In this document: one piece after another, positions 1-64,000 of the stretch
How positions within the stretch are numbered: position 1 is the stretch's first letter
Layout of the letters: the number at the start of each line of letters is the position of its first letter
NCBI GenBank assembly: GCA_023474025.1
Contig: JAMCYH010000130.1
Location: 1-64,000, forward strand
DNA from: Deltaproteobacteria bacterium
Lineage (GTDB): Bacteria > Desulfobacterota > Desulfomonilia > Desulfomonilales > Desulfomonilaceae
Direction of reading: 5' to 3'
Length of the DNA: 64,000 bases
Translations under genes and position numbers: made by a program
The notes under the pieces: model-generated
What the model saw: the letters and a program-made list of their open reading frames with translations, nothing else
What the model was told of the DNA's origin: nothing
Databases searched by the model: none

Positions 1-127
1 TTCCGTTTCTGCGGATCCCTTGCAGGGGATGACGAACTTGAAAGTGCTGCCCTTGCCCTCGCCCTCGCTCTCTACCCATATGTGACCTCTATGAAGTTCG
101 ACCAGTTTGCGCGCTAAGGCGAGCCCA
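1..127 (-). pseudogene. Duplicated fragment of hybrid histidine kinase (C-terminal ATPase end)
   Basis: These bases are identical, with no mismatch, to 1266-1392 inside the intact hybrid kinase gene further right, and in the same orientation. Read on the minus strand they encode the end of the HATPase domain, from the GLALARKLV stretch onward. Homology stops abruptly at base 128, and upstream of the junction the minus-strand frame soon meets a stop codon, so no kinase start is attached. The copy begins at the first base of the window, so it probably continues to the left and may include the receiver domain. I read it as a truncated duplicate lying downstream of the intact gene. An assembly artefact is possible. 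Confidence 0.8.
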
Positions 128-782
128 CTGGAGAAACCGAAACCCTGAAATTATTTCCCAATCTATAACTCGAAAATATTTCCATGAGCCTCGACTACAC
201 CGGGCTTATTAACCGGCTTATGAAATTTTGTTATGATCCCCGTTTTCAGTCACAGTAGGTTTTGCGCCGAGTGTATATTGAAACTCTAAACGCTTTAGTC
301 CACAACTTCCTCGTTGTCCGGCCATCCGCTTTGCGAACAACGTCTCCGCTCGGTTGAAAAACCTATTGAGCCGTTTATCAGTATGATTCAGCATAAATGG
401 CGCCATGATGAGGGTTTCACGGTTAAGAATTAGATACAGCTAATAGTATAAAGCAGTTATCTCTTTGACTGGAAATTTGGACCGATGTGTAGAGACAAGA
501 TGGCGGATAAACAAATATGAGCGATGTCGCTCATGGAGCAAGAAAAGCAAAAATGTCGTTGAAATTATAAAGCATTGGATAGGAGCGATGTCGCTCCAAC
601 ACCATCATCTAATGAGCGATGCCGCTCAAATTATGGCGCCTTGCAAGGCCTTGCCGGGACTTTTGAAACGCGCATAGAAATAAGGTCAACCAAAAAATCC
701 AGCCGCAACCAGTAGCTCCTGGGCGCTAAGGTTCTTCCCCTCCAGGCGCATAGCAATCGATCCAGCCAGCGCTGTCAAAGTT
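128..782. other. Gene-poor stretch downstream of hybrid kinase
   Basis: No convincing gene is visible. Short open frames here lack a plausible ribosome site and contain repeated palindromic DNA. The notable content is the cluster of GAGCGA/TCGCTC palindromes at 517-628. Confidence 0.6.
517..628. repeat. Cluster of three GAGCGA-N2-TCGCTC palindromes
   Basis: Three related inverted repeats lie within 112 bases: 517-534 (perfect 8-base arms around TG), 582-597 (perfect 7-base arms around TG) and 613-628 (one mismatch in the arms). The shared core GAGCGATG(T/C)CGCTC starts at 519, 583 and 614, so spacings are 64 and 31 bases, close to multiples of about 32. Flanking bases differ between copies, so this is a repeated core and not a duplicated block. 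It could be a REP-like element, a protein-binding array or small hairpins at the 3' side of the kinase transcript. Confidence 0.8.
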
Positions 783-2672
783 TCACAAACGGCTAGGCTT
801 AAATTGAATAGCGCTGTTTCCTGGTCTGATGAGTCTGGACACTGTCAGGTAAAACGTCTTAGTATGTACCGGTTTGAGAATGTATGCGTCACATCCGGCT
901 TCGATTACCTTCTTTTCATCTTCCTTCATTGCGTGAGCGGTTAGAGCCACCACCGGGATATGCGAAGTATCAGGATCTGCCTTTAAAGTTCGAGTGGCCG
1001 TTAGCCCATCCATGTTCGGTAAGGAAATATCCATCAAGATGAGATCAGGATTTTCGTTTTGTGCAATTTTAATTCCTTCTTCGGCTGAAAACGCCAGAAT
1101 CGGATTATAACCCCCAGCTTCCAAAAGATTGGCGATTAGCTTGATATTTGGATCGTTATCTTCAACAATAAGGACCTTGGGTCGCTGGTCAACCGATCTT
1201 GTCGCATTTATTTTCGGACTATTATTTAATATATTCGGTTCCTTGGATGGATCATTTCCTTCACGTTCCGTTTCTGCGGATCCCTTGCAGGGGATGACGA
1301 ACTTGAAAGTGCTGCCCTTGCCCTCGCCCTCGCTCTCTACCCATATGTGACCTCTATGAAGTTCGACCAGTTTGCGCGCTAAGGCGAGCCCAAGACCGGT
1401 ACCAGGTTCCGGCCTGGAAAATGAAAAATTTAGCGTCTCAAAGGCTTCATAAATTCGATTTTGGTCCTCATGTTTTATACCAATACCTGTGTCCGACACA
1501 CTTATCATGAGTTGGTCATCATCCCTTTTGGCCTGAACTCGAATTTGTCCGCCGGGTCGCGAAAATTTAGTGGCGTTGGACAAAAGGTTCACCACAATCT
1601 GCTTGAGCTTAAGTTCATCGGCCATAATGCGCCTGCCGACAAAATCATCTTCATCGATTTTCAACTCCAGTGTCAGATTTCGTTTGGTCGCTCTTTCTTT
1701 AACCATAGACATGCAATGATTCAAAAGTTGACTTATATCTATTGGCGCAATGTTGAGGTCCGCTTTACCGATTTCAATTTTTGAGAGGTCCAATATATCG
1801 TTGATAAGTTTCAGCAAGTGTTGACCTGAATCAAAAATTTCCTGGACGTAATTCATTTGCTTTTCATTAAGGTCCCCAAAGAAGCGGCCTGCTAGAAGTT
1901 CTGAAAAACCGATGATCGCGGTTAAAGGTGTGCGGAGTTCATGGCTCATATTCATGAGAAATTCGTTTTTGGCGGCAGTCGCAACTTCTGCTTGGCCTCG
2001 GAGTCTTTCGGTGGTAACAAGGGCTTGGTCACGCATAGAGATGCCTTCCTGGAGGCTTTCAACCAAATCGTCTTTTTCAAACCTCAACGTAAAAACCTCC
2101 AGGTACAGATTGTGAACACCACGACCCAAAAATATCATGAGAACACTGTACATCAGCAAGACAATTCCAATTAATACGTCAAATGCGCCACCCTGGTAAA
2201 AGAATTGACACGAGAGAGGAACAAGGACCACAAATATATTGATCAGATATTCCTTGGTTGGTGAATAGATCACCGTGGCAAAGGTTACCCGTCCTCCGAA
2301 AAACAAGACCAACAAAATTTGAAGATGTTCATAATCTCGTGGGAAAAGAAAAATTACGGCAGCCAACCACAATAAACTAATTAGTACTGTCATCACAAAG
2401 TGCCGCTTTTCCCATAACAAGAGACTCTTGCCAGTAGGATCAGCTTTGCGGAAAGCCATGACCACAAATAATCGTGCAGAGTACAAAATGACGCAAATTA
2501 AAGCCCATATGGTCAGGCGAACATGAGGAATGGCATCCCACAGAATCCCTACTACCACTATAGCGGCTATCAAGCCCGGCCAGCTTTCCAAGAGCGTCTG
2601 GGAATATGTTTGCCGTATTTGCGCCAGACGCGTTCGGTTGCTTTTAGATTCTAAATGATGATTCTCGTCCAC
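783..2672 (-). CDS. Membrane-bound hybrid histidine kinase with C-terminal receiver
   Basis: A 629-residue sensor kinase from a GTG start. Several hydrophobic helices fill residues about 33-185, so sensing is probably within or at the membrane. A short linker leads to the HisKA domain with phospho-acceptor His244 in the NMSHELRTPL box. The HATPase carries the N box (NLLSNATKF, about 362-370), G1 (DTGIGI) and G2 (GTGLGLAL, about 424). A receiver domain follows, with Asp548 as phosphorylation site and the conserved Lys600. The gene lies 14 bases downstream of the regulator at 2687-4474 and is presumably co-transcribed with it. The signal is unknown. Part of the coding sequence is duplicated at the window's left edge. 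Confidence 0.93.
   Translation of the reverse strand: MDENHHLESKSNRTRLAQIRQTYSQTLLESWPGLIAAIVVVGILWDAIPHVRLTIWALICVILYSARLFVVMAFRKADPTGKSLLLWEKRHFVMTVLISLLWLAAVIFLFPRDYEHLQILLVLFFGGRVTFATVIYSPTKEYLINIFVVLVPLSCQFFYQGGAFDVLIGIVLLMYSVLMIFLGRGVHNLYLEVFTLRFEKDDLVESLQEGISMRDQALVTTERLRGQAEVATAAKNEFLMNMSHELRTPLTAIIGFSELLAGRFFGDLNEKQMNYVQEIFDSGQHLLKLINDILDLSKIEIGKADLNIAPIDISQLLNHCMSMVKERATKRNLTLELKIDEDDFVGRRIMADELKLKQIVVNLLSNATKFSRPGGQIRVQAKRDDDQLMISVSDTGIGIKHEDQNRIYEAFETLNFSFSRPEPGTGLGLALARKLVELHRGHIWVESEGEGKGSTFKFVIPCKGSAETEREGNDPSKEPNILNNSPKINATRSVDQRPKVLIVEDNDPNIKLIANLLEAGGYNPILAFSAEEGIKIAQNENPDLILMDISLPNMDGLTATRTLKADPDTSHIPVVALTAHAMKEDEKKVIEAGCDAYILKPVHTKTFYLTVSRLIRPGNSAIQFKPSRL
1266..1392 (-). 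repeat. Direct-repeat partner of the left-edge 127-bp segment
   Basis: Second copy of the perfect direct repeat at 1-127, here inside the HATPase-coding part of the intact hybrid kinase. The offset between copies is 1265 bases. The right boundary is sharp: base 1393 differs from base 128 and similarity ends there. Confidence 0.95.
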
Positions 2673-2686
2673 GTAGTCGTTCTTCT

Positions 2687-4474
2687 CTATTCGGGTAGTT
2701 TGTCTAAAGTTTCGTTTATTCCTAGTTTGACCATGTGACGAGTTAACGCAAAGCGGGAAATACCCAAAATGCGTGCCGCCTCATGTTTTTTACCGCAGGA
2801 ACGATTAAGAGCGCTCTCAATTAGACGTCGCTCAGTGGTGCCAATAACCTCATAGAAAGATTGTCCGGCCAGAAAATCCCTCTCCACAGCTTCAGACAAT
2901 TCTGTCTTTCCAAGACTCAGATGTTCAAGCCGCACCGTTTTACCCCTGGACAGGATCAGGGCTCGTTCAAGAACATTCCGTAATTCCCTGACATTTCCAG
3001 GCCATGAGTAATTTCGTAAACCTTCAACTGCCCTGGGATCTATCCTGGGAACAGGGGACATGTGTAATTTTTCACAAAGGTGTCCGATAAGCTGATTTGC
3101 AATTGTCGTTATATCTTCACGCCTGTCCCTTAATGGTGGAACGCTTATGGAAAGCACATTCAGACGATAGAACAAGTCTTTTCGAAAACGGCCCTCCGAG
3201 ACTTCCTTCCGAAGGTCCCTGTTTGTCGCTGCAATGGGCCGCATGTTAACGGAAATGTTCTTTTCTCCGCCCACCCGGGTAAAAGAAAATGTGTCAAAAA
3301 AACTCAGCAATTTCGCTTGCATTAGAGCGGAAAGCTCTCCGATTTCGTTCAGAAGAAGGGTCCCGCCTTCCGCCAGTTCCAACATACCTCGCTTTTTGCG
3401 AGCTGCGCTGGTGTATGCGCCTGCTTCATGCCCAAACAACTCGGATTCGGCCAGTTCAGGTGGAATTGCAGCGCAGTTGATGGAGTAAAAAGGGCCGCTG
3501 GATTGCAACGATCGATCATGAATGTACCTTGCGAGATAATCCTTCCCGCTGCCCGTTTCGCCAGTCAAGAGAACTACGGAATTGGTTCGGGCAGCCATTT
3601 TAGCTCTAGCTAAAGCGTTAAGCATTGCGTCCGATGAAAACTCGGCAATCGGTGGGGAGTCGTCCATGGAGCTGGAAAAATGGTTTGGCATTTCACGAAT
3701 GATGCCGCAAATGCCGGTAATCTCTCCGGATGAATCGCAGAAAGGGAACCGGATGAAATCCAGATTTGTAGGCTGTGAATTCCAAACCAGGCTTTGATTG
3801 CTTTCAATAGCTTGTCCCTTGAGCACACGGTTTTCAATATCTCTTGATATGGTGTAATAGGTTGAGTCAAATAGTTCATCATCGGTCTTGCCTATAATAT
3901 CTTCGCGTCGAATCTGAAGAAAATCAGTGGTGGCCGAATTGACATCCAGGTATCTCAGGTCCCGGTCTTTGATGAAAATACAATCCTGGGCGGATTCAAA
4001 GATCTTTCTAAATCGTTTTTCACTTTCTACAAGCTCGGCAGTCGTTTGTTTTACGGTTTCTTCGAGTTCTGCCTGATGTTGTTTGATTACATCCAGGGTC
4101 TTTTTGATTTTGAGGGCCGATTTCACTCGAACACCCAACTCAAGACGATCTATCGGCTTGGAGACAAAGTCATTGACCCCCGCTTCAACCGCCCTCAGAC
4201 GACTATCTCTATCGTCAAGTATAGTAACCATTATTATAGGGAGATCAGAATAATTGGGATGCTCCCTGATCGTGCGAGTGAATTCAAACCCATCCATACC
4301 TGGCATCATGACGTCCAACAATATCAAGTCGAAGCCTGCGTTTAGTTTTTCGAGCGCTTCAAAACCGTCACTTGCCGTCTCCGAAGAATATCCCAAGATT
4401 TCCAGGAAATTGGCTATCAGGGTCCGATTCCTTGAATCATCATCGACCACCAGGATGTGACCAGTTTGATCCAT
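2687..4474 (-). CDS. Receiver-PAS-AAA+-Fis-type regulator with degenerate sigma-54 activator motifs
   Basis: I choose the ATG at 4474 because GGGG sits about seven bases upstream; a TTG ten codons earlier has no visible ribosome site. Domain order in the 595-residue product: receiver (phospho-Asp54), coiled linker, PAS (about 150-265), AAA+ domain and a C-terminal Fis-type helix-turn-helix (about 550-590). Walker A is intact (GETGSGK, about 305). The sigma-54 contact loop, normally GAFTGA, reads GAYTSA (about 352), and the Walker B segment reads LLLNEIGE (about 373) where activators have an Asp before the Glu. Both changes would be expected to weaken ATP hydrolysis or sigma-54 engagement, so it may act as an atypical regulator or repressor. 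It heads the operon with the hybrid kinase. Confidence 0.9.
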   Translation of the reverse strand: MDQTGHILVVDDDSRNRTLIANFLEILGYSSETASDGFEALEKLNAGFDLILLDVMMPGMDGFEFTRTIREHPNYSDLPIIMVTILDDRDSRLRAVEAGVNDFVSKPIDRLELGVRVKSALKIKKTLDVIKQHQAELEETVKQTTAELVESEKRFRKIFESAQDCIFIKDRDLRYLDVNSATTDFLQIRREDIIGKTDDELFDSTYYTISRDIENRVLKGQAIESNQSLVWNSQPTNLDFIRFPFCDSSGEITGICGIIREMPNHFSSSMDDSPPIAEFSSDAMLNALARAKMAARTNSVVLLTGETGSGKDYLARYIHDRSLQSSGPFYSINCAAIPPELAESELFGHEAGAYTSAARKKRGMLELAEGGTLLLNEIGELSALMQAKLLSFFDTFSFTRVGGEKNISVNMRPIAATNRDLRKEVSEGRFRKDLFYRLNVLSISVPPLRDRREDITTIANQLIGHLCEKLHMSPVPRIDPRAVEGLRNYSWPGNVRELRNVLERALILSRGKTVRLEHLSLGKTELSEAVERDFLAGQSFYEVIGTTERRLIESALNRSCGKKHEAARILGISRFALTRHMVKLGINETLDKLPE

Positions 4475-4787
4475 AACTTGCCCCGGAGTGAATTTTTGTG
4501 ACAATTTAAGATAACGTTTTAGGTCGTTTTAAGCTCACAAATTATAATTGAGTAAGCAACAATTTGGTTTCGAGTTAAATCAAAACAGGCCACAGACCCA
4601 TCTATTGGCCCGTTCTGATTTAACCCTGGAATCGTCAATTATTGTTTTTCATGCAATTTCTACGCCATGTCAACTCAATTTCGCCGTTTTGGTCCCAATC
4701 TTTGATATGAGATTTAGTCAGTCTCAGATAAGCCCTGTATCAACAGGCATCACCTCTGATGTGCTAATTCAAACAGGATAATTAGGA
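4475..4787. other. Intergenic region upstream of the regulator/kinase operon
   Basis: AT-rich spacer between the zinc-finger protein gene and the regulator operon. Apart from the candidate sigma-54 promoter at 4652-4667 on the minus strand, I see no gene or clear hairpin. Confidence 0.5.
4652..4667 (-). promoter_or_regulatory. Candidate sigma-54 promoter for regulator/kinase operon
   Basis: On the minus strand the sequence reads TGGCGTAGAAATTGCA, matching TGGCAC-N5-TTGCA with the essential GG and GC separated by exactly ten bases. It points toward the regulator start at 4474, leaving a leader of roughly 165 bases. No enhancer site was identified. Confidence 0.5.
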
Positions 4788-5147
4788 TTACCAGAGCCTC
4801 ATCACTTTTCTGTCGCCCCTCATTTCCGCCCTTACTTTTTCGATATGGCGTAAAGCGGCAAATTCACGTTCGACGGCCTTGGAATTGCATCCAACCTTCT
4901 GGACCAGTTCGGGAAATTCAACTCCTCCTGTCTCTGTTAAAACTTGAATTATTTTTGTCTGGATTTCATTAAGTTGGACAGGCCCACTGTTTTTTTCCGA
5001 TATGGACTTTGCTGTATAAACAGCCCACGGGTCACAAGTTCGAGTGGGGGAAAGAGCGTCCATGTAGCAATCGTCGCAAAGGTTTTGGTCATGGAATTCC
5101 CGTTCATCTCCCTCTTTGATGTCCTGGTTACATCTGTCACATTTCAT
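4788..5147 (-). CDS. Small zinc-finger plus winged-helix protein
   Basis: A 119-residue protein. The ATG at 5147 is preferred because GGAG lies six bases upstream; an ATG four codons earlier lacks a good site. The N-terminus holds two CxxC pairs and a His (CDRCNQ, then HDQNLCDDC) within the first 35 residues, typical of a treble-clef or LIM-like zinc knuckle. The C-terminal half, about 55-119, looks like a winged helix of the kind that ends in a basic RxDRKVMRLW strand. It is probably a DNA- or RNA-binding or adaptor protein; the target is unknown. It lies 29 bases downstream of zwf on the same strand. Confidence 0.7.
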   Translation of the reverse strand: MKCDRCNQDIKEGDEREFHDQNLCDDCYMDALSPTRTCDPWAVYTAKSISEKNSGPVQLNEIQTKIIQVLTETGGVEFPELVQKVGCNSKAVEREFAALRHIEKVRAEMRGDRKVMRLW

Positions 5148-5176
5148 ATGAGTCTCCATAAAAAACTTTCAGAGCA

Positions 5177-6733
5177 TTAACTTTTGAAACTTTCTGCAGC
5201 TTCAGGTCCCCAACTTCCGGCGGGATAAAAATGAAGTCGTCGCCCCTGGTCAGCGCAGTTCTCACAGTCTTCCAACACGGGATCCAGGAATGACCAACAC
5301 AACTCCACGCCGTCCTGTCTCCAAAAAAGCATGTGATCTCCCTGAATACAATCGATTATTGCCTTCTCGTATGCGTCAAGTACTGGACCATTATAGTTCT
5401 GACGGTAGTCGAAGTCCATTCTTACAGATCTAAGACAAACCCTTGCGCCTGGGTTCTTGGTCTCGAAACTCAGGCTTATTTTTTCATCTGGATAGATCCC
5501 AAGCGTTAAAATATTTGCGCTTGCCATTTCTCCTAAAATTCCACGAAACATGGAATGGGGCGCCTTTTTGAAACATATAATGATCTCAGTCATCTTTTTG
5601 GCAAGTCTCTTTCCTGAAACCAGATAAAAAGGTACCCCGTGCCATCTCCAATTATCAATAAATATTCTTATTCCTGCGAAAGTGGGAGTAATAGAAACTG
5701 GGTTGACACCAGGTTCTTCTCGATAACCCGGGACGTTTTTTCCATCAACAGCGCCTGAAGAATACTGTCCCAATAACAGGCTCTCTTTCAAATCCCACTC
5801 CGAAAAGGGCCGAAGAGATCGAAAAACTTTGCTCTTTTCATCTTGCACGAAATCAGGTTGAAGGCGTGACGGTGGTTCCATAGCTGTTAGGGCCAAAAGT
5901 TGCATCATATGGTTCTGGAACATATCACGCAGCACCCCGGCTTCTTCATAGTACTCCGCACGATTTTCCACTCCAAGTGATTCCGCTGCGATGATCTGAA
6001 CATTGTCTATAAACATCCTACTCCACAAAGGTTCAAAGATGGCGTTTGCAAAACGCAGCATAAGAACATTTTGAACTGTTTCCTTGGCGAGATAATGGTC
6101 GATTCTGAAAATTTGGTCTTCCCCAAAATGCCTATGCAAAGTCTCATTTAGGTCAGTAGCGGTTTTTAGATCCCTCCCAAAAGGTTTTTCCACAACGATA
6201 CGAACCCAACCATTGCCGTTTTGGTTCTCCAGTGAAAGGCCGGCCTTGCCGAGCATTTCTGACACACTCGCATAAAATGACGGTGGAATAGCTAAATAAA
6301 AAATCTTGTTACCTTTAGGATTTAGGCCTTTCTCCAAAGTTTGCAACTCTTTTGAAAGCGCTAAAAAGGAATCGGGAGAATTGAACTGGACTGACTGATA
6401 ATATAAAGACGAGGCAAACCGGTCCCACATCGACATGTCAGTACCTATTAAAGCTGTCTTAATTCGGTCACGGAATTCCGTGTGGGACATTCTGGACCTG
6501 GCCGCTCCTACGATAACCAGAGAATCCGGTATGGCTCCAGTAAGGTAGAGATTGTAAAGCGCAGGGGCAAGTTTTCTGGTTGTAAGGTCACCCGTAGCGC
6601 CGAATATAACGATTGTGAACGGTTCTACAGGGCCTTCCACAAGGCAAGCCTCCGTGGAAAAATCTGCGCTGGAGGCTTTTCCCTGAACCACGGTGTCTAT
6701 ATATTTTTCAAGGTTTTGACGTGAGAAATCCAT
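5177..6733 (-). CDS. zwf: Glucose-6-phosphate dehydrogenase
   Basis: This 518-residue enzyme oxidises glucose 6-phosphate to 6-phosphogluconolactone with NAD(P)+, feeding the oxidative pentose-phosphate or Entner-Doudoroff route. The N-terminal Rossmann motif GATGDL is at 45-50, the EKPFG segment near 182, and the active-site RIDHYLAKE at 210-218 holds catalytic His213. The usual glycine of RIDHYLGKE is alanine here. A roughly 25-residue N-terminal extension precedes the core. The ATG at 6733 follows a GGAG box inside the end of glk, and only three bases separate the two genes, so they form a glk-zwf unit. No 6-phosphogluconolactonase or gnd is present in the window. Confidence 0.96.
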   Translation of the reverse strand: MDFSRQNLEKYIDTVVQGKASSADFSTEACLVEGPVEPFTIVIFGATGDLTTRKLAPALYNLYLTGAIPDSLVIVGAARSRMSHTEFRDRIKTALIGTDMSMWDRFASSLYYQSVQFNSPDSFLALSKELQTLEKGLNPKGNKIFYLAIPPSFYASVSEMLGKAGLSLENQNGNGWVRIVVEKPFGRDLKTATDLNETLHRHFGEDQIFRIDHYLAKETVQNVLMLRFANAIFEPLWSRMFIDNVQIIAAESLGVENRAEYYEEAGVLRDMFQNHMMQLLALTAMEPPSRLQPDFVQDEKSKVFRSLRPFSEWDLKESLLLGQYSSGAVDGKNVPGYREEPGVNPVSITPTFAGIRIFIDNWRWHGVPFYLVSGKRLAKKMTEIIICFKKAPHSMFRGILGEMASANILTLGIYPDEKISLSFETKNPGARVCLRSVRMDFDYRQNYNGPVLDAYEKAIIDCIQGDHMLFWRQDGVELCWSFLDPVLEDCENCADQGRRLHFYPAGSWGPEAAESFKS

Positions 6734-6736
6734 TTA

Positions 6737-7747
6737 TCATTTCTCCATGAGACGCATGGCGCAACATGCGGCTCCTAACAATGCTGCTTTATCATTTAGA
6801 ATTACTTTTACCGGTATCTTGGAAAGAAATTCCATAAACCGACCTTTAGCCGTAAAAGCTCTCATGAAATGTCTCTCTTTTAGTTTGGGCAAGATCTTCG
6901 GGCATATGCCTCCTGCAAGATAAATTCCACCCGTGGTCATGCCGGTCAGCGCGAGATTACCAGCAGTTGCGCCAAGGATGGAAGTAAACATATCGAGAGA
7001 TTCTATACAAAGGGGATCTTTCTCTATGAAGGCGGCTTCAGAAATTACCTGTGATACGTCGCGGGTCAACAATCGTTCATGCAGCCAGCCAGGTTCTCTA
7101 TAGTTACGGTAATCCTTAAGCCACGAATAAATTGTAAACAAGCCAGGCCCGGACGCCAGACGCTCAACACTTACATGAGAATCAATTAGATCCTGCAACA
7201 TTGCTATTTCAACGGAATTTTTAGGGGCAAAATCAACGTGGCCACCTTCCGATTGAATTGGATAAGCTTTTCCGTTTATGAATAACATGAGAGCCATCCC
7301 CAATCCTGTTCCCGGCGCTACAACCCCGATTACGCCTGAGGGGTCGGGCCTGCCATAATTGAGTTCCGCCAGTTCGTGGTTCTGGAGTACCGGAACTGAC
7401 AATGCGGTAGCCGCCAAATCGTTAATCAAATGGACTCTTTCCCAATTGAAAAGTTCTTTAAGTTCGTCTTCAGAAACTGCCCATGGAAGATTAGTAATTT
7501 TTACATGCCCTTTTGAAACAGGACCCGCAACCCCAAAGCACGCGGCCATAACCTTGGCTGGATGTCTGGACAGGAAAACCTCAATGATTTCTTGAAACGA
7601 AGAAGCGTTCTTGCTTGACAAAGTCTCAATCAAATGCGGGATAGGCCTTTTCGAATCAAGGCTGAAAAGAGCAAGACTGGTTTTGGTTCCCCCAAGATCA
7701 CCAGCTAGCAGGAACTGCTCTGAGCGCCGCTTTTCATCTCGTTTCAT
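6737..7747 (-). CDS. glk: Glucokinase
   Basis: A 336-residue cytoplasmic kinase that phosphorylates glucose to glucose 6-phosphate with ATP. The phosphate-binding motif GDLGGTKT lies near residue 16, GTGLGMAL in the middle, and the glucose-binding SEGGHVDFAP segment follows, a pattern of the Glk (PF02685) family rather than ROK. It directly precedes zwf, so both steps into glucose 6-phosphate oxidation are co-expressed. A sigma-54 activator gene ends 54 bases upstream on the same strand, but I see no sigma-54 promoter in that gap. Confidence 0.93.
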   Translation of the reverse strand: MKRDEKRRSEQFLLAGDLGGTKTSLALFSLDSKRPIPHLIETLSSKNASSFQEIIEVFLSRHPAKVMAACFGVAGPVSKGHVKITNLPWAVSEDELKELFNWERVHLINDLAATALSVPVLQNHELAELNYGRPDPSGVIGVVAPGTGLGMALMLFINGKAYPIQSEGGHVDFAPKNSVEIAMLQDLIDSHVSVERLASGPGLFTIYSWLKDYRNYREPGWLHERLLTRDVSQVISEAAFIEKDPLCIESLDMFTSILGATAGNLALTGMTTGGIYLAGGICPKILPKLKERHFMRAFTAKGRFMEFLSKIPVKVILNDKAALLGAACCAMRLMEK

Positions 7748-7801
7748 CTCATTTTCCTGGAAAAATGTTGATTCATTCAGCTTTTAAAATAATAAAAGAC
7801 G

Positions 7802-9268
7802 TTATGGCCCAAGATTGTATCTCTTTATTTTTTTGTACAAGAGTGTACGGTGAATTCCCAACAAACGCGCAGCTTGGGCCTTATTATTGTTTGTAGCCGA
7901 TAGCGCTGACAAAATTGCGTCTCTTTCGACATTTCCGTGAACCTCTTTTAGGGACAATTTGCCCATTGGTTGATGGGTCTGTTTTTTGGAATAAAGCTGA
8001 AAGGGGAGGCCACTAGCGGTAATCACATTACCTTCAAGCGACGAAACAGTTCGTTCCAGAACGTTACAGAGTTCACGGCAATTGCCTGGCCAATCGTACC
8101 TTGTAAGGATATCCTCTGCTTTTGAATCTATCCCGATTGTTGGGAATGAATATTCCAGAGCGAGTTGTTTAAGGATGTGCTGGCTCAGTGGAATAATGTC
8201 GTCCGGCCGCTCCCTTAGAGGTTTGATGTTAAGTGAGATGACGTTCAAGCGGTAGAAGAGGTCTTTACGGAAGCGCCCATCAGTCATCATGAGTTCGAGG
8301 TTTTGATTACTTGCTGCAATGAGCCTGAAATCAACCCGGATCAAAGAAGTTCCGCCAACTCGTTCCACTTCTTTTTCTTCCAGGACCCTAAGTAGCTTGG
8401 GCTGCATTTCCAAAGGCAGGTCACCTATTTCATCCAGAAACAGGGTCCCCCTATGGGCCAGTTCAAATTTGCCGGGCTTGCCCTTGTACTTAGCCCCGGT
8501 GAATGCTCCACGGTCATAGCCGAAAAGCTCTGATTCCATCAATTCCCTCGGGATAGCGGCGCAGTTTATCCTTACAAATGGGTTGAGTCGTCGGGGGCTG
8601 GCGTTGTGAATTGCTTGAGCAAACAACTCCTTGCCAGTGCCGGATTCACCGGTAATAAGAACAGGCAGGTTGGTAGCCGCAGCCTTGAGGGCTTCCATTT
8701 TCAGCGCTTTGATTGTCTCGCTGTTCCCGGCTATGCTGTCGAATGTGTAACGAGTAGCTCTTAATGAAATGAGTTCCTGCTCATACAATTCTACCTTAGA
8801 TTCCAACAAGGACAGCTTTTTTGCCAGTCTACCGACATCTCTTACATCCTTGAACATTACCTGGCCGAATACAGCGATAACTTTTCCATCTTTTTTGATA
8901 GGGATGCGCTGCACCACCATATTTTGTCCTCTTATGGAATGGCTTTGATTAATTTCCTCCTTACCGGTTTTTGCTACTATCTGCATTCTGGTGTTTTCGA
9001 TTACCTGAGTACAATGTTTACCTATCTGTTCTTTTGGATTGACGCCGAGAAATCTGCCATATGGGGTATTGAAATAAATGACAAAGCCATCAGGGTCTGT
9101 AACCATGACGCCATTATAGATGCTATCGAAAATGATTTCGAGCATCTCGATTTTCTTTTGGAGATAAGACACTTCTTCAGTTGAGTTCTTGCCTTGATGT
9201 TCAGACATATAATTGTTCACTGAATACTTCCGGTATGCGTCATTTGAACTACACGTATCGTTTCTCAC
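7802..9268 (-). CDS. PAS-domain sigma-54-dependent transcriptional activator
   Basis: A 488-residue bacterial enhancer-binding protein. A PAS domain spans about 40-150, followed by a short coiled segment, then an AAA+ domain with Walker A GESGTGKE (207-214), intact GAFTGA (254-259), Walker B FLDE (277-280) and a conserved arginine-finger region (RFRKDLFYRLN). A Fis-type helix-turn-helix ends the protein (LGIHRTLLYKKIKRY). It is cytoplasmic and would drive sigma-54 promoters in response to a ligand or redox signal seen by PAS. The start is uncertain: GTG at 9268 has no clear ribosome site, and ATG at 9208 (residue 21) is an alternative. It sits between the AIR-synthase-like gene and glk. Confidence 0.92.
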   Translation of the reverse strand: MRNDTCSSNDAYRKYSVNNYMSEHQGKNSTEEVSYLQKKIEMLEIIFDSIYNGVMVTDPDGFVIYFNTPYGRFLGVNPKEQIGKHCTQVIENTRMQIVAKTGKEEINQSHSIRGQNMVVQRIPIKKDGKVIAVFGQVMFKDVRDVGRLAKKLSLLESKVELYEQELISLRATRYTFDSIAGNSETIKALKMEALKAAATNLPVLITGESGTGKELFAQAIHNASPRRLNPFVRINCAAIPRELMESELFGYDRGAFTGAKYKGKPGKFELAHRGTLFLDEIGDLPLEMQPKLLRVLEEKEVERVGGTSLIRVDFRLIAASNQNLELMMTDGRFRKDLFYRLNVISLNIKPLRERPDDIIPLSQHILKQLALEYSFPTIGIDSKAEDILTRYDWPGNCRELCNVLERTVSSLEGNVITASGLPFQLYSKKQTHQPMGKLSLKEVHGNVERDAILSALSATNNNKAQAARLLGIHRTLLYKKIKRYNLGP

Positions 9269-9361
9269 AATAGATTGACCGAACTTTCATCTCACCTAGA
9301 TCAATATAAGGATATCACTGTTGTCAGTAGATTCATCATTTTGTCTTTCAAGATTTAATCT

Positions 9362-10351
9362 TTACGTAAGAGGTTGGCAAACTATTCCGGTAATCCTGTC
9401 TGCCGTAAAATCAAACAGGATCTCCTCTTCGGCGCCCAATATAATTTTGATTCGCGGGTCTGAGGAAACCTTTCCAATAACCGACGCTGTAATATTCCTT
9501 TCATGAAATAATTCAATAACGTCTTTAGAATGATGTGGTGGAACCGAAAGAGTGAAACCGAAACTTTGAAAAGAAAAAAGCCAATCCGAAAAAGCTATTT
9601 CAGGGGGCGTTGGAATTGATTCGAGATCAATTTCCGCCCCTTTCCCAGAATTCTCCATCATGATTGAGACAGTACCAATGATGCCGGCATTGCTCACATC
9701 CTTGGCGGCGTTAGCCCAATTTCTCTCTGCAATCAATGGTAATGACTCCAGGCGATTGATGAGTTCTTGCGGGCTTTTGCCTGAATTAGCGTCCCAACTG
9801 GTCACAGAATGACATCCCACTTTGCCGTTGAGGTCTACAGCGAGAATAAGGTCGTCACCCGTTTGTGCGGTGTATCCATGCAAGACCTTTTGAGCCCAAC
9901 CCAGAATTGCCACTGATAGAGCGGGCGATTGAAGTGAGGCGTCTGGATGTAAGTGGCCACCTACCATGGGAACCTGCAATTTTTCGCAACCTCTACGGAT
10001 GCCCTGGACGACCTTGCTGCGATGTTCTTCATCACCACTGGCAAGGACATTAACCATGGCTATAGGACGGCCACCCATAGAATAAATGTCATTTACAGTC
10101 ACCATTACGGATGCTTTGCCTGCTGCATAAGGCTCGTTGAGAAGCAATCTCGGCATTATTCCATCAGCGGCTAATAGCATGAAGCCGTCCTTCCACGGAA
10201 TTGCAGCCGCGTCATCACCGAAATTGGCTGGCGCAATCCCAGGTTGGCCTTTCAAGACAAGTTGAGTGAAAACATCTTCGATGGGTTGTTTGCGAAGAAG
10301 GCCACTGTAGTTACGTATTCTTTCTGCGAGTAAGGTTATCGAATTTTTCAT
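9362..10351 (-). CDS. AIR synthase-related protein (Sll0787/NitF-like family)
   Basis: A 329-residue protein with the two-domain fold of the AIR synthase/ThiL/selenophosphate synthetase superfamily. The ATP-phosphate motif FGDDAAAI is near residue 44, the MVTVNDIYSMGG stretch near 83, and MVGGHLHPD near 128. The family assignment rests on its position directly after a radical SAM and a GNAT domain, which is the arrangement known from nitrilase (nit1C) clusters. In those clusters its reaction is unknown; an ATP-dependent activation of an amide or carboxylate is plausible. The gene starts 35 bases after the radical SAM-GNAT gene and is probably co-transcribed with it. Confidence 0.78.
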   Translation of the reverse strand: MKNSITLLAERIRNYSGLLRKQPIEDVFTQLVLKGQPGIAPANFGDDAAAIPWKDGFMLLAADGIMPRLLLNEPYAAGKASVMVTVNDIYSMGGRPIAMVNVLASGDEEHRSKVVQGIRRGCEKLQVPMVGGHLHPDASLQSPALSVAILGWAQKVLHGYTAQTGDDLILAVDLNGKVGCHSVTSWDANSGKSPQELINRLESLPLIAERNWANAAKDVSNAGIIGTVSIMMENSGKGAEIDLESIPTPPEIAFSDWLFSFQSFGFTLSVPPHHSKDVIELFHERNITASVIGKVSSDPRIKIILGAEEEILFDFTADRITGIVCQPLT

Positions 10352-10386
10352 TATCGTGTGTTCCGTCTTCTATTGAGGTTGGTTGG

Positions 10387-11907
10387 TCAAACCCTGCAGA
10401 GATCAGCTTCCATAAGCCTATGCGCCTTGCCATGGTATGTCTCGACGGGTCCCACTGCTTTCCAGCCAAGGAGTGAGAAATAATGAACGTTCTGTTCCTG
10501 AATATGGGCGGTGAATCGCGTGCAACCCTTATTCTTAACGTAGCGCATCGCTTCCTGGACCAGCAAGGCCCCAGCGTGATTATCCCTGTATTTCCTTCGG
10601 ACTGCAAGCCTGCCCCCAACCCAGTGATTGGGTCCGTCTTTTTCTGGAAAGACTCGTACGGCCCCAATAATCTCGTCATCACATTTTACAATGATATGGG
10701 TGCTAGATGAATCATTCTCATCGAGGTCCGAGGTTTCAAAGAGGCCCTGTTCCCTGACAAAAACATCTTTACGAATTTGCAGGGCCACTGCAAGTTCTTC
10801 GTCGGTTACAGCCGGCCGACAGATGAATTGTTTTCCTGCTTCCTGTTCATAAGCCTGCAAGGCGGAACATGCTCCACACCTCACACAACCGGCCAAAGAT
10901 TTCGCTGCAGAAAGACCTTTGTTTCTCAAAATTCCAACTATGGTGTTGTACAGACGCTTCATGGTCTCTGGGTTCGGTGTCCCGCAATCTTCCATCAAGG
11001 AACCGGGTATTGGGCGGAATGGCACAACAAATGGATAAACTCCTCTCTCTGCAAGAAACTCGCTCCCCCGTACAACAGAATCCTCCTGTTCTCCTAGGCC
11101 TACGAGCAGAAAACTACTCACCTGGTTAAAATCGAACACGTCCACTGCGCAGTTCCAGGCTTTCTCATACATTTCTAGTCCAATAGCTGCTTTTACCGGC
11201 GCAAATCTCGCTAGTACTTCCATATCGAAACTTTCTATGTGAATGCCTACTGTATCTGTTCCAGCTTTCTTTAGTTCATTTAGCTTTTTGGGGTCGTCGG
11301 GTGGAAGAAACTGAGCATGGATGGGAAGATCACAAACTTCCTTGATAGCCTTAACGCATCTTCCAAGATAATCAATTTCTTTTCCTGGTGGTAGCGTTGC
11401 TCCAGTGGTAAGGACAACGTGAGAAACTGAGTCCAGTTCCATAGCTTTGCGGATCACTTCCGCCAGTTGAGACGGGGTCTTCAATTTCGTGGTCTGAGCG
11501 CTGGACAGGGATAACTCGATGCCGCAGAATTGACACCTCTTGTGAGAATTCCAGTATGTACAGGTTTGACGGACTGTCGAAGCGACGCAGTCCTTTCCGT
11601 GAAACAGGGCAATGCTGGAATAGGATACTTTGTCCTTTGTGACATAATCATAGAACTTGGGTCTTTGCTTCATCCTTGCTGGCAGGATAAACTCTCCCCC
11701 CTTGACGAGCCAGGATTCACCCTCAAGTAGACGCAAGGCATATGGAGATCTGGAAACAAAGTTACCGCTGAAAGGCACATGAGCAGGTATTCCACCAAGT
11801 ATTATGGTACCGCCCTCCGCCGGTCCTGCTCCGACCTTTCTGTTTGGTGAGTCCATGCCAACCCGAACCCCCAGGCTCTGAATCTCGGTTATTGTATGGG
11901 CAAGCAT
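10387..11907 (-). CDS. Radical SAM protein fused to GNAT acyltransferase (nitrilase-cluster type)
   Basis: A 506-residue fusion. Residues about 1-355 are a radical SAM domain of the MSMEG_0568-like type; the cluster cysteines appear as C116-x8-C125-x2-C128, and a second CVRCGAC group (341-347) may bind another metal. Residues about 360-505 are a GNAT domain with the FVREQGLF segment and an acyl-CoA-binding stretch around GGRLAVRRKYRDNHAG. In most described nitrilase clusters these two activities are separate adjacent genes (often called nitD and nitE), so the fusion is notable. Start ATG has a strong GGAGG/AAGGA box. The reaction is unknown; known clusters are tied to cyanide or nitrile use. 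No nitrilase gene is present in this window. Confidence 0.82.
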   Translation of the reverse strand: MLAHTITEIQSLGVRVGMDSPNRKVGAGPAEGGTIILGGIPAHVPFSGNFVSRSPYALRLLEGESWLVKGGEFILPARMKQRPKFYDYVTKDKVSYSSIALFHGKDCVASTVRQTCTYWNSHKRCQFCGIELSLSSAQTTKLKTPSQLAEVIRKAMELDSVSHVVLTTGATLPPGKEIDYLGRCVKAIKEVCDLPIHAQFLPPDDPKKLNELKKAGTDTVGIHIESFDMEVLARFAPVKAAIGLEMYEKAWNCAVDVFDFNQVSSFLLVGLGEQEDSVVRGSEFLAERGVYPFVVPFRPIPGSLMEDCGTPNPETMKRLYNTIVGILRNKGLSAAKSLAGCVRCGACSALQAYEQEAGKQFICRPAVTDEELAVALQIRKDVFVREQGLFETSDLDENDSSSTHIIVKCDDEIIGAVRVFPEKDGPNHWVGGRLAVRRKYRDNHAGALLVQEAMRYVKNKGCTRFTAHIQEQNVHYFSLLGWKAVGPVETYHGKAHRLMEADLCRV

Positions 11908-11952
11908 CCGTCCTTACCTCCGACTTATGGAAAATCCTTAAAAGACGTGAAC

Positions 11953-12729
11953 TTAATTGTTCACGGGAGAATGGCTAATCCTCTCCTGTCTAAGGATTTC
12001 AATCACCTCTCGTCTAATATCGTTGGCTACTTTACTGGTGCGATCCCTCGGATGAGGAGTGTTGATTTCGAATATCCGCAAAATTCTCGCCGGCCTCTTT
12101 GACAAAACGACTATCCGATCACTCAAAAAAACCGACTCGTCAACATTGTGCGTAACGAATAGAATGGTGTCATTCCTTTTCTGCCGCAGATCCATGAGAA
12201 ATTCCTGCATGTCATTGCGCGTTTGACTGTCTAAAGAACCAAAAGGCTCATCCATGAGGACAACTTTAGGATTCATAATCAAAGTGCGTGCTATTGCAAC
12301 ACGCTGCTGCATTCCTCCGGATAACTGGTATGGATACCGATCCTCAAACCCGCTCATGCCAAACGACCGTATGTATTCCATAGCAATAGCACGCCGTTCA
12401 GACTTACGCATCCCCATTATTTCAAGCCCTATCTCAATGTTTTTACACATTGTCCGCCAAGGGAAAAGCGCATACTGCTGAAAGACCAGCCCCACCTCAC
12501 TCTCAGGCTTTTGGATTTTTTTGCCGTCCAAAAAGACATCACCTTCGTAGGAATTCTCCAAACCTGAAATGATCCTAAGTAAGGAGGTCTTTCCACATCC
12601 GCTGGGTCCGACAATTGAAATGAACTGGCCCTTTTCAATTTGGAGGTCAATGCGATCAATAGCAACCACCTCCGTGTCCTGTTTTGGGTTGACAAATGTT
12701 TTTCTGATTTGGATCAGTTCGAGATACAA
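11953..12729 (-). CDS. ABC transporter ATPase, SsuB/TauB/NrtD type
   Basis: A 258-residue ATPase of a nitrate/sulfonate/taurine-type importer. Walker A GPSGCGKTS is at 41-49, a Q-loop FQQYALFPW follows, then the signature SGGMQQRVAIAR and Walker B VVLMDEP with the D-loop GSLD. It would power uptake at the inner face of the membrane. The TTG start at 12729 is supported by a GAGGTGG box nine bases upstream. It forms a set with the permease (15 bases upstream) and binding protein, and leads into the radical SAM-GNAT gene 45 bases on. The substrate cannot be fixed from sequence; sulfonates, taurine, nitrate, cyanate or nitrile-like compounds fit this class. Confidence 0.9.
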   Translation of the reverse strand: MYLELIQIRKTFVNPKQDTEVVAIDRIDLQIEKGQFISIVGPSGCGKTSLLRIISGLENSYEGDVFLDGKKIQKPESEVGLVFQQYALFPWRTMCKNIEIGLEIMGMRKSERRAIAMEYIRSFGMSGFEDRYPYQLSGGMQQRVAIARTLIMNPKVVLMDEPFGSLDSQTRNDMQEFLMDLRQKRNDTILFVTHNVDESVFLSDRIVVLSKRPARILRIFEINTPHPRDRTSKVANDIRREVIEILRQERISHSPVNN

Positions 12730-12744
12730 TGTGTTTGGCCACCT

Positions 12745-13494
12745 CTATTCCGAAGGTCTGACACTGGATTCCCATGCTCGGAATGACCAATCTATAGCGA
12801 AGCCAATCATACCTATAACGAACATTCCAGCCAAGATTTCGTCCGGTCTCTGAATATCCCGAGCGGTCATGATCATAAACCCTAATCCATAACCTTCCTT
12901 AACACCAGTGAATTCAGCGGCTACCAATGTCATCCAGGCCACCCCCATTCCAACCCGCATGCCGATAAAGATCGAAGGCAATGACCCTGGTATCAGCACT
13001 TTAAGAAAAATGTCCATTTGTGTCGCATTTAATGTTTTTATAGCGTCGATCAGGATCGGATTGATGGACGAAACGCCAGAAGCCGTGTTCAAAAGGATAG
13101 GGAAGAAAGCGCCCAGGAAAATTATGAATGCCGCCGACGAAATTCCGATACCGAACCACACTATGGCAATGGGGATCCATGCGAGAGGCGGAATAGGGCG
13201 CAAAATTTCAACAATCGGGCCCAATGAACGATGAAATCTGGGAAACCACCCCATCAACAATCCTAAAGGGATGCCCAAAGCACAGGCTAATGAGAAACCT
13301 AAGCTCACGCGGTAAAGACTGTAGATGATATGATAATAGAGTAAATGGCCTGGTGGCATCCCAACAGTCAGGAGGGACCAAAATCCAGCGGCTACCTCAA
13401 TCGGTGATGGTAGAACATAATTTGCGACAATTCCAACAGAACATAAAACTTGCCAAAGGCACAATAAAACCAGAAGCGGGAGATAACGCCCCAT
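12745..13494 (-). CDS. ABC transporter permease, SsuC/TauC type
   Basis: A 249-residue inner-membrane permease with about six hydrophobic helices and the binding-protein-dependent permease loop near the middle of the second half (LNATQMDIFLKVLIPGSLPS), which contacts the ATPase. Its size is normal for the family. It lies between the periplasmic binding protein and the ATPase genes with short gaps, so it is the channel part of that importer. Confidence 0.9.
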   Translation of the reverse strand: MGRYLPLLVLLCLWQVLCSVGIVANYVLPSPIEVAAGFWSLLTVGMPPGHLLYYHIIYSLYRVSLGFSLACALGIPLGLLMGWFPRFHRSLGPIVEILRPIPPLAWIPIAIVWFGIGISSAAFIIFLGAFFPILLNTASGVSSINPILIDAIKTLNATQMDIFLKVLIPGSLPSIFIGMRVGMGVAWMTLVAAEFTGVKEGYGLGFMIMTARDIQRPDEILAGMFVIGMIGFAIDWSFRAWESSVRPSE

Positions 13495-13528
13495 CTGTAC
13501 GTCTCAATTTCTTTCGCGTTTCGAAGCC

Positions 13529-14470
13529 TTAATAGACTAGGTTTTTTACAAAGGACCCGACATTGTTCAACTTGATGTAACCCAACTCTTTAAGATGATT
13601 GACATACTCTTTGAGACCTTCAACATTAAGATTGGAAACGTATTTAACTTTTTCTATGGCCTGTTTGGCGGTCTGCTCATCCAACCCGGTATGCTTGATG
13701 GCTATCCGTAAAGCTTCGTCCGGGTTATCTCGAATAAAATCGACCGCCTCTCTATGGGCCTTCAGCATTCTTTCCATCTTTTCGTCATTCGCTTGAGCAA
13801 ATTGCCTGTCAGCAACCAGAACACAGCAAGGATGATCTTTCCAAATCTCAGAGGAAGAAGCTAATGTCTTACCTACACCTTTGCATATAGCCTGTGCCGG
13901 ATAAGGTTCCCAAGCGATAAAGGCGTCAATTTGGTCCGTTCTTAGGGCGCCGATCATCTCCGGCGGCTTGATCACCGTCATTTTTATCTGTCTGGGATCT
14001 ACACAAGATGCTGATAAAGCCTTACGCAAGAGCAAATCCTGAACTGTAGAATAACCGGGAATAGCGACATGTTTACCTTTTAGGTCTGAGATAGTCCTTA
14101 TGGGAGAATTCTTTCCAACAACAATAGCCGATCCTTCCGTATTGACCTGGGCCAGAATAACTACTTTAGCCGTGCCATTGGCAACAGCCGTAACTGTAGG
14201 GGCTTCGCCAACATAGGCCATGTCAAGGGACCCAGCCGAAAAAGCGCTCATGATTTCGGGTCCTGCTCGAAAAATACCCGCAATCTCAACATTAATCCCC
14301 TGTTCCCTGAAAAAACCGTTGTCCAATGCCACCCAAAGAGGAAGATGGTGAATATCGTTCTGCAAAACGGCCAACCGGATGGAATTGACAGAAGGATTTT
14401 CGGAATAAACCTTCCCGCTCAAGGGCAAACAAGACAACCAAATAAAGAGGAGCAATGCGACTCGTTTCAT
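13529..14470 (-). CDS. Periplasmic substrate-binding protein, SsuA/TauA/NMT1 type
   Basis: A 313-residue binding protein. The ATG at 14470 follows AAGGAAGG and begins a clear signal peptide (MKRVALLLFIWLSCLPLSG); a longer reading upstream would run into the preceding gene and lacks a ribosome site. The mature protein has the family hallmarks: an early LPLWVALDNGFFREQGINVE strand-helix, SAGSLDMAYVGEAP, and a DAFIAWEPYPA segment. It should capture the substrate in the periplasm for the adjacent permease and ATPase. The closest known classes bind sulfonates, taurine, nitrate or thiamine precursors. Confidence 0.9.
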   Translation of the reverse strand: MKRVALLLFIWLSCLPLSGKVYSENPSVNSIRLAVLQNDIHHLPLWVALDNGFFREQGINVEIAGIFRAGPEIMSAFSAGSLDMAYVGEAPTVTAVANGTAKVVILAQVNTEGSAIVVGKNSPIRTISDLKGKHVAIPGYSTVQDLLLRKALSASCVDPRQIKMTVIKPPEMIGALRTDQIDAFIAWEPYPAQAICKGVGKTLASSSEIWKDHPCCVLVADRQFAQANDEKMERMLKAHREAVDFIRDNPDEALRIAIKHTGLDEQTAKQAIEKVKYVSNLNVEGLKEYVNHLKELGYIKLNNVGSFVKNLVY

Positions 14471-14507
14471 GACCTTCCTTTCATGATTCACCGGGTACAA
14501 AGGTAGA

Positions 14508-15296
14508 TTATTTGTTGCGATTAACCGGATTTGGGTCGAACCTTTCACTACGGGCTTTGGAATCGTAGAGAATGACCTCATAGTATCGGTTGGTAATTAG
14601 GCCTGCAAACATAACGGCGCCAGGACACGGAACAACCAGTTTTTTTTTGAACGAACCCCCAATGATGTTGTACCACTCCATGCAAGCCGAACAGGCATGT
14701 GATGTTTTACAGATTGAGTACGGAACAGGTTCGTCATCTTCAAGGCTGAAAAATACCGGATCTAAGAAGTTCGCATGATTTGCACAGTGAGACACAAACA
14801 ACTCCTCAAATTTTACCCCCCTAAAACCCATCACGTTAAGCCAGCGCTCCTTTTCCTTGTTATCCTGCAGAGCAATGTTATTCCATTCCTCCGGCCGTAC
14901 GTCCTTGTAACTGGATCTTTCAATCAACGCTACTTTATCCTCAAAAGTCGGAAGAAGCTTGGGTTTAAAATCACTCTGACCTATCATCACCTCATAGCGC
15001 AGGTCATAAGCGTCGAGAGCAAAGGAACTCACTAACAGAATTTTATCAAGGTAAACCGAATTTTGGTACCACGAAAGCTGTCTTTTGCATAATTCAAAAC
15101 GCCCCCATGTCTGCGGCAGCACGTAAGCTAGCTGTATCCGTTTTGACAATGGCGAACAAACGGCCTTCTTTGTTTCCGTCAAGGAATAGCCATCTGTGAT
15201 TATTCTAGTCTTGAGTTTTTCAAAGACAAATTCATCCAGCCAGTAAACAAATTTCTTGTAAGTATAACTACTCTTCATTTCCACACTTAATATCAT
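14508..15296 (-). CDS. Protein of unknown function with conserved-looking cysteines
   Basis: A 262-residue protein I do not recognise. It has no signal peptide or membrane span. The N-terminal third is basic and aromatic (SYTYKKFVYWLDEFVFEKLK). The C-terminal half holds a cysteine group, SHCANHAN, then CKTSHACSACMEWYN, then VPCPGAVMFAGL, which could bind a metal or Fe-S cluster. It lies between the HdrD-like gene (26 bases upstream) and the importer binding protein (37 bases downstream), so it is probably co-expressed with both. The start is uncertain, since neither the ATG at 15296 nor the one six codons later has a clear Shine-Dalgarno sequence. Confidence 0.65.
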   Translation of the reverse strand: MILSVEMKSSYTYKKFVYWLDEFVFEKLKTRIITDGYSLTETKKAVCSPLSKRIQLAYVLPQTWGRFELCKRQLSWYQNSVYLDKILLVSSFALDAYDLRYEVMIGQSDFKPKLLPTFEDKVALIERSSYKDVRPEEWNNIALQDNKEKERWLNVMGFRGVKFEELFVSHCANHANFLDPVFFSLEDDEPVPYSICKTSHACSACMEWYNIIGGSFKKKLVVPCPGAVMFAGLITNRYYEVILYDSKARSERFDPNPVNRNK

Positions 15297-15322
15297 TCCA
15301 GAGAAACGACTGACGCTAGAAA

Positions 15323-16654
15323 TTACTCTTTTTTCAAGGCGCTGATCACCAGGTGGGTCATGTCTCTCATGACCAGAGGTGAATTCAAAGCTCCTATCCC
15401 CACTTGAAGACCTGCGTAACAGAAGGGACAGGCGCTGACCAGTTCCTCGGCCCCTGTCTGTTCAGCTTCTTTGATCCGAGCTTGGGCCATCTTGTTTTGA
15501 AGGTCCGGGAAACCTGCCTTAACCCCGCCTCCGGCTCCGCAACATCTGGAGTACGGCCCATGTCTAGGCATCTCGATGAGCTCTATTCCCGGTATGGCAT
15601 GGATTACATTTCTAGGCTCATCAAAAACTCCTGAAGCTCGTCCCAGGTGGCAGGGGTCGTGATAAGTAATTACCTTTTCTACGGGAACATTGAATTTAAG
15701 CTTTCGTGGTACCAACAAACGGTGCAGGAATTCAACGGTGTGCAAGACTTCGAAGTTGAGCCTCCCAACTTTAGGGTAATCCTCCTTGATGGTCTTGAAA
15801 CACCCTGCGCACGAGGTGACAAGTGTCTCAATAGAAAGACTGTTAAGAAGTTTAATATTGTCGGAAGCGATGCGTTCATACTCGGGGTCGCCCATTCTTA
15901 ATAGAACACTGCCGCAACATTTCTCATTTTCTCCCAGGCACCCGTAATCTATGCCAAGAATTTCCAACAGATTGACTGTGTCGATGGCTATTTGCCGGAT
16001 GTTCAGGTCATATACGGCAGTGCAACCAAAAAACAGAAGAGTTTTACTCTTCGTCTTTTTGATTTCCGGAGGAAGATTCGATATCAATTCTTCCTTTTTG
16101 GCTCGTCGCGCCCATTTTACTCGACCCTGTCGAGGTTGTTGCCAAGGGTTATCATAGGATTTTACACTCTTTGCCAATGTTTTTTGAGGTTCCAGGGGAC
16201 CGTAACCCGACGAAACCATGAGCTCGCGGATGTTTTCCCAAAGGTTAACCGTATCAATATTTGCAGGGCATACGACCTGGCATTGCCCGCAGGTAGAGCA
16301 CTCGTACAAATTAAGAGCAAAACGCTGAACATCCTCTTCGTTGATTTTTTCCAGCCTGAATATTTTTCGGATCCACTTTTTAACAGGATCGGGCACCCGC
16401 TGATTTTCAACTATTGGATTTAGAAGACTCTGCTGATTTTTCACTATACGAAGGAAATCGAGAATTTTTTGACGGGGAAGGATGTTTTCTCTAGGATCCT
16501 GGTCGTACACTGGGCACCAGATCAAACACTCCCCGCATCGTGTGCATGCGTCCAGTTGGACGAGTCGTCTCATCTCTATCCTGTCTAGTGGAATTGTGCG
16601 GGCCGGCGGGTTTGAGTCTTCCGGAGCCATTTCCATGGGATCTGTTTCAATCAT
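15323..16654 (-). CDS. HdrD/TmcB-like CCG-domain iron-sulfur oxidoreductase
   Basis: A 443-residue cytoplasmic Fe-S protein. Two ferredoxin-type cluster motifs lie near the N-terminus (CTRCGECLIWCP and CSTCGQCQVVCP). Two CCG domains follow, with CCGSVLLR...SCAGC and RCCGAGGG...ACPFC, the noncubane-cluster type of heterodisulfide reductase HdrD, TmcB and DsrK. It should exchange electrons with a cytoplasmic thiol/disulfide-like or ferredoxin partner. It is the last gene of a block encoding two multihaem cytochromes and two membrane cytochrome b domains, so it is very likely their cytoplasmic arm. I chose the ATG at 16654; a TTG seven codons earlier overlaps the purine-rich GAGGAGAA ribosome site. 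Confidence 0.9.
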   Translation of the reverse strand: MIETDPMEMAPEDSNPPARTIPLDRIEMRRLVQLDACTRCGECLIWCPVYDQDPRENILPRQKILDFLRIVKNQQSLLNPIVENQRVPDPVKKWIRKIFRLEKINEEDVQRFALNLYECSTCGQCQVVCPANIDTVNLWENIRELMVSSGYGPLEPQKTLAKSVKSYDNPWQQPRQGRVKWARRAKKEELISNLPPEIKKTKSKTLLFFGCTAVYDLNIRQIAIDTVNLLEILGIDYGCLGENEKCCGSVLLRMGDPEYERIASDNIKLLNSLSIETLVTSCAGCFKTIKEDYPKVGRLNFEVLHTVEFLHRLLVPRKLKFNVPVEKVITYHDPCHLGRASGVFDEPRNVIHAIPGIELIEMPRHGPYSRCCGAGGGVKAGFPDLQNKMAQARIKEAEQTGAEELVSACPFCYAGLQVGIGALNSPLVMRDMTHLVISALKKE

Positions 16655-16675
16655 GATATATTTTGTTCTCCTCAA

Positions 16676-18103
16676 CTACTCCTTTTTGTAATTTAGGATC
16701 AGACTCAAGGGAGTAGTGAAAATGTGTTTCAATTTCCCAAACGGGAGATACGCTATAAACAAGGCCCACAGCATCGCATGAACATACCACAGGTATCCGT
16801 AGGCCCACTGCCAGTTAATGTTTACAACCGACAGGATCCTGGATATGAGATAACCAGCGAAAGCTGACAAAGCAATCTGCTGAGGGATTTGAGTGATAAG
16901 GATTCTAACTCCCTCCACGATAAAACCCGTAAGTGTAACAAGTCCAATAATTATCAACGCTAACGTATCCTGCTCCTCCGTTGATACATATTCGGGTTTG
17001 CTGACGTAACGCCGGAACATAGCCCAAGCAACTCCGGCAAGGATAAAAACGCCGGTAATATCGTTGAACGTGGCGACAAATCCGCTATCCTTATTCACCA
17101 GCATCATGGCCAACTCACTTCCTGGGGAAACTTTTTGCAGGAGAAGCGTAAATGAACTGAGCGCAAAGCGGGCGAAAAAGGAATAGAAAATTAGTGAATG
17201 AATAAACCATCGACTCACGCCGTTGGCCAAGATCCTGCGCTGCAAAAGGACATCGAAGAAAATGGTGTTCATGATGGAGAAAAATTCTCTAGAAAAGATC
17301 TTGCTCCAAACAACCTCTGAACCCAATTGAAACTTTCTATGAACAGAAGATACTTCACCCTGAACACTAGCTCTGAACCAAAAGGCAAGCGTCCCAACGA
17401 TACCGATAATCGCAATTATGATAGCTACCAGAAATATAGGGTTGCTCATCCGCAAGGGGGAGTAATGGCAGGCGATGCAAACAAAACTCTTGGACGGCAA
17501 AACCATTGTAGGAGCGCCGACTTGATTGTTGGACGCGTGGCACTTTGTGCAGAATTCCTCTCTCGCAACATCGGTAGTTTTATGTTCGGCCAAGCTTATA
17601 GGAAGCGACTCGACATTTGTATGAGAGAGTTTAACTTCATTCCCGGCAATGTCTAGCGCCACAAATTGTGAATCGGTATGGCATGCTTCGCACCTTACAC
17701 GAATGTGCGAGGCATGTGTCCCGGGAGCCCCTAAAAAGTTTATATGACATTGAAGACATGTAACACCAGATAATGACCGATGGGGAGACCTCGCCACATC
17801 CGCATGGCACTGAATACATGCCACAAAGCGATGCGAAGATTGTTGAAAATATTCCGGTTTCACCTGAAGTGAAACCTTAGCGTCTCGAAAATCTTCATGG
17901 GAAGCTGGATTTAAGTGACAATCGTAACAAAATAATTGGGAAGATAGAATCCCCTCATTGGCGTTCAAATTTCGCTGACGGTGGCAATTCAAGCACTCTG
18001 AGATCTGTTCGTCCGCGTTGGTAAACTGGACCATACAAAAAGCGAGGAAACAAAGCGCCATAACGCACGCTGCCAATGCTGATTTTAGTAACCTTTGTTT
18101 CAT
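16676..18103 (-). CDS. Heptahaem cytochrome c fused to DsrM/TmcC-like membrane cytochrome b
   Basis: A 475-residue fusion. A signal segment (about 1-30) exports the N-terminal domain, which holds seven CXXCH haem c motifs (CLNCH, CYDCH, CIQCH, CLQCH, CEACH, CTKCH, CIACH) up to about residue 215. The C-terminal part, from about 225, has five to six hydrophobic helices and ends with a YLWYVHAMLWALFIAYLPFGKLKH helix typical of the DsrM, TmcC and HdrE/NarI group that binds haem b and quinone. The polypeptide therefore spans periplasmic haem chain and membrane quinone site. The next gene encodes the HdrD-like partner 21 bases away, as in Tmc and Dsr complexes. Confidence 0.88.
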   Translation of the reverse strand: MKQRLLKSALAACVMALCFLAFCMVQFTNADEQISECLNCHRQRNLNANEGILSSQLFCYDCHLNPASHEDFRDAKVSLQVKPEYFQQSSHRFVACIQCHADVARSPHRSLSGVTCLQCHINFLGAPGTHASHIRVRCEACHTDSQFVALDIAGNEVKLSHTNVESLPISLAEHKTTDVAREEFCTKCHASNNQVGAPTMVLPSKSFVCIACHYSPLRMSNPIFLVAIIIAIIGIVGTLAFWFRASVQGEVSSVHRKFQLGSEVVWSKIFSREFFSIMNTIFFDVLLQRRILANGVSRWFIHSLIFYSFFARFALSSFTLLLQKVSPGSELAMMLVNKDSGFVATFNDITGVFILAGVAWAMFRRYVSKPEYVSTEEQDTLALIIIGLVTLTGFIVEGVRILITQIPQQIALSAFAGYLISRILSVVNINWQWAYGYLWYVHAMLWALFIAYLPFGKLKHIFTTPLSLILNYKKE

Positions 18104-18137
18104 AAGACTTTTAACTCTTTGTTCCTTATAAAATCGT

Positions 18138-18863
18138 TTATCTTTCTCCGGCGGAATTAGCTTGAACGGAAGCGTTTAATCGCGCCCACTCTCCAGGATG
18201 AGTTCTCCTAATTTTCTCTTTGGTCGTTTTTCCTGTGAAGATAGTCCAATCACCAGGATAGACTTCCGGTCGGAAATGACGAACGGTGGTGTGTATAAAA
18301 AATTTGTAAAGCACCGCTAATACAGCTTCGTCGAAGTGGAGCACTTGAGCAAGGTTGATAAAGTATCCTGGAACGAAGCGGGAAAAGAACTCCGGAAACC
18401 AGAGAAGCAAACCTGTGAGGCCCATAGTTTGCATACCTATGAAAAGTGTCCAGTAATCGAGTTTTTCCCACCAGGCGAACCGCTCAAATGGAGGTGGCGC
18501 ATTCCGGAGCGCGAGGATATATCCGATATGGTCACGAAAATACGAAAGATCTTGCTTGGTAAAACATATGGAATGAGGTCCCAAGAGATTCCCGCGTAAA
18601 ATGAACTTGTAATAAATTAGCCATAGGACTTCTGTGACCACACACAAGTACAGCACTACAGCAAACAATCTATGCAGATATCGTACGCTATCGACTCCTC
18701 CGAGGAACCAAGCAAATGCGCGAGCGGGCGCCATAGAACTGAACGCCATAGAAAACCCGGTTAGTCCAATCCCTATAAATGCAAACATTACGGTTAGATG
18801 CACTGTTCTTTGAAGAACACTAAAACGCCAGAAAGTCTCCTGCTGTATAGTCTGCTCAGCCAT
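18138..18863 (-). CDS. Membrane cytochrome b (FdnI/HydC/b561 type)
   Basis: A 241-residue integral membrane protein with about four to five hydrophobic helices and histidines positioned for two haem b groups (RTVHLTVMF, RYLHRLFAV, LHFDEAVLAV, FFIHTTVRHF). The C-terminal FRPEVYPGDWTIFTG segment is common in cytochrome b subunits paired with multihaem cytochromes. It probably moves electrons between menaquinone and the periplasmic hexahaem cytochrome encoded one base upstream. It belongs to the same operon as the heptahaem fusion, so the complex may have two separate membrane b modules. Confidence 0.87.
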   Translation of the reverse strand: MAEQTIQQETFWRFSVLQRTVHLTVMFAFIGIGLTGFSMAFSSMAPARAFAWFLGGVDSVRYLHRLFAVVLYLCVVTEVLWLIYYKFILRGNLLGPHSICFTKQDLSYFRDHIGYILALRNAPPPFERFAWWEKLDYWTLFIGMQTMGLTGLLLWFPEFFSRFVPGYFINLAQVLHFDEAVLAVLYKFFIHTTVRHFRPEVYPGDWTIFTGKTTKEKIRRTHPGEWARLNASVQANSAGER

Positions 18864-18864
18864 A

Positions 18865-19770
18865 TCAGCGTCCTCTCAGCCTGTTATGAAGTTCACGAAG
18901 TATCCAAACGAAAGTTTGTAGGGCAAAAAACGCCAGGACAAGGACAGTAACTATTTGGCCGATTCGCTTTATTGTTAAAATCAGGGCCATGTGGACCTGC
19001 TTCTTGGGGTCCTTTTTCGAAATGTCTTCAGATCCGGTATGAATTACTATGTCCGCGAAACGTGTCGAAGCGTTTCTATGGCATCTTCGGCAAGCAGTCA
19101 AAGCCTTCTCTTTAGCTTTAAGAGACTCGCAGGTGTGCGCCCCGTGGCAGTCAGTACAGTACGCTGAGGCCTTCTTCTCCAGGAAAACACCCAATTGGCC
19201 ATGGAGGTTTTTAAGATAACTCATTTTTTGTGACACATGACACTTTCCACACGTGAGAATCATTTGTTCGCCCATTGTAATCCTGGAAAGTTTGGCTTGC
19301 GCATAATGGGATGAATGACAGTCGCCACACGTCGGAGCTAGACGTTCAGGGGGAGCCGGTTTACCGCCGGCTAACCGGCCCTCTTCTTGTTTGGCAAGAA
19401 CTTTGGCATGTTCGCCCATTAAATAGCGCTTGTATGACTCCGGATGACATGTGGCGCAACGCTTGTAATCGTAAGTTCTGACACTGTCTTTTCTTATCGC
19501 GGTCGGATCTTTTCGATTTGGATGAACATTACCCTTTAATGTCATTTCACCGTGACACCGATCACATTTTAAAGACCCATGGGCTGATTTTGAAAACCGA
19601 TTCATGTCTATAAACCAGTCGGAGGAAGAGCTTGAGTCTTCACACCATGCAGGCCGCGTATATATTGGTAAAAAGAGCGACGACGCGATTATTGACACCA
19701 TGAAGAATTGAAAAAGCGTCATACCCTTTACCTTTATCAGCCCAGGAAAAAACATTCGAAATCGGTCCAA
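18865..19770 (-). CDS. Membrane-anchored hexahaem c-type cytochrome
   Basis: A 301-residue cytochrome. The TTG start at 19770 is supported by AGGAG six bases upstream; the next ATG five codons on is too far from that box. An N-terminal export segment (about 17-42) leads to six CXXCH motifs: CDRCH, CATCH, CGDCH, CGKCH, CTDCH and CRRCH. A C-terminal hydrophobic helix (about 265-290) anchors the protein with its haems in the periplasm. It is the first gene of the cytochrome block and would relay electrons to or from the cytochrome b encoded next. The pattern resembles NapC/NrfH-linked and Ohc-type cytochromes, but I cannot assign a named family. Confidence 0.88.
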   Translation of the reverse strand: MDRFRMFFPGLIKVKGMTLFQFFMVSIIASSLFLPIYTRPAWCEDSSSSSDWFIDMNRFSKSAHGSLKCDRCHGEMTLKGNVHPNRKDPTAIRKDSVRTYDYKRCATCHPESYKRYLMGEHAKVLAKQEEGRLAGGKPAPPERLAPTCGDCHSSHYAQAKLSRITMGEQMILTCGKCHVSQKMSYLKNLHGQLGVFLEKKASAYCTDCHGAHTCESLKAKEKALTACRRCHRNASTRFADIVIHTGSEDISKKDPKKQVHMALILTIKRIGQIVTVLVLAFFALQTFVWILRELHNRLRGR

Positions 19771-19819
19771 GGTTTGCTCCTACTAATAAATATCTGTAAT
19801 TTAAGAATATTATAGAAAT

Positions 19820-19852
19820 AACATCACAATATTATTATAAATATTGGTGTTA
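19820..19852. promoter_or_regulatory. AT-rich inverted repeat upstream of cytochrome genes
   Basis: The segment has imperfect arms CACAATATT and AATATTGGTG around ATTATA, in the 79-base gap between the amidotransferase-like gene and the hexahaem cytochrome. It could be an operator or a weak terminator. There is no T-tract on either side. Confidence 0.35.
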
Positions 19853-21229
19853 ATTATCTAATAATAGTGAATTAAAATAAGTCTGAAGACAAAACATGGT
19901 TAATCGCCGTAAAGAATCGAAAAGATGTGGAGCAATCCCCTGGGTCTCTAAACGGTCATCTATACGGGACTTAACTTCTCGCAAAATTCGTGTTACCTCA
20001 CATGCGGAAGGTGTCATTTCTTCAAGGGTTTGGTTTGATATTTGGATCCTTGGTGATTGCTCCAGCCTACCAAGACGTTTCCATATGGCCTCCAGGAAAA
20101 CCCTTATTTTTTCCGGTTCGTAAATTTTGCAACCGATGGTCCAACGAACCGAAGCTGCCTCTAGGCCAACGGACACGATCCGCGCATTGCTGATTTCCCG
20201 CTTAATATCTCGAACCAGCTTTCTTTTTGCTGCGCCGTCAAGGACGATTTCGCTCATCCCAGAGGTTCCACCGACGCTCGACTTTTTCATGTCCCAGAAA
20301 ATAGCATTAGCCACCAGGTGATTAGCTATCGGAAAATGCGGATGTTCAAAATGAGGCCCAAAGAGATAAAGGACACCATTTCCCAATTCTGATCTCACGG
20401 CGGCCACATTACCTATCAAAGTTTTTTCCGCTAAAGTTTCATCAACCAAAAACAATGTCTTCTTTGTGAAGGCATCGTACTGAGCCATGATCTCGGACGC
20501 GTTGCCTGTAACCATAGAAGGTCCGCCATACAATGGCGCAAGAAAACTGCCCACACCAGAAAATGGCCCCTTTTCGGTCGATCTCAGCCGCACTTCTTCC
20601 CGAACAGGGTGATATACGTAGTCACACCCGTAAGCTGTAGTCGCCTTGCGGCCTAACTGTTTGACAGTAGGCGCTGTTTTGGAAATATTGGCGATCTTTA
20701 TATCCACAAAATTGAAGCGGTCCAGATGTTGCTTTGAAGATTTTAAGGGAAGGTAAGCTCCTGCGCACGATCCTACATAAAGCCCTCCCTCTCCGATAAA
20801 TCGCTCTAATTCATAGGCTCCTTCAGCGCCAAGCCCTTCGGCGATTCGAATAGTGTCCCCACCTGACATGGCGAAGACGTCGAGATTTTTAAGGACCCCG
20901 TTTTTCACCATGTCTTCATCTAAAAAAACGACATCATGAAAAAACATCCGGTCGAAAAGATCGACAAACCACAGCCATGAATGGGATGTCCCCGAACCTG
21001 CGTACAAACCAATGCGCGGGACCCTCAAAGGACAAGGGCGGGCAGGAGGTAAGAGACTTGCCTCCTCATCCCCGTAAAGGATTTCAGCACCCCGCGCCAG
21101 TTTTTGATTTATAGACGCATAAAAGTTGTAAAAATTAATTCCGTTGTTATGACATCCCGTGGCGCCTCTATCGCCGAATGGCCAAAATTTACGGCTAAAT
21201 CGGGAAGGAGGCCCACTAGCTGCACACAT
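19850..21229 (-). CDS. Class I amidotransferase-like protein (biotin-protein-ligase N-terminal-like fold)
   Basis: A 459-residue cytoplasmic protein. The first roughly 280 residues resemble the glutamine-amidotransferase-like domain found at the N-terminus of eukaryotic-type biotin protein ligases: YAGSGTSHSW near 76, AMSGGDTIRI near 119 and the nucleophile-elbow-like VGSCAGAYLPL near 152. The Cys in GSCAG is in place, but I cannot confirm a full catalytic triad. The last third (about 310-459) is charged and helical with no recognised domain. It overlaps the AOR-like gene by 14 bases, which implies coupled translation. The family often occurs as an unassigned neighbour, and its substrate is unknown. 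Confidence 0.7.
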   Translation of the reverse strand: MCAASGPPSRFSRKFWPFGDRGATGCHNNGINFYNFYASINQKLARGAEILYGDEEASLLPPARPCPLRVPRIGLYAGSGTSHSWLWFVDLFDRMFFHDVVFLDEDMVKNGVLKNLDVFAMSGGDTIRIAEGLGAEGAYELERFIGEGGLYVGSCAGAYLPLKSSKQHLDRFNFVDIKIANISKTAPTVKQLGRKATTAYGCDYVYHPVREEVRLRSTEKGPFSGVGSFLAPLYGGPSMVTGNASEIMAQYDAFTKKTLFLVDETLAEKTLIGNVAAVRSELGNGVLYLFGPHFEHPHFPIANHLVANAIFWDMKKSSVGGTSGMSEIVLDGAAKRKLVRDIKREISNARIVSVGLEAASVRWTIGCKIYEPEKIRVFLEAIWKRLGRLEQSPRIQISNQTLEEMTPSACEVTRILREVKSRIDDRLETQGIAPHLFDSLRRLTMFCLQTYFNSLLLDN

Positions 21230-22535
21230 CTTCGATTACTTTATCCAGTATGTCTTGATTTAGCTCGAGCCCTGTACCCTTATTAACCATTTCTAACATC
21301 AATTCTTCGGAAAGCTCCGGCGCCATATTCGCAAAAATAGGATGAATACCGAAGATGTACGCCACAGCTTGCCTCCTTTTCCACCAAGCGCCATATTCGC
21401 TTGTGTCCGAGGCGTCGAAATTAGAAAAAAGAGGTTTTCCAGGCGCCCAGTAACTAAACCTCCCACAGTCCGGAACTGAAACAGGTCCTTCGAGATCTTT
21501 GAGGGATTTTTCAATATTTTCGGGGTCTTTTTCTCCAGATTTTACGCAGAATTCGGCAACCGCCAAGGGGTTGATACCATACTTGGCGCACGCTTTCATA
21601 ACACTGCCAGCGTCTTTTGCTGAGAGCCCTGCTCTCTTAAATCCCAGTAGCGCACAGGGATCGGTGACCAGGAAGCCAGGTTCCGGTTCATCTGGCTCTG
21701 TAAGGGTTTTGGGATCTTCACTTAAATACAGAAAAGTATTGGTGGCGTAGGGGGTATTGTAGCAGGCGCTATTTCGATGGACGAGGGGAAGAATCCATTC
21801 TGTAGCATCATTTTCACCCATTGCTGAAAAAATATCCTGAATACCGGTTTTCCCCATAAAAGATCCTTTTTTGATCTTTTCAAATAGCTCAAAGCATTGA
21901 TCAACAAAATCTTCAGGTTCGGAAATTTCCAACAGGCCCATCCCTCGCAGAGCAATAGCTTTCAGATTTTTTTCACCAAACGATTTCCCGAATCCCCAGC
22001 AATCTCCACTTCCCCAATAATTGATACAGACCTGGGCGAGTTCTGAGCCAGACTCTGCGGCTGGTCCCACTACCAGGGTCTGGATAAGGTCGTCACCCAT
22101 ACTTCTGCGTATGTGGTCCGAAGCCTTCCAGACGTCTGAACCCCAAATTTCAGACGCGTCCTGGATGTCCGCTACACCATCATGAAGCCAAAGAAATACC
22201 GGTTTGACAGCTTTTCCCAAGACCACTACATAGTCAAAGCCAGTGTACTTTAACTCCATTCCAGCTTTCAATGTTAACGGAGAATGAGCGACTTCTCCTG
22301 TTTTGGCGCTCTTGGCGGAAATAATTCCCAAGGCTGAACCAGGGAACAGACTGCCCGTCAGTAAACCGGTCCCGAGCACTATCGGATCCTTGTCCTTATA
22401 TGTCTCATATAGAGAGGAAGTAATGCCTACTCCACCGATCCTGTGGCTTACCAGTTCATCGTCAAGTTCATCTTCTGTAATTTCGCCCGATTCTAGGTTA
22501 ACAATCAAAATCTTGTTCGATGACAAATAGTCCAT
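21216..22535 (-). CDS. AOR-family oxidoreductase-like protein lacking most Fe-S ligands
   Basis: A 439-residue relative of aldehyde:ferredoxin oxidoreductase, which normally exceeds 600 residues and binds a tungstopterin and one [4Fe-4S] cluster. The ATG at 22535 follows GGAGGAG. The N-terminal domain is recognisable (IGGVGITSSLYE, KSPLT-like SAKTGEVAHSPLT, ELKYTGFDYVVVLGKAVKP, KNLKAIALRG). The cluster site is degraded: where AORs have CxxCxxxC, this protein reads CYNTPYAT, so only the first Cys remains, and the distant fourth ligand region reads FGIHPIF with His. The C-terminus is short. It is two bases from a ferredoxin-like gene, suggesting a complex. It may be a cofactor-altered or non-catalytic AOR. 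Confidence 0.85.
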   Translation of the reverse strand: MDYLSSNKILIVNLESGEITEDELDDELVSHRIGGVGITSSLYETYKDKDPIVLGTGLLTGSLFPGSALGIISAKSAKTGEVAHSPLTLKAGMELKYTGFDYVVVLGKAVKPVFLWLHDGVADIQDASEIWGSDVWKASDHIRRSMGDDLIQTLVVGPAAESGSELAQVCINYWGSGDCWGFGKSFGEKNLKAIALRGMGLLEISEPEDFVDQCFELFEKIKKGSFMGKTGIQDIFSAMGENDATEWILPLVHRNSACYNTPYATNTFLYLSEDPKTLTEPDEPEPGFLVTDPCALLGFKRAGLSAKDAGSVMKACAKYGINPLAVAEFCVKSGEKDPENIEKSLKDLEGPVSVPDCGRFSYWAPGKPLFSNFDASDTSEYGAWWKRRQAVAYIFGIHPIFANMAPELSEELMLEMVNKGTGLELNQDILDKVIEDVCS

Positions 22536-22537
22536 TT

Positions 22538-22918
22538 CTACTCTCCTCCCTCTACTAGCGAGATTGCATTGACCGGACAAATTTTGACACACATCGGACC
22601 ATATTTCATGCCATCACAAAGGTCGCATGGCTCTCGCAGAAGCATGGGTTTGGCTGAAGCGTCAGCTTCTTTCTTTTGTCCGGTAGATCCAGGCTCTTCG
22701 GCTACCCCGATTCGTTTGATCTCAAGCCCTTCAGGCCTTGCTATAGTGAGGCTCTCTTCTTCTTTTATGACTACTCCGAAGTAGTCTTTTTTTTCTCTGG
22801 CTCGATAAACCACAATACATGAAGCAAGCAAAGCGAACGCATCGTCCCTGTGATAGCCACAGGCCATCTCACAAGCCATGCACCCTATACATTTAAGTGC
22901 GTCAACATCAATCCTCAT
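22538..22918 (-). CDS. Ferredoxin-like two-cluster iron-sulfur protein
   Basis: A 126-residue electron carrier. The ATG at 22918 is seven bases from GGAG; a GTG just before it is the alternative. Cysteine motifs CIGCMACEMAC near the N-terminus and CDLC...CVKICP near the C-terminus define two [4Fe-4S] clusters in the HycB/DmsB-like arrangement, with a long insert between them that contains a charged, low-complexity loop. It precedes the AOR-like gene by two bases and is probably its electron-transfer subunit. It is the first gene of the long minus-strand cluster, facing the FCD regulator across a 770-base control region. Confidence 0.88.
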   Translation of the reverse strand: MRIDVDALKCIGCMACEMACGYHRDDAFALLASCIVVYRAREKKDYFGVVIKEEESLTIARPEGLEIKRIGVAEEPGSTGQKKEADASAKPMLLREPCDLCDGMKYGPMCVKICPVNAISLVEGGE

Positions 22919-23278
22919 CACGATTCTCCTTCCAAGTTCAGTAAGTTATGCCCAGCTTGCTCGGTTACATGGCGTTCCCCACATGAGGGACCAGGAGACC
23001 ATCAAAAATGACAAGGTAATTTTGGCTACTGGGTTGATAAACAGTATATGCCCCAATTGTGGCTGTTAGTTTAACGTTGCTCATTCTTCGAATTCCTGGT
23101 TTCGAGGTTGAACAAATCCCTCTCAGCCAGTCAAAATCGATTAATGAAAAAGCAGCGTATTATTAACCTGCGAAACTCAGTAGAGATAATGCATTTGGTA
23201 AGAGGGCCAGGGGCCCATTTCCTACCCAAGCCAACGTACTTCGAGAGAGTCACGCTGTCAAGGAAAAATATCCTAAAG

Positions 23279-23294
23279 GTATAATCTTATGATA
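23279..23294 (+). promoter_or_regulatory. Operator-like site A
   Basis: GTATAATCTTATGATA, which matches the reverse complement of the site at 23428-23443 at 15 of 16 positions. It is likely one half of an operator pair for the adjacent FCD-type regulator. Confidence 0.5.
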
Positions 23295-23427
23295 TTACAA
23301 CCGACCTAATAATACAATATTAGAAAGAACTGTAGTAATAACCTGTTACGAATAACCATTTAAGTCATAGTGGTTAGCCTCAGATTTGATAAAATCTCAA
23401 TAACCTGAAATAACAAAGCTTTTTAAT

Positions 23428-23443
23428 TATCATAATATTATAC
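23428..23443 (-). promoter_or_regulatory. Operator-like site B
   Basis: On the minus strand it reads GTATAATATTATGATA, differing from site A at one position and inverted relative to it. It ends eight bases before the TTGACA box, so a bound regulator would abut or overlap RNA polymerase at the regulator's own promoter. Confidence 0.5.
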
Positions 23444-23451
23444 GATTATTC

Positions 23452-23481
23452 TTGACAGTCCAAATGTTTCTAGTCTATAAG
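23452..23481 (+). promoter_or_regulatory. Sigma-70-type promoter for FCD regulator gene
   Basis: A consensus TTGACA at 23452-23457 and TATAAG at 23476-23481, separated by 18 bases, face the regulator gene. The implied leader is about 200 bases. Confidence 0.55.
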
Positions 23482-23688
23482 GTAGCCCAATTGAATAGAC
23501 AGAGTGAAACAAACGGCGCTGTAGACTCATTTTTCGGCTACTTGCGTCCTGAATTGCTAAGAACGCGAAATCCTGCTGTTCCGGAGTCTTTTTATTGACG
23601 TCGGAATTTGCCGTGTATATCGATCTTCGTTTTTAACTGACAATCAGCGCCTCTCTGCCGTGCAAAATTTCAGGAGGTCGACTGGCTT

Positions 23689-24636
23689 ATGTTTAAACCG
23701 ACACAAAAGGGTCATAAAGTATCGCACTATGTTGTCGAGCAAATCCGTGACGCGATTCTCACAGGAGAATTCAAACCCGGAGATAGACTGGCCTCAGAAA
23801 GGGAACTCATTGATCAGTTTCAGGTAAGCAAGGCAAGCATGCGTGAAGCCTTGAGAGTTTTGGAAGGTATGGGACTCATTGAGACCAGAAAAGGCACAGG
23901 TGGAGGAATTTTTGCAGCTGAAGTGAACATGAATACTACGGTGCATAGCCTAACGAACTTCCTTCATTTTAAAAATGTTTCGGTTGGTGATATCACCATG
24001 CTTCGATATTTTCTGGAACCACGCCTAGCCGAAATAGCCTCTTCAAAGGTCACGGAAAATGATATCCGGATATTGGAGACTATGACAGATGACGAAGTCA
24101 ATGCTCCCCCTGTCAAGGATCAACGAGGAATTGGATTTCACTACTATATAGCGCGGTTTTCAGAGAATCCGCTCTTAATATTGCTCATGGACTTCGTTGA
24201 AAGTCTCCTCGCAGATCTAAAGGTAAAGCTTAACCCTGAACCTGAATTTTATCGTGAAGTCGAGGACGATCATTATAGGATCATCGAATGTCTCAGGCGG
24301 AGGGACGCTGTTGGTGTAGGAGGGGAGATGGCTGAGCACGTAATTAGGGTAGGCCGCTTTCTGGCAAAACTTGCGGGAACCGTTCCTTTTTATCCAGCCG
24401 AGTACCACAGAGATAGTAGTGTTCCTGGCAAACAGACTCTGCCTGGCTGGTCGCAGTTCACCAAGCATGATGAGTCGTTGCCTTCGATGGCGGAAGAGAC
24501 GCTCCAGGATTTGGGAGTTCTTCTTAGATGTGTAGGTAATGGAGACCTGTACCTCGTTAAATTAAGACAACAAGAATCAGAAATCCATGAACAGCCGGAA
24601 CTGAAAAACGTTCAGGACATATCAGTCACTTTATGA
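23689..24636 (+). CDS. GntR-family transcriptional regulator, FadR/FCD type
   Basis: A 315-residue regulator. Residues about 10-75 form the GntR winged helix (AILTGEFKPGDRLASERELIDQFQVSKASMREALRVLEGMGLI), followed by a helical FCD ligand-binding domain up to about 230. The last 80 residues extend beyond the usual FCD length and are unassigned. FCD regulators respond to small acids such as lactate, glycolate, malonate or fatty acyl-CoA. It lies just upstream of the aldehyde dehydrogenase gene, which begins 26 bases after its stop, so it likely controls that catabolic unit and possibly the divergent ferredoxin/AOR cluster. AGGAGGT precedes the ATG. Confidence 0.93.
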   Translation: MFKPTQKGHKVSHYVVEQIRDAILTGEFKPGDRLASERELIDQFQVSKASMREALRVLEGMGLIETRKGTGGGIFAAEVNMNTTVHSLTNFLHFKNVSVGDITMLRYFLEPRLAEIASSKVTENDIRILETMTDDEVNAPPVKDQRGIGFHYYIARFSENPLLILLMDFVESLLADLKVKLNPEPEFYREVEDDHYRIIECLRRRDAVGVGGEMAEHVIRVGRFLAKLAGTVPFYPAEYHRDSSVPGKQTLPGWSQFTKHDESLPSMAEETLQDLGVLLRCVGNGDLYLVKLRQQESEIHEQPELKNVQDISVTL

Positions 24637-24662
24637 CTGCTGAAATATTAAAGGAGAATCAA

Positions 24663-26264
24663 ATGCATCCTATGGAATCAGCGCTCAAAGATGTCAATTA
24701 TTGCTCGAAGATGGGAAATGGACCTTCAAGACTAAAATATTGCGTAAATGGTGAGTGGCTGGAATCGACAACAACAAAATTCATGGACTGCTATAACCCT
24801 TCCACTGGTGAAGTTATTGCGCATGCCCCACAGTGCACCGTTAGTGAAGTCGAATCGGCAATTGCCGCCGCCAAGGCTGCTTTTCCCTCATGGGCTAATA
24901 CTCCGCCGAACAAGCGGGCTCAGGTGCTCTTTCACATGAAAGCGTTGCTCGATGAACACCTGGAAGAGCTTACATATCTACTTTGCAAGGAAGAGGGTAA
25001 ATCCTGGACCGAATCCATGGGTGACATCCTCAAGGTGAATGAGGTTGTTGAATTTGCATGCGGGATTCCTCATCTCATGAAGGGGGAATCCATCATGAAC
25101 GTATCGTCTGGTTATGATACGGTTTTATATCATCATCCGCTAGGTGTATTTGTGGGCATTCCCCCGTGGAACTTTCCTGCGATGATACCTCATGGTTGGA
25201 TGGCTCCTTTATGTATAGCAACAGGCAACACTCTGGTCATTAAAGCTGCCAGCTTTGTTCCACAATCTGCGATGCGTATTCTGGAACTCTGGCACGAAGC
25301 AGGGCTTCCCAGAGGCGTTATAAATATTGTAACGGCTGGCAGGAATGAAGCAGAGGTCTTCCTGAGGCATCCGGATGTGGTTGGCGTATCCTTCGTCGGA
25401 TCAACAAAGGTTGGTCGACACATTTACGCTACAGCGGCGGCCAACGGTAAACGGGTTCAAGCTCTGACAGAAGCGAAAAATCATGCTTTGGTCCTGCGTG
25501 ACTGTAAGCTTGATCGAACCGCGAACGGTATTATCAATGCCTTCTGTGGCTGTGCGGGGGAACGGTGTATGGCCTTACCTGTCATTTGTGTAGAAGAGGC
25601 TATAGCCGATGAGTTGGTGGCTGAAATCAAGAAGTTGGCTATCCAGAGAAAAATCGGCGCAGCTTATGACAAATCCACCGAATTGGGCCCTGTAGTTAAC
25701 TCTGGTCACCTGAGATTTGTTACTGACTGGATAGAAAAAGGCATTCAGGAAGGGGCTGAACTTGTACTCGACGGACGTAACCCGAAAGTCCCACTGGATT
25801 GTGAAAAAGGGTTCTTTGTTGGACCGACGATCCTGGACAATGTGAAACCCGGTATGAGCTGTGGTGATCAAGAAATTTTCGGCCCAGTGCTTTGTGTCAA
25901 GCGTGTTAAGAACTACGACGAAGGATTGGCCATAATGAATGCTAGTGAATTTGCTAACGGTTCAGTCATCTATACCCAGAATGGCTACTATGCGAGGGAC
26001 TTTGCCTATCGTACCCATGCGGGAATGGTCGGGATCAATGTTGGTATTCCTGTGCCGGTAGGAATATTTGGTTTTACCGGACACAAGCACTCCTTTTTTG
26101 GTGATCTACATGTGATGGGTAAAGACGGGGTTCGTTTTTTCACGGAAGTAAAGAATGTTACTTCTACATGGTTTAAGGAAGGCGCGGGCCTGGCGACTTC
26201 CGCAAAGGTTGACACCTGGGATGGGACAATAACCTCTTTGCCCACCGAACAGGACAAAAAGTAA
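24663..26264 (+). CDS. Aldehyde dehydrogenase, CoA-acylating methylmalonate-semialdehyde type (MmsA-like)
   Basis: A 533-residue dehydrogenase. The ATG at 24663 has AGGAG six bases upstream; a start ten codons earlier overlaps the regulator stop and lacks a site. It has PPWNFP (nucleotide-binding region), GSTKVGR, and catalytic Cys302 within AGERCMA, a motif of methylmalonate-semialdehyde dehydrogenases. In QALTEAKNHALV the position of the general-base Glu of hydrolytic aldehyde dehydrogenases is Leu, consistent with CoA-dependent acyl transfer instead of hydrolysis. The exact substrate is open; short-chain aldehydes such as methylmalonate or malonate semialdehyde fit the family. An N-terminal extension of about 25 residues precedes the core. 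Confidence 0.88.
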   Translation: MHPMESALKDVNYCSKMGNGPSRLKYCVNGEWLESTTTKFMDCYNPSTGEVIAHAPQCTVSEVESAIAAAKAAFPSWANTPPNKRAQVLFHMKALLDEHLEELTYLLCKEEGKSWTESMGDILKVNEVVEFACGIPHLMKGESIMNVSSGYDTVLYHHPLGVFVGIPPWNFPAMIPHGWMAPLCIATGNTLVIKAASFVPQSAMRILELWHEAGLPRGVINIVTAGRNEAEVFLRHPDVVGVSFVGSTKVGRHIYATAAANGKRVQALTEAKNHALVLRDCKLDRTANGIINAFCGCAGERCMALPVICVEEAIADELVAEIKKLAIQRKIGAAYDKSTELGPVVNSGHLRFVTDWIEKGIQEGAELVLDGRNPKVPLDCEKGFFVGPTILDNVKPGMSCGDQEIFGPVLCVKRVKNYDEGLAIMNASEFANGSVIYTQNGYYARDFAYRTHAGMVGINVGIPVPVGIFGFTGHKHSFFGDLHVMGKDGVRFFTEVKNVTSTWFKEGAGLATSAKVDTWDGTITSLPTEQDKK

Positions 26265-26402
26265 ATAACTAGATCTCGGCATATGGATTAAGAAACTCTG
26301 CCGGAAAGAACATGATTCCTAAAGGCGGATGTGGCGTGAGCGTAAAGCCATCGCCTGTTAAATCGGTCGTTTTTCCATTCGAAGGCCAGTAAGGAGGGCC
26401 AG

Positions 26403-27878
26403 ATGTCTGAATTAAGCAGCTTAAGACAGGAGCAAGTTACTGGAATTGCGAGCGCTGGAAAGGTTGATTCTGTGCTCAGAGAGCTCAGAAAAATTGTTGG
26501 TGACTCAAACTGTACAGCTTCAAAACACATTCGTTACGCCTACTCGTATGATCTCAGCTTTGTAAAGCCCAAGATGCCAGACTATGTTGTCATGGCTGAG
26601 AAAGTTGAGCAGATCCAGGAGCTTCTTCGATTTGCTAACAGGGAAAAAATCCCAGTTGTTCCTTACACAGCCGGCACGAACATTGGCGGGCTGACGATTC
26701 CTGAACGGGGTGGTATTCTCCTCGACCTCAAAAAGATGAACAGGATTGTCGATATCGACTCCGAATCACATGTGGCGGTCATTGAACCAGGTGTTTCGCA
26801 CGCCAAACTGGCGGATGCCCTGTATAAGCACAGACTCAGATTCGGTTGGCCTGTCGGTCCACCATCGGCTTCGGTGCTGGCATGCGCAGTATCTCACGGT
26901 ATTGGTGGACTCAACGCCAAGTATGGCTTGAACAGCCAGGAAATTACCAGCATGGAAGTAGTACTTCCTACAGGGGAACTAGTCCGTGTAGGTTCGTGCG
27001 CAATAAGACATGACGCTTGGCACAGTTGTCTACCCCTTCCTCAGCTTGATGGATTATTTAAGGGCTGGCTCGGGACAAGCGGTGTAGTGACAAAAATCGG
27101 TATTAGTGTGCACCCGATCCCTCCGGTTCTGAAAGTATTCACGGTGTCATGTGACAACGTCGAAGATATGTACTCGTACATGCACAATCTGAGTAATTAT
27201 GAAATGTGCGATGATCTCACGGCTGTTTCCTGGTGGCTTGCGCAGGTGCCGATCCCCTATCCTTTCAAGCCTAAGCCTGATAACGCCCCAGAGTGGTTCA
27301 GCTTTGCGACTACCACGTCCTGGACTGAGAAGGAACGTGATGCGAGAGTAGAGATTTGGGAAAAAGTTTTCGAGGAAGAGCAAAAGAAGGGAACGTCTGT
27401 TAAGCAAACCGTCTACCCTGAAGAGGCCTTGAAGGGAAGAACCCAATTACCCAGTCAGGTTGTGGGCTCCACCAAGAACTACTGTAAGCAGGGGGGCGCG
27501 GGGATATCCTGGCCCGGTACTTTTACCCCAGCCAAGGTCTGGGCCCCTGTATACAACAAGTGGAAAGAGATTCTCATAGCGCACAATCTTTCACCGTCCG
27601 TTCGTATGAGTATGTATCGAGGGGTCCACTATGGAATGCTCAGGGCCATGATTCCGTTCAACAAACAGAGCGATCAGGAAACCGAAAATGCGAGACACGC
27701 TATCGTTGAATGTCTGAAAGTAGATTTGGATGCGGGAGGCATTCCCTATAAACCGCCGATAGATTTTGCCAACGAGATCAACCAACGGGCCGATCCCGGA
27801 TACTTGGATCTTTTGAGAAGAATGAAGAAGTTTCTCGATCCAAACGATATCATGAATCCCGGCAAACTCGGCATATGA
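26403..27878 (+). CDS. FAD-linked oxidase, GlcD/D-lactate dehydrogenase-like
   Basis: A 491-residue flavoprotein of the PCMH-type FAD family. The N-terminal FAD-binding domain shows VVPYTAGTNIGG, ILLDLKKMN and VIEPGVSHAKLADAL (about 80-150), with a later GTSGVVTKIGISVHP segment. The C-terminal FAD-linked oxidase cap ends with the typical DPNDIMNPGKL. Enzymes of this type oxidise 2-hydroxy acids such as glycolate, D-lactate or 2-hydroxyglutarate, passing electrons to an Fe-S partner. The next gene, 37 bases on, encodes a GlcF-like Fe-S protein, so the two should form a dehydrogenase complex. AAGGAGG precedes the ATG. Confidence 0.88.
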   Translation: MSELSSLRQEQVTGIASAGKVDSVLRELRKIVGDSNCTASKHIRYAYSYDLSFVKPKMPDYVVMAEKVEQIQELLRFANREKIPVVPYTAGTNIGGLTIPERGGILLDLKKMNRIVDIDSESHVAVIEPGVSHAKLADALYKHRLRFGWPVGPPSASVLACAVSHGIGGLNAKYGLNSQEITSMEVVLPTGELVRVGSCAIRHDAWHSCLPLPQLDGLFKGWLGTSGVVTKIGISVHPIPPVLKVFTVSCDNVEDMYSYMHNLSNYEMCDDLTAVSWWLAQVPIPYPFKPKPDNAPEWFSFATTTSWTEKERDARVEIWEKVFEEEQKKGTSVKQTVYPEEALKGRTQLPSQVVGSTKNYCKQGGAGISWPGTFTPAKVWAPVYNKWKEILIAHNLSPSVRMSMYRGVHYGMLRAMIPFNKQSDQETENARHAIVECLKVDLDAGGIPYKPPIDFANEINQRADPGYLDLLRRMKKFLDPNDIMNPGKLGI

Positions 27879-27915
27879 GCAATCAATAGAATACGGATTC
27901 GAATTGGAGGCGACA

Positions 27916-29244
27916 ATGGACTGGAAGATTGCGGAGCTGAAAGAGCTTGAGGATAAAATTTGGAGATGCACGGCTTGCGGAACCTGTAAAACAGCTTATG
28001 ACTACGGGCCACCACCGACCTTCGGAGAAATTTGCCCGGCCGGAACCGAGTTTGGGTTCGAAGGTTTTATGGCGTCCAAAGGAAAGATAGCATTCGCTAG
28101 AGGTATTCTCAGTGGCGAACTTCCCTGGGACGAAGAATTAGTGGAGGCGATCTACAAATGCACTGTTTGCGCTGGATGTCAAAACCAGTGCCAACTCGAC
28201 CACAAGCCCTATATACCTGAAATAATTGAAGCGATGAGACGTAAGGCAGTGGCTGAAGGCGCTGGTCCCATGCCTCTGCACAAAAATCTTCTCCAATCAA
28301 TGAAAAATTACAACAATCCATACCAAGGCCCGAGACGTGTGAGAACGGACTGGACACGTCCCTTCAAAAAAGCCGGAAAACCTATTAAGGACCTGAATAA
28401 GGAGCCAGCCCCGGTCCTGTTTTTTGTTGGTTGTACCGGAGCGTTCAACACGGCAGCGCGAGCAGTCCCTACTGCGACGGCGTCTATTTTCCAAAAACTT
28501 GGCATGGATTTCGGGGTCCTAGGAGAAAATGAAATCTGCTGCGGCTCCACGGCAATGCGAGTAGGAGACTCCGAGGAATTCAAGAGGGTTGCTACAAAAA
28601 ACCTTGAGACATTTAAATGGTTGCATGACGAGCGAGGAGTAAAAACTATCATTAGTTCCTGCGCCGGGTGTTACCGGGCCATCAAAAAAGATTATTCACT
28701 TTCTTCTGAATATGACGAAGTTATGAGTGGTATAGAGGTCATTCATACCGCGGACTACCTAAACCGTCTTTTCAAGGAAGGTAAGCTCAAATTTAAAGGT
28801 GAGCTGCCGTGGAAAGTCACTTACCATGATCCCTGCCACACCGGGAGACATTTAAACAAGTTCATTATAGATCATGAGGGCAAACAACTCTGGAAAGGGG
28901 CATATGTGGATGTTGATCAGAGTGAATGCCTGTACGAGCAGCCAAGGGATCTACTGAAAGCGATTCCCGGCATCGAGTTTGTCGAGATGAAGCGCAATCG
29001 CGCTAACTCGTTCTGCTGTGGCGGCGGTGGTGGCGTTATGACGGGTTTTGGAGATTGGGCTGCAAAGAATGCAAGCTTAAGGATTCAGGAGGGTGAAGAG
29101 ACAGGTGCGGAAAGGATTGTATCTATTTGCCCATTCTGTCATTTCAACCTCAATGAAGGCGCAAAAAACATCAGCTCTCAAGTCAAGGTTCACGATTTGA
29201 CGGAGCTAATTGATCAGGTGCTCGTAGGAATCAACGACGATTGA
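27916..29244 (+). CDS. GlcF/HdrD-like CCG-domain iron-sulfur subunit
   Basis: A 442-residue Fe-S protein starting at the ATG six bases after GGAGG; a TTG four codons upstream lies within that box. The first ferredoxin site is unusual in layout (CTACGTCKTAYDYG, with ICPAG 20 residues later), and the second is CTVCAGCQNQCQ. Two CCG domains follow (ICCGSTAMR...SCAGC, FCCGGGGGV...ICPFC). A long insertion (about 305-330) sits between the CCG halves. It should accept electrons from the preceding FAD oxidase and deliver them to quinone, ferredoxin or an Hdr-like partner. It is homologous to the HdrD-like protein of the cytochrome cluster, and both share the YDNP/YNNP-type segment before the first CCG domain. 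Confidence 0.9.
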   Translation: MDWKIAELKELEDKIWRCTACGTCKTAYDYGPPPTFGEICPAGTEFGFEGFMASKGKIAFARGILSGELPWDEELVEAIYKCTVCAGCQNQCQLDHKPYIPEIIEAMRRKAVAEGAGPMPLHKNLLQSMKNYNNPYQGPRRVRTDWTRPFKKAGKPIKDLNKEPAPVLFFVGCTGAFNTAARAVPTATASIFQKLGMDFGVLGENEICCGSTAMRVGDSEEFKRVATKNLETFKWLHDERGVKTIISSCAGCYRAIKKDYSLSSEYDEVMSGIEVIHTADYLNRLFKEGKLKFKGELPWKVTYHDPCHTGRHLNKFIIDHEGKQLWKGAYVDVDQSECLYEQPRDLLKAIPGIEFVEMKRNRANSFCCGGGGGVMTGFGDWAAKNASLRIQEGEETGAERIVSICPFCHFNLNEGAKNISSQVKVHDLTELIDQVLVGINDD

Positions 29245-29626
29245 GCTGAGCAATTATTAGAACAGTGAGATTTGGTTTCGCGGAATATAGAGCCAAATTT
29301 CACTGTCAGTGTCCTGAACGGACCTAGAAAGGAGAACGACGAAAAACATTTCATATGCAATGGAGAGAATTTCAGGGTCCGCATAGCGCTTCTAATGCCA
29401 AGACATGCGCCGGATCAACTTACAATGCAGCGTGAACAGGGTTTGATGACGCTGCCCTGGTATCAACCAATTACATCAGGCTTTTTGTCAATTAAATTTT
29501 CGAGTCGACAAAAATTTGGATGGGGACGATCGTATATGGATGACAGAGGGATAGCGCTATGACGATTATGGGTCAACGATTAAACTGTGTTTTCTACTTT
29601 CGGTCTGGTCAAGGAAAGGTGATACT
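29245..29626. other. Intergenic region ahead of MFS carrier gene
   Basis: No supported gene except the short leader frame at 29559-29630. A longer open frame at the left side has a composition and reading typical of chance. No clear promoter was found. Confidence 0.45.
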
Positions 29627-29630
29627 ATGA
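29559..29630 (+). CDS. Possible 23-codon leader peptide coupled to MFS gene
   Basis: The ATG at 29559 has GAGGG eight bases upstream, and the frame ends in a TGA that overlaps the ATG of the MFS gene (ATGA). The AAGGAAAGG ribosome site of the MFS gene lies inside the leader. Such an overlap can couple translation or expose an attenuation control. The peptide has no recognised motif, so it may be chance. Confidence 0.3.
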   Translation: MTIMGQRLNCVFYFRSGQGKVIL

Positions 29631-30967
29631 GTGAATCAAGCGTCGGAACGGGTGCAATTAAAGCACAATTTTCAGATTTAGCCAAACAGATGCTCCGCTA
29701 CAGATGGGTTTGTTATGGGATGCTGTTGCTGACCTATATCTTTGTTTACTTCGATCGCGTTTCGCCTGCAGTAATAGCGCCGGAATTAATGAAAGAGTTT
29801 AATTTATCAGCTACAAGCCTTGGGATATTGTCTTCAATGTATTTTTATCCTTATGCGGCCATGCAAATCCCGTCGGGTATTTTGTCAGATCGCTTGGGCC
29901 CTAGAATTTCAGTTACCACGTTTTTTATTATAGCGGCTATCGGCACAGCGCTGTTTGGTCTAGCGCACAGCTTCGGGTTAATCATCTTTGGCCGTTTCCT
30001 TATGGGGGTAGGCGTAGCGGTGGTCTGGATCCCATGCATGAGAATTTTAGCGAACTGGTTCAGGCCGAATGAGTTCTCGACCCTCACGGGTGTGATGCTA
30101 ACAGTGGGCAATGCCGGGGCAGTGCTGGCTGCAGCGCCACTGGCTTTCTTAGTAGGCATCGTCGGCTGGCGAGCGTCTTTCTACTGGTTGGGCGCTTTTA
30201 TGTTCATTGTGGCTGTGTTGAATTTCATCGTCCTCCGGAACAAGCCGAGTGACAAGAGTTTACCCACTGTTTCAGAGATAGATGGAATCGATTACTATTC
30301 TGTCCAGAGCACTGAAAAGGTTAGTTTTGGACAAAACGTTAAACGCCTTTTTGCAATGAAGAATTATTGGTTAATCGCCATATACGCATTTGTGATCTAT
30401 GGCACAGTTATGGGTTTTCAGGGTCTGTGGTGCATACCGTATTTGGAGCAAACGTACGGTCTTCCAAAACAACAAGCTGCGAACATACTCATGTTATGGC
30501 CGGTCGGCATGGCAGTGGGTTGCTTTGCGTTTGGGTATGTTTCCGACCGAATTTTGAAATCCCGTAGGGACGCTTCACTCTATGGTATCATCATTTACGC
30601 CCTGACCTGGTTGCCTTTGGTGCTGTGGTCGGATAAAATTCCGGTTGGCATGTTTTATCCTCTTCTTTTCATCATGGGTTTCTTCTCTGGAGCCTACGTT
30701 CCGAACTACGCGCACATTGCCGAGGGCCAGCCTCACAGCTTCATTGCTACGGCGAATGGTATGCTCAACATCTGGTATTTTGTTGGTGGGGCGCTTTTTC
30801 AATCTGTGATGGGGATGGTACTGGATTTTTACGGCAAGGTCGGAAACAAATTTCCAGTGAGCGCCTATAAGACAACTTTTACTGTATGTATTATTGCTTT
30901 GGTAATCGGGGCTGTGGCCATGTTCTTCACTACTGACAGTAAAATATTGCAAAAAAAATCTTCATAG
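29627..30967 (+). CDS. MFS transporter, anion:cation symporter-like
   Basis: A 446-residue inner-membrane carrier with about twelve hydrophobic helices. The MFS signature appears between helices 2 and 3 (GILSDRLGPR) and its weaker repeat in the second half (GYVSDRILKSRR). The start of helix 1 (YIFVYFDRVSPAVIAPELMKEF) resembles organic-anion symporters of the hexuronate, glucarate or phthalate group. It sits between oxidative genes and the methyltransferase in one orientation, so it probably imports the substrate of this catabolic unit. AAGGAAAGG precedes the ATG. Confidence 0.9.
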   Translation: MSESSVGTGAIKAQFSDLAKQMLRYRWVCYGMLLLTYIFVYFDRVSPAVIAPELMKEFNLSATSLGILSSMYFYPYAAMQIPSGILSDRLGPRISVTTFFIIAAIGTALFGLAHSFGLIIFGRFLMGVGVAVVWIPCMRILANWFRPNEFSTLTGVMLTVGNAGAVLAAAPLAFLVGIVGWRASFYWLGAFMFIVAVLNFIVLRNKPSDKSLPTVSEIDGIDYYSVQSTEKVSFGQNVKRLFAMKNYWLIAIYAFVIYGTVMGFQGLWCIPYLEQTYGLPKQQAANILMLWPVGMAVGCFAFGYVSDRILKSRRDASLYGIIIYALTWLPLVLWSDKIPVGMFYPLLFIMGFFSGAYVPNYAHIAEGQPHSFIATANGMLNIWYFVGGALFQSVMGMVLDFYGKVGNKFPVSAYKTTFTVCIIALVIGAVAMFFTTDSKILQKKSS

Positions 30968-31174
30968 GGATAAGAGCCCCTGGTTTTTGTTGCGAATGTA
31001 GATTGAGCCTTCAAAACCGGGTTCGGGCAGCTTTAGAAGGGTAGAAATGACAAAAGCAGAAACTGGTAGATGAATGACAAGAACACATTTGATGGGGATC
31101 AATTTTAGGGCCATTGCCAGGTCGTCGAATCTACCCAATATCAGCTTAATTAACGTGAGTGGGAGAATACCAAT

Positions 31175-32191
31175 ATGACCCTCAAAGAAAAGTTTATGGA
31201 TCGTCTTTCGGGTAAGGATAGCGAAGAAGTTTTGTGCGGATGTACGACCACTTATGGCGTCATAGACTTGATGAAAAAATGCGGTTATGAAAGACCCCTG
31301 GCGGATACAGATCCTGTAGCGATGACGGAACTTGCTTTAGCGGGACCCAAGTATGCCGGATTTGAATGGATCAAGGCCATGGGATGGGACATCACCGCCC
31401 TCAGCGAAGCTCTCGGTTGTAGTCTTGGCCCGGCAGAGATTGATCGACAGTACTCTATCAAGGCCCATCCATTTGCTGAGAGCCTTGAAGGGCTAGATTT
31501 CCCGACCGATTTTCTGAAAAGGGGCCGTTTCCCCATGTATAAACAACATTTTCAGATGCTCAAAGAAAAGGTCGGGGAAGAACTCGCTATATTTGGAGAA
31601 ACCGAGGGACCTTTTACAGCGGCAGCGAACTTGGTAGGGGCGGAACAGTTCATGAAATGGACACTGAAAAAACCGGAAAATGTTTTTAAAGTCCTTGAGG
31701 TTACGAAACTAGCCGCAATAGAAGCCATCAATTTTGGCTTTGATAACGGAGCGGATTATTATGTTTTGGCTGAACCGACTTCCGGACCGGCAGTTATGAG
31801 TGGAAAATCCTGGGCAAAGTACATGCTGCCCCTCATGAAAGAGGTTGTGAGTAAGTCTAAGGGACCGCTGGTGCTTCATATTTGTGGAAACACCGATTCA
31901 ATCATAGGTCTAATGTGCGATTCGGGTGTTGCAGGCATCAGCATCGAGGAAAAGGCCGATATGAAAAAGGCGGTAGAAATCGCCCGTCCCACGGGTGTTA
32001 AAGTGTTTGGAAACGTTGCCACCGCTACAACACTTTTCATGGGTAAACCGGAGGAATGCTATCAAGAATCTATAGCGGCATTAGAAAATGGGACGGATTT
32101 TCTTACTCCGGGATGTGGCATAGCCCCCAACTCTCCACTTGAAAACCTTCTTCAACTCAAAAAAGCAAGAGATGATTTTTATCGAAAGTAA
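31175..32191 (+). CDS. Uroporphyrinogen-decarboxylase-fold methyltransferase (MtaA/CmuA-like)
   Basis: A 338-residue protein of the URO-D superfamily. Zinc-ligand motifs match methylcobamide methyltransferases: His235 and Cys237 in LHICGN and Cys314 in TPGCGIAP. Haem-biosynthetic URO-D enzymes lack this set, so a methyl transfer role is far more likely. MtaA-type enzymes move a methyl group from a methylated corrinoid to a thiol or pterin acceptor. No corrinoid protein or substrate-specific methyltransferase is in this window, so the donor is unknown; O- or N-demethylation of the imported compound is possible. GTGGGAG lies upstream of the ATG. A strong hairpin follows the stop codon. Confidence 0.88.
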   Translation: MTLKEKFMDRLSGKDSEEVLCGCTTTYGVIDLMKKCGYERPLADTDPVAMTELALAGPKYAGFEWIKAMGWDITALSEALGCSLGPAEIDRQYSIKAHPFAESLEGLDFPTDFLKRGRFPMYKQHFQMLKEKVGEELAIFGETEGPFTAAANLVGAEQFMKWTLKKPENVFKVLEVTKLAAIEAINFGFDNGADYYVLAEPTSGPAVMSGKSWAKYMLPLMKEVVSKSKGPLVLHICGNTDSIIGLMCDSGVAGISIEEKADMKKAVEIARPTGVKVFGNVATATTLFMGKPEECYQESIAALENGTDFLTPGCGIAPNSPLENLLQLKKARDDFYRK

Positions 32192-32198
32192 GGGTGTT

Positions 32199-32240
32199 CT
32201 TCCCAATCACCCAATGTTGATTTTTGTGGTGATTGGGAAG
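32199..32240 (+). terminator. 13-bp perfect hairpin between methyltransferase and arginase-fold genes
   Basis: Arms CTTCCCAATCACC (32199-32211) and GGTGATTGGGAAG (32228-32240) are perfectly complementary around a 16-base loop. No T-tract follows, so it may be a processing or stability element, or an attenuator, more than a classic terminator. Confidence 0.7.
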
Positions 32241-32262
32241 CGCCTCATGACTATGGTGAAAT

Positions 32263-33363
32263 TTGACAGGAGAGATCTTTAATAGACACCCGATCTTTTT
32301 TGGATGCCCATTGGATCCTGACGAAAGGGACGAGTCTCTCCGGGAGAAGACTTGTCTGTCCACCTCGGATCGGCTAAGTGGCGACCCTTACTCTGCGGTC
32401 ATGCAGTATGTTCATAACGAAATTGGGGGGTATCTGTGGGACGAAAGAGGTTCAATTGAAGTCCCGCCATGGCTCAGTCCGGTTCCTCCGGTAAGCCTGC
32501 AAAGAGATGCGCTTTTGGAAAATATTGTCCGTTTCATCGACGGAGATGGCTGTCTGGATTTTGCACAATCGGTGTCCAAGTTTGTAGAGGAATGCATCTT
32601 ACCTCAGATACCATGCATGATTGCTGTTGACCACTCTCTAACCGGGGGGGCATTCGCTTCCTTGGTTGGATTTTACAAACCCGATGACATTTCATTGATT
32701 ATCGTTGATAGCCATGTTGACTCATTGCCCACTTCGGCTATGTCAGGGGCCATACAATATGACATGGCTACAAACCCTAATTCCGTGTACGACCCCGCCG
32801 ATCCTTTTCTGAGAAATCGCCCTGATTCATATAACGCCAGTTCTTTCATTTATTATCTTCTGGAAGAAGGACTGATCGATCCGAGAAATCTTTATCTGGT
32901 GGGAGTAAGCGACTATCCTCCAAAGAAGGCTTTTAGAATTAAGGATGGCCGGATAAAACATTATTTGGACTGTTACTCATCCTTAAAAAGGAATGGGGTA
33001 AAAATTCTAACAAAAAAGGACCTTTCCCTTAGCCCTGCGACGCTGACTAATCTCATTGGCAGAGTCAAAACACCCTACGTTTACATTTCCATAGATATGG
33101 ATATAGGCGCTCGAAACGCCCTGAATGGAGTCAGGTTCAGAAACTATCAGGGAATTAATGAAAATCAAATTTACAGGATCGCAATGAGCCTCCGGGAAAT
33201 GATTGATCAAGGTGTCAGACTGGCTGGCATGGACCTGATGGAATTTAATCCCCGGAGGGCTAATAGTGGGAATATGCCGAGCGACGATCATACCTACCTA
33301 ATAGCTTTCAACTTAATCAAGATTATTTGTTTCTCAGAAAAATACCCTTTCTGCGCTGATTAG
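32263..33363 (+). CDS. Arginase/agmatinase-fold hydrolase
   Basis: A protein of up to 366 residues related to ureohydrolases, which cleave guanidino or formimino groups with two Mn(II) ions. All six expected metal ligands are visible: His124 (AVDHS, replacing GGDHS), Asp149, His151 and Asp153 (DSHVD), and Asp278 and Asp280 (SIDMD). The DP that usually follows the last motif is absent (IGARNA). The Glu-containing DLMEFNP segment matches the family's E-x-N-P. A long N-terminal region of about 110 residues is unassigned. The start is unclear: the only in-frame standard start before the homologous region is TTG at 32263, with no clean ribosome site, while AGGAGAG sits just downstream. The substrate is unknown. 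Confidence 0.75.
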   Translation: MTGEIFNRHPIFFGCPLDPDERDESLREKTCLSTSDRLSGDPYSAVMQYVHNEIGGYLWDERGSIEVPPWLSPVPPVSLQRDALLENIVRFIDGDGCLDFAQSVSKFVEECILPQIPCMIAVDHSLTGGAFASLVGFYKPDDISLIIVDSHVDSLPTSAMSGAIQYDMATNPNSVYDPADPFLRNRPDSYNASSFIYYLLEEGLIDPRNLYLVGVSDYPPKKAFRIKDGRIKHYLDCYSSLKRNGVKILTKKDLSLSPATLTNLIGRVKTPYVYISIDMDIGARNALNGVRFRNYQGINENQIYRIAMSLREMIDQGVRLAGMDLMEFNPRRANSGNMPSDDHTYLIAFNLIKIICFSEKYPFCAD

Positions 33364-33647
33364 GGCCGTGCACCGCTGTTCAAGGAACTGACGATGTGGA
33401 CAGAAGCCTTAGTCAAAAGCTGCTGTTGGGGCCGCAGAATGCGCTGGTCGGCGAATTTCAGAACCGTGGAGGGAGCTATATCAAGGAGTATTTTACCTCT
33501 ACCGGAAAGATTGTCGTCAGTTTCCATTAGACCTGAATCGTCGGTGATAATGTGGGCATTCTTCGATATTTACGAAGCGATATCAGCTATCATGCCTAAA
33601 ATGATGGATTGTTACTCTTGCTAAAACTTGCTTTTAACAGGGTTGCT

Positions 33648-35486
33648 ATGAATGTCTTTCTAATTTTGATCGTTGTCATTACTTCTCTACTGTTAACTGT
33701 TACCCGGTCACCTGCGTGGGAGGTCAATCTTAAGGGTGATTGGTTATGGGTTTATGACTATTTCGACCAATACGGTCGCGCTGGTTTTTTTGGGACTTAT
33801 GACCAAACAAGTCAGGCTGACAACATTAACCCTGACGGGCCAAAATTCAACTCAATGAACTCATTTGTTGGTTTTAGAACCATTGACGGGGAACAGTATG
33901 GCCTTGTTACTGGAACAGACGCTTCTCTGCAGTGGATGAGAATGGAGTTCAGGCCTGAGATCAAAGTGACTCAGGCCATAACCTTTAGAGCCCTGTATCA
34001 GATCGGCTCTGGAGTCTCTCCTTATGGAGTGTATGCCAACAGCACCGCTATGGGCACGTACAATCCGATAGCGTCGGGGACATGGACTTATTGGGGGTTA
34101 ACGGCCCAAATCCCTTGGGGCTATTTGTCCGCTGGTAAACGTCCTCTAGTATGGGGGATGGGAGCGCTGTATGATCAGCGCAATGCGTCAACCGAGCCTC
34201 TTGGTATTACGGTGTTTTACGGCCCTTTCAAGGCCACGTTCGCCATACATCCGTGGCAAGGTCAGGCATGGATCAATTCCATGGCTGGTAGGAATGTTAT
34301 CAGTACTACCCTTGGCGCTGGACCTCAGAGCACACTCGACACTATGCCATCCGGCACAATTACATACAGACTATTCGACAATGATCGCAAACGCAATTTT
34401 CATCCGGTAATTTTGTTCGCATTCTCCACCGGCAATTACGATGCCGGGGTCGCATGGGAGTACATGGCAATTCACAATGGCCCAGGCGGAGCAAGCAACA
34501 ATGCGAACACCAAGATTGCAAGGACTTATGACGCTGTTTATGAGGATGGCTCAATTTACCTCAAATACAACAATGGAAAGTTTTTCTTCAACAACGAACT
34601 TGCCTGGTTCAGAAACGAGCAGCATGTCCAGCCAGGGGCTGAAAATGAACTTGATTATACGGACGGAGGTGGAAGTCGCTTCGCTCCATACTACAACGAA
34701 ACTTGGAAATATGTGGCGGAATGTGGCGTAATAGCGGGTCCTGCAAAGCTAAGTCTGTTTTATTCGTGGGCGCCTGGTCCTGACCGTCGCCATGGGGTCT
34801 GGATTAACAAGCAATCGTGGGAAAATGCCGCCAATGGATCAAATTTTGCCAGTACTCAAGCATTCCTTCCTTACAGCCTTCTGATGGGTTACCAGTATGG
34901 ATCTGGGCTGAACGCTATTGATAGGAACGGCGAGGGTTACATAACGGACGCATCGTCCCTAGCCGTAAGACTTGATTATGCTTTGGCTGCTAACCTGAAT
35001 ATTTATGGAACATTGGTTCACGCTACCAGAGTATCCAAAGGCTGGGGTTGGGGTTGTTTAGTCCCAACTTCTGACGGACCAAACGGCGGAGGAAGAGTCC
35101 TCTTGTTGGGTCAACAAGTAACCCCGGTAACCGGAGTAATTCTTACCGCTCCACAAAATGACTATCTGAATCCGGCTCCATCTATACCTGACGACTCACT
35201 CGGATGGGAAATTTCTTTTGGTCTCGATTGGAAGCTACTGGAGACCCTTACGGCAACGTTTCGAAGCGCCTATTGGCGTCCGGGCGAATGGTTCAAATAC
35301 GCCTGTGTGGACAAAAGTCTTGCGACAAAAGTTGAAAATATCCCACGACAAGGAACAGCCGTGGTTACATATATCAGCCCAAAATCTTCTTCGTTTTTTG
35401 CCGCCCCCGGTGGATGGGCTATCAACCCGAACCGGGAAATTGATCCGATCTATGGCTTTCAGGGAATGATTCAAATTTCTTTTTAG
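33648..35486 (+). CDS. Outer-membrane beta-barrel protein (porin-like)
   Basis: A 612-residue exported protein. The ATG at 33648 begins a clear signal peptide ending near SPAWEV; an earlier frame start adds 13 residues with no better site. The mature protein alternates polar and aromatic residues in strand-like stretches (GDWLWVYDYF, LQWMRMEFRP, FTLSV-like), with many Tyr, Trp and Gly, and ends in a C-terminal Phe (GMIQISF) as outer-membrane barrels do. It probably provides the outer-membrane pore for the compound taken up by the neighbouring carriers. I do not recognise a named family. Confidence 0.72.
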   Translation: MNVFLILIVVITSLLLTVTRSPAWEVNLKGDWLWVYDYFDQYGRAGFFGTYDQTSQADNINPDGPKFNSMNSFVGFRTIDGEQYGLVTGTDASLQWMRMEFRPEIKVTQAITFRALYQIGSGVSPYGVYANSTAMGTYNPIASGTWTYWGLTAQIPWGYLSAGKRPLVWGMGALYDQRNASTEPLGITVFYGPFKATFAIHPWQGQAWINSMAGRNVISTTLGAGPQSTLDTMPSGTITYRLFDNDRKRNFHPVILFAFSTGNYDAGVAWEYMAIHNGPGGASNNANTKIARTYDAVYEDGSIYLKYNNGKFFFNNELAWFRNEQHVQPGAENELDYTDGGGSRFAPYYNETWKYVAECGVIAGPAKLSLFYSWAPGPDRRHGVWINKQSWENAANGSNFASTQAFLPYSLLMGYQYGSGLNAIDRNGEGYITDASSLAVRLDYALAANLNIYGTLVHATRVSKGWGWGCLVPTSDGPNGGGRVLLLGQQVTPVTGVILTAPQNDYLNPAPSIPDDSLGWEISFGLDWKLLETLTATFRSAYWRPGEWFKYACVDKSLATKVENIPRQGTAVVTYISPKSSSFFAAPGGWAINPNREIDPIYGFQGMIQISF

Positions 35487-35701
35487 ATCGCGATCCGGAT
35501 GGGATAACTCCTCAGAAAGCTATCAACACATCCTGTCTCTTCAAATAAACTATGGACGCACTGAAAACTCATCTAAAAAGGCGGACCGTCTATCTTTAAA
35601 CCTTACTCGAAGAAAACGGGGCATAAAGGCTGTTTAGACGCTCTATAAGCAGCGCAACACTTGAGACCCACGTTTTTTTACCGGAGCACTGGCGCCAAAT
35701 A

Positions 35702-35715
35702 TGCTACATGTAGCA
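35702..35715. promoter_or_regulatory. Palindrome, candidate enhancer-binding site
   Basis: TGCTACATGTAGCA is a perfect 14-base palindrome lying about 150 bases upstream of the sigma-54 promoter match, a usual distance for activator sites. Confidence 0.45.
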
Positions 35716-35856
35716 GTTATGATACTATATTGAAAACAACTTTCCTGAGAATTATAAATCCTGTTTCCTCAAGGCGCATTGACTGAAGTCTGATTATTTC
35801 GGCGGTTATTCAAGATATTAGAACTTTGGTTGCTCTCATCTTCATAAATTAGGGAA

Positions 35857-35874
35857 TTGGTACAAAAATTGCTT
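35857..35874 (+). promoter_or_regulatory. Sigma-54 promoter for SDR (and possibly Liv) genes
   Basis: TTGGTACAAAAATTGCTT matches TTGGCAC-N5-TTGCTT except for one base, with GG and GC ten bases apart. It faces the SDR start about 50 bases downstream. Confidence 0.65.
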
Positions 35875-35923
35875 CTACTTAAATACAGGTCAGTCTATAT
35901 CAGATGGAGGTTGGCAAGCCACG

Positions 35924-36766
35924 ATGGACATCATTAGTGAACCAAAAATAAGAAAAGAAGAAGTCCTTGTGCTAGTGGATGACGATTTCAATCCCAGGAA
36001 CGTCTGTATAGTTACCGGCGCAGCGGCAGGTATTGGGAGAGCCACAGCAGTAGCCGCAGCGGCAAACAGTATCATGACAGTTGGCCTCGATATAAACGAA
36101 GAAGAAGGAAAAAAGACCGAACAAATGGCCCACGACATGGGCGGCAAAATGGTATTCATCAAGACAGACCTTACTCGTGACGAAGAGATTAAATATGCCG
36201 TAACAGAAGCCGCAAAGCTTGGCCAAATCAAATACGTCGCCAATATAGCAGGTGTTCAGCATATTGATCCTGTAGATAAATTTCCCATGGAGCAGTATGA
36301 TCTGATGCAAACGATGATGCTTAGGGCGCCATTTTATATTTCCCAACTTACGATACCGTACATGAAAAAAAGCGCTTCCGGTTGTGGGGCAATTGGTAAC
36401 ATGTCGTCAGTTCACGGACACATATGCACTATGAACAAACCTGTATATAACATAACAAAATTTGGCTTACGCGCTCTGTCCCAATCTATTTCCGCCGAAG
36501 GAGACGGTAAAATAAGGTCTTTCACTGTGAGTACCGGTTATGTCAAAACCAATTTGGTCCTTAAACAAGTGCCGGATCAGGCTGAGCAGCGTGGAATTAC
36601 GCCTGAGGAAGTCATCAAAGATGTCATGAAGGGAAAATCCAGGGTGAAGGAAATGATGTCACCGATAGAAGCAGGGAACCTTTTCATTTTTGGTTTTTCC
36701 CGCTTTGCCAAATATCTTGTAGGTGGGGATCTTCTGTTCGATGGGGGCATGGTGCTCACTTATTAA
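35924..36766 (+). CDS. Short-chain dehydrogenase (3-hydroxybutyrate dehydrogenase-like)
   Basis: A 280-residue SDR. After an unusual N-terminal extension of about 25 residues comes the NAD-binding motif TGAAAGIGRA (about 32-41). Catalytic residues are the Ser in NMSSVHGH and the YNITK Tyr/Lys pair. The C-terminal GGDLLFDGGMVLTY matches SDR dimer or tetramer tails. It should oxidise a secondary alcohol or reduce a ketone using NAD(H), perhaps a 3-hydroxy acid. A sigma-54 promoter lies immediately upstream, and the binding-protein gene follows 209 bases later. Confidence 0.85.
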   Translation: MDIISEPKIRKEEVLVLVDDDFNPRNVCIVTGAAAGIGRATAVAAAANSIMTVGLDINEEEGKKTEQMAHDMGGKMVFIKTDLTRDEEIKYAVTEAAKLGQIKYVANIAGVQHIDPVDKFPMEQYDLMQTMMLRAPFYISQLTIPYMKKSASGCGAIGNMSSVHGHICTMNKPVYNITKFGLRALSQSISAEGDGKIRSFTVSTGYVKTNLVLKQVPDQAEQRGITPEEVIKDVMKGKSRVKEMMSPIEAGNLFIFGFSRFAKYLVGGDLLFDGGMVLTY

Positions 36767-36975
36767 GTAGTGTCAATTGTAGCCAATTTGGAACACTTAA
36801 AAAATCTTCCTGTTGTGCGCAGAAAGATGCTCACGCGATATATAGGATCGATTACCCGAGTCTAAATGGCATCTTAAAGGTAATGGTTTTCCTCCTGTCG
36901 AGGAATTTTTGAAACCTTGGTAAACTCAAAATCAACGGGCCACAGCCCAAAATCTTTAAACTCGGAGGGGTATTA

Positions 36976-38205
36976 ATGGAACACGGTAAATGGAGAGTCT
37001 TGCTAGCGTTGACATTGATCATGTTCTCAGGCTTTTTTCTGGCCAGTTCCAGCGCGTCAGCCGCCGATGTGATCAAACTTGGTTTTATCGCGGACGTTTC
37101 TGGGATCGGAGCGCCATTCTACAAATCTCAAAAAGCCGGCCTCGACATGTTCATTGAAGAAATTAATGCAGCCGGTGGAATTCTCGGAAAGAAGCTTGAA
37201 CTAGTGGTGCGTGACGCACAGTTGAAGCCTGATGTTGGCGCGAACATGGCCCGAGAGCTAATTCTGAGTGAAAAATGCGAATTCTTGATTGGGCCGACCA
37301 GTAGCGCTGTCGCTTTGGCTGTTTCCAAGGTGTCCAAAGAGTTTAAGAAAGTCATTTTCTTCCACACGTCCAATGCGGAAGCTCTTACCACGACCAATTT
37401 TCAGCCTTACATGTTCCAGGTTGTTCCCAATACAGGAATCGAAGGCCGAGGGATGGCTCTAGTGCTATCCAAGAAGCCATACAAAAAGTACAGCCTTATT
37501 GGGCCGGATTATGCCTACGGACATGATCAGTTAGACAGTTTTACCAAGGAAATGGCGAAACGACGGCCGGATGTTAAGATCCTCGACACCGTATGGGTCA
37601 AGTTGGGGGAGTCCAATTTTTCTACTTTTATCCCAACGTTACTGGCCAAGAAACCGGAGGCAATCTATGCCGCATTTTGGGGAGGCCAGCTAAGCGCTTT
37701 TATTAAACAGGCGAAGCCATATGGCGTATTTAAGCAGGCCCCAGTAAGCTCTCTTTATGACCTTGACATGTTGCGAGCAACGGGCCTGGACATGCCGGAA
37801 GGACTTACTGGCTACGCTCGAGCTCCTTTCTATGCTATCGATACACCCCAAATGAAGGCATTCGTCAAGAAATACCATGAGAAATTCAAAGAATGGCCGG
37901 CAGATTGGGCAATCATGGCATATGACGGAATGACCGCCCTGACTCAAGCAATAAAAGAGGCCAAAAGCGCGGAGTCTGAACAGGTCGTCAAAGTGCTTGG
38001 CGGGCTCAAGTTCAACTCATTGAGAGGCGAACGATATATCCGACCCGTTGATCATATGGCTAATGTCGGTATCTATGCGGGTGTCACAGCGAAATCGCCA
38101 GAACACAAACATTTTCTGATCATGAAAGACGTTAAGGAAGTGCCTGCCGAAGAGGTATGGCTCTCGGTAGAAGAAGTCAAGAAACTTCAAGCGGAACAGA
38201 AATAA
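36976..38205 (+). CDS. livK: Branched-chain-amino-acid-type ABC periplasmic binding protein
   Basis: A 409-residue LivK-family protein with a classical signal peptide (about 1-30, ending in SASA). The mature part has family features: KLGFIADVSGIGAPFYKSQKAGLDMFIEEINAAGGILGKKLELVVRDAQ at the start and FLIGPTSSAVALAVS. The family binds amino acids, amides, aromatic acids or other small carboxylates, so the name does not fix the substrate. GGAGGGG sits upstream of the ATG. It heads a complete five-gene importer. Confidence 0.88.
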   Translation: MEHGKWRVLLALTLIMFSGFFLASSSASAADVIKLGFIADVSGIGAPFYKSQKAGLDMFIEEINAAGGILGKKLELVVRDAQLKPDVGANMARELILSEKCEFLIGPTSSAVALAVSKVSKEFKKVIFFHTSNAEALTTTNFQPYMFQVVPNTGIEGRGMALVLSKKPYKKYSLIGPDYAYGHDQLDSFTKEMAKRRPDVKILDTVWVKLGESNFSTFIPTLLAKKPEAIYAAFWGGQLSAFIKQAKPYGVFKQAPVSSLYDLDMLRATGLDMPEGLTGYARAPFYAIDTPQMKAFVKKYHEKFKEWPADWAIMAYDGMTALTQAIKEAKSAESEQVVKVLGGLKFNSLRGERYIRPVDHMANVGIYAGVTAKSPEHKHFLIMKDVKEVPAEEVWLSVEEVKKLQAEQK

Positions 38206-38307
38206 AATTGTTGCAGGGGTGGCCTTAGACCTGATTTGTTGTGCCGGAACTGAAGGCTACCCCAACAACTTACGGTATTAATCCTATCTCATCGCCGAGC
38301 AAGAAAC

Positions 38308-39192
38308 ATGACATGGCAATTATTCATATTCATGTTGATAAACGGCCTCTGCCAGGGGATGCTCCTTTTCATCATAGCGTCAGGGCTGTCACTTGTGTTT
38401 GGTGTCCTGAGGGTTATCAACTTTGCCCATGGTTCGCTCTACATGATTGGGGCTTTTCTGGCTTATTCCCTGTCCACCCTTTTGTCCGGGGAGTCTCTAC
38501 TAGGATTTTTGATCCTCCTTTTGGTAATTCCTCCTGCAATCGCAATAATAGGATTTGTTCTCGAAGTGACGCTCTTTCGACGGGTCTATCGTGAAGAACA
38601 CCTTCTGCAATTACTGCTAACTTATGCGCTGGTACTCATTTTGGACGACTCAGTCAGGGTAATTTGGGGAGGTGATCCACGAAGTGTCACGAGACCTGAT
38701 CTGCTAGCCGGTTCGGTAGATGTTATGGGCATGGCATTACCCTCGTATAATGTTTTTATTTTGGTGATTGGTCCTTTGATAGCGTTTGGGATGTGGTTCC
38801 TGCTTTATAGGACCCGTACTGGCAACGTGATTAGGGCTGCAGTTTCGTTCCCTGATACGTTGGGCGCCTTGGGAGTGAACGTTTCCTGGGTAATGACATC
38901 CACCTTTATGTTGGGATGCTGGCTAGCCGGGTTGGGCGGTGTTCTGACTGCGGCCCTCTCGAATATCGACCTTGGTATTGGTATGGAAAAAATTATTGAG
39001 TGCTTCGCTGTGGTTGTAATCGGTGGATTGGGAAGTGTGGGTGGGGCTCTGTTAGGATCGCTTATTATTGGAACCGGCCTGACCTTTTTCCAATTGCCTT
39101 TCGGCCGGTGGGCGCTGGTTTTTCCTTACGCGTTGATGGCACTGGTGCTGGTTATCAGGCCTTGGGGCCTATTTGGAAAACCCGAACGATAA
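38308..39192 (+). CDS. livH: Branched-chain-amino-acid-type ABC permease
   Basis: A 294-residue inner-membrane permease with about eight hydrophobic helices. The N-terminal GLSLVFGVLRVINFAHGSLYM stretch and the GLGSVGGALLGSLIIG loop are typical of LivH. It pairs with LivM to form the channel. It starts 102 bases after the binding-protein gene and ends 24 bases before livM. The ribosome site is weak. Confidence 0.92.
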   Translation: MTWQLFIFMLINGLCQGMLLFIIASGLSLVFGVLRVINFAHGSLYMIGAFLAYSLSTLLSGESLLGFLILLLVIPPAIAIIGFVLEVTLFRRVYREEHLLQLLLTYALVLILDDSVRVIWGGDPRSVTRPDLLAGSVDVMGMALPSYNVFILVIGPLIAFGMWFLLYRTRTGNVIRAAVSFPDTLGALGVNVSWVMTSTFMLGCWLAGLGGVLTAALSNIDLGIGMEKIIECFAVVVIGGLGSVGGALLGSLIIGTGLTFFQLPFGRWALVFPYALMALVLVIRPWGLFGKPER

Positions 39193-39216
39193 ATCAGGAA
39201 AAGGCTGAATGGCGCA

Positions 39217-40185
39217 ATGGATCACATGACGTCCTCTTCTAGAACGCAGTGGATCTCTGGAATTACCCTGATAGTGATTCTTTTTGTTCTTCCAGTTTTT
39301 TTGAACGAATTTGGCAGGACGGGAGAATATTGGATATGGGTGTCTACGGAAATGATCATTATGGCGCTCTTTGCCATGAGCTTGAACCTGATCCTTGGGT
39401 TCGGAGGAATGGTCAGTTTTGGCCACGCGGCATTTTTCGGCGTTGGAGCCTATACTGTGGCATTGTTAACGAAAAAGGCCGATTTGCCATTATTTCTCGC
39501 TCTTGCTGCCGCTCCTTTTACAGCCGCAATTACGGCCGCAATAGTGGGGTGGTTTTGTGTTAGGCTTCTGGGACTTTACTTTGCCATTCTAACTCTTGCG
39601 TTTGGGCAGCTCCTCTACATGATTGTTTTTCAGTGGTACACATTCACCGGAGGAGATGATGGTATTCTTGGGATTCCAAGACCGGAGATTCTTGGTCCGA
39701 CAAATTTCTACTGGTTTTGTCTGGTACTGTTTCTAATCTGTTTCTTTGTTATGAAGATGATTGTTAGTTCATCTTTTGGTCTAAGTATCAAGACAATAAG
39801 AGAAAACATGGAGCGGGCCAAGTTTATTGGAATCAATGTCAGGCGATACCAACTGCTCAATTTTATAATTGCAGGGGCCTTTGCTGGTCTTGCTGGAGGG
39901 ATGCTTGCAGAGCTTAACAGGTTTGCTCAACCCGACTTTCTTCATTGGAGCAAATCAGCCGAACCTATACTGGCAAGCCTGGTTGGAGGAATGTACTCGC
40001 TGGCCGGACCGGCAATAGGATCTACCGTTCTAATTTTTCTCAAAATATTCCTGCAGCAGATCCACCCGTCTATGGTTGAACTGTGGGCAATAGTGCTGGG
40101 AGCGGCGATCCTGGTTGTGGTGCTTTTCGCTCCTTCCGGCCTGGTGGGGCTTTATCAGAATATCTACAAGAAGTTCCAGTCATGA
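39217..40185 (+). CDS. livM: Branched-chain-amino-acid-type ABC permease
   Basis: A 322-residue inner-membrane permease with around nine helices. LNLILGFGGMVSFGHAAFFGVGAYT and the FTGGDDGI loop are typical of LivM, and the AEPILASLVGGMYSLAGPAIGS segment is the ATPase-contact region. It is the second half of the transmembrane channel. Two ATGs lie close together at the N-terminus, so the start could be nine bases further in. Confidence 0.92.
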   Translation: MDHMTSSSRTQWISGITLIVILFVLPVFLNEFGRTGEYWIWVSTEMIIMALFAMSLNLILGFGGMVSFGHAAFFGVGAYTVALLTKKADLPLFLALAAAPFTAAITAAIVGWFCVRLLGLYFAILTLAFGQLLYMIVFQWYTFTGGDDGILGIPRPEILGPTNFYWFCLVLFLICFFVMKMIVSSSFGLSIKTIRENMERAKFIGINVRRYQLLNFIIAGAFAGLAGGMLAELNRFAQPDFLHWSKSAEPILASLVGGMYSLAGPAIGSTVLIFLKIFLQQIHPSMVELWAIVLGAAILVVVLFAPSGLVGLYQNIYKKFQS

Positions 40186-40216
40186 ATTTTCCCATAAAAT
40201 GGAGTGTGAATTCCAA

Positions 40217-40972
40217 ATGGCGACCCCGATTCTGAGTATCGAGAACCTCTCCAAATCGTTCGAAGGGAACCAGATTTTTAGCAACGTAAGTTTTTCTGTG
40301 GATCAGGGAGAGCTGAGCGCGATCATAGGCCCCAACGGCGCGGGCAAGACAACGCTTTTCAATTTAATCACTGGGGCTCTAGTGCCGGACGAAGGGAAGA
40401 TCATTTTCCAAGGCCGGAACATAGTTGGCATGGAGCCTTTTGATATCGTAAGGTTAGGTATGGCCAGGGCCTTCCAGAGGACCAACATCTTTCCAAAAAT
40501 GACAGTCCTTGAGAATATTGTTATTACTATTATTACTAGACTCAAGGGAAACCTTCGCTTTGTTAAACCCTGGAACAGCTCGAGAAAAATTGAGCGGCAA
40601 GCGTTTGGTATCCTGGAAAGCGTCGGGTTGGCAGATAAAGCCCATCAACTAAGCGGGACCCTGGCTCATGGGAACCAGAAGCGCCTGGATATCGGGGTGG
40701 CGTTGGCCCTGGAACCGAAATTGCTCCTTCTTGATGAGCCGGTAGCCGGAATGAGCCCGGATGAAAGGTGGGAAACAGTTGAATTGATTAAGGAGCTGTG
40801 GAACGAGATGAGCATCACCATGGTTTTCATAGAACATGACATGGATATAGTATTTGGTATTTCTCAAAAAGTAAGGGTCTTGTGTTACAAGAGCCTGCTG
40901 GCCCAAGGCCCCCCAAGTGAGATTTCGGCAAATAAACAGGTAATTGAGGCTTACCTTGGGGAAGAGGTGTAA
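40217..40972 (+). CDS. livG: Branched-chain-amino-acid-type ABC ATPase
   Basis: A 252-residue ATPase beginning at ATPILSIENLSKSF. An open frame reaches back into livM but homology starts at this ATG. Walker A is GPNGAGKTT, and Walker B LLLLDEPVAGM. The signature loop is altered: where ABC ATPases have LSGGQ, this reads LAHGNQKRLDIGVAL, a variant that is common in LivG proteins as LSYGQQR. It works as a heterodimer with LivF, whose gene begins two bases after this one. Confidence 0.9.
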   Translation: MATPILSIENLSKSFEGNQIFSNVSFSVDQGELSAIIGPNGAGKTTLFNLITGALVPDEGKIIFQGRNIVGMEPFDIVRLGMARAFQRTNIFPKMTVLENIVITIITRLKGNLRFVKPWNSSRKIERQAFGILESVGLADKAHQLSGTLAHGNQKRLDIGVALALEPKLLLLDEPVAGMSPDERWETVELIKELWNEMSITMVFIEHDMDIVFGISQKVRVLCYKSLLAQGPPSEISANKQVIEAYLGEEV

Positions 40973-40974
40973 CC

Positions 40975-41676
40975 ATGCTTCTGGATGTCCAAGGTATTAA
41001 CACATATTATGGTTTAAGCCATATACTCTTTGATGTTTCCCTTCAAGTCGACAGAGGGGAAGTGGTTGTCTTGTTGGGGCGAAACGGCGCAGGTAAGACC
41101 ACTACCATGCGCAGCGTTATGGGACTTACATCGCCCAAAAGCGGCACGGTTGTCTTCAATGGGCATGATGTGACCGGAATGGTACCGTACAAGATCGCTA
41201 GACTAGGCATTGGATTTGTGCCTGAAGATCGAAGGATCTTTCCTGACCTAACTGTCCGGGCCAACCTGGAAGTAGGTTTGCGAAAGTCAAAAGGGAGTAC
41301 AAATTGGACAATTGAACGTATTTACGAAATTTTTCCGAGATTGGAAGAGCTTGCCAACCGCCGCGGTGGAAATTTAAGTGGTGGAGAACAGCAGATGCTG
41401 ACAATTTCACGTACGTTAATGGGTAACCCTGATCTCATACTGCTTGATGAACCGTCCGAAGGCCTTGCGCCCATAATTGTCAAAGTACTTGGGGATTTCA
41501 TTGATCTCCTGAAACGGGAGGGAACAACTGTTCTTTTATCTGAACAGAATGTCAGGTTTTCACTCAAACACTCTGATCGTGCTTATATTGTGGATAATGG
41601 CCACATTAAATATCATGGTACTATTGAGGAACTCGAGAAAAATGAGGATGTGAAAAAGCGTTACCTTGCAGTATGA
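40975..41676 (+). CDS. livF: Branched-chain-amino-acid-type ABC ATPase
   Basis: A 233-residue ATPase with Walker A GRNGAGKTT, signature NLSGGEQQMLTISR and Walker B LILLDEPSEGLAP, the last being a LivF hallmark. It completes the LivKHMGF importer. Its last 16 bases overlap the end of the convergent acyl-CoA synthetase gene. Confidence 0.94.
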   Translation: MLLDVQGINTYYGLSHILFDVSLQVDRGEVVVLLGRNGAGKTTTMRSVMGLTSPKSGTVVFNGHDVTGMVPYKIARLGIGFVPEDRRIFPDLTVRANLEVGLRKSKGSTNWTIERIYEIFPRLEELANRRGGNLSGGEQQMLTISRTLMGNPDLILLDEPSEGLAPIIVKVLGDFIDLLKREGTTVLLSEQNVRFSLKHSDRAYIVDNGHIKYHGTIEELEKNEDVKKRYLAV

Positions 41677-43313
41677 GCTTTGTTAGCCGTGCGTTCAACT
41701 TCCAATCTCTTTAATTCCTTACGCATGATTTTCCCCGTGGCTGTTTTGGGAAGATCCTCGATAAACTCTATTTTTCGAGGAAATTCATGAGCTGCCAGTC
41801 TTACCTTGACAAACTCCTTGATTTCCTGTTCCAAAGCACTGCTCGGATTTACGCCATCTTTTAATACAATGAAGGCTTTTATTATTTCAGTTCGGACTTG
41901 ATCCGGGACTCCGACTACAGCGACCATGCTCACAGAAGGATGTTTAATTATGCAATCTTCGATCTCAGCCGGTCCGATTCTGTAGCCGCCGCTGGTAATC
42001 ACATCATCCTTTCTTCCCACGAACCAGAAATAGCCATCTTCATCCATTTTAGCCAAATCTCCGGTAAGAAGCCATTCCCCCTTAAATTTATTCTTTGTAG
42101 CTTCATCATTGTTCCAGTATCGAAGAAACATTACGGGATCAGGGCTTTTCACGGCTATTTCGCCAACTTCTCCTACGGGCGAAAGTTGCCCCGATTCATC
42201 TACTATCCTAAGTGTATGTCCTGGAACGGGTTTTCCCATGGAGCCCGGACGGATTTTCATGATTTCAGAGCAGTTAGCTACAAGCAAATTAGCCTCGGTT
42301 TGGCCATAAAATTCGTTAATCGTTATTCCAAAAACCGATTTGGCCCACTCTAGCAGCCCAGTTCCCAATGTTTCACCACCACAACCGATCGACCTCATTT
42401 GCAAATTGTAACGGCCGCGAGGATCTGGCGCCTGACGCATAAGTTTCAGAGCTGTAGGTGGCATAAAGGCGTTTCGTATCCGGTGCTTGGCAATCAAGTG
42501 AAAGGCTTCGTCGGGGTCGAACTTTCTGGCGCGATATGCTACAACCGGTACGCCATGGCTCCAACTCGGGAAAAGAACATCTATTAGGCCTCCAATCCAG
42601 GCCCAATCAGCAGGCGTCCAGAACAAATCATCCTTTTGTGGGAAAAAATTATGGGGGAGTTCTACACCCGGAAGGTGGCCTAGCAATACTCGATGGGCAT
42701 GAAGGGCCCCTTTGGGTGGTCCTGTGGTCCCTGATGTGTAGATGATCAGCGCCGGATCATCCACTTTGGTCATGACTGATTGAAAGACAGATGAACCTTT
42801 CTCGATAAGCGTCCAAAAGTCCACGATCCGGTCACCGCTATACTTGTCAATGACAAAAACCCATTTCAAGTCTGGTAGGTTATCCCGAATTTCGAGGATT
42901 TTGTGGATGTTGGCCTTATCTGTGATCACTGCGTAGGCGCCGCTGTCGAAAAGTCTATATTCAAGAGCTTCAACCCCGAACAACGTGAAAAGAGGAATAG
43001 CTATCGCTCCAAGTTTGTACGCCGCAATATGAGCTAGAGCTGTTTCAGGGCCCTGCCCAAGCAATATACCCAGGCGATGGCCTTTAGAAACACCATAATT
43101 CCTGAGTCCATTGGCCAGCTTGTTTGAAATGTCCCTGAATTCCCTAAATGTCCATTTTCGCGGTTCTCCTGAACCTGTTTCATGAATCAAAGCAAGGCGA
43201 TCGGAATCTGAGGCCCATTTGTCGCATATATCTATCGCTATGTTGTAAAACTCTGGAATTTCCCACTGAAAAGTTTTTAAAATGTCATCATAACTATTTG
43301 AGCGCTTTAACAT
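41661..43313 (-). CDS. AMP-forming acyl-CoA synthetase
   Basis: A 550-residue ligase of the acetyl-/medium-chain acyl-CoA synthetase group. The AMP-binding P-loop IIYTSGTTGPPKG lies near 190, NEFYGQTE near 340, GEWLLTGDLAKMDEDGYFWFVGRKDD near 420 and the C-terminal acceptor lysine in TATGKIMRKEL near 530. It activates a carboxylic acid to its CoA thioester with ATP. The LLEWAKSVFGITINEFYGQTE context is closest to the AcsA/medium-chain group, but the acid cannot be named. AGGAG precedes the ATG by five bases. The gene converges on livF, and it could activate the acid imported by the Liv system. Confidence 0.92.
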   Translation of the reverse strand: MLKRSNSYDDILKTFQWEIPEFYNIAIDICDKWASDSDRLALIHETGSGEPRKWTFREFRDISNKLANGLRNYGVSKGHRLGILLGQGPETALAHIAAYKLGAIAIPLFTLFGVEALEYRLFDSGAYAVITDKANIHKILEIRDNLPDLKWVFVIDKYSGDRIVDFWTLIEKGSSVFQSVMTKVDDPALIIYTSGTTGPPKGALHAHRVLLGHLPGVELPHNFFPQKDDLFWTPADWAWIGGLIDVLFPSWSHGVPVVAYRARKFDPDEAFHLIAKHRIRNAFMPPTALKLMRQAPDPRGRYNLQMRSIGCGGETLGTGLLEWAKSVFGITINEFYGQTEANLLVANCSEIMKIRPGSMGKPVPGHTLRIVDESGQLSPVGEVGEIAVKSPDPVMFLRYWNNDEATKNKFKGEWLLTGDLAKMDEDGYFWFVGRKDDVITSGGYRIGPAEIEDCIIKHPSVSMVAVVGVPDQVRTEIIKAFIVLKDGVNPSSALEQEIKEFVKVRLAAHEFPRKIEFIEDLPKTATGKIMRKELKRLEVERTANKAHTAR

Positions 43314-43576
43314 AATATCTCCTAATTCCTACTTTAAAATACTGGAAAAGCATGGCGCTGCCGCTTCTAAAAAAAATTTAGTGGACACCAGTTGTAATAA
43401 TAGACTAAAAGTCATGATAAACTGTAACATGGTATCTGATAAAGGGGTTTTGGATAAGGTAGACGCATGGATATACAAGATTATAATTTCAACAAAACTG
43501 CAACCCTTTCAATGCCTTTAGATTTATTTAAGGAATTATTCGAACAACTCTTATTTTTTGTTACGGTTAAAGCTAC

Positions 43577-45229
43577 ATGCTCCTGGAACGTCCTACACTA
43601 ATTAACAAGAACGATGTGCTGTTAATCGGGGCAGTTCTCTCGGTAGGCATTGTTTCGGTTTACCTATATCATCCGATTTTGGGTTATTTTTTCACTGGCA
43701 CTGATACCATAACACTGATTGAAACCAGCCGGATTTTTTCCTTTCACGATTTCACACGATTGTTCACAGAACCATTAATGGCAGGATCTCAATTTGTCAA
43801 CATCGCCAATTTTTTTCGCCCGTTCGCTTCGTTTTCTTATTCGATTGATTATGCTATATGGCATCTGAATCCTTTTGGATTTCAATTGACGAATCTCTTG
43901 CTGAATGCTTCGGTCACGTGTCTTGTCGTTTTGGTAATGTATTGCTTATCCAATGGGAATTTGGTTTTCTCGTGGTTAAGTGGCCTGATTTTTGCCCTGC
44001 ATCCCATCCTTGTAGACAGTGTTCCGGCGACCGATCGCAGACATGATATAATCGCCGCTTTTTTCTTATTGCTGTCTTTATTGTTTTTTCTGAAGAGTAG
44101 AGTTTCTGGCAGAAACAGGAAGTGGTTAATATCGAGTTCTCTCTTGTGTTACGTCCTGGCTTTGGGTGGCAAAGAAGTGGCTATCATCTTGCCAATGATG
44201 ATCCTCCTTCAAGTCTATATATTTTCGAATTCAAAAGATTGGACTGGACGGTTTTTTTCGAGTGTCAGGCAATCATTCCCATATTTTCTTGTTACAGCGG
44301 CTTGTTTAATTTGGCGGACATTCGTGTTGCGAGGCTTGGGTGGGTATCTAAGAACCGCGCCTCTATCCTGGGAAGATATCCAGGCGTATGTTTCCAATAT
44401 TTTTCAGGATTATTTCCTGGATTTAATTTATCCGGCTGACCCTCTGAGAGTGCTTGATACCAGCCTCGGTAATTTCTGGGTATTCCCGATTCTTGTCGCC
44501 TTTGGTTTTTATTTGATTTTATTCTTGTGGGGCCCTATGTCGGAAAAAGATCATATGCATGAGCAAAACACGGCCAGTCTTACGTCTTTTCTTGGCTCAT
44601 GGCTGATGCTGCCATTAATTCTCTTCATCGCAACGTTAACATTTGCCCATCGTAGCATGTATATTCCCGCAATTCCTTTTAGCGCTCTTTTGGCGTATCC
44701 GCTAGCCGAAAGTTTGAAGCGCCTGTTGAATATGTTATCAAAAATCAGACATCAATCCAGCGTAGAGTTAAAAGTCTTTTTCCAATATAAATCGGAAGTA
44801 ATAGTCGTCGTTCTGGGGTTGTCCATGTTTTGTTTTCTGCTTTTATATTCCCCCTTGATAAGACCTTATGACCAGTGGGAGGCCAGCGGTCGTATAGGGC
44901 GTCTCGTCCTAACGAAGCTGGCTTCAGGGACTCGGCAATTGAATCAGGACTGTCGAGTCAATTTATACAACTTGCCCAACTGTCTCAGGTCGTATGAAAA
45001 AAAGGAGCCAAAAGCAAAAGATGTTACTTATCTGAGTGATTACAGCATCAAGTCATGGCTGAACCTGTGTGGTTTTCGAAAAAAGTTGGATGTTATAATC
45101 CGTAGTCGCTCACAACCTTGGGATTTATCCGGGGACCTCAGTGTAGCAATCCTAAAGCTCGGGAAACAAAATCTCCGGGCCATAATAAGGATAAAGCCAT
45201 TGGCAAAAAGGACAAGTCCCATCTGGTAA
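43577..45229 (+). CDS. GT-C-type polytopic membrane protein (TMTC/PMT-like)
   Basis: A 550-residue membrane protein with about ten or more hydrophobic helices. The first periplasmic loop carries an acidic TGTDTITLIE segment, and the HPILVDSVPATDRRHDIIAAFFLLLSLLFFLK stretch resembles the HP-x-H-T-E-x-V-A-W-I segment of GT-C family glycosyltransferases with TPR tails (TMTC) and protein O-mannosyltransferases. No TPR region is present here; the C-terminal about 110 residues form a soluble domain. It could transfer a sugar from a polyprenyl carrier to a protein or glycan. It stands alone between divergent and convergent neighbours. The ribosome site is weak. Confidence 0.65.
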   Translation: MLLERPTLINKNDVLLIGAVLSVGIVSVYLYHPILGYFFTGTDTITLIETSRIFSFHDFTRLFTEPLMAGSQFVNIANFFRPFASFSYSIDYAIWHLNPFGFQLTNLLLNASVTCLVVLVMYCLSNGNLVFSWLSGLIFALHPILVDSVPATDRRHDIIAAFFLLLSLLFFLKSRVSGRNRKWLISSSLLCYVLALGGKEVAIILPMMILLQVYIFSNSKDWTGRFFSSVRQSFPYFLVTAACLIWRTFVLRGLGGYLRTAPLSWEDIQAYVSNIFQDYFLDLIYPADPLRVLDTSLGNFWVFPILVAFGFYLILFLWGPMSEKDHMHEQNTASLTSFLGSWLMLPLILFIATLTFAHRSMYIPAIPFSALLAYPLAESLKRLLNMLSKIRHQSSVELKVFFQYKSEVIVVVLGLSMFCFLLLYSPLIRPYDQWEASGRIGRLVLTKLASGTRQLNQDCRVNLYNLPNCLRSYEKKEPKAKDVTYLSDYSIKSWLNLCGFRKKLDVIIRSRSQPWDLSGDLSVAILKLGKQNLRAIIRIKPLAKRTSPIW

Positions 45230-45338
45230 TTGTATAAAGAATAGCTCCGTCAGACACCGAATGGATATTGTACATCAGAATATTGAGCCCTCAGGAGAAA
45301 GCTCTCCGTTTAAATTGTTTAGGCAGGGATTTTGTCGA

Positions 45339-46865
45339 TTAATTGACAGGGAAGAAGATCCTGAATTTGGAGCCTGACCCTAACTCGCTTTCACATTCCA
45401 TATAACCGTCGTGTTGCTCCACGATCCCCTGGACAACCGAAAGGCCAAGCCCGGTTCCTCTTTCCGAACTTCTTTGCTTGGAAGAAAAAAACGGCTCGAA
45501 GATTTTTGTTTGTATCTGTTTGTCAATTCCTGGACCCGTGTCCGCAAATGATAGCATGACGAAGTTACCTGGAGTAACTCCATTATAACGTCTGCAATAT
45601 TCGCTATCCAGATGAACATTGGCGGATTCAATCTTTAACTGTCCTCCATTCGGCATAGCTTCTTTGGCGTTAACCGACAGGTTTACTATTAGTCTTCGGA
45701 TCTGATTGGGATCCAAAGAAACGGTGGCTAATTGTGGATCCAAATTCAGTTGCACGTCTATTGTAGGAGGAAAAGTATGAATAAGTATGCCTGAAACAGC
45801 GATAATCAAATCATTAAGCTTAGTAGGAACTCTTTGAAACTCTCCCTTTTTAGCAAAAATCAGCAACTGGTTTATCAAATCCGCCCCATCATGAACCGTC
45901 TTGGCTATCTGCTCGAGATCCGCGTAATCCGGATCATTTTCGTCTTTTCCCATCATAAGCGATTGAGCTGCGCTCAGAATAACCTGAAACATATTGTTAA
46001 AATCGTGGGCCATTCCTGTAATTAGAGTCCCAACAGCTTCCATTCTTTGAGAATGCAAGAAACTGGTGGCAAGGGCGTCTTCTTCACGGTTACTTCGGGC
46101 ATGTTCGCAAACATCTCTAAAAACTGTTATAACTTTCGCTCCCTCAAGCCTATCTTTAAAAATCCTTGAATCAAATTCAACAGGGTATGTGGAACCATCA
46201 CTGCGTTTTAAATTGAGTTTCCCTTTAAATCCACCGAAATTGACTCCATTTTTGGATAAATCCGCTAGCCAGGAGCACATCTCATCGACGAAGGCGTTCA
46301 TTCCCAACCCACGGATTTGATCTACCGTCCTGCCCAACATGGCGCAAGTGGCCTTGTTAACGTCGAAGATCCGTCCATGATGGTCAGTAACTAAGATTCC
46401 ATCAGGACAGTTTTCAAAAATCGTTCGGTAATTTTCTTCTGATTTTTTCAAAAGCTGGTGGGTTTTCCGCTGGATGTTATCCAGCTTCTTCTTGTTAATG
46501 GCGCTCCTTATACTCTTTGGCAGCATTTTAATATGATTGGAACTCTTGAAAATATAATCAGCCGCCCCTCGTTTCATAGCTTCTACGGCCAACTCTTCGG
46601 AACGCGAATCCGTTATTATAATAACTGGGAGTAATGGACGATGCGCCTGAACGAAATCAATAACCTGTAGGCCCGTATCCCAGCGAACATCAAGGTCTGA
46701 AATCACCAAATCGAATTCATCCCTCAGAAGGTATTCCCTAAAATCTTCCAGGGAATCAGCTTCAACAACATTAAAACCATTTTTTTTACCATCCAGGATG
46801 CGTACCACCAATTTACGATAATTTGCGTCATCATCGAGATAAAAAATTTTAACAGGTTCGTCCAT
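45339..46865 (-). CDS. Receiver-PAS-histidine kinase
   Basis: A 508-residue soluble kinase. The ATG at 46865 has GAAGAAGG five bases upstream; a TTG five codons earlier is less likely. Domain order: receiver with phospho-Asp57, PAS (about 143-255), HisKA with His287 in GMAHDFNN, and HATPase with DTGPGI and GTGLGLSVV. The kinase type matches the NtrB-like GMAHDFNN group also seen in the large kinase at 52558. With a receiver at the N-terminus it probably sits in the middle of a phosphorelay. No cognate regulator is adjacent. It faces away from lon across a 585-base gap. Confidence 0.92.
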   Translation of the reverse strand: MDEPVKIFYLDDDANYRKLVVRILDGKKNGFNVVEADSLEDFREYLLRDEFDLVISDLDVRWDTGLQVIDFVQAHRPLLPVIIITDSRSEELAVEAMKRGAADYIFKSSNHIKMLPKSIRSAINKKKLDNIQRKTHQLLKKSEENYRTIFENCPDGILVTDHHGRIFDVNKATCAMLGRTVDQIRGLGMNAFVDEMCSWLADLSKNGVNFGGFKGKLNLKRSDGSTYPVEFDSRIFKDRLEGAKVITVFRDVCEHARSNREEDALATSFLHSQRMEAVGTLITGMAHDFNNMFQVILSAAQSLMMGKDENDPDYADLEQIAKTVHDGADLINQLLIFAKKGEFQRVPTKLNDLIIAVSGILIHTFPPTIDVQLNLDPQLATVSLDPNQIRRLIVNLSVNAKEAMPNGGQLKIESANVHLDSEYCRRYNGVTPGNFVMLSFADTGPGIDKQIQTKIFEPFFSSKQRSSERGTGLGLSVVQGIVEQHDGYMECESELGSGSKFRIFFPVN

Positions 46866-47363
46866 AACTGCCTTCTTCAACGACGCGCCTTTGGTGAGAT
46901 TTTGAAGATAATGTCTATTGCAAAACAGAGGGTAATTAATTTAAGCCTGAAACCAAAAGAGGTCCCAAGCAGATTCCAAGAAAAGCTAATCTTACTTTGT
47001 TTCCGAACTACAAGCAAAAGTAGCTGCGGCTTGATATCAATAAAAGCTAACTATATTAATGGCCATAACGAGTTGCAAGTGTTTTTATTTCAAAAGAGAT
47101 AACTTTGGGAAACTAACTAGGAAGTCAACTCAAACGGTATGCCCTTTAATTCTTGCACTGCCCAATCCGAAATGATCATTTTATGTATTCTTATTCACCC
47201 TCTTTTCTTAACAATAGTACTCTATGCTACGTTATGGGGAACCAGGACACCGGATAACAGAGCTTCGCTGAGGATACCGTGCTATAGTGTTTTTCGCGAA
47301 AGGGTGACGCTTGACAGCAGTCATTGCTAATTATAACTATATTAAGGAGTGTTTTGGAGTTAA

Positions 47364-47380
47364 AACCTTTATATAAGGTT
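47364..47380. promoter_or_regulatory. Near-palindromic site upstream of lon
   Basis: AACCTTTATATAAGGTT has perfect 6-base arms around TATAT. It lies 71 bases before the lon start, within reach of an operator role. Confidence 0.35.
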
Positions 47381-47402
47381 GTTGCAAACAAGGATTTTTG
47401 GT

Positions 47403-47427
47403 TTGGAAACTGTCAATAACCCCATAT
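47403..47427 (+). promoter_or_regulatory. Possible heat-shock-type promoter of lon
   Basis: TTGGAA and CCCCATAT are separated by 11 bases, resembling the sigma-32 consensus CTTGAA...CCCCAT-T. The leader would be only about 16 bases with the AAGGA box near its 5' end, so confidence is modest. Confidence 0.3.
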
Positions 47428-47450
47428 AAGCTGTTAAAAGGATTCAAACA

Positions 47451-49946
47451 ATGCCAGACGATATCGAAAAACGTGACGATTTTGAAGATGACCAACAAAA
47501 CAAACCCCAACCGGTAAATTTTGACGACATTCCAGATATTGTTCCTTTGCTTCCGGTTAGGGATGTGGTCATCTATTCATACATGATTTTACCTCTGATG
47601 GTGGGACGTGAAAAATCTATCAGGGCGGTTGAACAAGCTGTAGCTGGTAATAGGCTTATATTCCTTGCCACTCAAAAAACTTCAACAGATGAAGATCCTT
47701 CACCGAACGACATTTTTTCCACCGGCACTGTCGCAATGGTAGTGAAAATGCTCAAATTGCCGGATGGGAGAGTCAAAATATTGGTTCAGGGCGTGGCGAA
47801 GGGGCGCATTGTCTCATACCTGTCGTCAGCTAATTATTTCATGGTCCAAATCGACAAAATACAGGAACCCGCGGTAGAAGGCATTACCATCGAAATTGAA
47901 GCGTTAATGAGGACCGTAAAAGAGAATTCCGAGAAGATTCTTCAACTTCGCGGTATTGTTTCTCCCGATGCTGTCGCTATTCTGGATTCGATAGAGGAGC
48001 CAGGCAGATTGGCGGACTTAGTCGCATCAAACCTGAAGCTTCGAGTCGAAGAGTCCCAACAGATCCTGGAAATAATAGATCCAGTTCCCCGACTTAAAAA
48101 AGTCAATGAGATGTTGTCCAAAGAACTCGAACTATCGGCCATGCAGGCAAAGATTCAAACCCAGGCCAAGGAAGAGATGGGAAAAACTCATCGAGAATAT
48201 TTCTTGCGTGAGCAACTCAAAGCTATTCAGAGCGAGCTTGGTGAGATCGATGAAAAGACCAAGGAAATCGAAGAATTCCGGTCTAAGATAGTTAAGGCTA
48301 AAATTCCGTCGGAAGTCCAGAAAGAAGCCGACAAGCAGTTGAGTCGGCTTAGTCAGATGCATCCTGACGCCGCTGAAGCGTCAATAATAAGGACTTATCT
48401 CGATTGGATTGTCGAACTGCCATGGTCGAAATCTACCAGGGACAAACTCGATATAAAACGGGCTAAACAAATTTTGGATGAAGATCACTACGACCTGGAA
48501 AAAATAAAAGATAGAATACTGGAGTATCTCGGCGTGCGGAAATTGAACAAGCAAATGAAAGGCCCCATCCTTTGCTTTGTTGGGCCTCCAGGTGTTGGTA
48601 AGACTTCCCTCGGTAAGTCTATCGCCCGCGCTCTTGGCCGAAAATTCACACGAATATCTCTTGGCGGACTCAGAGACGAGGCGGAAATCAGAGGCCATAG
48701 ACGTACATATATTGGAGCGCTTCCAGGCAGAATCATTCAGGGACTAAAAAATTCCGGTTCGAACAACCCGGTTTTTATGCTTGATGAAATCGACAAGGTT
48801 GGGGCAGATTTCCGTGGTGATCCGTCCGCCGCCTTGCTGGAAGTTCTCGATCCAGAGCAGAACCATGCATTTAGCGACCACTACCTTAATGTGCCGTTCG
48901 ACCTGTCCAAAGTCATGTTCATTGCTACCGCAAACCTGGCGGACCCTATAATACCCGCGCTGAAGGACAGAATGGAGATAATTGAGTTGTCGGGCTACAT
49001 TGACGAGGAAAAACTTAAGATAGCCAGACAATATCTCATACCTAGACAAGTTAAAGAAAACGGCCTTAAATCTGGTGACTTGGATATTACTGACGAGGCC
49101 ATACTGAACATAATAAATCAGTACACGAGGGAAGCGGGCCTGAGAAATCTGGAAAGGGAAATTGCCAATGTATGCCGCAAAATTGCCAGGAAAATAGCTG
49201 AGGGAGAAAAGAAAGTCACTAGAATCACAGCGAAAAATCTGAACAAATTCCTCGGCGTGCCTCGTATCCTCCCGGACTATGATAATAGAAAAGACGAAAT
49301 TGGTGTGGCTACAGGTCTTGCGTGGACCCCTTATGGAGGTGATGTCTTGTATATAGAAGCTACGCCCATGGAAGGGAAGGGAAATCTTCTTTTGACTGGC
49401 CAGCTAGGAGATGTAATGAAAGAATCTGGCCAGGCGGCAATGTCATATTTCAGGTCCAGAGCGGCTAAGTTTGGTCTAACGGAGAACTTTTATTCTTCTA
49501 AGGACATACACGTGCACGTCCCGGCTGGGGCAATTCCGAAGGACGGGCCCTCGGCAGGAGTAACAATGGCCTCCGCTCTAGTCAGCGCTCTCACTGGTAT
49601 ACCGGTGAGGTCAGATGTGGCTATGACGGGTGAAATAACCCTGCGAGGGCGAGTGCTGCCTATCGGCGGTCTTAGAGAAAAATCGCTGGCTGCGCTAAGA
49701 GCCAGGATTTATACCATAATAGCTCCGGAACAAAACCGGAAGGACCTTGATGAAATCCCGAAACACATTCGGAGGAGACTGGACTTTAAATTCGTGAAGC
49801 ACATGGACGAGGTTTTAAGACTAGCTTTAAAAGACTATCCCAGTGTGCCTGAAACGGTTACAGCGGAGCCTGAATCGGGGAAGGAACCAGCAGTAGCCAA
49901 ATCGAGCAAAAAAAAGGCGCCAAAAGAGGCCAATACTGGCGCTTAA
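47451..49946 (+). CDS. lon: ATP-dependent protease La (Lon)
   Basis: An 831-residue cytoplasmic protease that degrades misfolded and regulatory proteins. The N-terminal substrate-binding LON domain begins after an acidic tail ([19 protein letters not shown], about 32-50). The AAA+ module has Walker [13 protein letters not shown] (about 382) and Walker [11 protein letters not shown] (about 442). The protease domain carries the catalytic Ser in [11 protein letters not shown] (about 706) and Lys in [12 protein letters not shown] (about 747). The C-terminus has a Lys/Pro/Ala-rich extension beyond the usual end. AAAGGA lies upstream of the ATG. A hairpin spans the stop codon and a strong terminator follows. 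Confidence 0.97.
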
Positions 49947-49976
49947 TGGCGCTTCGAAGAATGCGCCTTAAGCGCC
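49938..49976 (+). repeat. GC-rich hairpin overlapping the lon stop codon
   Basis: Left arm 49938-49952 (GGCGCTTAATGGCGC) pairs with right arm 49963-49976 (GCGCCTTAAGCGCC) with one bulged T, around a ten-base loop. The lon TAA stop lies inside the left arm. Extra TGGCGC/GCGCCA units nearby extend the pattern. Confidence 0.7.
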
Positions 49977-50053
49977 AACGATGGCGCGACGGATCACCTC
50001 ATATGTAAATCAGCGCTAACCCAAATCGGAGCAATACCGAATTCGACATCTGA

Positions 50054-50084
50054 AAATAAGGACCTCAGGTTGAGGTCCTTATTT
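50054..50084. terminator. Bidirectional intrinsic terminator between lon and CDF gene
   Basis: Perfect 14-base arms AAATAAGGACCTCA and TGAGGTCCTTATTT around GGT, with A- and T-rich flanks on both sides. It would end lon transcripts and the convergent CDF gene transcript from the other side. Confidence 0.85.
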
Positions 50085-50151
50085 AAATTTTATCAAGCTG
50101 CTGCCAGAGGAAAACTAACAAAACGGATCAATCCACAATGGTTACCAAAAG

Positions 50152-51204
50152 TTAAGGGTGTCCACTGGGGTCTCGTGTCAGCGTCTGCCGATTCCAAATC
50201 TGACTATATATAAGAGTTCCTTCTCTGTGCTCACAAGGATCATAATAACAAAACTGACACCTGGCATTGTCACAGGGGTCAAGATGAATCAACACATCTG
50301 ACATGCCTCTAAAATGTCGTGAAAAAAGGGTTTCCAGGTTCTTGACTTCACTATGAGCCTCCTGAAGCGACAAATTAGTAGGCACAACCAAATGAAAATC
50401 GACATTCACCCTGTTCCCGGAACTCCATGCTCTGAGTTGATGTATATCGATCCATATTTCTTTTTTGTGGTTTTTTAGTAACTGGGAAATCTCATCTAGC
50501 AATTTCGGATCGGTAGCGTGCATAAGACCACCAAAGGCTTTTCTGACAAGTCCTGTCCCCCAAAAGACTATGTTTATTCCGGCAGCGCAAGCGATCATGC
50601 CATCCAGTCGATACCACCCCGTCAAGTAAACCAGCCCCAAACCAATGAGCACTATCGCCGATGTATAAACATCAGTCAGCAAGTGTTTTCCGTCCGCCTC
50701 AAGGACTATGGAACCAGTACGTTTGCCGACGCGTAAGAGAGCGGTTCCTAGGGCTAAATTCCCGAGTCCTGAGGTTACCAGGAAAAACAGACCTTCTCCG
50801 AGGTTCGGAAGCTCAATGGGATTTGTGATTTGTTTCATCCCCTCGACAAAAATCCCAACAGCGGCCACCAAAATCAGCGAACCTTCAAAACCTGCGGAAA
50901 AGAATTCAATCTTTCCATGGCCATATGGATGATTTTCGTCCGCAGGTCGAGCCGATACAATTACGCTACCCAAGCCGAATGCGCTGGCCACAACGTTTAT
51001 GATCGACTCAAGCGCGTCAGACAAAATTGCGGAAGAACCGGTTATCCAATAACCATAAAATTTTAGCCCCATTATTACGGTGCCGAAGATTACGGCAGCC
51101 AGCATGATCCTAAAATTGGATCTAAAGTCTTCCTGCCTAATAATTGGAAGCGCAACATCGTAATTAGCTTCCTGGTTTTCTAATTTTTGTAGGTTGGACG
51201 ACAC
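50152..51204 (-). CDS. Cation diffusion facilitator metal exporter with Cys-rich tail
   Basis: A 350-residue inner-membrane transporter. The GTG at 51204 has AAGGA nine bases upstream; a TTG six codons earlier lacks a site. Six hydrophobic helices include the metal-site segments SAILSDALES (helix 2) and HLLTDVYTS (helix 5), with ENHPYGHGKIEFF between helices 2 and 3. The C-terminal cytoplasmic domain ends with an unusual C-x4-C-x2-C-x4-C-E-H group (DPCDNARCQFCYYDPCEH) that may bind Zn, Fe or another metal. Members export Zn, Co, Fe or Mn using the proton gradient. It is alone, converging on lon. Confidence 0.92.
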   Translation of the reverse strand: MSSNLQKLENQEANYDVALPIIRQEDFRSNFRIMLAAVIFGTVIMGLKFYGYWITGSSAILSDALESIINVVASAFGLGSVIVSARPADENHPYGHGKIEFFSAGFEGSLILVAAVGIFVEGMKQITNPIELPNLGEGLFFLVTSGLGNLALGTALLRVGKRTGSIVLEADGKHLLTDVYTSAIVLIGLGLVYLTGWYRLDGMIACAAGINIVFWGTGLVRKAFGGLMHATDPKLLDEISQLLKNHKKEIWIDIHQLRAWSSGNRVNVDFHLVVPTNLSLQEAHSEVKNLETLFSRHFRGMSDVLIHLDPCDNARCQFCYYDPCEHREGTLIYSQIWNRQTLTRDPSGHP

Positions 51205-51445
51205 GGGAGAATATCCTTCCAATTTAAGCTAATTACCTGAGTTTCTCCAAAATTTTCACAAGATGATATGGGCTATAATAGCCTAATAAATCCATGTATA
51301 TCCTACTCAGTAAGCGCAAGCTTTGTCATGGCTTTTTTGGTTTTATAGAACGTTCATATTAAGATCGATCTGCACAAATGTCAGGCGCCTAGCATCGTTA
51401 AGACTGACTAATTAAAATACCAAAGTTGACGGTCAATAGATGAAG

Positions 51446-52255
51446 TCAGTCCTGAAGGTCATGGTGTGTCGCATCGGTATGCTCTTTGCCAAATAATTTG
51501 CCATCGTCCATCTCGAGTATGCGGTCAAAGACATCCAGACTCATCTGATCGTGGGCTGCGGCCGGTACCGTTGATTCATATCCATGAGCAACCGTTGGGA
51601 ACAGTTCCATCACCCGACTGCCTCTCACGCTTTCCAGGGCGGCCGTCGGTTCGTCGGCCAAAACAATTTTCGGTTTGTTGTCAAGGGCACGGGCTATGAC
51701 CACACGTTGCTGTTCCCCTCCGGACATCATGAAAGGCAAATTTCCACCCAACAGCAAAGCCCTCTCGAGATAGGCCCGGGTCACGGCCAGATTTTGTGTG
51801 TATTTGTCCATCATTTCCTGGGAGATACTGATCGAAAAAACCAATCCGGCATATCTTTGGTAATCGACCTTAGCCTGGCCCAGTATAGCCTGCGACTTCG
51901 CTTCACAGGCCTTTGCCCGTTCAACAGTTGCCTTGCTCGCCTTGAACACTGCTTCCTGCGTCGTAACTTCTCTTATGAGATCGGAATCATCCGGGTGGGC
52001 TCAACAATGAGCCGGTCTTGACCCAGTCATTTTGATCTGCCGGTAGCTCGACAATAACCTTTGTATTTTAGAACTTACCTTCGCCTGGTAATGGGCTTCA
52101 AGCGCCCCGGTCCCCAGGAATTCAGCAACTATTTTGCCGTGACTTGCTGGTTGAGTCATTGCCATTACAGAGGGTAGTTTGGCCTCATAAACTACGACCG
52201 CGACCAACACTGCAAGAAAGATCCATTTCCGGGCTTTTCGCATTATGCGGCTCAA
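51446..52255 (-). pseudogene. Decayed HlyD-type membrane-fusion protein joined to ABC ATPase remnant
   Basis: On the minus strand, 52255 to about 52075 encodes an N-terminal membrane anchor plus the start of a fusion-protein barrel (GTGALEAHYQAKVSSKI). The homologous reading then shifts frame to KVIVELPADQNDWVKTGSLL and ends at a stop, and continues in a third frame as DDSDLIREVTT leading into the coiled-coil KASKATVERAKA. This coiled coil runs directly, from about 51800, into the C-terminal half of an ABC ATPase (LLLGGNLPFMMSGGEQQRVVIARAL, VLADEPTAALES) with no Walker A. Two frameshifts and a large internal deletion are therefore implied. The permease is missing. It is the relic of a DevBA/MacAB-like exporter. 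Confidence 0.85.
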
Positions 52256-52557
52256 AACTGAGACGCAATTCCAAAAAAGATATTCCTGTCTTCAAATTAA
52301 TTTCTCGCGATTAATTCTATTGGATGTTATTTTAAGAACTCAATTCTTGTTTAAAAGCAGCTTAGACTGAAAGCGTAGCAAGTTCGTTCATCATAGCGCC
52401 GTTTTCCTAAACTGAAGATTCCCAAATAATTGATAATAACTCTTAAGACTTGGTTCATTTTTATTTGATGATCTATGAATCGTCTTGACGCATAAGATTG
52501 TCACAATTACCGTTTGTGGATCAGCGTCGCAAGGTCATTATGCTGGAGAATATTTAA
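52256..52557. other. Intergenic region upstream of large hybrid kinase
   Basis: AT-rich spacer of about 300 bases with no gene, no strong hairpin and no clear promoter. Confidence 0.45.
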
Positions 52558-55500
52558 ATGTTTCAACGTCTTAATAGCATACGTTACAGACTAATTTTTC
52601 TGTTTATTCTTGGGCTACCCACATGTGTTGGGTTGACGTTGTACGGGAACATCGAACAGCGTCGTCAATCTTTGACGCGAGCCCAGGAAAGCGCCTTCCA
52701 ATCGGCTACCGATTTCGCCGAAATCATCGGCTTTATGGTTGACCAGACGCGTCAGATGCTCAAAGCTTTGGCTCAGGAACCAGCGATAAGAAGCCTGGAT
52801 GAAAAGTTATGTTCTCAATTCTTTAGCGAAAAGTATTTGAAACACGGTTTTCCCATATATTCCAATTTGGGTCTTTTGAATTTACAAGGCCAGTTAGTTT
52901 GTAGCGTATTTTCAAACTCCGGGCTTGTTGCGCTTTCTGATCAATCGTATTTCAATGCCATCACTGAGACGAAAAAATTTTCAATTGGTATCGATCTGAC
53001 TGACGCACAATCCGGTACGCGGGCTCTGTTCATGGGCTACCCGGTCCTGAGTAATTCGGGGTCTGTGAGAGGAGCAGTCTTCTCATCCCTCAACCTGGAC
53101 TGGCTGAACCATCTTGCGAATCATGCCGGGTTACCTGCACATGCTACACTTACAGCAATAGACAATAGAGGAAATGTTTTTGCGCGTAGCGCGGAAGCTG
53201 AAAAATGGGTAGCCCAATCTGCGCCGAACTCGGAGATCATCAAAAAGGTTTTGAAAGAGGGCACGGGTAAGACCGAGGCCACGGGCATCGATGGCATTCG
53301 AAAGATTTATGGCTTCAAACAGGTGGGAGGCTCACCCGAAAGTTTATATGTTTATGTTGGGATACCTAGAAACGGAGTTATCGCTTCGGCAAACCGTCTG
53401 CTGATTTTTGATCTGATTTGGCTTGTAATAGCCGTCATGGTGGCCATTTTCGCGGTATGGATTTTCACGTACTATTTGATCTCAAAACAGATGGATTCGC
53501 TAATAACGGCAATTAATAAAATCGCTGATGGAAATTTAAACGTTCGCACTGGGTTGGACCGAAATCAGGGAGAGATCGGTTTTCTGGGTAGAGCGTTTGA
53601 TAAAATGGCTCAGGCGCTTCAGGATCGGGAATTGGAACGTCAAAAAGCACAGGATGCTCTGGAAAAAGAAAAGTATTTCTCTGAAACGGTGATAGACAGT
53701 TTACCGGGAGTTTTCTATCTTTTCGACGCACGCGGCACAATGATTCGATGGAACCATAACACCGAAACGATTACAGGTTATTCGGCGCAAGAAATCTCAA
53801 AAAGCAGTCCACTGGATTTTGTACTCGAGCAGGAACGAGACCTCCTCGTCGAGCGTATCAAAGACGCTTTGAAAACTGGGGAAGCTTCGATGGAAGCGCA
53901 CTATGTAACCAAGAGTGGCGATCCTATTCCATATTATTTCACGGGAAAGATGGCTGGTATTGATCAAAATAAATGTGTAATTGGAGTGGGAATTGACATT
54001 TCAGCCAGGAAAAAAGTGGAGAAAGCGCTAGAGGATAGCGAGCGGGTCCTCAAAACGATCCTGGCCGCTTCCCCTGTAGGGATTCATGTTGCTGATAAAC
54101 GTAAGATCAAATGGGCCAACGGCGCGTGGACAAGGATGTTTGGTTACGAGAACGAATACGATTACGTGGGGCAAAGCGCCAGCATACTCTATCAGTCTGA
54201 ACAGGAATTTCAGCGTGTAGGAGAATCTCTATACCCAGGTCTCAAGTCAACTGACTTTACCGAAACTGAAGCGAAAATGAAGCGCAAGGACGGGACATTT
54301 TTTGACGGGGTAATACGGATAGCCCGACTCAATGGCGCCGATTCGGACGAAGAATCCATAGTGGCCGTTGTTACAGACGTTTCTGAAAGAAAACTTCAGG
54401 AATGTGAATTACTTAAAAGCCAGGAACGCTATAGGAATCTTGTTGATACTATGACTGAAGGGATATGGTTAATAGATGAGAACGGAAAAATAGCCTTTGC
54501 CAATAAACAAGCCTGCCAAATGATCGGATATGAAGAACATGAAGTCATGGGACGAAAACCGGATGAATTTTTGTACGGGGATAGCAGGGGTATCATCCTT
54601 GAACGAATATCCGAAAGGAAGACAGTGGGTTTGGCATCTTATGAGCTTGAGTGGATAACGAAGAACGGAGAAAAAATATGCACACAGGTATCATCTAAGT
54701 CCGTATGGGCTGAAGATGGAACATTCAAAGGAAGTCTTGCGACAGCCACGGATATCACAGAGAGGAAAAGATACGAGGAGCAGTTAAGAGACTCCGAGAA
54801 GAAGACGCGACTGCTCATAGAGCAAGCGCCGATAGGCATAGCGATATTTCAAAAAGGAAAATACGCTTACGTAAACCCCGCAGTTTTAACAATATTTAAT
54901 TGCCAGCATCCAGATGAAATAGTGGGGAGATCTATTACAGAATTCGTCGCTCCAGGGCACCAGCGGTTATTCATCGAAAGATATAACAGATTTATGAGTG
55001 GAAAACCTACACGACCTTCTTACCAAATGGAAGGGATAAAGAATTCGGGAGAGCTTTTTGACATCGTGCTTTGGCCAAAGAAAATAGATTACGAAGAGAA
55101 GCCGGCAATCCTGGCCTTTATGATGGATGTCACCGAGAACAAAAACCTCAGGGCGCAACTGGTGCAAGCTCAAAAGATGGAAGCCATAGGAACATTGGCT
55201 GGTGGCGTAGCCCACGATTTCAACAATTTACTCCAGGTTGTAATAGGGTACTCTGAATTGATTTTAATGGACTCAAGTTTGTCAGACAAACTCAAACAGA
55301 ATATAAAATCAATTAACAGGGTAGCCTTGAATGGAGCCGATCTTGTTAAGAGACTGCTCACTTTCAGTAGAAAAACCGAAACCATTCCCAGACCACTGAA
55401 TCTCAATGACGAAATTAGACATATCAAGAAATTACTTGATCGTACAATTCCGAAAATGATCGAAATAGAAGTTGGTCTTCAGGACGATTTAAGTTCGATC

Positions 55501-56304
55501 AGCGCTGACAGTTCGCAGGTGGAACAAATAGTAATGAACCTGGCTATAAACGCCCGAGACGCCATGCCTGATGGCGGACAACTCATAATTGAAACAGAAA
55601 ATATAATCCTGGACCAAGCTTATTGTTCCGGACACATAGAGGCTAATGCCGGGCCATACGTGTTGTTATCAGTGTCCGATACTGGGCAAGGGATGGACAG
55701 GAAGACTTTGGAGCGTATTTTTGAACCATTCTATACAACTAAGGGTCCTGGTAAAGGCACGGGACTGGGTCTTGCAATGGTTTATGGGATTGTTAAACAA
55801 CATCACGGTTATATAACATGCTACAGTGAGCCTGGGATAGGTACAACTTTTAAAATTTATTTCCCGTCACTTGTTTCGGCAACAGTTTCAGAGCAATCGG
55901 CCCCCTCGATTGAGCCGCGGGGTGGCTCAGAGACTATTCTTATGGTTGATGATGAGGAAAGTGTTCGTAGTGTTGGCGAAGAATTATTGCGGGAGGCAGG
56001 GTATAAAGTAATTGCCGCCGGAAACGCCAGGGAAGCTTTAGCAATATTTGAAGAGAAAAAGGATGGTATAGCCCTGATAATTCTGGATCTGATCATGCCG
56101 GAAATGGGTGGCAAGGAATGTCTTGAAGAACTTATGAAGATCGATCCAGATGTTAAGGTACTCATTTGCAGCGGTTATTCGGCGAACGGAGCGGCGAAAT
56201 CTTTTACGGAGATTGGGGCCAAAGGGTTTATAAGGAAGCCTTATAATTTGAACGAAATCTTGACGCAAATTCGTGAGATTCTCGGCCCGTCTCAATCTAA
56301 ATAA
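52558..56304 (+). CDS. Large membrane hybrid histidine kinase with four PAS domains
   Basis: A 1248-residue sensor. TM1 (about 12-30) and TM2 (about 281-308) flank a periplasmic sensing domain of roughly 250 residues that looks like a double CACHE fold. HAMP follows (about 309-365), then four PAS domains starting near 372, 497, 624 and 750, HisKA with His886 (GGVAHDFNN), HATPase (DTGQGM, GTGLGLAMV) and a C-terminal receiver with Asp1177 (LIILDLIMPEMGG). It probably integrates an extracellular small-molecule signal with internal redox or ligand cues. GGAG is nine bases upstream of the ATG. No cognate regulator is directly adjacent. Confidence 0.94.
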   Translation: MFQRLNSIRYRLIFLFILGLPTCVGLTLYGNIEQRRQSLTRAQESAFQSATDFAEIIGFMVDQTRQMLKALAQEPAIRSLDEKLCSQFFSEKYLKHGFPIYSNLGLLNLQGQLVCSVFSNSGLVALSDQSYFNAITETKKFSIGIDLTDAQSGTRALFMGYPVLSNSGSVRGAVFSSLNLDWLNHLANHAGLPAHATLTAIDNRGNVFARSAEAEKWVAQSAPNSEIIKKVLKEGTGKTEATGIDGIRKIYGFKQVGGSPESLYVYVGIPRNGVIASANRLLIFDLIWLVIAVMVAIFAVWIFTYYLISKQMDSLITAINKIADGNLNVRTGLDRNQGEIGFLGRAFDKMAQALQDRELERQKAQDALEKEKYFSETVIDSLPGVFYLFDARGTMIRWNHNTETITGYSAQEISKSSPLDFVLEQERDLLVERIKDALKTGEASMEAHYVTKSGDPIPYYFTGKMAGIDQNKCVIGVGIDISARKKVEKALEDSERVLKTILAASPVGIHVADKRKIKWANGAWTRMFGYENEYDYVGQSASILYQSEQEFQRVGESLYPGLKSTDFTETEAKMKRKDGTFFDGVIRIARLNGADSDEESIVAVVTDVSERKLQECELLKSQERYRNLVDTMTEGIWLIDENGKIAFANKQACQMIGYEEHEVMGRKPDEFLYGDSRGIILERISERKTVGLASYELEWITKNGEKICTQVSSKSVWAEDGTFKGSLATATDITERKRYEEQLRDSEKKTRLLIEQAPIGIAIFQKGKYAYVNPAVLTIFNCQHPDEIVGRSITEFVAPGHQRLFIERYNRFMSGKPTRPSYQMEGIKNSGELFDIVLWPKKIDYEEKPAILAFMMDVTENKNLRAQLVQAQKMEAIGTLAGGVAHDFNNLLQVVIGYSELILMDSSLSDKLKQNIKSINRVALNGADLVKRLLTFSRKTETIPRPLNLNDEIRHIKKLLDRTIPKMIEIEVGLQDDLSSISADSSQVEQIVMNLAINARDAMPDGGQLIIETENIILDQAYCSGHIEANAGPYVLLSVSDTGQGMDRKTLERIFEPFYTTKGPGKGTGLGLAMVYGIVKQHHGYITCYSEPGIGTTFKIYFPSLVSATVSEQSAPSIEPRGGSETILMVDDEESVRSVGEELLREAGYKVIAAGNAREALAIFEEKKDGIALIILDLIMPEMGGKECLEELMKIDPDVKVLICSGYSANGAAKSFTEIGAKGFIRKPYNLNEILTQIREILGPSQSK

Positions 56305-56481
56305 TGATCAAAAAATATGACACGCGGTTTTTTAAATCACTTCAGCGCCCGGTTAATTATCCCATGTCACAAGAAAAACAGATCGAACAAATACAATGAA
56401 AATTAATGGGAACCTTCTGTTAGAATCGTGGTCTTTATGCCATAGCAATAGAACAAAGACAGGAAGAAAGGATGTCATGGT

Positions 56482-56853
56482 ATGGATTCTATTATAGATT
56501 CTCTCATTGAACTAATTAATATGGCACAAAGGATTTCGGATGGAGGTTTTGATGTCAATGCGTTCATTTCTTGGAAAGCTTTAGCCTTTGTTACGTTGTT
56601 CGGTCTCTTAGGTCCATTCAACTACTACACTAGGCGCTTTTGCAATTTTACCGCTGACTCCAGTCGAAAAGGACTTATGGCTGGTGAGGGGGTGCTGATA
56701 GCTGTCAAAGAACACCTTGCCAGACGTGGATTTTCCTGCAAGGCCCTGGAATCCCTTCCAGAGCCTTTAAATCCGAGCGAAGAAAATGCTCCTTGGGTCG
56801 AGCGAAGAAAAAAATGGCGTTCTCTAGATTCTATTAGGCAAATTTTATATTAA
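56482..56853 (+). CDS. Small membrane-associated protein of unknown function
   Basis: A 123-residue protein I do not recognise. One hydrophobic segment (about 30-47, ALAFVTLFGLLGPFNYYT) could span or insert into the membrane. The rest is polar, with a basic C-terminus (ERRKKWRSLDSIRQ). AAAGGA lies nine bases upstream of the ATG, and a hairpin follows. It stands between the large hybrid kinase and the kinase/sigma-54 regulator pair, so it may belong to either signalling unit. Confidence 0.6.
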   Translation: MDSIIDSLIELINMAQRISDGGFDVNAFISWKALAFVTLFGLLGPFNYYTRRFCNFTADSSRKGLMAGEGVLIAVKEHLARRGFSCKALESLPEPLNPSEENAPWVERRKKWRSLDSIRQILY

Positions 56854-56868
56854 TTAATGATTAAAAAC

Positions 56869-56894
56869 TGCCTCCTGATTTTTTACAGGGGGCA
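56869..56894 (+). terminator. Hairpin terminator after small membrane protein
   Basis: Arms TGCCTCCTG (56869-56877) and CAGGGGGCA (56886-56894), with one G-U pair and an AT loop, are preceded by an A-run and followed by TTTGG. It probably ends the small gene's transcript. Confidence 0.6.
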
Positions 56895-57106
56895 TTTGGT
56901 ACTTTCTGCAGATTTGAGTATTAAAGCGATCATCCAGCCTAAATTACAATTCTACTTCTCATGTCTCTACTTCGACTGGACAAATTATATTCAAAACATT
57001 GATTCATTTCGTACCTTCTGTTAGCATGATATAATTCCAATAAAAAAGAATTACGTCCTATTTGTATTTCCAAAGGGGCTTACAGGTTCATTGAAAAGGT
57101 CATGGC

Positions 57107-58555
57107 ATGAAAAAGGCCAGTTTCAAGATCCGTCGCAAAATTATTTTAGCCTTTCTGTTCTGTTTTTTATCAGTATTGCTATTCGCAATTTTTAGTTTTC
57201 AATCGCAAACTGAAATTGGCAGAAGATTACGTTTAGTGGAAGTTGCGGACGACCTCGTTAACAATCTTCTGGAAGTCCGGCGTTTTGAGAAAAACTTTTT
57301 CCTTTACAAACATCCGGCCAGTTTGCATGAGGCCCTAATTCATGTTGACAGAGTAGAGGCTTTGTATCTGAAGCATGAACGAGCCATTCTACATCTAAAT
57401 AAAAACAAGAAAGAACCCGTATTTTATCAAACACTTCTCTGTTATAAGGAAACATTGACAGAACTTCAGGCGGCTATCTCAAAAGAAGACAGGCCAATTG
57501 AACAAATAGATTTCTCTGCCCTGGAGGAGTCTTTAAGGATCATAGCGCATACATTACTGGATATTGCGGGCACATGGGCTAAAGAGGAACGAGACAGAAT
57601 AGATCATCTTTTCCATCGAGCTCTTTATTTATTTATTGCCGCCCTGGTTTTTTTTGTTATCATCGGCATTGGTGTAGCCTTTTACATATCAAGACTTCTC
57701 ACTTCGCCACTGGTCCGCATGCAACAAGCCATGGGGAAAATAGCTCATGGAGACTTCACGCCAATCCCCGAAGACCAGAATCATGCGGAGGAATTTGCGC
57801 CGCTCTTCAAAGCCTTCAACAGAATGATTAACGAACTTGAAGAACGCCAGGAACAACTCGTACAAGCCAGAAAGATTTCCGCAATAGGAACTTTTACTTC
57901 CGGTATAGCCCATGAGCTTAACAATCCGGTGAACAATATTGTCCTTACCGCTGAAGCCCTGAAAGAGGATTTCGGGACCATTGACGAGCAAGAAGCCCTT
58001 GGAATGATCCAGGACATCATCGCCCAGTCGGAGCGAGCCTCTGAAATTATTAAAAACCTTCTGGATTTTTCACGGTCTGAAAAACCGGAAATGGTCTCTA
58101 CTTCTATTTATTCAGTAATTTACGATACACTTAAACTGGTCAAGAATCAGTTGTTGTTGTCCGGAGTTGAAGAAACAATGGAAGTTCCGACTGATTTACC
58201 CAATGTCCGCGGCGATTACAAGACTCTCCAGCAGGTATTTCTGAATCTCTTCATTAATGCGATTCAGGCCATGCGTAATGGTGGCAAGTTGATCGTCAAA
58301 TCTGACGTCGTCGAAGACGGCGCCTCTGTGAGAATTTCAGTTTCTGATACTGGAGAAGGTATTGATCCGAAAGATATACACCACATTTTTGATCCATTTT
58401 TTACAACTAAAGAGGTTGGCAAAGGAACAGGCCTAGGTTTGTCAGTCACTTATGGAATCCTTCAAAAACATGGCGGAACCATTGAGGCGCATAGTCAAAA
58501 AGGCCATGGAGCGACCTTTATAGTTACGCTACCCGCTGAAAGGGAAAAAAACTAA
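57107..58555 (+). CDS. Membrane histidine kinase (partner of sigma-54 regulator)
   Basis: A 482-residue kinase. TM1 is about 12-30 and TM2 about 172-195, enclosing a helical periplasmic sensor of about 140 residues. HAMP (about 195-250) leads to HisKA with His269 in GIAHELNNP and a HATPase with DTGEGI and GTGLGLSVT. The GIAHELNNP type often pairs with NtrC-family regulators, and the next gene, 20 bases downstream, is exactly that. Both presumably form one two-component system. AAGG lies just upstream of the ATG. Confidence 0.93.
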   Translation: MKKASFKIRRKIILAFLFCFLSVLLFAIFSFQSQTEIGRRLRLVEVADDLVNNLLEVRRFEKNFFLYKHPASLHEALIHVDRVEALYLKHERAILHLNKNKKEPVFYQTLLCYKETLTELQAAISKEDRPIEQIDFSALEESLRIIAHTLLDIAGTWAKEERDRIDHLFHRALYLFIAALVFFVIIGIGVAFYISRLLTSPLVRMQQAMGKIAHGDFTPIPEDQNHAEEFAPLFKAFNRMINELEERQEQLVQARKISAIGTFTSGIAHELNNPVNNIVLTAEALKEDFGTIDEQEALGMIQDIIAQSERASEIIKNLLDFSRSEKPEMVSTSIYSVIYDTLKLVKNQLLLSGVEETMEVPTDLPNVRGDYKTLQQVFLNLFINAIQAMRNGGKLIVKSDVVEDGASVRISVSDTGEGIDPKDIHHIFDPFFTTKEVGKGTGLGLSVTYGILQKHGGTIEAHSQKGHGATFIVTLPAEREKN

Positions 58556-58575
58556 CCTGTGAGGCCAACAACCAA

Positions 58576-59907
58576 ATGCGTATTGCCATAATCGATGACG
58601 AGGAAATTGTACGCGTGCGTCTTCAAAAGGCTCTGGCCAAAGAAGGGTATACTGTTGAAACATACGGCTCGGGAGAAGAATTTCTGAATGCTGTCGAACG
58701 TTCTCCTGTCGATTTGGCATTTTTGGATATGTCTTTACCAGGAATTACCGGGCTGGAGGTATTAAAAGAGGCGAAACCAAGATTTCCTGAAATGGAAATA
58801 GTTCTCATAACCGGTTATTCGTCAATTGATTCTGTAATTGACTGCGTAAGGCAGGGCGCCTTCTATTACATGGCAAAACCTCTGAAACTCGATGAAATAA
58901 GAAGCCTGGCTGCCAAAGTCCACGATCGCAAACGCCTTCTGGATGAAAATCGTGCGTTGAAAACTGTTCTGAGCCCAGTTGATGGATGGGGGGCGATGAT
59001 TGGGGTCAGTCCACTGATGAAACAAGTTTTCAGACTTATTGAAAAGGTGGCCCCTCTGGATTGTAATGTTTTGATACAGGGTGAAAGCGGTACCGGTAAA
59101 GAACTAGTAGCCAGGTCAATCCATCGTCAAAGTCGACGCAAGGACAGGCCATTTGTTGCTTTTAATTGTGGAGGATTTACAGAGGAACTAATCGCCAGCG
59201 AACTTTTTGGATATCAACGGGGAGCGTTCACTGGGGCAACGGCCACCAAAATAGGTATTCTGGAAACTGCGTCTGGTGGAACGGTTTTTATGGACGAAAT
59301 AGCAGACATGCCTTTTTCCATGCAAGGAAAACTATTACGTGTAATCCAGGAAAGGCAGATAATTAGGGTTGGAGCTAACAAACCAATACAGCTTGATGTA
59401 CGTTTCATAGCGGCTACCAACAAAGACCTGAAAAAAGCCATCCAGGAAGGACGGTTTCGGGAAGACCTCTATTTTAGGCTAAATGTTGTACAAATAAATC
59501 TTCCGAGTCTCATGGACCGGAAAGAGGATTTGCATTTACTAATCGATTTCTTTACCCAAAAATATTCTACAAAATTCTCAAAAAAAATATCCAAAGTAGA
59601 ACAGTCAGCTCTCCAGGTGCTTCTTTCATATACTTATCCCGGAAATGTCAGAGAACTCGAAAACATAGTCGAACGCGCAGTGGCCCTCGCCGAGGGCGAA
59701 TCCATAACGTCCCATGACCTGCCTCCGGATTTGAGAGAGTATTCAATTACTCAATACGGAAAGTGGCTCACGTACGAAGAGCAGGAACGAGATTATATAA
59801 AACGCGTACTGAAATTTACTGAGCACAATCTTGGCAAGACTGCCAAAATATTGAATCTACCTCGAACAACTCTTTGGAGAAAACTTAAAAAATATGGGCT
59901 TTCGTAG
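58576..59907 (+). CDS. NtrC-family sigma-54 response regulator
   Basis: A 443-residue regulator. The receiver has phospho-Asp51 and Lys101 (MAKPL). The AAA+ domain is canonical: Walker A GESGTGKE (169-176), GAFTGA (216-221), Walker B with Asp240-Glu241 and the arginine-finger region RFREDLYFRLN. A Fis-type helix-turn-helix ends the protein (LNLPRTTLWRKLKKYGL). It should be phosphorylated by the preceding kinase and activate sigma-54 promoters. A strong sigma-54 promoter lies about 225 bases downstream, making the stress-protein/TauE gene set the obvious target. Confidence 0.95.
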   Translation: MRIAIIDDEEIVRVRLQKALAKEGYTVETYGSGEEFLNAVERSPVDLAFLDMSLPGITGLEVLKEAKPRFPEMEIVLITGYSSIDSVIDCVRQGAFYYMAKPLKLDEIRSLAAKVHDRKRLLDENRALKTVLSPVDGWGAMIGVSPLMKQVFRLIEKVAPLDCNVLIQGESGTGKELVARSIHRQSRRKDRPFVAFNCGGFTEELIASELFGYQRGAFTGATATKIGILETASGGTVFMDEIADMPFSMQGKLLRVIQERQIIRVGANKPIQLDVRFIAATNKDLKKAIQEGRFREDLYFRLNVVQINLPSLMDRKEDLHLLIDFFTQKYSTKFSKKISKVEQSALQVLLSYTYPGNVRELENIVERAVALAEGESITSHDLPPDLREYSITQYGKWLTYEEQERDYIKRVLKFTEHNLGKTAKILNLPRTTLWRKLKKYGLS

Positions 59908-60132
59908 CCCCGAAATCATGTTTGGCTCTGAATCTCGGGATTGCTCATCAGATCCTAACCCACACTAATTCCAATGCCTTAATTTAAGTTCCATTCTGAA
60001 ACATTCCTAAAATGCCGTAGTTCTGAGGTAAAATCGAAACACGTTAGAAATGTGTGTTCATTTTGAAACGTCTTTGTCCAATTATGTTTTGTAATTTCCT
60101 CTTAAGAACCTGATAAAACGAGAGTTTATTAT

Positions 60133-60150
60133 TTGGCCTCTTTCTTGCCT
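60133..60150 (+). promoter_or_regulatory. Strong sigma-54 promoter for USP-TauE gene set
   Basis: TTGGCCTCTTTCTTGCCT matches TTGGC-N7-TTGC, with GG at 60135-60136 and GC at 60147-60148, ten bases apart. It lies about 30 bases before the start codon of the next gene and downstream of the sigma-54 regulator gene. Confidence 0.75.
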
Positions 60151-60179
60151 TAAAATTGCCCATTGAGGAGATGTTTCCA

Positions 60180-60662
60180 ATGGGTAAGAAGGTTCTTGCC
60201 GCTGTAGACGCGAATTCAATTACAGATTCGCCCGTTATGTACGGGATCCAGTTAGCCTCCCGAATACAGGGGGCGGTCATAGTGATCGTAGTCTCGAGCC
60301 CGACATCCGGCACAACGGACAGCGCAAACAAAAGCAGGCCAAATGAAATCGATTACAATCTGGATGACTGGTTTGAAAAACTTGTAGCGCAAGGTCAACA
60401 AAACGGGGTCGCAATAGAGATTTTCCTGGCTTCGGGCAATTTCTTTGACGAAATTTCACGCTTCACGGCCTTTAACCCTTCTGTTCAGTTCATAGTCATG
60501 GCTGCTCCGGAAAGATTCACTTCAATGGATGGGACCTCGTATGCTGAGGACCTTAAGTCACTTCGGGATAAGTTTGAGGGGGAGATTCTTCTTGTTCAAA
60601 AAGCTGGGCATGTTACTAGAGTGCCCGATCTAGATTCAATTAACCCATCAAGGGAGATTTGA
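60180..60662 (+). CDS. Universal-stress-protein-like small cytoplasmic protein
   Basis: A 160-residue protein starting at the ATG nine bases after GAGGAG; an in-frame TTG eight codons earlier overlaps that region. The first strand KKVLAAVDANSITDSPVMYGIQLAS matches the USP start, and GNFFDEISRFTAF with VQFIVMAAPERF fits the Rossmann-like fold. A final ILLVQKAG strand is like the USP end. The nucleotide-binding G-x2-G-x9-G(S/T) motif is not evident, so it may not bind ATP. It is first in the sigma-54-driven gene set and its TGA lies two bases before the next ATG. Confidence 0.65.
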   Translation: MGKKVLAAVDANSITDSPVMYGIQLASRIQGAVIVIVVSSPTSGTTDSANKSRPNEIDYNLDDWFEKLVAQGQQNGVAIEIFLASGNFFDEISRFTAFNPSVQFIVMAAPERFTSMDGTSYAEDLKSLRDKFEGEILLVQKAGHVTRVPDLDSINPSREI

Positions 60663-60664
60663 TC

Positions 60665-61594
60665 ATGATTTGGAATATTTATCTGCCGATAGCCGGCGCT
60701 AGTGTAAACATTCTGTTGCTTCTTGGTCTAGGAGGAGCGGTAGGTTTCCTTTCTGGGCTTTTCGGAGTTGGGGGTGGTTTTCTTATGACCCCGCTTCTCA
60801 TTATGGCTGGTATTCCGCCTCTAGTCGCCGCGGCCTCTGATTCGAATCAGATAGTCGCGGCCTCGACTTCTGCGACATATGCCCACTATCGCATGGGCAA
60901 TGTGGATTTCAAAATGGGGGCTCTCCTCCTGATTGGCGGTATTGTAGGAGGCGCTTTCGGGGTTCAGCTTATTAAGGTTCTGCGCAGTATGGGGAACGCG
61001 GATTTTGTTATCAAAATTACTTATGTAATCATGCTTGGAGTAGTGGGTTCCTACATGTTTGTGGAAAGTCTCCAGAGTTTGCGACAGGCTTCTATGGCTG
61101 AAAAGCCTATGGCTCCTTCCAAGCCTTCTCTTTATGTGAGGATTGTTCAAGGGCTCCCCTTTCAGATGAAATTCGAGAAATCCGGGGTGACCTTATCTAT
61201 TTTTCTACCACTTATTCTCGGTATTTTTGTTGGTGTCCTGGCCGCTATTATGGGGGTTGGTGGTGGTTTCATTATGGTTCCGGTAATGGTTTACCTTCTG
61301 CGTATGCCGATGCATGTGGTAGTTGGGACAAGTTTGTTTCAGATCCTTTTTACCTGCGTCAACGTTACTGTCCTGCAGGCAGTAGAGAACCATACGGTCG
61401 ATATGATACTGGCCATACTATTGTTGTTGGGATCAACCGTAGGAGCGCAATTCGGCGCTCGTTTAAGCAGACGACTCAAGGGTGATCAACTCAAAATAAT
61501 TCTTGCTTCCGTAGTCCTTCTTGTAATGGTTCAGATGCTTTTTGGACTTATTGTTTCTCCATCCGTAATGTTATCTTATAAGGGAGGACACTAA
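60665..61594 (+). CDS. TauE/SafE-family membrane permease
   Basis: A 309-residue inner-membrane protein with about eight helices. The two internal repeats start with the family motifs GGAVGFLSGLFGVGGGFLMTPLL (about 24-46) and GVLAAIMGVGGGFIMVPVMVYLL (about 202-224). The ATG at 60665 follows GGAG by eight bases. Family members export sulfite, sulfoacetate or other organosulfur anions, or are of unknown specificity. In this gene set the partner is the TIGR02186-type protein, which starts directly after its stop codon. Confidence 0.9.
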   Translation: MIWNIYLPIAGASVNILLLLGLGGAVGFLSGLFGVGGGFLMTPLLIMAGIPPLVAAASDSNQIVAASTSATYAHYRMGNVDFKMGALLLIGGIVGGAFGVQLIKVLRSMGNADFVIKITYVIMLGVVGSYMFVESLQSLRQASMAEKPMAPSKPSLYVRIVQGLPFQMKFEKSGVTLSIFLPLILGIFVGVLAAIMGVGGGFIMVPVMVYLLRMPMHVVVGTSLFQILFTCVNVTVLQAVENHTVDMILAILLLLGSTVGAQFGARLSRRLKGDQLKIILASVVLLVMVQMLFGLIVSPSVMLSYKGGH

Positions 61595-62374
61595 ATGAAA
61601 CCGCGATATTGTGTCCGATCTATACTCGATATATTTTTTGCGTTGTTAATAGTAGGTGTTTCATGTTCAGGAGTCATGGCCTCTTCCATGGATCTTAAGC
61701 TGGATCCGTCCGAAATTCACATTGGGGTATTTTTTGAGGGCGCCTCCATGTCTATTACCGCCACGGTTCCGTCTCAGAGTCTGTCAATCATAGAAATCAA
61801 GGGTGAATCCCGCACTCAAAAACTCTTGAGAAAGGGGCGTAAAGGTGGTCTATGGATGAACGTTGGCGAAATTAAAGTCGAAGCCTCCCCCTGTACTTAC
61901 CTTGTGTTGACCAGCGGATCAGGACCTGAATTAGCGAAGGCCTTGGGAGGGGAGTTTGGATATCCCGCATTGAAAAAAACTATTCGATTCTCTGGTAAAT
62001 TTCCTAAGTCAGGTCCCGACCTACTTTTCGACCAATTCATAAAGCTTAAAGAAAGTGAAAAGCTTTACGGAATTTTTCCGGGCAGCGTAAAGGCTAAGGA
62101 AACAGTAAATGAAAGAGATATGATTAAAGGAATCGTCGATCTTCCTGCTAATATTGCTCCTGGAACATATCAGGTAGTACTTTCAGTAATCAAGGACAAC
62201 AAACTGCTGGGACAGGAAACAACCAGTTTCAATGTGAAAATGAAGGGATTACCCGAACTGTTATATTCGATGGCGTTTGAACACGCTTTACTTTATGGTT
62301 GTCTGGCGGTTGTAATTGCAATCATATGTGGATTCCTCATGGGATTCATTTTTGGAGGTAAAGGCGCGCATTAA
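61595..62374 (+). CDS. TIGR02186/Alph_Pro_TM-type membrane protein
   Basis: A 259-residue protein with an N-terminal signal or anchor segment (about 10-30) and a C-terminal hydrophobic helix (about 232-254), so most of it faces the periplasm. The region IHIGVFFEGASMSITATVP and the final one-helix tail match my recollection of the TIGR02186 family, which often accompanies TauE-type permeases in alphaproteobacteria. It probably assists or gates the permease; the function is not established. GGAGG precedes the ATG. Confidence 0.7.
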   Translation: MKPRYCVRSILDIFFALLIVGVSCSGVMASSMDLKLDPSEIHIGVFFEGASMSITATVPSQSLSIIEIKGESRTQKLLRKGRKGGLWMNVGEIKVEASPCTYLVLTSGSGPELAKALGGEFGYPALKKTIRFSGKFPKSGPDLLFDQFIKLKESEKLYGIFPGSVKAKETVNERDMIKGIVDLPANIAPGTYQVVLSVIKDNKLLGQETTSFNVKMKGLPELLYSMAFEHALLYGCLAVVIAIICGFLMGFIFGGKGAH

Positions 62375-62435
62375 ACATGTCATGACCCCGGCTATTATAT
62401 GCTCTGGCGCGTAATAGTTCGAAGGAGCTGCTCAG

Positions 62436-64000
62436 GTGTGGTCTCGGATCAAGAAATCAATAAAGAGACTGTTCGCGAAAAAATATGAAAAGATATCTTT
62501 TCAACAGATTTTCGAGCAGTTTCAACTCTTGCTCCAATATCACCAGGATGCAATGGAGCTAATAGCCGATCTCGGTGAGAAATCGGGGGGCGATTATATC
62601 TTTGATCGAAAGTATTTAATTGATTCAACCTCAAGATTGCAGGACCTTTTACTCAGGATGGTCAAAGGTCTCAACCAGATTTCTTCAGATCGTTATTACG
62701 AGCTGTATTCAACCCTAGATCGCATTTTCTTTCCCATTGAAATGGAACTCAGGGGGCGACTTGCACTGTCAAACGCTCCCTATGTAGTATCCATTACCGA
62801 AATGCCTCTGGATACTCCTGAACTGACAGGTGGAAAGGCAAACGCCCTGGGCGAGATCATTCACAAGCTTGGAATTCCCGCCCCGTCCGGATTTGTTATT
62901 ACCAATCGGGCTTATAGTCGTTTCGTTGACTACAACGAGCTTGAAGAACGGATTCATTCCTGGATCGAACTCTGGATTAACGGCAAAGAGACGCTGGAGA
63001 AATCTTCGGGTCAAATCAGATATAGCATTCTGGCGGGTATAGTCCCTCAGGACATAACCAGGCAGATCAGGGACAACGCTAAAGGTGAGAATGTTTTCTG
63101 GGCAGTTCGCAGTAGCGCATATGGAGAGGATGGCGATTTATCGTTTGCTGGTCTACATGAGAGTATTCTTAACACTTCCGCCTCACAAATTCCGGACGCT
63201 TACAAGCAGGTTCTGGCGAGTCTTTATTCTCCCGAGGCCCTCACCTATCGGCGACAAATGGGTATGATAGGTGAAGAAGCCGCAATGGCGGTGCTTTGTC
63301 AGGAGATGGTCGACAGCCGGGCAAGTGGAGTCATTCAAACCCTTTCCCTGGAATCATCGGCACCCAACTGTCTTGAGATTTATGCCGCTTTTGGTTTGGG
63401 GCGTACCGTCGTTGAAGGTAGGGACGCTTCGGATAGTTACGTTGTGGAAAGGGCATACCCTCACAAAATCGTCTCGAAGCGGATCGTGAAAAAGGAATCT
63501 CTTGTGAGAGCAGCATCTTGGGGTGGCGAGGAAGAAGTTGTCTTGCCCGAAGACCAGCAGGAGAAATCTTCTATTTCGGATACCACCGTAAATTCTCTAG
63601 CTAAGTGGGCTATGGCTCTTGAAAGGTATTTCAAACGCCCGCAGGAAATAGAATGGGCATTAGATGCTGAGGACCAGGTATGGATCCTTCAGTCCAGACG
63701 ATTGGCGATCAATCTGGAAGTTGCTGAAAAGGTGACTAAAAGGGGAGAACGCTTTTCCTCTTATCCGATTCTGATTGAAAATCAGGGAGTAGTAGCCCAC
63801 ACTGGAGTTGGTTCAGGCCCTGTATTTTTAGTGAATTCTCAAAATGACATGTTAGCTTTTCCTGAAGGGGCGGCGCTGGTCACAAAATATACAGCTCCAT
63901 GGTTGGCTCAGATCGTCCCGAAAGCCACTGCAATTATTGCTGAAAAAGGATCGGTCGCGGGTCACCTGGCTACGATTGCAAGAGAATTTCGAGTCCCAGC
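62436..64000 (+). CDS. PEP synthase/pyruvate phosphate dikinase-like enzyme (partial, runs off window)
   Basis: The GTG at 62436 has AGGAG eight bases upstream, and the frame stays open to the last base (about 521 codons). The first roughly 125 residues are a helical, unassigned region. From about 130, TGGKANALGEIIHKLGIPAPSGFVIT matches the PEP/pyruvate-binding ATP-grasp domain, continuing to EWALDAEDQVWILQSRR. The mobile phospho-His domain is reached at the end, with His510 in GSVAGHLATIAREF. The PEP-binding barrel would lie beyond the window. Possible roles are PEP synthesis or a phospho-transfer variant; the link to a permease and stress protein is unusual. Confidence 0.85.
   Translation, partial: MWSRIKKSIKRLFAKKYEKISFQQIFEQFQLLLQYHQDAMELIADLGEKSGGDYIFDRKYLIDSTSRLQDLLLRMVKGLNQISSDRYYELYSTLDRIFFPIEMELRGRLALSNAPYVVSITEMPLDTPELTGGKANALGEIIHKLGIPAPSGFVITNRAYSRFVDYNELEERIHSWIELWINGKETLEKSSGQIRYSILAGIVPQDITRQIRDNAKGENVFWAVRSSAYGEDGDLSFAGLHESILNTSASQIPDAYKQVLASLYSPEALTYRRQMGMIGEEAAMAVLCQEMVDSRASGVIQTLSLESSAPNCLEIYAAFGLGRTVVEGRDASDSYVVERAYPHKIVSKRIVKKESLVRAASWGGEEEVVLPEDQQEKSSISDTTVNSLAKWAMALERYFKRPQEIEWALDAEDQVWILQSRRLAINLEVAEKVTKRGERFSSYPILIENQGVVAHTGVGSGPVFLVNSQNDMLAFPEGAALVTKYTAPWLAQIVPKATAIIAEKGSVAGHLATIAREFRVP

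Follow-up and report, generated by a model that had tools for sequence, protein, structure and literature searches.

A widespread AOR-fold protein family, predicted to be pterin-free, that is encoded next to a ferredoxin and repeatedly lost its iron-sulfur cluster ligands

The analysed window (64,000 nucleotides of contig JAMCYH010000130.1 from a Deltaproteobacteria bacterium) encodes a short AOR-fold protein, here called sAOR. Judged by its sequences, the sAOR family has the AOR fold but not the defining cofactor of AOR enzymes; it is widespread and previously undescribed. In bacteria and archaea, sAOR seems to have dropped its tungsten site and then, more than once, its Fe-S site, with the fold and a ferredoxin partner kept. 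With a probability of about 0.5, we read sAOR as an AOR-fold subunit without pterin that is obligately paired with this ferredoxin and serves as an adaptor in GlcD/Hdr-type electron transfer. The old enzyme fold thus appears to have been recruited for a different function.

Results

The sAOR gene and its former cluster site

The sAOR gene (21216..22535, minus strand) encodes 439 aa compared to 600-722 aa for the canonical AORs sampled, which agrees with the short chain described in an earlier note on this DNA. Its start is the ATG at 22535; this MDYLS ATG is common to close orthologues, while the listed GTG start at 22592 would overlap the ferredoxin gene. AFOR_N (PF02730) matches the N-terminal 200 residues (E 1.5e-43, 149 bits, cut-off 29.8). 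For AFOR_C (PF01314 / IPR001203, i.e., the C-terminal domains 2-3), no match was found in the window protein; within the family, weak matches are observed in 8/37 members (best 2e-9) and none of them is a full AFOR_C. The AlphaFold2 model, based on 37 family sequences, reaches a pLDDT of 94.5 and a pTM of 0.93. When searched with Foldseek, its significant matches are AOR-family structures only (TM 0.71-0.81 by query length). The match to PfAOR (1aor) has a TM of 0.79, and this structural alignment extends over the reduced C-terminal part.

Profile-profile alignment places sAOR residues 258-265, i.e., CYNTPYAT (C258-Y-N-T261-P-Y-A-T265; 21741..21764, minus strand), exactly over CFSCPLHC of canonical AORs, with C288/C291/C295 of PfAOR fixed by PDB numbering in the alignment to 1aor. 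The fourth ligand position, C494 of PfAOR, is taken by H398 (21342..21344, minus strand; residues 395-402 read FGIHPIFA) in both the MAFFT multiple and the global profile alignments. Both assignments had been made in the earlier note by reading the sequence, and both hold. Three of the four cluster ligands are thus replaced in the window protein (T261, T265, H398) and C258 is kept. Shifted cysteines that could rescue the site were looked for in the alignments and none was found.

The shortened chain and the missing ligands would also fit a decaying pseudogene of an AOR, a possibility raised in the earlier note to which we assign next to no probability. Orthologues at 87, 75, 74, 70, and 69% identity carry open frames in the same operon, intact frames are found in many genera, the gene neighbourhood is conserved, and the predicted fold is well formed. 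Comparison of orthologues gives a pN/pS of 0.10-0.24 (sAOR) and 0.04-0.12 (ferredoxin); dN/dS is 0.05-0.10 where computable, which is a rough value because many pairs are close to saturation at synonymous sites. Since the ligand set CTTH of the window protein recurs in several genera and pN/pS is low, its sequence reflects neither a sequencing error nor decay. The sAOR fold is intact and under purifying selection. A frameshift was also considered and rejected.

Extent of the family and loss of the tungsten-pterin site

About 53 non-redundant sAOR members were obtained by scanning 395 genomes of the phylum as well as a species-level genome collection. They are separated from canonical AORs by a score gap (at least 243 vs. 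at most 168, one C-terminal fragment aside). Hosts are Desulfobacterota, Actinomycetota, one Syntrophomonadaceae MAG, and archaea (Methanomassiliicoccales, Theionarchaea, Euryarchaeota). As the scans were pattern-limited, sAOR is probably spread more widely than this; among viral contigs and plasmid records, no sAOR was found. A fusion-like open frame of 975 aa in one genome was discarded, as it is a stop-free frame in GC-rich DNA within which the sAOR-like gene starts.

We compared the cofactor-binding residues in an alignment of 53 sAOR with 25 canonical AORs. Arg at R76 of PfAOR is present in 24/25 canonical AORs and in 0/53 sAOR; the window protein has L69 (22329..22331, minus strand) instead. 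N93 of PfAOR is a backbone ligand of the pterin-bridging Mg and, according to a 2025 review, holds together with A183 the Mg that bridges both pterins (PMC12096430). At this position, 51 of the 53 sAOR show Pro (P86 in the window protein; 22278..22280, minus strand). The neighbouring G95-G96 loop is lost, and a bulky residue (Leu/Trp) replaces the former G96. H181-G185 of PfAOR form the second Mg/phosphate loop, which is aligned to W174..D178 (22002..22016, minus strand); here, the position of G185 is occupied by Asp (D178) in 53/53 sAOR and 0/25 canonical AORs. D489 is Asp/Asn in all 25 canonical AORs and in none of the 50 sAOR with data, 42 of which have Tyr.

A similar picture is given by the second shell, which in aldehyde-oxidising members is formed by the catalytic residues T243, E313, Y427, and H448 (PMC12096430). 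This set, which serves as an AOR/WOR criterion, is not found in sAOR, where deletions have removed the segments of T243, Y427, and H448, and none of the 53 members contains a PEYE-like or DPR..RGxxH motif. Some residues of the second shell are also missing from YdhV, BamB, and some other true AOR/WOR members (PMC12096430).

The residues of the tungsten-pterin site are gone family-wide, i.e., also in members with all four Cys. Because the residues and segments that hold the pterin are lost, the whole sAOR family is predicted to be pterin-free. The earlier note had stated that N-terminal pterin-domain features persist; this holds for the fold (AFOR_N, match to 1aor) but not for the residues that contact the cofactor. 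With respect to the extent of the loss, it understated the finding, since the pterin site is also lost and this across the whole family.

We consider it quite improbable that sAOR still binds W- or Mo-pterin in an altered way and acts as a divergent oxidoreductase. The AOR N-domain fold as well as E101, K103, and G106 are kept, and the cofactor would be available, as moaC is found in all but 5 of the 37 host genomes searched and other AOR genes in nearly all. However, R76, N93, G95-G96, D489, and the T243/Y427/H448 segments are lost throughout the family, while known members retain the cofactor and such residues are near-invariant (PMC12096430, PMC13328260). The co-occurrence with MoaC and full-length AORs is itself uninformative on pterin use because nearly all host genomes have both.

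Beside these losses, sAOR shows its own pattern of conservation. H84, P86, W174, D178, H253, and R254 are each found in 90-100% of the sAOR and hardly ever in canonical AORs. Their positions are on the former Mg/phosphate loops and immediately ahead of the cluster loop, and their conservation persists after cluster loss. The window protein carries the family's marks, namely Pro at N93, Asp at G185, Trp174, the His-Arg pair before the cluster loop, and the upstream 8-Cys ferredoxin.

Such a pattern is what the main rival to an adaptor role builds on, i.e., that sAOR is a new enzyme whose emptied tungsten pocket was rebuilt by these six residues for a different ligand or substrate, with the ferredoxin feeding or draining electrons. 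We regard this as possible but on the whole unlikely. A ligand might be supplied or processed by the product of the adjacent GATase-like gene; on the other hand, neither a ligand nor a fold or sequence match suggests any particular cofactor, and the cavity could simply be filled by the bulky Leu/Trp that replaced G96. A more specific version is rather doubtful in our view. Here, the AOR fold would have been turned into a metal-pterin-free, ferredoxin-dependent enzyme or ligand sensor of bacteria and archaea, with H84, W174, D178, and H253 as its site and the BPL_N GATase-like protein as co-worker.

Repeated loss of the iron-sulfur cluster

At the four ligand positions, CCCC is found in archaeal, actinobacterial, and several Desulfobacterota sAOR. 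The large clade of the window protein shows CTTH or a derivative (including xxxD), a second Cys-lost clade [SAG]C[YA]D, and a third SCAC. We placed these states on a tree computed with the ligand columns left out and rooted on a distant CCCC subfamily. On this quick-method tree, which has some long branches, the cluster must have been lost three times or more, and a scenario with one loss only is rejected by the AU test (p=0.0005, lnL difference 133). Given these sequences and their tree, the cluster ligands are kept in deep lineages and were lost later on several occasions. The earlier note's question of whether Cys loss defines a clade is therefore answered in the plural.

The partner ferredoxin

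The partner gene (22538..22918, minus strand) encodes a ferredoxin of 126 aa with eight Cys, arranged as CxxCxxCxxxC and CxxCx8CxxxC, which is predicted from Fer4 matches to bind two [4Fe-4S] clusters. Its stop codon (22538-22540) lies two bases from the sAOR ATG, as the earlier note had it. A ferredoxin gene is located directly upstream of sAOR in 42/42 loci and in 0/22 canonical-AOR loci. The 8-Cys partners of sAOR represent a ferredoxin subfamily of their own, in which a stretch between the two cluster motifs is conserved. From the gene order alone, we infer a direct contact of sAOR and ferredoxin. For the ferredoxin alone, AF2 gives a low-confidence model (pLDDT 51), which was set aside.

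All eight ferredoxin Cys are kept in 40 of the 42 loci, and the two remaining copies are truncated at contig ends; the eight Cys are alike in the CCCC and the Cys-lost sAOR lineages. This bears on the suggestion of the earlier note that the partner now provides the cluster. A two-cluster ferredoxin encoded two bases upstream speaks for the idea, but the same eight Cys are present where sAOR keeps all four of its own, such that nothing was transferred. Ferredoxins that gained an additional cluster in the Cys-lost clades alone are not observed either. As the ferredoxin Cys are unchanged whatever the state of sAOR, a transfer of the cluster to the partner did not take place, and we hold this explanation to be very improbable. 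Furthermore, the cluster was lost repeatedly while the ferredoxin ligands stayed constant; thus, selection on sAOR does not need its cluster.

Gene neighbourhood

In the window, the sAOR stop codon is overlapped by the gene of a BPL_N / GATase-like protein of 459 aa (19850..21229; PF09825, 3.6e-8). Further along the minus strand follow a multihaem cytochrome c with a C-terminal hydrophobic stretch (18865..19770), a cytochrome b561 / FdnI-like membrane protein (18138..18863), a fusion of a cytochrome c3-like part with a NarI/QmoC-like cytochrome b (16676..18103), an HdrD/TfrB-like iron-sulfur protein with two CCG domains (15323..16675), and a conserved protein of the same operon without Pfam match (14508..15296), which recurs in 11 sAOR loci. 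The multihaem cytochrome and the fusion protein are likewise conserved neighbours. The divergent operon on the plus strand encodes an ALDH of the MMSDH type, i.e., a CoA-acylating methylmalonate-semialdehyde dehydrogenase (24633..26264; TIGR01722, 531 bits, cut-off 448.5), a GlcD-like FAD-linked oxidase (26403..27878), and a second HdrD-like iron-sulfur protein (27904..29244) that pairs with GlcD. A GntR-type regulator (read from the sequence) and an MFS-type transporter are also located on the divergent side of the sAOR operon.

Among the 42 sAOR loci, BPL_N is found in 28, a GlcD-like protein in 25, and an HdrD-like protein in 32, each being absent from the 22 canonical-AOR loci. This contrast is qualitative because the control loci are mostly Chloroflexi, i.e., not taxon-matched, and some flanks are short; several of the sAOR loci are also close relatives. 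Of 60 relatives searched, 8 contain sAOR, and these 8, six of which belong to one taxonomic family, are exactly the ones with the ferredoxin and BPL_N.

The context varies between lineages. HdrA adjoins sAOR in loci of Actinomycetota and Syntrophomonadaceae, and genes for methylmalonyl-CoA mutase, acyl-CoA dehydrogenase, SDR, and thiolase are located near some HdrA-bearing and related loci. The archaeal sAOR loci are without GlcD/HdrD neighbours, such that the redox context is not universal. In the distant four-Cys subfamily (genomes G026 and G303), a NapH-like polyferredoxin and an HdrA-like gene are found upstream, along with genes that resemble molybdopterin oxidoreductases when named by sequence reading.

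Discussion

Possible role of sAOR

A docking or adaptor role is favoured here because the ferredoxin and Hdr-type proteins are constant while the metal sites are not. In this role, sAOR would no longer oxidise aldehydes and would hold the two-cluster ferredoxin as a docking subunit. The ferredoxin would thereby link the GlcD/HdrD-type dehydrogenases, which may oxidise a hydroxy acid or a similar substrate, to an acceptor, either a membrane cytochrome b/c-HdrD or HdrA; both this direction of electron flow and the substrate class are what we infer for the system. In lineages that keep the sAOR cluster, it might provide an extra one-cluster relay. An adaptor role would explain why the sAOR cluster is dispensable and the ferredoxin clusters are not.

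Some observations weigh against this scheme, among them the lack of GlcD/HdrD neighbours in archaeal loci. The family-specific residues H84, P86, W174, D178, H253, and R254 on the former cofactor loops represent more constraint than a plain scaffold needs, and the role of the BPL_N gene is not accounted for by the adaptor explanation.

Relation to known systems

According to a 2025 review, a W- or Mo-bis-pterin is present in every known AOR/WOR member (PMC12096430), and a 2026 classification reports very little variation in the residues coordinating it (PMC13328260). The latter selected sequences with both N and C domains, such that a family like sAOR would be missed, and its WOR definition requires the C-terminal domains 2-3 (PMC13328260), for which the window protein shows no match. 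A search of the open-access literature turned up no account of an AOR clade that lacks the pterin or the Cys ligands. For sAOR genes, the label 'aldehyde ferredoxin oxidoreductase' is misleading, and on the strength of the sequence comparison sAOR should not be filed as a functional AOR. The family lends itself as a natural experiment on which functions the AOR fold, together with its ferredoxin contact, is able to fulfil without the metal.

With PfAOR (1aor) and the AOR of Clostridium autoethanogenum (9g7j), sAOR shares AFOR_N, the overall fold, and a ferredoxin partner. Compared to the AOR/WOR large subunit, it is 160-220 residues shorter, lacks the W-pterin residues and, by deletion, the second-shell catalytic segments, and has lost the cluster ligands in three clades. 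The FAD oxidase, CCG-domain HdrD, and cytochrome b/c of GlcDEF / TfrB / DsrMK-type Hdr-like systems are recurrent neighbours of sAOR; to our knowledge, none of these systems has been described with an AOR-fold subunit.

An AOR subunit with a ferredoxin-like subunit, as in sAOR, is also part of the filament-forming AorABC of Aromatoleum aromaticum (8c0z; PMC10413684). AorABC is, however, a catalytic W enzyme, while the partner of sAOR belongs to its own ferredoxin subfamily. Class II benzoyl-CoA reductase BamBC combines an AOR-fold subunit with a small ferredoxin subunit and has Hdr-type partner genes; its BamB subunit is marked by W-pterin with a Cys ligand to the W. BamB keeps the W-bis-pterin (PMC12096430), whereas sAOR keeps none of the binding residues tested. 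In terms of fold, the sAOR model matches BamBC (4z3w) with a Foldseek TM of 0.76.

Results

A companion of the short AOR-fold protein sAOR is a BPL_N/GATase-like protein (19850-21229, minus strand). Most of the copies compared, an archaeal one among them, keep both its nucleophile-like motif G-S-C-A-G and the conserved stretch F-G-P-H-x-E-H-P-x-F-P-x-A-N. The C-terminal half is a conserved region without a Pfam name. The protein looks catalytically competent.

Besides sAOR, the host MAG has seven other AFOR_N genes, the majority of full length, so that sAOR and canonical tungsten enzymes occur side by side in it.

A second, distant short-AOR subfamily (L046, 1852-4463; L136, 7107-10019) has all four cluster Cys (CxxCxxxC plus fourth ligand), and the pterin Arg (R76 of PfAOR) is absent. 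In this subfamily, the short-AOR gene follows a NapH-like polyferredoxin gene, and its upstream region also contains HdrA-like and molybdopterin-oxidoreductase-like genes; this neighbourhood suggests that the subfamily is part of a formate-linked electron-transfer complex.

sAOR operons are repeatedly adjoined by an NMT1-like periplasmic substrate-binding gene (13529-14581, minus strand, in the window) and further conserved downstream genes, also in Actinomycetota (L102, L103, L105). The latter genes possibly encode the system's permease and ATPase, and the NMT1-like gene may point to the imported substrate.

A conserved protein without Pfam match (14508-15296, minus strand) recurs in 11 sAOR operons; only in L086 does its homologue immediately follow sAOR.
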